The notes under the pieces were generated by a model, which searched no databases, had not been told where the DNA came from, and was given only the letters and a program-made list of their open reading frames with translations. DNA of 19,823 bases, from the NCBI GenBank assembly GCA_003697085.1, contig RFFU01000003.1:1-19823 (forward strand), read 5' to 3'. The position numbers and the translations under genes were made by a program. The first letter of the stretch is position 1. Each line of letters opens with the position of its first letter. Positions 1 through 19,823 of the stretch are shown piece after piece. Source of the DNA: Candidatus Hydrogenedentota bacterium (GTDB taxonomy: Bacteria; UBA8481; J006).

Positions 1-180
1 AAGCGAATGGATGCCGATGTATTCGACGCCGTCCACTGTTCGATCTTCGTAGGGGAATCCCATCATCCAGATGCGGATCGTCAAGGGTTCGGCGGCGGCA
101 CTTTCCGGAACAACGCCGGACGTCAGACAAAGCAAGGCCAAAATCCCCCCAAAAACCATCCCGAATCGGACTTGCTTCAT
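1..180 (-). CDS. Secreted protein, likely ABC sugar-binding protein (N-terminal fragment)
   Basis: Only the first 60 residues are in the window; the gene runs off the left edge. It starts with a clear Sec signal peptide: basic MKQVR, a hydrophobic core around residues 7-22, and probable cleavage after AAA near residue 30. The mature start, EPLTIRIWMMGF, resembles the first beta strand of family-1 extracellular solute-binding proteins. There is no lipobox cysteine, so the protein would be periplasmic rather than lipid-anchored. The ATG overlaps the stop of the upstream GH94 gene as ATGA, and an AAGGGGG ribosome-binding site sits just before it, so the two genes are translationally coupled. The coupling to a glycoside phosphorylase supports a sugar-uptake role. 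Signal peptide and coupling are seen; the solute-binding assignment rests on a short stretch and is inferred. Confidence 0.6.
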   Translation of the reverse strand, partial: MKQVRFGMVFGGILALLCLTSGVVPESAAAEPLTIRIWMMGFPYEDRTVDGVEYIGIHSL

Positions 181-3100
181 AGTGGCCCCCTTATACCTCT
201 TCCCTTCCCAAAATCAACCTCGATCCTCCCCACCTCTCCCCTTCGTACGCATTCCGCCCATCTCCCTGTTATGAAACCAGAGCTGCTCGCATACTTTTCT
301 CCCTCGTTTCCCTCGACGACAACTCTTTCGATCCGCGCCTTCCAGGTATCTATCCTTAGAGGATTATTGTAAATCACGGGAACCCTTCCGCGAAAAAGAA
401 ACGCGCACGAGTTTACGGGAACGCGAATCCGCCCCTTCGGTGTCTCCAACTCTCCAGCACGAATCAGAAAAAAATCCTTCTTCAGGATCGGTGAAAAGCG
501 GCACTGCAACAGGCCGTGATCATCGACCGAAAACGGTCGCGGTCCCAACATTAAAAAGAGCCAAATGCTGATAAATTCCGCCGTGGAACCGCTGAGCCTG
601 GCGACGAATCCCCTTCCGACCAAATCCGCATCTTCAACGACACTGGAAGCCAAAAAGGAGGAATTTTCGAGAATACTTCTTCCGTAACGCGCCGGATCCT
701 GGTTCGGAATCCCCGCCCTTCTCCAGCAAGAAAAGAATTCCTCGTATAACCCGGCGCGAAGAAGTTCGAGGAGGTATTTGTATTCCATATGCAACCAGAT
801 CGTCTCATTCTCCAACCACCCTCGACGAAACGTTCTCGCTCTTCCGATTTCCAAAGGTTCTTTTTGCAACGACTCATTCAACCGAAACATTCCCAATTTC
901 CGATCATAGAGTGGACTTTTCAAGAGCGCTCGGTGGATTTGCCGAGCCTTTCGAGGAAAGGTTCGCATCGCCCGGACGGCTCCTTCGAGAAACAACGGTA
1001 ACGGAACGGCCCGAAATCCCTTCGGCTCCACGAGGAAGTCCCCCGATTCGTGGCGCAATCGTTTCTTTCCCTGTTTCTTATACTCGAATCGCGTCACGTT
1101 CTGGCGGAAGTAGGTATGGGGTAAACCATCCGTTCTCCGGAATGCCGTTCGAAGATTTCGATTCATCATTTGTTCCGCCGCCGCAAGTCCCTCCAACAAC
1201 TTTTTCCGCTCGATCACACGGAAGCGCGCGGGAACTTTTCCCTCCATTCGGTTCAAGAATGCCTCACGTAATGTGTGGCTTTCATTCCAAAAGACAAATT
1301 TCTCTCTCTTCGTCATCACCATTTCGAAGACCTGCTCGGCGAAATCCGCGATAAAGAACGGAAGGGATACCCCCTCGAATGATGTGGCTTCCAGTTCCGC
1401 GCAGAGGAATCGTATCCATCGTAGGAGTTCAAAGCCTTCCGCAACACTTGATCCCAACAAAGCCGGAAGTCCGTTCATCGCGTCGTTCCAACCCGGTTTA
1501 TCGGCCGCCATTTCGATTCCTCGGCCCTGAGGGTCCAAGGAACAGAGTTTGTTGAGAACCACCGTCAGGAGTTTTGCAAATAGATTGACTTCCAAAACGT
1601 GACGTTTTCCATCAGCCCCCGTCACTTCAAGCCATCCCGATCTCGATGCGCTCTCGTTCTCTTTTTTCACCGCGGGCGCCCGGCGGACATCACACGCCGC
1701 CGCGGAAAAGACTAAGGTTTCGGAACGCGGCAGCACTCGAAATTCCGGCCGGTAAAAACGGTAAATCGAACGAGCAAAGAGCAATTCCCTCTTTCGCTCG
1801 GGAAAGAAGAGCAGATAATTCTCGATCAGATCCAATACATAAGTCCAATGGTCCACCCAATATCCGTCCCCGAACTTCGCCGAGATCTCGGGTTCGCATT
1901 CCTTCAGAATCTCCCGTGCCAGACGCCAGGCTTTCCCACGATCTCCTCCGAAAACCTCCCATGCCCATGCGACTACCTCCGCGGGCCGAAACGAGCGCTT
2001 CAAAAGATTCTTCAGCCGCTCCCCTTCCTTTTTTCGTAACCGGCATCGGGAAGGAAGAACTTTTTCGATCTGCTTCGGCCTGCGGGACCAGCGATAACGA
2101 ACCGGCTCGATGACAAGAGGATTCCACCCGTCGATCTGAAGAAGATCGACGAAGAGACGGATGTTCTCGAGTCCCGCCGCCGGTTCAAAGAAAACGTCGT
2201 TTCTCCGGTTCTGACACACGTCCCGGTAGTTCCCGTTCCCCTGGGAACAATACGTCGGCTCCAAGAGGAAATCGTTGTAGTCCCGTTCGAGATCCCCGTG
2301 TTTTCGGGAATAAAGATGAAGAACCTTCTCTTGTTCCTTCGCGCCCTTCGCCACGGGAATCGCAAGTCCCCCTCGGAGCACATTGTCGAGAAAATTTTGA
2401 CGGGCATAGAAATCGAACCGAATATCTCCGGAACATGTGGCGCAATTTCGCCCAATCTCCGCAACCAACGCCGCGTTTTTCTCGCGGGCCCGCTCAAAAT
2501 AGGCTCGAGCGCTTAACGTTTTTCGCGCCAGGTCGAGCAGACGTTTTTCCGGTAACCACCCGAACACCTCATACCAGACCGTTTTCTCTCGCGCGGGAAC
2601 CTTCCGCCGGAGGAAGAGAAAAGCGGACGGCGTCGTGTTTCCCAAATACTTCCGCGTCGGCCGGGAATTCCCTTCGAGAAACACGTCGGGAAGGGAAAGG
2701 GAAGTATCCCGTCCAAACACCTCCTGCGGATCAACGATCCAACCTTCGCTCTTTCGCAAGCGGCCGGAAGAAGCAAAGAAGCCTCCCCGAACTTTTCGCA
2801 CGAGGGGTTTGTCATCAGGGATAATCCTCAAGCGGAAGAACGGCATACCTTCTTCCAAATTCTCCACTTCGAAAAAGGCTTCCAGGGTGCGGGCCATTGT
2901 CTGGGTCAGAATCGCCTTGGCTCCGTACGGAATCAGAACGGGGAGGCCGTCGAGAACATGGATCCGCCGATCAGATCCGTACAGATTCTGAAGGGTCACT
3001 TTCCGAACCAGCCCCGGAAATGGGGCTTGCGGAATCGTGTAATACGTTAAAGAGATATGCCAGCCACATCGCTGATTTTCCTCTCTTAAGGAAACTTCCC

Positions 3101-3506
3101 ACGGCCGAATCTCCATCCAACGCGTCAGGACTGGGTCACAATTTCTTCTCGGCGCAAACGGCTCCCAAAACCCTGTCTCTTCTTCCCGGATAAATGTCCG
3201 AAACCCCCGTTGGGACACGACGGCAAAGGCCTTGTTTGCCGGCTCGAATTCTAAAAAAGCGCCGTCCTTCGTCCCCACCCCCGCGCTGACAACGGCCTGG
3301 CCGCGATTGACATAAAAACACCAAAGAGGGCGACCGCACTCCCCCGCAACTCCCGGCAGAAACGAGGCGAACGGCGGTTTCCGATCGAAATCCCGAATGC
3401 GAAACGTACCATCGCTCTCTAAAAAATAATCACCGTTCTCCTCTGAAAAATTTTCGTTGGAAGGAGAGAAAAAAAAGTGGGGTGGAGGAGTCCGGCGGAC
3501 GTTCAT
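177..3506 (-). CDS. GH94-type glycoside phosphorylase, possible 1,2-beta-oligoglucan phosphorylase
   Basis: A large (1,109-residue) cytoplasmic enzyme of the cellobiose-phosphorylase family (formerly glycosyltransferase family 36). Such enzymes split beta-glucosides with phosphate, releasing glucose-1-phosphate. Family signs, numbered from the chosen ATG: GRPLWCFYVNRGQ near residue 60 in the N-terminal beta-sandwich, QGNGNYRDVCQNRRND near 422-437, GDGYWVDHWTY near 546, and KPGWNDAMNG near 670, whose Asp (about 675) matches the general-acid Asp of GH94. The length of about 1,100 residues is longer than cellobiose phosphorylase (about 800) and fits 1,2-beta-oligoglucan phosphorylases, which in Listeria are encoded with a sugar-binding protein. 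The exact substrate is inferred. The reading frame extends to a GTG at 3548 without a ribosome-binding site. The ATG at 3506 has GGAGG 11 bases upstream and is preferred. No signal peptide is seen. Confidence 0.85.
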   Translation of the reverse strand: MNVRRTPPPHFFFSPSNENFSEENGDYFLESDGTFRIRDFDRKPPFASFLPGVAGECGRPLWCFYVNRGQAVVSAGVGTKDGAFLEFEPANKAFAVVSQRGFRTFIREEETGFWEPFAPRRNCDPVLTRWMEIRPWEVSLREENQRCGWHISLTYYTIPQAPFPGLVRKVTLQNLYGSDRRIHVLDGLPVLIPYGAKAILTQTMARTLEAFFEVENLEEGMPFFRLRIIPDDKPLVRKVRGGFFASSGRLRKSEGWIVDPQEVFGRDTSLSLPDVFLEGNSRPTRKYLGNTTPSAFLFLRRKVPAREKTVWYEVFGWLPEKRLLDLARKTLSARAYFERAREKNAALVAEIGRNCATCSGDIRFDFYARQNFLDNVLRGGLAIPVAKGAKEQEKVLHLYSRKHGDLERDYNDFLLEPTYCSQGNGNYRDVCQNRRNDVFFEPAAGLENIRLFVDLLQIDGWNPLVIEPVRYRWSRRPKQIEKVLPSRCRLRKKEGERLKNLLKRSFRPAEVVAWAWEVFGGDRGKAWRLAREILKECEPEISAKFGDGYWVDHWTYVLDLIENYLLFFPERKRELLFARSIYRFYRPEFRVLPRSETLVFSAAACDVRRAPAVKKENESASRSGWLEVTGADGKRHVLEVNLFAKLLTVVLNKLCSLDPQGRGIEMAADKPGWNDAMNGLPALLGSSVAEGFELLRWIRFLCAELEATSFEGVSLPFFIADFAEQVFEMVMTKREKFVFWNESHTLREAFLNRMEGKVPARFRVIERKKLLEGLAAAEQMMNRNLRTAFRRTDGLPHTYFRQNVTRFEYKKQGKKRLRHESGDFLVEPKGFRAVPLPLFLEGAVRAMRTFPRKARQIHRALLKSPLYDRKLGMFRLNESLQKEPLEIGRARTFRRGWLENETIWLHMEYKYLLELLRAGLYEEFFSCWRRAGIPNQDPARYGRSILENSSFLASSVVEDADLVGRGFVARLSGSTAEFISIWLFLMLGPRPFSVDDHGLLQCRFSPILKKDFFLIRAGELETPKGRIRVPVNSCAFLFRGRVPVIYNNPLRIDTWKARIERVVVEGNEGEKYASSSGFITGRWAECVRRGEVGRIEVDFGKGRGIRGPL

Positions 3507-3564
3507 CCGCAAGCCAACCTCCGACCCCAAACCCAAGCAGGAGGACACATTTTAGAAACACCGC

Positions 3565-3596
3565 ACCGAGTTTCCCGCGCAAGCGGAAACCTCGGT
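3565..3596 (-). terminator. Intergenic hairpin between lipoprotein and GH94 genes
   Basis: ACCGAG-TTTCC pairs with GGAAA-(C)-CTCGGT, an 11-bp stem with one bulged base and a 9-base loop. It lies after the lipoprotein stop and before the GH94 start. On the minus strand it is followed only by a broken T-run (GTTTCTAAAAT), so it may be a partial terminator or an mRNA-stabilising hairpin that lowers enzyme expression relative to the lipoprotein. A second small stem (TCGCC/GGCGA, 3596-3610) adjoins it. Confidence 0.4.
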
Positions 3597-3649
3597 CGCC
3601 GCTGAGGCGAACGTATCAAGTGTAACAAAAAGAGCGCCCGCGGAAAACA

Positions 3650-4453
3650 TTAATACTCGTAACGTATTTCATCCAGATAAAAAACCACTTTTTTTCGTCC
3701 GGAATTCTTGCTGGAATCGACCGTCCACATGAATCCGAACGTCACCCGGCGAAGATCGAGCCCTTCCAGAGGAATCGTCACATCGCGCCACTCCTTCGAT
3801 AGTTTCAGACCCTTCTTCTCCTTCTTCACCGTGTCAGGATACTTTCCACTCGCAAGCCCGCCCAATCCGAAATTAACGACCTCGCCCCCGACCTCCCCCC
3901 GCACCGCGAATTTCACGGCTTTCGCTCCGGAAAGGTTAAAACCCGCATCCGGTATGTTTCCGTCCCAGTTTCCTTCCGGATTCTGCCAAAAGACCCCGGC
4001 CCAACCTTGCTGTTTCTTCGTCAGATCATATTCCCATCGCATACACGTCGTGCCCCTGTATTTGTCTTCCGCGTAATCCGGTTCCACACTGACAGCCGAA
4101 GCATCCCCCATCCATCCGGAAGGGATATAATGATTTCCGGAATATTCGGCATCCTTGTAGACGTAGAATACCGGTCCCCCAACGGGAGCAGAGAACCCTT
4201 CCCCGGTGCTTGTCGAGGGCCCCGTTGACTCTTCTTCCGGCGGCGCCTCCGCGACCAACTCCTCGACCGATGGTTCCTTTTCCTTCGGAACCGAAGGCGA
4301 TTCCGCAGTCTTGGCCGCCGAGACTTCCCCGTTCCCGGGTGTAGCCTCCTTCTTCCCCTTTCCGCATCCGCCAAGAGCGAAAATCAAAGTCAGCGCCAAT
4401 CCGGATATTCCAAAGAGCACTCGCAACCGCTTCCCCAAACCGATATTCCGCAT
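3650..4453 (-). CDS. Lipoprotein with C-terminal carbohydrate-binding-like domain
   Basis: A 267-residue lipoprotein. After a hydrophobic signal segment the lipobox LGGC gives a lipidated Cys near residue 30. A low-complexity linker rich in Pro, Glu, Ser and Thr follows for about 65 residues. The C-terminal 170 residues look like a galactose-binding-type beta sandwich as found in carbohydrate-binding modules: GWAGVFWQNPEGNW, FNLSGAKAVKFAVRGE, WRDVTIPLEGLDL and the closing strand VVFYLDEIRYEY are typical of that fold. The start is set by GGAGGAGG a few bases before two consecutive ATGs (4456, 4453); an upstream in-frame ATG at 4498 lacks such a site. It is the first gene after a promoter and LacI-like operator and precedes the GH94 gene. 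A surface glycan-binding role is likely but inferred, and the ligand is unknown. Confidence 0.75.
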   Translation of the reverse strand: MRNIGLGKRLRVLFGISGLALTLIFALGGCGKGKKEATPGNGEVSAAKTAESPSVPKEKEPSVEELVAEAPPEEESTGPSTSTGEGFSAPVGGPVFYVYKDAEYSGNHYIPSGWMGDASAVSVEPDYAEDKYRGTTCMRWEYDLTKKQQGWAGVFWQNPEGNWDGNIPDAGFNLSGAKAVKFAVRGEVGGEVVNFGLGGLASGKYPDTVKKEKKGLKLSKEWRDVTIPLEGLDLRRVTFGFMWTVDSSKNSGRKKVVFYLDEIRYEY

Positions 4454-4599
4454 CATTTCCTCCTCCAATTCCTTCCCCTTGAAAGGGCTAATTTTCACCG
4501 CTCGAAGTCCTGTGTTGCCAGTTTTTCATCTCGCCTGTCCGACTCCCTCAAGTATTTCACGTTTTCCTTCACTTTCACGCTTTCCCATCGCCGGACAAT

Positions 4600-4611
4600 G
4601 CAAGCGTTTGC
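4600..4611. promoter_or_regulatory. LacI-family-like operator
   Basis: GCAAGCGTTTGC is a near-perfect palindrome with the central CG and the GCAA/TTGC half-sites typical of LacI/GalR-family operators. It sits just downstream of the predicted -10 box of the lipoprotein promoter, about where transcription should begin, a position that allows repression. A weaker site with AAACGTTT at its core (4638-4645) lies between -35 and -10, 36 bp centre to centre from the first. No LacI-type regulator gene is in the window. Confidence 0.6.
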
Positions 4612-4620
4612 TTAATTTAG

Positions 4621-4650
4621 ATTTTTGCTCAAATTAAAAACGTTTGTCAA
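4621..4650 (-). promoter_or_regulatory. Sigma70-type promoter for the carbohydrate operon
   Basis: On the minus strand a perfect -35 box TTGACA (4650-4645) is followed after 18 bases by AAAAAT (4626-4621), a 4/6 match to the -10 consensus. An A/T tract (AAAAAATTTTT, 4662-4672) just upstream of the -35 could serve as an UP element. It reads into the lipoprotein gene, with a leader of about 160 bases. Confidence 0.55.
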
Positions 4651-4681
4651 CAGAATATTCGAAAAAATTTTTCCACGTGCC

Positions 4682-4709
4682 GCACTTGAGAAAGTGCTGA
4701 TTGCAATCA
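4682..4709. other. Two adjacent palindromes in the 4454-4825 intergenic region
   Basis: The 372-bp gap between the lipoprotein and Flp pilin genes holds the promoter and operator, the pilin terminator, and between them GCACTT-GAGA-AAGTGC (4682-4697) followed directly by the perfect 12-bp palindrome TGATTGCAATCA (4698-4709). These lie 32-64 bp upstream of the lipoprotein -35 box and downstream of the pilin terminator. They could be an activator site or part of termination; no coding sequence is seen in the gap. Confidence 0.35.
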
Positions 4710-4720
4710 AAAAAGAGATG

Positions 4721-4757
4721 AAGAGAAACAAAAGGCCCGCCGGAAAACCGGCGGGCC
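4721..4757 (-). terminator. Rho-independent terminator of the Flp pilin operon
   Basis: A perfect 10-bp G+C-rich stem, GGCCCGCCGG/CCGGCGGGCC (4734-4743 and 4748-4757), with a four-base loop. On the minus strand it is followed by TTTTGTTTCTCTT. It lies 69 bases after the stop of the 65-residue pilin and separates the pilin transcript from the carbohydrate operon. Confidence 0.85.
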
Positions 4758-4825
4758 AAAAGGTCATTTTCCTTTTCTTTCTTCAGTAGCAAAGGGATCT
4801 CAATCCCCCATTGTTACAGTCAAAC

Positions 4826-5023
4826 TCAGTAGATACCAGCCGAAAGAGCCGCCTGGTTCTTGCCCATCGTGTCTGTCGAAACGGCATCCTGGAACATCGT
4901 CTTCAGGGGGCCGCCCAAAGCGACGAAAACCGCGATGACGATAATGGCGATCAAGCCGATGATCAGCCCGTATTCAACCATTCCCTGACCGGACTCTTCC
5001 GTAATCTCGCGAATGTCGATCAT
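4826..5023 (-). CDS. Flp/Fap-type pilin (pilin 1)
   Basis: A 65-residue prepilin of the Flp (tight-adherence, type IVb) class. The leader ends in Gly before QGMVEYGLI, with Glu at +5 and Tyr at +6 as expected for processing by a TadV/CpaA-like prepilin peptidase. One hydrophobic helix follows (IIGLIAIIVIAVFVALGG). The mature protein would be assembled into a thin adhesive pilus in the cell envelope. AAAGGAGG and a second GGAG lie upstream of the ATG. It follows a paralogous pilin by 115 bases and shares with it the closing motif SAG(I/V)Y. No ATPase, secretin or peptidase genes of a tad locus lie in the window. Confidence 0.85.
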   Translation of the reverse strand: MIDIREITEESGQGMVEYGLIIGLIAIIVIAVFVALGGPLKTMFQDAVSTDTMGKNQAALSAGIY

Positions 5024-5080
5024 CTCTCCTCTTCACCTCCTTTCCTTCAATTTACCAAAAGCCTATCAAATATACCTTTC

Positions 5081-5094
5081 GGCGCCTCAGCGCC
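5081..5094 (-). other. Small hairpin between the two pilin genes
   Basis: GGCGC-CTCA-GCGCC, a 5-bp all-G/C stem with a tetraloop, in the 115-bp gap between the pilins. No T-run follows on the minus strand, so it is not a standard terminator. It could stop RNA decay and raise the level of one pilin over the other. Weak evidence. Confidence 0.25.
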
Positions 5095-5138
5095 ATTTGT
5101 TTACCGTTTCAAGCAACCGCCGCCCGTCCCGGCAGGCA

Positions 5139-5363
5139 TCAGTAAACTCCCGCCGATAACGACGCCTTGGCTCTCCCGACTCCTTCCGTCGAGAGCGTTC
5201 CGGAAGAATCACGGCCGATATCCGCAATGCTGTTGAACATTACAAAAACCGTCAAGACAAGCACGGACATCAATCCCAAGATCAGCGCGTATTCAACCAG
5301 ACCCTGCGCTGCTTCTCGCTTCTCCTCAGAACGATTCCTCTCGAGCCCACCCGGTTTTGACAT
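5139..5363 (-). CDS. Flp/Fap-type pilin (pilin 2)
   Basis: A 74-residue Flp-class prepilin. A charged leader (MSKPGGLERNRSEEKREAA) precedes QGLVEYALILGL and one membrane helix of about 18 residues. Glu +5 and Tyr +6 are conserved, but the residue before the cleavage site is Ala rather than the usual Gly. The C-terminal half is longer than in pilin 1 and ends in the shared SAGVY. The frame extends upstream to 5402, but the ATG at 5363 directly follows GGGGAGAGG and is chosen. A promoter lies about 45 bases upstream. It is the first gene of a two-pilin transcript; it may be the minor pilin, which is a guess. Confidence 0.8.
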   Translation of the reverse strand: MSKPGGLERNRSEEKREAAQGLVEYALILGLMSVLVLTVFVMFNSIADIGRDSSGTLSTEGVGRAKASLSAGVY

Positions 5364-5407
5364 CACCTCTCCCCATTTGCAATTGTGCCGCTGCAAGCAC
5401 AACTTTT

Positions 5408-5436
5408 ATTTAGCCTCGGAATACCCGAAAAGTCAA
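5408..5436 (-). promoter_or_regulatory. Probable promoter of the pilin genes
   Basis: Minus-strand TTGACT (5436-5431) and, 17 bases on, CTAAAT (5413-5408), a good -35 and a weak -10 match. It is placed about 45 bases before the chosen start of pilin 2. The rest of the gap up to the kinase stop (5437-5565) shows no gene and no clear terminator. Confidence 0.45.
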
Positions 5437-5565
5437 GGGTGACTTTCGTATTAATTTTCACTTTCGCCAATGCCTCGTTGATTTCGAATTCGCCCGAAGG
5501 AACCCCGGTGAGTGGCTCCTGCCCCCAACACAACCATTAACCGAAGTGAAGTGATCCATCCGAAT

Positions 5566-6450
5566 TTACTCTAACTCCTTGTTTATCAATATCTTTACCC
5601 TTGTTCCTCGGCCGTTTTCGCCCGATTCGATCACGAGCCGCCCCCCCAAGATTTCCGCCCGCGCCGTCATCGATCGAATCCCGTAATGCCCCGAAAAAAA
5701 CTGGTCCTCCTCCGAAATTCCATCCTGCCTCACTCCCCCTATCCCGTCATCCTCAACAACAACCGCTACCTCGATAAGGTGACTGGAAACCGGTCTTTGC
5801 CTCTGAAAAATTTTGATATATTGACATTCGGAATGCCTTACGGCATTCGTGACCGCCTCCTGAAGAATCCGAAACAACTGTCGTTTTTCCTCCGATGACA
5901 TTCGCGGCAATGCTGAAAGGTTTACTGTAATATCGATATTCTTTCCGGCCACGAGCCGTTTCGAATAGGTTCGAATCGCCGCTTCCAAGCCGAGAACCTC
6001 GAGCTCCGTCGGATAGAGATCGTACATCACCTCGCGGATCTGCTTAATGAGATACCGCACGTCCTTCAAAAGATCGTTCAAACATTCTTTCGATCGTTCG
6101 GCGTTCGGTCTTTTCTGATCCAACATTCGACCCAGAATCTCGATCTTCCGAAAGATCGAGGCTGCCGTCTGCGCCGGGCCGTCATGGAGTTCCTCCGCCA
6201 GCCGTCTCCGAACGCGTTCCAGCTCCTCCATACCCCGGAACGCCTCATGCCGAATATTCGAAAGCAGAAAAGCGGACTCCGTAAGTCTCTCGAACCCTTC
6301 GTCCATCTCCCGCAACACCGCTTCCTTGGGTGCTTCCCCCCGCGTAACGGCGTCGCGATATTCGCGCACAGAAGCCAGGAATCTCCCCAGTCCCTCCAAC
6401 AAAACCTCAGTCGGCGCCTTTCCCCTTTTGGGAGTTTCCCGTGCGCTCAC
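5566..6450 (-). CDS. DegS/NarX-type soluble sensor histidine kinase
   Basis: A two-component histidine kinase of the HisKA_3 plus HATPase_c class, about 294 residues from the chosen start. The phospho-acceptor His lies in RRRLAEELHDGPAQ, nearly identical to the DegS/LiaS/NarX H-box. The N-box is LFRILQEAVTNAVRHS, followed by VEDDGIGG and HYGIRSMTARAEILGG, ending in GRGTRVKILI. There is no membrane segment, PAS or HAMP domain; about 85 largely helical residues precede the H-box, so the input signal is probably cytoplasmic. The partner should be a NarL/LuxR-type response regulator, but none is in the window. The frame is open to a TTG at 6558 inside the SprA-like gene. The GTG at 6450 lies one base after that gene's stop (TGATGTG) and has GGCGG 7 bases upstream, so it is preferred; a TTG at 6468 is also possible. 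Confidence 0.87.
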   Translation of the reverse strand: MSARETPKRGKAPTEVLLEGLGRFLASVREYRDAVTRGEAPKEAVLREMDEGFERLTESAFLLSNIRHEAFRGMEELERVRRRLAEELHDGPAQTAASIFRKIEILGRMLDQKRPNAERSKECLNDLLKDVRYLIKQIREVMYDLYPTELEVLGLEAAIRTYSKRLVAGKNIDITVNLSALPRMSSEEKRQLFRILQEAVTNAVRHSECQYIKIFQRQRPVSSHLIEVAVVVEDDGIGGVRQDGISEEDQFFSGHYGIRSMTARAEILGGRLVIESGENGRGTRVKILINKELE

Positions 6451-6451
6451 A

Positions 6452-9400
6452 TCAGAACCGCCATTCAACTCGGGCGTTTCCTCCAAAGGTGATACGATCG
6501 TTGAGGCGTTCAAGGCGGTCGCTGAACCAACTTCCGTTTCCGGATGCGGACATTTCAAGATTCGAAGAGATCCGATAACCCAGGCCGAGATTGAACCCCA
6601 AGGTATTCTGATCCTGCGTTTTTAAACCTCCCCGAAGCGATTTTCTCACGCTTCCGTTGATACCTCCCGACAACTGAACCCGGCGCTGGATATCCGTGAA
6701 CTTACCGAGCGCGGATTTTTGGAGGTATTCGGGCAAATCGAAGTAATACGTGAAATTCATCGCCGGTGTCAGCGATGTATTTATGGTCTTTGCTTGAGGA
6801 TTGAGGAACTGCAGATTGGAAGAGCGATTCCACCCCAAGGTGAAAGTTGTGTTGAGAGCGTCTGTCCACTGAATGTTCCAATTCATACTTGGAGAGATAT
6901 TGACCGTTCGGGAGGCCGCGTTTTCGGACTGGCCGTAACTGACGGCGCCGGTCAGATAAGAAGAACGAAATTTGAGCGGGAACCAGGGGATGGCCTCTTT
7001 GACATTCATTCGCGAGTTCAAGGTGGCCTGTAAACCATCCGTGATCGACAGAGTCGAGAGCGAGGCGACCTCATTTCGCGAAAGACTCGTCGAATACGAC
7101 GTCTGCAACCAGCGGAAGGTCTTGATACCACCGGAAATCGAATGGGTAATATTCGTGGAGCCGCTGGTTCGAAAGGCCGCGACACCGATGGCATCCTTCC
7201 CGATCCTCTTGCTTGACCCCCACGGAAACACCCGTTCTCCGACATAATCTCCGAAAAGCGCCCCAAAATTGGTTCCGGGATCGAGTTGGCGGTAAGAGGC
7301 ATTCGAGGAGAGGGAATAGTTGTAATTCACGGTCAAAAAGGAAAGGAGTTTCGTCCAGACGGAGGGATTGATGCCGACGCTGACCCGGAAATCCCCGCCC
7401 AAGGCCGCGTCTTTGTTTTTCCCGCCGAAGGTCGCACGATTGAAATTCTCGTTGTACCTCCCCGTAAAGGTCACTCCCGGGGAAAAGCCGAAAAACGTCG
7501 GCAGGTTCAGATTCGACGTGACCGAATGAGAGCGGCTCGTAATTCCCTTCCAGCGCTCGGAAGCGATCAAAGTCCTTCTGTCCAGAAAAGCCGTCGTATA
7601 ATTGTACGAAAGGGATAAAGGATTGATCGGGCGCGAGGTGATTCCGACGCTGAGATTCTGATTCGCGGTTCGCGAATTCACGCTGACGTTGGCGCGCCCC
7701 GATCCGGCCCCGTATAGGCTTTTCCGAAGAGCAAGACTGTAGGAATACGACGAATTGACGGAGAGACTTTTGCCCGTCGGAATGATGCCGAAAATCTTCC
7801 TGGGGAAGACATAAGAATAACCCGTGCTGGCATGGAAACTGGAATTCTTGTCCGTTCGATCCTCGGCTCGAAAGTCGACCGTATTGAGCGTCCGTCCGTA
7901 GGAAAGGTTGACGGACGGAAATTTCCAGATTTGGGCCGTGAGGGTATAGGCTTGATTTTCGGTTCGGGTCTTTCCCAGATTCGATTTCAAGGTATTCTCC
8001 ACCCGATTGGGATCCGTCGTCGTCGTCGAGCGGCTCCAGCTCGCCGTCAGCGGCAAATTCACCTTCCAGCGTTCAGGAAGAAGCCGGTGGAGGGCGATGG
8101 AGCCGTGGAGGGAGACCGCATCCTGGGAAATCTCGTCGAAGGAACTGGCTTGAGGGTTGTTGATGAATCCGACTCCGCGAAACTTTCCCGGAACATCCCG
8201 CCACGAACCGTTGAGGCTCCAAAGATCCCCCCATCCCGTCGAAAAACTCGCTGTTCTGGCCGCACCGCTCAGCTCCTTCGGCTCTGCCACATAAATATCG
8301 TCGATCCAAATTTCGCCTGAGTCAACGTCTTCCGACTGAATACGGATCCAGAGTTCGTTGATATTCGCCAGACTCGGACTTCTCCCCATCTCCGGCCGCC
8401 CCACGATGAAAATCTCCTCTCCCCCGTCGACAAGCCGGATCACGGAATCCCCCCGTCCGAGGATGTTACTGATGGTGGCCGTCTGGATCGGATCCAGGGG
8501 AACATCCAAGCGATTCCAAATCGGCCCCGCCCCGTTTCGAAGATCCGTCCCGTTCGTAACGCGCGTACGAATCTCGATATAGTCATCGGCATCCGAGACA
8601 AGAAACAACGAAACGGTCTCTCCCCGCGCATCTCCCGCCAGAAAGAACGACAATCTCTGGTAATCGCTGATGTCCATCTTCTTCTGAAGCGGCTGCTTCA
8701 CCGTAATCGACTCGCCGGCGGCCAAGTCCCATTTCAGGGCCAGGGCCTGTTCCTTGACGGAATCGTCTCCTTTCGAGACCTCTCCCAGGTTCGGCGCCAG
8801 GAAGTTCGCGTCGCTGAGATTGTTTCTCGGGAGAATCGCAAGGCGCGTGTCATTCGCGGCTCCCACAAAACGGCTTCCGCGGAAATTCAACTGATCGATG
8901 AACAAAGTGACATTCGTGTCGCGATCGGGAGAACGAACGAAGACGAGCCGGACGTGCTTTATCACCTTCGAATCGGCGTCTCCAACCGCAATTCCGCTTC
9001 GAAACGGATACCGAAAAAGAGTCCACTGCGAATTATCGATTCCTGTTATAACTTGGGTTTCCAATTCCGTGGAGGAGTCGGCGAACTGAAAAAACGCCTC
9101 TCTTTGATCGAGAAAGAAATCACCATCCATATCCTCGGTCGTCAACGATCCGTTCCCTTGACCGAAGATCGTCCCCCCGATGTCGATTCCGATATCCTCA
9201 CCCGTGTTCAAAACACCGTTTTGCTCGCCCACATCCCCCGTCCCCGGTTTCCCATCGAGCCCGACGTCTTCGCTGTCGAGAATCCCGTCCTCATCCGCGT
9301 CTTCCGAGACGAGCCCGACATCGACAAAGACCCGCATCCCCGACGGAAGCCCTGAGACGAAAAACTCCAAAGCCGTCATATCCGAAAAATCGATCGCCGC

Positions 9401-12400
9401 CGACGAAAAGGCTTGCTGAACAGAGACCCACGTGTCACCGGGGCCGAAGGAAAGATTGAATTGCAACGAACTTTGTTTTTCATCTCCCGTCAACTGATCC
9501 AACGTCAGATGTCCGAAGTTGTCGTTCAACTGCATTGTCACGTCCCCTCGCCCGCCGAGAGCCGTGTTCAACGCGGGAGACCGAGAGCCCAAACCCCAGG
9601 ATGTGGGACCGAAGGCGGCGGAGACAATATTCTCTATCGCCTCAAAATCTTCCACCAGAGCACTTCCGAAGGTATTCGGTTCCAATGCGGACCACGCATA
9701 TTCGCCGGAAGCCGAGAGACGGAATTTATCCTGAACCTTGTTGAGAAACGAACTCTCTCCCTTTCGATTCAGAATTCCCAGCAAGAGACCTGCGATATCC
9801 ATCCGTGCATCCACTTCCGCCAGAGCGCTTTTGGTCGGTTTGTCCTCGAAAATCGTCGGAACTTCTCGCGCCTCAGCGGAAAAATTGTAAAGAAGCGTCG
9901 TTCCAAAACTCAGTTTCGGATTCACGTCGACGTCAAGGCGCGTGCCGGCCAAAGTCTGCTCCACTTGTCCCCCGAAAGGAAGAAATTCGTAATCCACGCG
10001 AATCTTCGATTCCGGCTTCAGAAGAGAGCGATTCAAAAACGTTATCACCCCCGCTTCGTAATCGATAAAATAATCGCGATCCCGCTCCACCTTCACGCCG
10101 TCCACATAAACGATATCGGACCCCTTGATGATGTCGAATCCCAGAGAAAAGATCTCTTGAGGTTGATCCGACGAATATTCGATATGGATCGTGTATTTGC
10201 TCGTCACATCGCTCAAATCGTCCGTATTGTAGATCGCGTCGTTGTCGACTTCCGCGTTTCCCGTTCCTGCAAAGGGCGCCGTATCCAGAAGGCGTATGAC
10301 TCCAAAATCGTAGTCGATCAGTTCGATATCGAGTTTGTCATCGCGGTCTCGATCGAAATTGAAAATCTGAAGATAACTCGTGGGAACACCGCCGATCTTA
10401 TCCGTCTGGGTGAACCCCAATTGATCGCGAATCTCAAAGACGAAATTCGGATCATCCTTCTTGATTCTCCGTCGTTTCAGGACGTAGCGGTTGCGGAGTT
10501 CGTGGATACGGAAAAGAGCGCGAACCGCGGAGGAAGTATCCGACGGAACACGGATCAAACGCGGTGGAAGGCCGCCTTGGCCAAAGACGTTCGTCTTGCC
10601 TTTGTAGGACACCGCCAAGACGTCGTTCGCGGAAACCGACGTAAGCATCTCCAACTCACCGGTAATGAGATTCACCGTATAATCGATCCCCGCGGTCAGT
10701 TGATTCCAGTTTCCCGTGTGGTTGAACCCCGCTGTCGGACCGAACCCAGAAGCCGTAAAGACCAACGCTCCCTCGTTATTCGAACCGATCTGGTCGTCGC
10801 GATAAACCACCACATCGGAAATCGGTACCTCAGACGCATCCGGCTCGATCTGGAAAAAGCGGTCTCGAGCGAAATCCACATCCCGAATATCTTCGATCAC
10901 TCTCTCCCCCGATAACGTGAACTCCTTCGACGCCGATACCCCCTTCGTTTGAGAACCGAAGGCGATCAGGGAAACCTTGTCCGCTCTGATCGGACCCAAA
11001 TTCAAGTTCGTGATATTCAAATTTCCCTTCGCTCCGAAGAGACTCTTGTTGTAAAGCGCAAACTGGCTGTTCGGAAGGGACACCGAAATATCCCCGAAAT
11101 CGAAATCGTATTGGTACGTCCCCCAAGAAGCGTGATGAGGAACCCCGACGAAGTCCACGCCTATATCCCTGTTGTTCACGGCATTGACACCTCTCTGCGT
11201 ATCGTCGAAACGGATATTGATGTTGATGTGGTCATTCGTTTCCTTCCCGACGCGTCCCAATACCTCCACCTGAAGTTCCTGGTTCAAGGAGAAATTGGAC
11301 TGCGTGTTCCCGCCGATACGGTTGGGATTCGGCTCCGGATAGTGTGTCACACTGTAATCGATCGAAACCACCTTCCGCCCTCGAATCGTCAGCGTCGAGG
11401 GAAGCGGGCCGCCGATTTCCAGATCGAAAAACCCCCGTTTCTTTTGCGGAGCGGTCTCCTGACCGGGAACGGGCGGGGGGGCCATCGAGACGACTTCGCT
11501 CGTCAGAGCGGGAGGAATCTTCCGAATCTTCGCCGCCGCGTCCAGCGTTTTTAAGACGTCGGTCTCCGTCCGCGGTTCCGTTCCCAGCGCAGCCGCGACT
11601 TCGGCATCCAACTTGACTTCACGCGCGGCGTACCCTTTCCTTACCGCCTCTTCATACCGCCTCGCCCGAGCCTCCGCTCTCTTCATTTCGCGGACGGCTT
11701 CCTCGACTCCCTTCCCGTCCCCGCTCCGGGCTCGAGTTGCCGCTGTCTGATGCCAAGCGCGCGCGTTTTCTCTCCACACAAGCGCCTGCCGCGCCATCTC
11801 GCGCTCCTCGCGAACCAGTAGCCACTGCGGCGGAAGATGCAACGGTACTTCCAATTCCGGAATCTTGACGATTTCCTGCCTCCCTTGTTTCTCTTTCCGC
11901 AGTGGCTGCTCCCCCGCGGCCCCTCTCCCAATTTCTCTTCGCGTCACGGAAACGACCTCGCGCTCTCTCAAGCCCGTGTTCTTCTGAAACCACGCTTCAT
12001 CAAGAGTCGGATCGATCTCTCGAATTCGGTTTCTCGCGTCCTCGGCCTTCAAGTGCGCCACCGTCGCCCTGTTGCTGTCCCCGGAAGCCTCCCAGGACCG
12101 CGCCGTTTCTTCCCAAGAACGCGCCACTTCGGCCCAACGTTCCACCAAATCCCTCTTCACCCGGTCGGAAACAGGCCGATTGATGATCAGGCGCCGTTTC
12201 CGCGCCAGAGCCTCTTGGTACCGCTCTCTTAACAACTCCCGTTCCACGGCGCGTTTCAACGCGGTCTTGGAACGGCCAAGAGCCTGATTCGCCGTGGCTT
12301 CGTCGCCTAATCGGCGCCACGTCTCCGCAACGTCCCGCCAGGCTTGGGCCGCGTTTCTCCAGGATTCGATCTCACTTCCCAGAATGGCAATGGTTTTTTC

Positions 12401-12754
12401 CAGTTCGTCGATTCTTTCCGGCGTCTTTTCCGCCTTTTCGGCCCGGATTCGACCGGCGTTCTCCCAAGCCAGCGCGGCCTGCGCCAACGCCTTCTTCACC
12501 GCTTCCGTGTCTCCAAACGCCTCGAGCCGGCGCGCCGTTTCCTCCCAGGTTCGTGCCGTCTCGCTCCATCCCGCATCCTCAACCGAATTCCCCATCTCCG
12601 CAGGTTGCCCATCGTTCGACTCCCCTCGCACCGGAACGAGGGGAAGAAGCAGCAGGAAAAAAAGGAAGATCGGCTCTCCTAAGATCTTTCGCCGGATTCC
12701 TCCTCGATATTCTCTCTCTTCAAACGTCGTCAAATCACTCCGTCCCCATTTCAA
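6452..12754 (-). CDS. sprA: Giant SprA/Sov-like outer-membrane protein with N-terminal Trp-rich repeats
   Basis: 2,100 residues. A signal peptide (hydrophobic core about 29-41, cleavage near VRG/ES) is followed by a helical region with four Trp-rich repeats (about 63-366) and a linker. From about residue 442 the protein resembles SprA/Sov, the translocon of the type IX secretion system: repeated DYTVNLITGELEML and YFIDYEAGVITFLNRS elements, beta-rich segments throughout, and SPSLANINELWIRIQ...SGEIWIDDIYV near 1459-1489, which closely recalls the SprA segment before the barrel. The last 500 residues alternate polar and aromatic residues and end in VEWRF, as expected of a beta barrel. An Asp-rich, probably calcium-binding insert lies at 1150-1218. 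The start is a TTG after GGAAGAGAG and is uncertain by a few residues. The kinase gene follows one base after the stop. Known family members secrete proteins across the outer membrane; that role here is inferred. Confidence 0.8.
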   Translation of the reverse strand: MKWGRSDLTTFEEREYRGGIRRKILGEPIFLFFLLLLPLVPVRGESNDGQPAEMGNSVEDAGWSETARTWEETARRLEAFGDTEAVKKALAQAALAWENAGRIRAEKAEKTPERIDELEKTIAILGSEIESWRNAAQAWRDVAETWRRLGDEATANQALGRSKTALKRAVERELLRERYQEALARKRRLIINRPVSDRVKRDLVERWAEVARSWEETARSWEASGDSNRATVAHLKAEDARNRIREIDPTLDEAWFQKNTGLREREVVSVTRREIGRGAAGEQPLRKEKQGRQEIVKIPELEVPLHLPPQWLLVREEREMARQALVWRENARAWHQTAATRARSGDGKGVEEAVREMKRAEARARRYEEAVRKGYAAREVKLDAEVAAALGTEPRTETDVLKTLDAAAKIRKIPPALTSEVVSMAPPPVPGQETAPQKKRGFFDLEIGGPLPSTLTIRGRKVVSIDYSVTHYPEPNPNRIGGNTQSNFSLNQELQVEVLGRVGKETNDHININIRFDDTQRGVNAVNNRDIGVDFVGVPHHASWGTYQYDFDFGDISVSLPNSQFALYNKSLFGAKGNLNITNLNLGPIRADKVSLIAFGSQTKGVSASKEFTLSGERVIEDIRDVDFARDRFFQIEPDASEVPISDVVVYRDDQIGSNNEGALVFTASGFGPTAGFNHTGNWNQLTAGIDYTVNLITGELEMLTSVSANDVLAVSYKGKTNVFGQGGLPPRLIRVPSDTSSAVRALFRIHELRNRYVLKRRRIKKDDPNFVFEIRDQLGFTQTDKIGGVPTSYLQIFNFDRDRDDKLDIELIDYDFGVIRLLDTAPFAGTGNAEVDNDAIYNTDDLSDVTSKYTIHIEYSSDQPQEIFSLGFDIIKGSDIVYVDGVKVERDRDYFIDYEAGVITFLNRSLLKPESKIRVDYEFLPFGGQVEQTLAGTRLDVDVNPKLSFGTTLLYNFSAEAREVPTIFEDKPTKSALAEVDARMDIAGLLLGILNRKGESSFLNKVQDKFRLSASGEYAWSALEPNTFGSALVEDFEAIENIVSAAFGPTSWGLGSRSPALNTALGGRGDVTMQLNDNFGHLTLDQLTGDEKQSSLQFNLSFGPGDTWVSVQQAFSSAAIDFSDMTALEFFVSGLPSGMRVFVDVGLVSEDADEDGILDSEDVGLDGKPGTGDVGEQNGVLNTGEDIGIDIGGTIFGQGNGSLTTEDMDGDFFLDQREAFFQFADSSTELETQVITGIDNSQWTLFRYPFRSGIAVGDADSKVIKHVRLVFVRSPDRDTNVTLFIDQLNFRGSRFVGAANDTRLAILPRNNLSDANFLAPNLGEVSKGDDSVKEQALALKWDLAAGESITVKQPLQKKMDISDYQRLSFFLAGDARGETVSLFLVSDADDYIEIRTRVTNGTDLRNGAGPIWNRLDVPLDPIQTATISNILGRGDSVIRLVDGGEEIFIVGRPEMGRSPSLANINELWIRIQSEDVDSGEIWIDDIYVAEPKELSGAARTASFSTGWGDLWSLNGSWRDVPGKFRGVGFINNPQASSFDEISQDAVSLHGSIALHRLLPERWKVNLPLTASWSRSTTTTDPNRVENTLKSNLGKTRTENQAYTLTAQIWKFPSVNLSYGRTLNTVDFRAEDRTDKNSSFHASTGYSYVFPRKIFGIIPTGKSLSVNSSYSYSLALRKSLYGAGSGRANVSVNSRTANQNLSVGITSRPINPLSLSYNYTTAFLDRRTLIASERWKGITSRSHSVTSNLNLPTFFGFSPGVTFTGRYNENFNRATFGGKNKDAALGGDFRVSVGINPSVWTKLLSFLTVNYNYSLSSNASYRQLDPGTNFGALFGDYVGERVFPWGSSKRIGKDAIGVAAFRTSGSTNITHSISGGIKTFRWLQTSYSTSLSRNEVASLSTLSITDGLQATLNSRMNVKEAIPWFPLKFRSSYLTGAVSYGQSENAASRTVNISPSMNWNIQWTDALNTTFTLGWNRSSNLQFLNPQAKTINTSLTPAMNFTYYFDLPEYLQKSALGKFTDIQRRVQLSGGINGSVRKSLRGGLKTQDQNTLGFNLGLGYRISSNLEMSASGNGSWFSDRLERLNDRITFGGNARVEWRF
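11657..12568 (-). repeat. Coding repeats: four Trp-rich helical hairpins in the SprA-like protein
   Basis: At about residues 63-100, 130-170, 206-245 and 327-366 the protein repeats a pattern of about 38-42 residues, W-x3-A-x2-W-x3-A, then a Gly-Asp turn (FGD, LGD, SGD, SGD) and an Ala/Lys/Glu-rich second helix. Examples are ARSWEETARSWEASGD and WRENARAWHQTAATRARSGD. The spacing suggests helical hairpins like TPR or Sel1 repeats, but the Trp pattern matches no repeat family I can name. The region would face the periplasm. Confidence 0.7.
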
Positions 12755-12883
12755 CTATCTCTCTTCCACGTCTCCATTTCACTGCTTCAGAAATCTCAAT
12801 TTACCAAGCACAGGCTTCTCGGTCCATAGGCGAAGTGCGAAAGGGGTCTTATCCGCCAAAGTTCTGCAGGTTCCCGAAAAAAG

Positions 12884-13106
12884 GAACACACCACAGAGAC
12901 ACCAGAGATCACGGAGGATGAAATGAAAAAAGGAAGAGATCCGAAATGGCCCGCGGATTTCCCGCATTCGCTTCTTCCTTCCCGTTCTTTCACGCTGGAA
13001 AGGCCCTTTCTTCATGTGTTACGCTTTCAAAAGACGACGTTCGCCGGTCTTATTCTTTCCATCCTTCTCTGTGACCTCTTCGTGTCCTCTGTGTTCTCTC
13101 TGTTTT
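12884..13106. repeat. Inverted pair of ACAGAG-rich arms in the divergent intergenic region
   Basis: The 485-bp gap between the SprA-like gene and lptF (12755-13239) holds no convincing gene. Its main feature is a left arm (12884-12930) containing CACCACAGAGACACC and ATCACGGAGGATG, and a right arm (13051-13106) whose reverse complement contains GAACACAGAGGACACG and GTCACAGAGAAGGATG. The arms match well over about 40 bases in inverted orientation around a 120-base centre. The ACAGAG/ACACAGAG wording, with a step of about 9-10 bases, resembles repeats seen between genes in many environmental bacterial genomes, of unknown function. It could be a small mobile (MITE-like) element or a transcribed hairpin between divergent genes. 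Confidence 0.55.
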
Positions 13107-13239
13107 TCTCGTATGCAACTTACAGGAGTCCGGTTATCCGTTCCTCACTTCCCCTTCCGGAAAAAGGAAAAGGGGAATGAAAAGCGAGCTCACTTGTCGC
13201 GAGAGGCGCGGGGCAATAAGGTGTAACCGGGTTTATACT

Positions 13240-14316
13240 ATGAATCTCCGTATGAAAACTTTTGAACGTCATATCTGGTCCTCGCTGTGGCATTCAACGG
13301 CCGCCATCCTGTCGCTCTGCGTGGGAGTCCTTCTCCTTCACAAGATGTTTCGCATCGTCGAACTGGCAATCGCGCGTTCCCTCGATCTCGGAAAAACCCT
13401 CGGACTGTTTCTTTGGACGCTTCCCATCAGTTTACTCTACACCGTTCCGCTGGCCGCCTTGATCGCCACACTTTTCACCTACGGCCGACTCTTCACGGAT
13501 CGGGAAATCATCGCCTTGTTGGCCGCGGGAATACCGCGACGAAAATGGATGAGGCCGGCGCTTCTCTTCGCCCTTCTCCTTGCCTGCGCCTCGCTCCTCA
13601 ACAACGGCTTCCTTATTCCCAAGGCCTACCGGGAGTTGGACAAGGTCGGATTCGGCGTCGGCATCGATCCCTTTCAGGCTCTTCAACCGGGACAGTTCCT
13701 CAGGTCTCGTACCCGCCTCTTCAGTGTCTCCACGGTGGATAAAGAGGCTCGGACTTTCCGTGGTTTTTTTGCCGCTCTTCCGGGGGGGGATATCAAAAGG
13801 AGCGCGCGAGACAGATACTTTCTCGTCGCGCGAAACGGGCAGTGGAAATCGGACACTTCTTTCGTCCACCTCGAGCTGGAAGAAGGGGCACTCTATCATT
13901 TCTCTTCCCGAAAGGAACCCCGGACCCTCTTGCTCTCCTTCGATTCCTACGCCGTCAACTTGAGTCTTCCTCACGATGTCTCGCCCAATGCCAAGCGGCA
14001 GCCTTTTTCGGTCCTCTTTTCCCGCTACAAGAAGGAGGATCAAATCGAAATTCTCCGGCGGTTCGGGTTTGCGGTTGTCGTCGTCTTCTTCGTTATCGCG
14101 GCCATTCCTCTCGCCGCTCCTCAGAGCGGAGGACATCTCCGAAAAGGAACGGGAAGCAGCGCTATCGGCTACGGGCTCCTTTTCTATTTTTTCTATTGGC
14201 TCCTCTCCTTCGGAAGTGAAAGCCTCATCGTGTCACGCGGACTTCCCATAACTGCGGGACTTCTCCCCTACTTCGTTCTTGGAATCCTCGATTTTCTTCT
14301 CTGGAGATACAGATGA
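13240..14316 (+). CDS. lptF: LPS export permease, LptF-like (YjgP/YjgQ family)
   Basis: An inner-membrane permease of the LptB2FG transporter, which extracts lipopolysaccharide from the inner membrane and passes it to the periplasmic bridge. The topology fits the family: three N-terminal membrane segments (around AAILSLCVGVLLL, TLPISLLYTVPLAALIATLF and LLFALLLACASLL), a periplasmic beta domain of about 150 residues, and three C-terminal segments ending at FLLWRYR. The family motif region LFTDREIIALLAAGIPRRKWMRPALL is present. The length of 358 residues is normal. The first ATG of the frame (13177) has a possible AAGGA site, but it adds 21 residues unlike the family start, so 13240 is chosen; ATG 13252 (MKTFERHIW) also fits. 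The stop overlaps the lptG start as ATGA. LptF versus LptG is assigned mainly by order. Confidence 0.88.
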   Translation: MNLRMKTFERHIWSSLWHSTAAILSLCVGVLLLHKMFRIVELAIARSLDLGKTLGLFLWTLPISLLYTVPLAALIATLFTYGRLFTDREIIALLAAGIPRRKWMRPALLFALLLACASLLNNGFLIPKAYRELDKVGFGVGIDPFQALQPGQFLRSRTRLFSVSTVDKEARTFRGFFAALPGGDIKRSARDRYFLVARNGQWKSDTSFVHLELEEGALYHFSSRKEPRTLLLSFDSYAVNLSLPHDVSPNAKRQPFSVLFSRYKKEDQIEILRRFGFAVVVVFFVIAAIPLAAPQSGGHLRKGTGSSAIGYGLLFYFFYWLLSFGSESLIVSRGLPITAGLLPYFVLGILDFLLWRYR

Positions 14317-15413
14317 CCCGTCTCTCGCGTTTTCTCGGATTCCGTTATCTCGCCTCGTTGCTTCTCTTCTTCCTTCTCTTTTCCTCGCTCTTTCTTCTCG
14401 TCGAACTTTTCGAATTACGCCGCTATGTCGCTGACGCCAAGACAGCGTTGCTGCTGGGAACCTATCTCAGGTATCGCCTCCCGTTCCTGGCCGTCTTCTC
14501 CGCGCCAATCGCAACCTTAGTCGCGGCTTTGGCGGTTACCGCCTGGCGGAATCATTTCCATGAAATCGTCGCAGCGAGAGCCTGCGGTATCTCCCCTTTT
14601 CAGATCGCCGCCGGGCCGATTGTTTTCTCGATTCTCCTCACCCTCCTTCTTCTGGCAGGAACCGAATGGGTCGTTCCCGCTCAGGCGGAAAAAGCGGACT
14701 TCATCAAGACCGTGCGCCTCAAGAAACTGGCTCCCCCCGAGGAGGTTTTCTACGACATCGCTTTCACGCTCTCTGATTCCTCCTATGCTCTTGCTCAACG
14801 TTTCTCTCCCAATACAGGCGTTCTGGAATCTCTGACGCTCCTGACCGTCAACGCTTCCCACACGCGAGTCGAAAAACGGATTTCGATCCCCCGTCTGGAT
14901 TACCATATTCAGGAGAGGATATGGATTTCCCCCGAGGGGAAATCGTATCCTCTCCCCTCTCCGGAATATATCGCGCTCGTCTGCACGGCTGGAAACTTTC
15001 GTCCCCTTTCCGAACAGCCGGTGGAGGCCGTACGTCTTTCCGACCTCTTCCGGGATTACACCACCATCCGGACGTTGGAAGAAACTCTGCCACCATCCGA
15101 CCGCTTGGAACGCCAGAAGTCCGTACGGCTCGCCCGGATCAGCACGAAATTGGCCTTTCCTCTCGCGGTTCCCTTCTTGACGCTTCTCGGAGCCGCGTTG
15201 GGAATGAAAAAGTCTCGCGGGCGGACCCTGGCTCACGCGGTTTCCGCCGGCCTCGCCGCCACACTGGCTTTCATACTATTGACTGATCTGACGTTCAGCG
15301 TGGCCGAACTAATCGCCTCGTCGCCGCTCCTTCGATTTACCAGCGGTCTCATCCCGTGGACGGCGCCCCTTTTAGTGAGTCTGACCAGCCTCAACTTCAG
15401 CCGAAGGTGTTGA
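14313..15413 (+). CDS. lptG: LPS export permease, LptG-like (YjgP/YjgQ family)
   Basis: 366 residues and the second permease of the LptB2FG complex, translationally coupled to lptF by a 4-base ATGA overlap. Three N-terminal membrane segments (LLLFFLLFSSLFLLVELF, FLAVFSAPIATLVAALAV, IVFSILLTLLLLAGTEWVV) lead into a periplasmic beta-jellyroll region and three C-terminal segments, including FPLAVPFLTLLGAALGM. The family signature at the end of the second helix is visible as HEIVAARACGISPFQI. The paired occurrence implies LPS or a related outer-membrane glycolipid. The last 42 bases overlap the convergent membrane-HTH gene, and no terminator is seen after the stop. Confidence 0.88.
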   Translation: MTRLSRFLGFRYLASLLLFFLLFSSLFLLVELFELRRYVADAKTALLLGTYLRYRLPFLAVFSAPIATLVAALAVTAWRNHFHEIVAARACGISPFQIAAGPIVFSILLTLLLLAGTEWVVPAQAEKADFIKTVRLKKLAPPEEVFYDIAFTLSDSSYALAQRFSPNTGVLESLTLLTVNASHTRVEKRISIPRLDYHIQERIWISPEGKSYPLPSPEYIALVCTAGNFRPLSEQPVEAVRLSDLFRDYTTIRTLEETLPPSDRLERQKSVRLARISTKLAFPLAVPFLTLLGAALGMKKSRGRTLAHAVSAGLAATLAFILLTDLTFSVAELIASSPLLRFTSGLIPWTAPLLVSLTSLNFSRRC

Positions 15414-16742
15414 ACCGGACGAAGATTGAATGGCCATCCTGACCGTCGAAAGGGGGATTTGCAACTTCTTGCAAATCTGCCGCGCGGGGATCCCCTCCGC
15501 CGCGAGTTCCAATATCTCTTGCCGGTCTCGCCGCGAAATCAAAACCGTGTTCTTCCCCGAACGAACCGGGCGCACACTTTTCGTCAAATGTTCGTTGAGA
15601 CTACGTTGGACCGCATCGTGAAACGGCAGGGCGCTTCCGCGATCCCGCGATACCTTCTCATCTCTCACAGTAATCCGCCGGCCGCCGCGGCCCACCATTC
15701 CCACGACCCGCGTCGCCCCGATTTCCCGCGCGATCTCCGTTCCGTTCTCGCACCTTCCGTTCGAGTGACCCGCCAATCTTCCGCTTCGGAGTGTCTCTGT
15801 CAAGCCGTTCCAACCCCGAACTCGATTCCGGCGTGTCGGCACCCAACTCCCCGCCGGCTCCTCATCCAAAAAAGAACCCCGAACTTGCCTCGTGCTTCCT
15901 CTCCTCGATCGGACCGCCAACAGCCCCAACGAAAAGAGGAATACGGCACCCCCGGCGGCGCGGCCCCAAGGGAAGCCCGCAGACGCCGTTGATTTTCCAC
16001 CGGGATTTCGGCGCAGACCGGTCGCGGAATGCCCCGCCAAAAGTGTCGTCGGTTTCCCCAGATCACCTCGGCGGGACAAGGGGCCGTCCATCGCTGGGAT
16101 TTCCTCGATCTCTTCCGACCCCTTAGTTTCCTTCTTTCCCCCATCCGCCGCCGAGGCGGTCGATTGGGAAAAGAGATCCGGCGGCACAACGGCTGGTTTC
16201 CAATTCGGCTCAGGAACCTTCATCTCGAGTTCCCCGCTTCCGCCTTTCAACCCGGTCCCATCCGTTGGCACCGGCGATTCCCTTTCCGATTTTCCTTGCC
16301 CGTCTGACAACGATCCCTTTCCTTCTCCACGTGACATCGACATTTGTTCTCGCCGTGCGTCTTCTCTCGCGGTTGGATCGCTCTTTCCTGATGAGACAAC
16401 CGCTTCCCCTCGAAGACCTCCTCGGCGTTCGAACCTCGAAGAAGACGACACCTCACTCCCTTCCTTCGAAGCCTCCTCCTCCGGAGGAAAGAGTTCACGT
16501 TCCGTCGATTGCTTATCAGCCGCCCGTGACTCGATTTCCCGAATCCGCCGGACGGCGCGCTCGAAACCGTCAGGCCACACGGCTTGTTTCGCCTGCGCAT
16601 CGCCCGAAGTCGCAGCGGCACCATTGAAATCCACAATCGGCACCCGCGGCGGAACAACCGCCGGGCGTTCCTCCGCCCGCCCGATGCTCCCGGCGGAAAA
16701 AATCAGAACAACCAACACCAACCATTCCAACAAACGCCTCAT
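15372..16742 (-). CDS. Single-pass membrane protein with cytoplasmic helix-turn-helix
   Basis: 456 residues of a kind I do not recognise as a named family. It has a signal-like N-terminus (hydrophobic 7-18, possible cleavage at GRA/EE near 23), then about 230 residues of low-complexity, charged, Ser/Gly/Pro-rich sequence that is probably disordered and periplasmic. A membrane segment follows at about 258-278 (GGAVFLFSLGLLAV) with a stop-transfer RSRR, then a basic cytoplasmic part. The end (about 403-440), RRDRQEILELAAEGIPARQICKKLQIPLSTVRMAI, reads as a helix-turn-helix like those in resolvases, sigma-factor region 4 and DUF2802-type proteins. The start has GGAGG 6 bases upstream. It lies 51 bases after argS in the same direction, so is probably cotranscribed. 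A membrane-anchored DNA-binding regulator is possible but inferred. Confidence 0.7.
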   Translation of the reverse strand: MRRLLEWLVLVVLIFSAGSIGRAEERPAVVPPRVPIVDFNGAAATSGDAQAKQAVWPDGFERAVRRIREIESRAADKQSTERELFPPEEEASKEGSEVSSSSRFERRGGLRGEAVVSSGKSDPTAREDARREQMSMSRGEGKGSLSDGQGKSERESPVPTDGTGLKGGSGELEMKVPEPNWKPAVVPPDLFSQSTASAADGGKKETKGSEEIEEIPAMDGPLSRRGDLGKPTTLLAGHSATGLRRNPGGKSTASAGFPWGRAAGGAVFLFSLGLLAVRSRRGSTRQVRGSFLDEEPAGSWVPTRRNRVRGWNGLTETLRSGRLAGHSNGRCENGTEIAREIGATRVVGMVGRGGRRITVRDEKVSRDRGSALPFHDAVQRSLNEHLTKSVRPVRSGKNTVLISRRDRQEILELAAEGIPARQICKKLQIPLSTVRMAIQSSSGSTPSAEVEAGQTH

Positions 16743-16793
16743 ACCCCACCTCCCAAATTTATTCCTCTCATCTCCTGACTCTCCTCCGCAACT

Positions 16794-18548
16794 TCACATT
16801 TGCTCGGGGGCTTCCACGCCCATGAGGGCCAAAAGGGTCTTCATACCTCGTCGAACTCGGTCCACCAGAAAAAGACGCGCCGCCGAAAGATCCGACCGTT
16901 CTTTGTCCACCACTCTCAATCCGGAATTCTTTTTCCCGGCTGTCTGATAGCGATGAAAACGCCGCGCCAATTCCAAAGCGATCTCCGGTAAGCGATGCAC
17001 CTCCCTCCTTCGTGCGGCGGCCGCCAATCCGTCGGGAATCCGGAGCAGAAACCGCACCAGGTCCTTCTCCAAGGGATCAGCGAGGAGAGTCAGAACTCGC
17101 TGCTCTCGCGAAGGTTCCAAACCGTCCCTTTTCCCGCGAGCCAAGATCTGACAGGTCCGGGCGTGCGCGTACTGGCAGTAGAAGACCGGATTTTCAGTCG
17201 AGGCCTTGACCGCCAGCGTGATATCGAAATCGCACGGCGCATTGGGGGTTCTCATCAGAAAATAGAAACGGATCGGGTCTTTTCCCGTCTCATCGATCAA
17301 TTCGTCCAGCGTAATCATCTCGCCGGAACGCTTCGACATCTTCACTTCCCGACCGTCACGAAGCAACCGTACCATCTGACAGAGAATCACATGAAACCGC
17401 TTCGTGTCGTAACCGAGACCTTCCAAAGCCGCCCTCATACGCTTGACATGGCCACCGTGGTCCGCTCCCCAGATATCGATCACTTCGTCGAATCCACGTT
17501 CGAATTTTCCGATGTGATACACTATGTCCGCCGTAAAATAGGTGGTCGTGCCATCCGCCCGTTTCACGATTCGATCCTCGTCATCACCGAAACGCGAGGT
17601 TTCGAGAAAGGTCCCCCCGCTCATTTCCTCTCCGTACACGGCCGCCTTCGAATCTTCCCGGCGGATTCTGGCCTCCGTATTCCGAGGGCGATCCGCCTCG
17701 TAGAGAAGACCGGCGCGATCCAAGCGCTCGAGCAATTCCGAAATCCCGCTCCTCAACGACTCCTCGCTCGTTACGACATCGAATCGAATATCCAGCCGCT
17801 CCAAAGTCCTTTTGATTTTCTCGAAGAGACGCTCCTTCGCGAACCGACCGGCCTCCTCTATGAGACTTTCATCCGTTTCCTCCACGAAAAGTTCCGGCCT
17901 GGAATTCAGGAATTCCCGCGCCAGCTCCTCGATATAACCCCCGCGGTATTCATCACGAAACCGACCCCGAGAATCTCCTCGAATCTCACAAACCTTATAA
18001 AGAAGGGATTCCCCCAGGAGTTCGATCTGTCTTCCCACGTCATTGAGATAATATTCCCGCGTGACATCGTGTCCGGCGTTGGCAAGAAGCCTGGCCAGGA
18101 CATCCCCGATCACAGCCCCTCGACCGTGGCCGACGTGGAGCGGGCCGGTCGGATTGGCCGAGACGAATTCGATATTGACGCGGGAAGGCTGCTTCGCCCG
18201 CCGGCTCGCCCATCGAGGATCATCCATTCCGGCCAGGAACGCATACCGGGCTTCGTCATCCAAAGTCAGATTGATGAATCCCGGTGGAACGGCTTCGGAA
18301 ACCGCCGGACCTTCGAAACGCGCGGCGATTTCCCGAGCAATCTCCAAGGGGGAACGTTTTACCGGCTTCTTCAGGAGAAATGCAATGTTGGAAGAATAAT
18401 CCCCGTCACGATCCGGAGGCGGAGTCCCCAGAGAGAAATCAGCGGCGAAGATCCTCCCTATCTCCGCGCCGACTTCGGGAAAGGCTTCTCGACTCGCGCG
18501 CTCCAGCGCACGAAGAATCTCGTCTTCTGGATCTCTTCGTTCTTGCAT
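16794..18548 (-). CDS. argS: Arginyl-tRNA synthetase
   Basis: Class I aminoacyl-tRNA synthetase that charges tRNA-Arg in the cytoplasm. At 584 residues it is of usual length and appears complete. The N-terminal additional domain (about 1-115) is followed by NIEFVSANPTGPLHVGHGRG, with the HIGH motif as HVGH at 138-141. EYYLNDVGRQIELLG follows near 165. Next come the catalytic-fold region GTTTYFTADIVYH and WGADHGGHVKRM. The KMSKS loop appears as KMSKRSGE (403-410). The C-terminal DALR anticodon-binding domain ends in the typical LLALMGVEAPEQM. The gap to the upstream helical-protein gene is 116 bases with no clear promoter, and the membrane-HTH gene follows after 51 bases. The ribosome-binding site (AGCAGGG) is weak. 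Confidence 0.97.
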   Translation of the reverse strand: MQERRDPEDEILRALERASREAFPEVGAEIGRIFAADFSLGTPPPDRDGDYSSNIAFLLKKPVKRSPLEIAREIAARFEGPAVSEAVPPGFINLTLDDEARYAFLAGMDDPRWASRRAKQPSRVNIEFVSANPTGPLHVGHGRGAVIGDVLARLLANAGHDVTREYYLNDVGRQIELLGESLLYKVCEIRGDSRGRFRDEYRGGYIEELAREFLNSRPELFVEETDESLIEEAGRFAKERLFEKIKRTLERLDIRFDVVTSEESLRSGISELLERLDRAGLLYEADRPRNTEARIRREDSKAAVYGEEMSGGTFLETSRFGDDEDRIVKRADGTTTYFTADIVYHIGKFERGFDEVIDIWGADHGGHVKRMRAALEGLGYDTKRFHVILCQMVRLLRDGREVKMSKRSGEMITLDELIDETGKDPIRFYFLMRTPNAPCDFDITLAVKASTENPVFYCQYAHARTCQILARGKRDGLEPSREQRVLTLLADPLEKDLVRFLLRIPDGLAAAARRREVHRLPEIALELARRFHRYQTAGKKNSGLRVVDKERSDLSAARLFLVDRVRRGMKTLLALMGVEAPEQM

Positions 18549-18664
18549 CGTACCCTGCTACGTTTCGTGCTTCGTCCCTCGCTCCAAGGGCCTTTCCTCC
18601 CCCGGAACGACTCTTCAATCAATGGTTATCCCATCGCAATAGCGAGTTTACATCAAATCCCCGC

Positions 18665-19672
18665 TCAATGGCAAGACCCTTTCAGAAAATTTCTGGCCCT
18701 TTCCAGAAGCCTCGTTATGACCTCGATTTCCGGCGCAATCTCGTACTCGATCAAGTCACTGATCAGAATGCGATCCTTCTTCTCAAAGGCCTCGATCATC
18801 TCATCCAAAACGCCTGAGATTCTCTTCGCGCGTTCCTCGAAGTCCTGGCCATCCACCATCAAATCCTCGCGGGACAACGGAAGTTCCCTCCGGCTCCGCT
18901 CGACACAGACGAACGCCTTCTCCAGAATACTCACGGCCGACGCAAATTCCTCCATCCCCTCCGCCGCATTTCCCATCGAGATCTTGACGGCGATGGCCTC
19001 GAGCCGTTCCGGAAGTCCCGTCACCATTCCAAGAATCTCCTCGATATCATCGGCGAGCGTGGTGTCGGTCGGCTCGAGATTGCCGGCTCGCAGAATCGTC
19101 GGTATCGCGCGCACGAGGCTGTCACAGAGGGCGGGCAGTGTATCGCGAAGCAACGCCTCGAGCGCGGGGCGGTTCTGCTCCTCGACAGCCACCCGAACGT
19201 GATCCAGGACATCTCCGAGACGAAGGACGTATTTGCGGATTCGATCCTCCTCGAATTCGATCTCCTTGTAAGAAAGACCGAGTATCCCCTCGACACGTTC
19301 GAGGACATCGAGACTCCACTGGAGACCTTCCTTGAGATTCTCAATGTCCGATCGCGGGTCGTCGCGCTCCATCAACGTCGGACAAAGCCGCGCCACGCGA
19401 TCAAGATAATTTCCGAGGTCGTTCATCGTTTCGATGACGAGAAGGCGCGCGTTCTGCGCCTCGATCTCGAGCCGGCGGTGGTTCGCCGGAGCCGAGTTCA
19501 AGACCTCCGCCGTCTCATTCGCGAGGTCCAGTACATCCCCATCCAAACGCGCCGACACGATGACAGCGCCTTGACCTGCCAACCAATCGTTGAGCGCTTC
19601 GATAACCTCCCGCACGGAGGCCTTTTCGTCCCCTGTTTCCTCGACGGGATTTCCGTTTACATAAATCTCCAC
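18665..19672 (-). CDS. Helical protein of unknown function
   Basis: 335 residues from the chosen GTG; I do not recognise the family. The first 50 residues, VEIYVNGNPVEETGD...VREVIEALNDWLAGQGAVIVSARLDGDVL, look like a small alpha/beta domain. The rest is strongly helical, acidic and rich in Leu, Glu and Arg, without signal peptide, membrane segment or catalytic motif, and with possible short coiled coils. Residue composition suggests a cytoplasmic protein. The frame extends to a GTG at 19723, but those 17 extra residues (RPLVPFRFCETRYNR) overlie a TATAAT box, so the GTG at 19672 is preferred even though it has no ribosome-binding site; the transcript may be leaderless. It precedes argS and follows a membrane-anchored protein. 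Confidence 0.65.
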   Translation of the reverse strand: MEIYVNGNPVEETGDEKASVREVIEALNDWLAGQGAVIVSARLDGDVLDLANETAEVLNSAPANHRRLEIEAQNARLLVIETMNDLGNYLDRVARLCPTLMERDDPRSDIENLKEGLQWSLDVLERVEGILGLSYKEIEFEEDRIRKYVLRLGDVLDHVRVAVEEQNRPALEALLRDTLPALCDSLVRAIPTILRAGNLEPTDTTLADDIEEILGMVTGLPERLEAIAVKISMGNAAEGMEEFASAVSILEKAFVCVERSRRELPLSREDLMVDGQDFEERAKRISGVLDEMIEAFEKKDRILISDLIEYEIAPEIEVITRLLERARNFLKGSCH

Positions 19673-19678
19673 GCCACG

Positions 19679-19684
19679 ATTATA
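19679..19684 (-). promoter_or_regulatory. Perfect -10 box before the helical-protein gene
   Basis: TATAAT on the minus strand, in the context CGGTATAATCGTGG. Transcription would start about 7 bases on, at or next to the GTG at 19672, which implies a leaderless mRNA. No convincing -35 is found at 16-18 bases (TTTTCG or CTTTTC); TTGTGC exists at 23 bases, too far. Confidence 0.45.
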
Positions 19685-19744
19685 CCGGGTTTCACAAAAG
19701 CGAAAAGGCACAAGTGGACGCACGCCGGATTATTCCCGAGTTCA

Positions 19745-19823
19745 TCATTTCGGGCGTTTGGATAGCCGGAGGTAAAGGATACCAATAAAGATGAGGGCAA
19801 GGGCAAGGGCAAGGGCAAGGGCA
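19745..19823 (-). CDS. C-terminal end of a membrane-anchored protein (fragment)
   Basis: Only the last 25 codons are in the window. On the minus strand they read as five Ala-Leu pairs, then IFIGILYLRLSKRPK and a TGA (with a second in-frame TGA right after). This is a membrane helix of about 18 residues with a short basic tail, as in C-terminal anchors or sorting signals (hydrophobic stretch plus Lys/Arg end). The frame is open to the edge. What the rest of the protein is cannot be seen. The Ala-Leu run is encoded by a hexanucleotide tandem repeat. Confidence 0.65.
   Translation of the reverse strand, partial: ALALALALALIFIGILYLRLSKRPK
19795..19823. repeat. Hexanucleotide tandem repeat (GGGCAA)n
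   Basis: 4.8 perfect copies of GGGCAA up to the window edge, where the repeat is cut, so the true copy number is unknown. It codes for Leu-Ala pairs in the opposite strand's membrane helix. Copy-number change would lengthen or shorten the helix by two residues per unit without a frameshift. Confidence 0.85.

Follow-up and report, generated by a model that had tools for sequence, protein, structure and literature searches.

The gene on the minus strand at 6452..12754 of the stretch of DNA analysed here (the window, 19,823 nucleotides in full) encodes a divergent SprA-family protein, and what is new in it is its N-terminal domain. The best reading of the protein is a bona fide SprA translocon. 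We consider it probable that it belongs to a type IX-like route in which cargo is carried by PorV, the added helical domain occupies the place of the docking segment and no recognisable motor takes part. The window is the entire contig (C50) of a 3.2 Mb MAG from Hydrogenedentota (145 contigs, 94.6% complete), a phylum assigned to the FCB group (NCBI). Our sample of the phylum consists of this genome (G000) and one relative (G001), whose orthologue of the window protein is at locus L019. As the first-pass annotation had noted, the window holds no gene of the type IX secretion system (T9SS) other than sprA.

Homology of the core to SprA

The open frame at 6452..12754 begins with TTG and codes for 2100 amino acids on the minus strand, the plus-strand frame of the same region being riddled with stops. 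The protein starts with a signal-peptide-like hydrophobic stretch at residues ~26-44 (12623..12679, minus strand), and the orthologue in the relative has a similar start; a helical part then extends to about residue 440 and is followed by a beta-rich core. The last residues are ...ARVEWRF, an ending that is typical of outer-membrane barrels, and the SprA-like protein is exported.

The first-pass annotation had put the protein forward as an SprA/Sov-like translocon candidate, and profile comparisons bear this out. The SprA/Sov profile TIGR04189 matched the protein in three stretches (E 5.5e-42) with 143 bits, which falls under the curated cut-off of 200 bits, and the orthologue in the relative scored 131.6 bits; Pfam SprA_N (PF14349) gave a weak match at residues 1446-1580. 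We then compared a core profile of two sequences, the window protein and its orthologue (residues 453-2100, covering barrel, cap and loops; 6455..11398, minus strand), with a profile built from 18 further SprA proteins. The two profiles were aligned by hhalign over ~1540-1570 columns with probability 100 and E of about 1e-118 to 1e-129, and four column segments of the core, the final 420 columns included, each matched in the correct order with probability 98.5-100, against 6% for the reversed control and <=0.1% for the column-shuffled one. The SprA match anticipated from residue 442 on is thus significant with TIGR04189 as well as over residues 453-2100 with hhalign. The profile of 18 SprA proteins retrieves the solved F. 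johnsoniae SprA (6h3i, 8gl6 and others) with E 7.6e-276, and the core is homologous throughout residues 453-2100 to SprA of F. johnsoniae and Sov of Porphyromonas gingivalis (PDB 6h3i, 8gl6 series). Sequence comparison with the PDB gave no SprA match when the protein alone or the two-sequence profile was used as query.

An AlphaFold2 model of residues ~432-1629, built from two sequences, reached a pLDDT of 28. Because the barrel could not be modelled, the fold of 36 strands in a single-chain outer-membrane barrel is predicted from the end-to-end homology with solved SprA. The identity of the core to the other sampled SprA proteins is about 18-25%, the closest of them being L065 (27.7%). In a tree of the cores, the window protein and its orthologue cluster with L065 (from genome G133) with a support of 1.0, and L075, which comes from a genome with full GldL/GldM (G204), stands apart from this group.

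The added N-terminal domain

The first ~440 residues had been described beforehand as helical, rich in Trp and forming a repeat domain added to SprA, and each element of this description held on closer analysis. Four units of 42 residues were delimited by repeat score and by the structural model, in which they appear as helical hairpins, at residues 61-102 (12449..12574), 130-171 (12242..12367), 205-246 (12017..12142) and 325-366 (11657..11782), all on the minus strand. The self-similarity of these units is 353 vs 34 +/- 16 for shuffled sequences, and the N-terminal repeats of the relative score 298 vs -9 +/- 17. The units share a pattern of W...A..W, a turn Gly and an Ala-rich second helix. 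Trp makes up 3.1 residues per 100 in the N-terminal part vs 1.6 in the core, and AlphaFold2 predicts long helical hairpins there with a mean pLDDT of 71. The domain is 39% identical in the relative with W...A..W and the turn Gly retained, and the repeat pattern is intact across two families (those of the window genome and its relative).

The suspicion that this domain is foreign to other SprA proteins was confirmed. The N-terminal part did not match the SprA profile (probability 0.3%), and residues 45-450 did not resemble the pre-core in the other SprA proteins, a region that varies much among the proteins sampled. The pre-core measures 452 residues in the window protein and 427 in the relative, against at most about 280 in the others compared; an apparent pre-core of 510 in L077 probably arises from a frame that is too long, and the start chosen for L073 and L076 truncates these two. 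Among the 290 genomes sampled, this genome and its relative are the only ones with a convincing copy of the domain. Four further matches (E 1e-4 to 8e-3) come from shorter frames and were rejected as they look like chance helical similarity. Other divergent SprA proteins have N-terminal additions of different kinds, helical-looking in L065 (residues 1-279) and FN3-looking in L066 (residues 1-266), and neither of the two has a detectable relation to the N-terminal domain of the window protein.

By its spacing and by weak sequence and fold matches the domain may be called TPR-like, a weak assignment that stops short of a proven TPR. Pfam TPR_2 gave a below-cut-off match to repeat 1 in the relative only (E 2.3e-4). 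Foldseek with the N-terminal model returned no match at E <= 0.001, the best being designed TPR proteins at E about 0.01, and VIA-align gave Z up to 10.2, which is within the chance range for helical models. SprE and Skp are absent among the matches listed by VIA-align, which excludes nothing.

The position of the domain can be compared with that of known periplasmic partners. In the extended translocon of F. johnsoniae, the N-terminus of SprA runs into a SkpA trimer and contributes to the anchoring of SprE, a TPR lipoprotein (PMC10994853), and PorW connects Sov with the PorK/N ring (PMC8754138); SprE/PorW is known from the literature as a TPR lipoprotein that docks on the SprA N-terminus. Relative to SprA/Sov, the usual shorter pre-core is replaced here by a helical repeat domain of ~400 residues. 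The likeness to SprE/PorW is one of position and spacing, as the window protein would place periplasmic helical repeats at the same point of the machine with a TPR-like W...A..W spacing. Unlike in SprE/PorW, the repeats lie within the SprA chain itself, are 42 residues long and have extended helices.

Cargo tags and PorV shuttles

The partners of SprA/Sov, namely PorV and type A C-terminal domains (CTDs), also occur in this genome. The type A T9SS sorting domain TIGR04183 was matched 17 times at E <= 0.01, 13 of these over the cut-off, with classic cargo tails such as WDGRN..G..VASGVYxY..GKLxVIR. The PorV family model (PorV_fam) gave 16 matches, most of them over the cut-off (best E 7e-54). 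Of the 16 PorV genes, 12 have a same-strand CTD match at most 3 kb upstream vs 0.12 expected by random placement, the distance from cargo to PorV being mostly 80-280 bases. A 13th PorV (on contig C62) is also downstream of a CTD-like tail, one that is absent from the CTD search list, and in the relative a CTD gene lies just upstream in 4/4 PorV loci checked. The presence of CTDs and PorV shuttles as gene pairs points to a SprA-PorV-CTD route of the type IX kind. Across the 290 genomes, SprA and PorV were found together in 102, SprA only in 13, PorV only in 7 and neither in 168 (threshold for PorV, E <= 1e-20), counts that ignore the relatedness of the genomes. The PorV-family loci of this genome (L092-L107) are on contigs C106, C96, C130, C68, C42, C133, C92, C116, C62 and others, and several of their frames are 500-660 aa long against a PorV domain of ~326 positions, which leaves a C-terminal extension.

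In the solved translocon of F. johnsoniae, PorV sits at the lateral opening of SprA with the cargo CTD on its loops, and the release of PorV with its cargo needs energy (PMC10994853). In Bacteroidota, one PorV serves all type A cargo, and a cognate PorP/SprF encoded downstream is found for type B cargo alone (PMC12618676). As in the pairs of type B CTD and PorP/SprF of F. johnsoniae, one shuttle gene lies here directly 3' of each cargo gene; unlike in those pairs, the cargo tails are of type A (TIGR04183) and the shuttles belong to the PorV family. Since such pairing in Bacteroidota is confined to type B, the gene layout resembles, by analogy, a type B logic executed with type A parts. A PorV of its own for each type A cargo suggests a cargo-targeting logic unlike that of Bacteroidota. 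Our literature search found no paper pairing Hydrogenedent- with type IX secretion.

Motor and other T9SS components

The T9SS is described as a machine of the FCB group that is powered by the GldL/GldM proton motor. The GldL and GldM models had no match at E <= 0.1 in either of the two genomes of the phylum, which sets this genome apart from the T9SS of Flavobacterium and Porphyromonas. As these models were trained on Bacteroidota, a missing match may reflect divergence; the absence is one of recognisable motors, and divergent versions are possible. Among the 290 genomes, GldL and GldM exceeded the cut-off, strongly, in G204 and G063 only. SprA is present in 115 of the genomes and is accompanied by convincing GldL and GldM in just one (G204), and the motor-less SprA genomes include several with SprA at >500 bits. 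In G063, which has GldL and GldM, neither SprA nor PorV was matched within this sample. The C25 sortase model (PF01364, PorU) had no match here, and control genomes were equally silent.

The T9SS partners that had been proposed for a genome-wide check were thus found in part: porV (16) and type IX CTDs (13 over the cut-off) are there, and GldL/GldM (PorL/PorM) were not found. The earlier interpretation fared likewise: a SprA relative with an added helical repeat domain and no canonical motor gene in our searches is what we find, and the idea of a different kind of export system is unsupported, as the CTDs and PorV shuttles of this genome are the partners expected of SprA. Because the GldL/GldM motor was searched for and not found, the system is filed as a type IX-type SprA-PorV-CTD secretion route and not as a complete T9SS. 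A pore and shuttles with no recognisable motor are the condition of this genome, which has the cargo tags too, and of most sampled SprA-bearing genomes; either the motor has diverged past recognition or the pore is able to work motor-free.

Proposed working model

At the level of sequence, the genome has a complete SprA core, cargo with type A CTDs and PorV genes beside the cargo, and by homology the pore and cargo steps probably proceed as follows. Cargo would cross the inner membrane through Sec; from the periplasmic side, its CTD would then move into the pore formed by SprA and attach to loops of the PorV that belongs to this cargo. Seated at the lateral opening of SprA, that PorV would exit sideways and bring the cargo to the surface. 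The four-hairpin domain would take the place of the N-terminal segment that binds SprE/SkpA in Flavobacterium and, by analogy, would do part of the SkpA/SprE job in cis in the periplasm, presumably cargo-chaperone docking, the coupling to an energy source, or both. We infer from this analogy that the N-terminal domain provides the pore with a periplasmic platform of its own at the SprE/SkpA position, and its expected location, where the docking platform of the solved structure binds, offers a concrete handle on how pore and periplasm are coupled. Given that no GldL/GldM is recognisable, the power may come from a strongly diverged or a different motor, or the process may be independent of a motor.

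A bolder version of this model, which we put forward tentatively and consider doubtful, holds that a single chain combining SprA with an SprE-like helical-repeat platform runs without the GldLM rotary motor as one form of a widespread motor-less route. If true, the combination of SprA, many cognate PorV and CTDs would be the general arrangement, and the motor-driven T9SS of Bacteroidota would be a special case.

Gene neighbourhood and alternative explanations

Divergent from sprA lie lptF (13177..14316, plus strand; PF03739, E 1.3e-48) and lptG (14313..15413, plus strand; PF03739, E 1.5e-32), which overlaps the end of lptF. Of the 64 sprA loci examined beyond the window, 25, the relative included, have the lptF-lptG pair divergently upstream of sprA; they come from 20 of 51 families, many of them unrelated, and the arrangement is always head to head and never on the same strand (e.g., L067, L068, L069, L116, L133, L154); the second commonest upstream neighbour family of sprA occurs in 5 loci only. 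No report of a link between sprA and lptFG was found in the literature at the level of titles, abstracts and counts. The link may reflect a shared regulation of outer-membrane assembly or lipopolysaccharide acting as cargo anchor; lipopolysaccharide is known as the anchor of type A cargo in P. gingivalis.

The recurrence of this adjacency in the window, in the relative and in the other loci could also mean that the protein, though related to SprA, has a different job, such as the export of lipopolysaccharide or a surface polymer. We regard this as very improbable, since LptF and LptG are complete, ordinary permeases and both the co-occurrence of SprA and PorV over 290 genomes and the cargo-PorV gene pairs fit protein export. 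The same CTDs and PorV genes would be at home in an ordinary complete T9SS whose GldL/M, PorK/N ring and sortase have diverged too far for Bacteroidota models, the N-terminal domain then being a lineage decoration of no mechanistic importance. SprA itself falls below its own family cut-off here, so weaker components would escape detection, and the unrelated additions on other SprA proteins, L065 (helical) and L066 (FN3-like), fit with decoration. Nevertheless, we find this explanation unlikely, because GldL/GldM are strong in two genomes and missing from the other 114 SprA-bearing genomes, several of them with SprA >500 bits, and because the N-terminal domain is retained with an intact repeat pattern in two families. 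The reading we prefer is still the SprA-type translocon with PorV-carried cargo and a helical domain in the docking position.

Three further genes of the window deserve mention. Directly downstream of sprA, a gene at 5566-6558 (minus strand), whose frame overlaps the sprA end, encodes a histidine kinase of the HisKA_3 type, which is its sole Pfam domain. At 177-3548 (minus strand), a protein of 1123 aa is a distant relative of the GH149 beta-1,3-glucan phosphorylase (95 bits vs a cut-off of 1150), and it is adjoined at 3650-4498 by a lipoprotein-like gene that matches CBM30 weakly.
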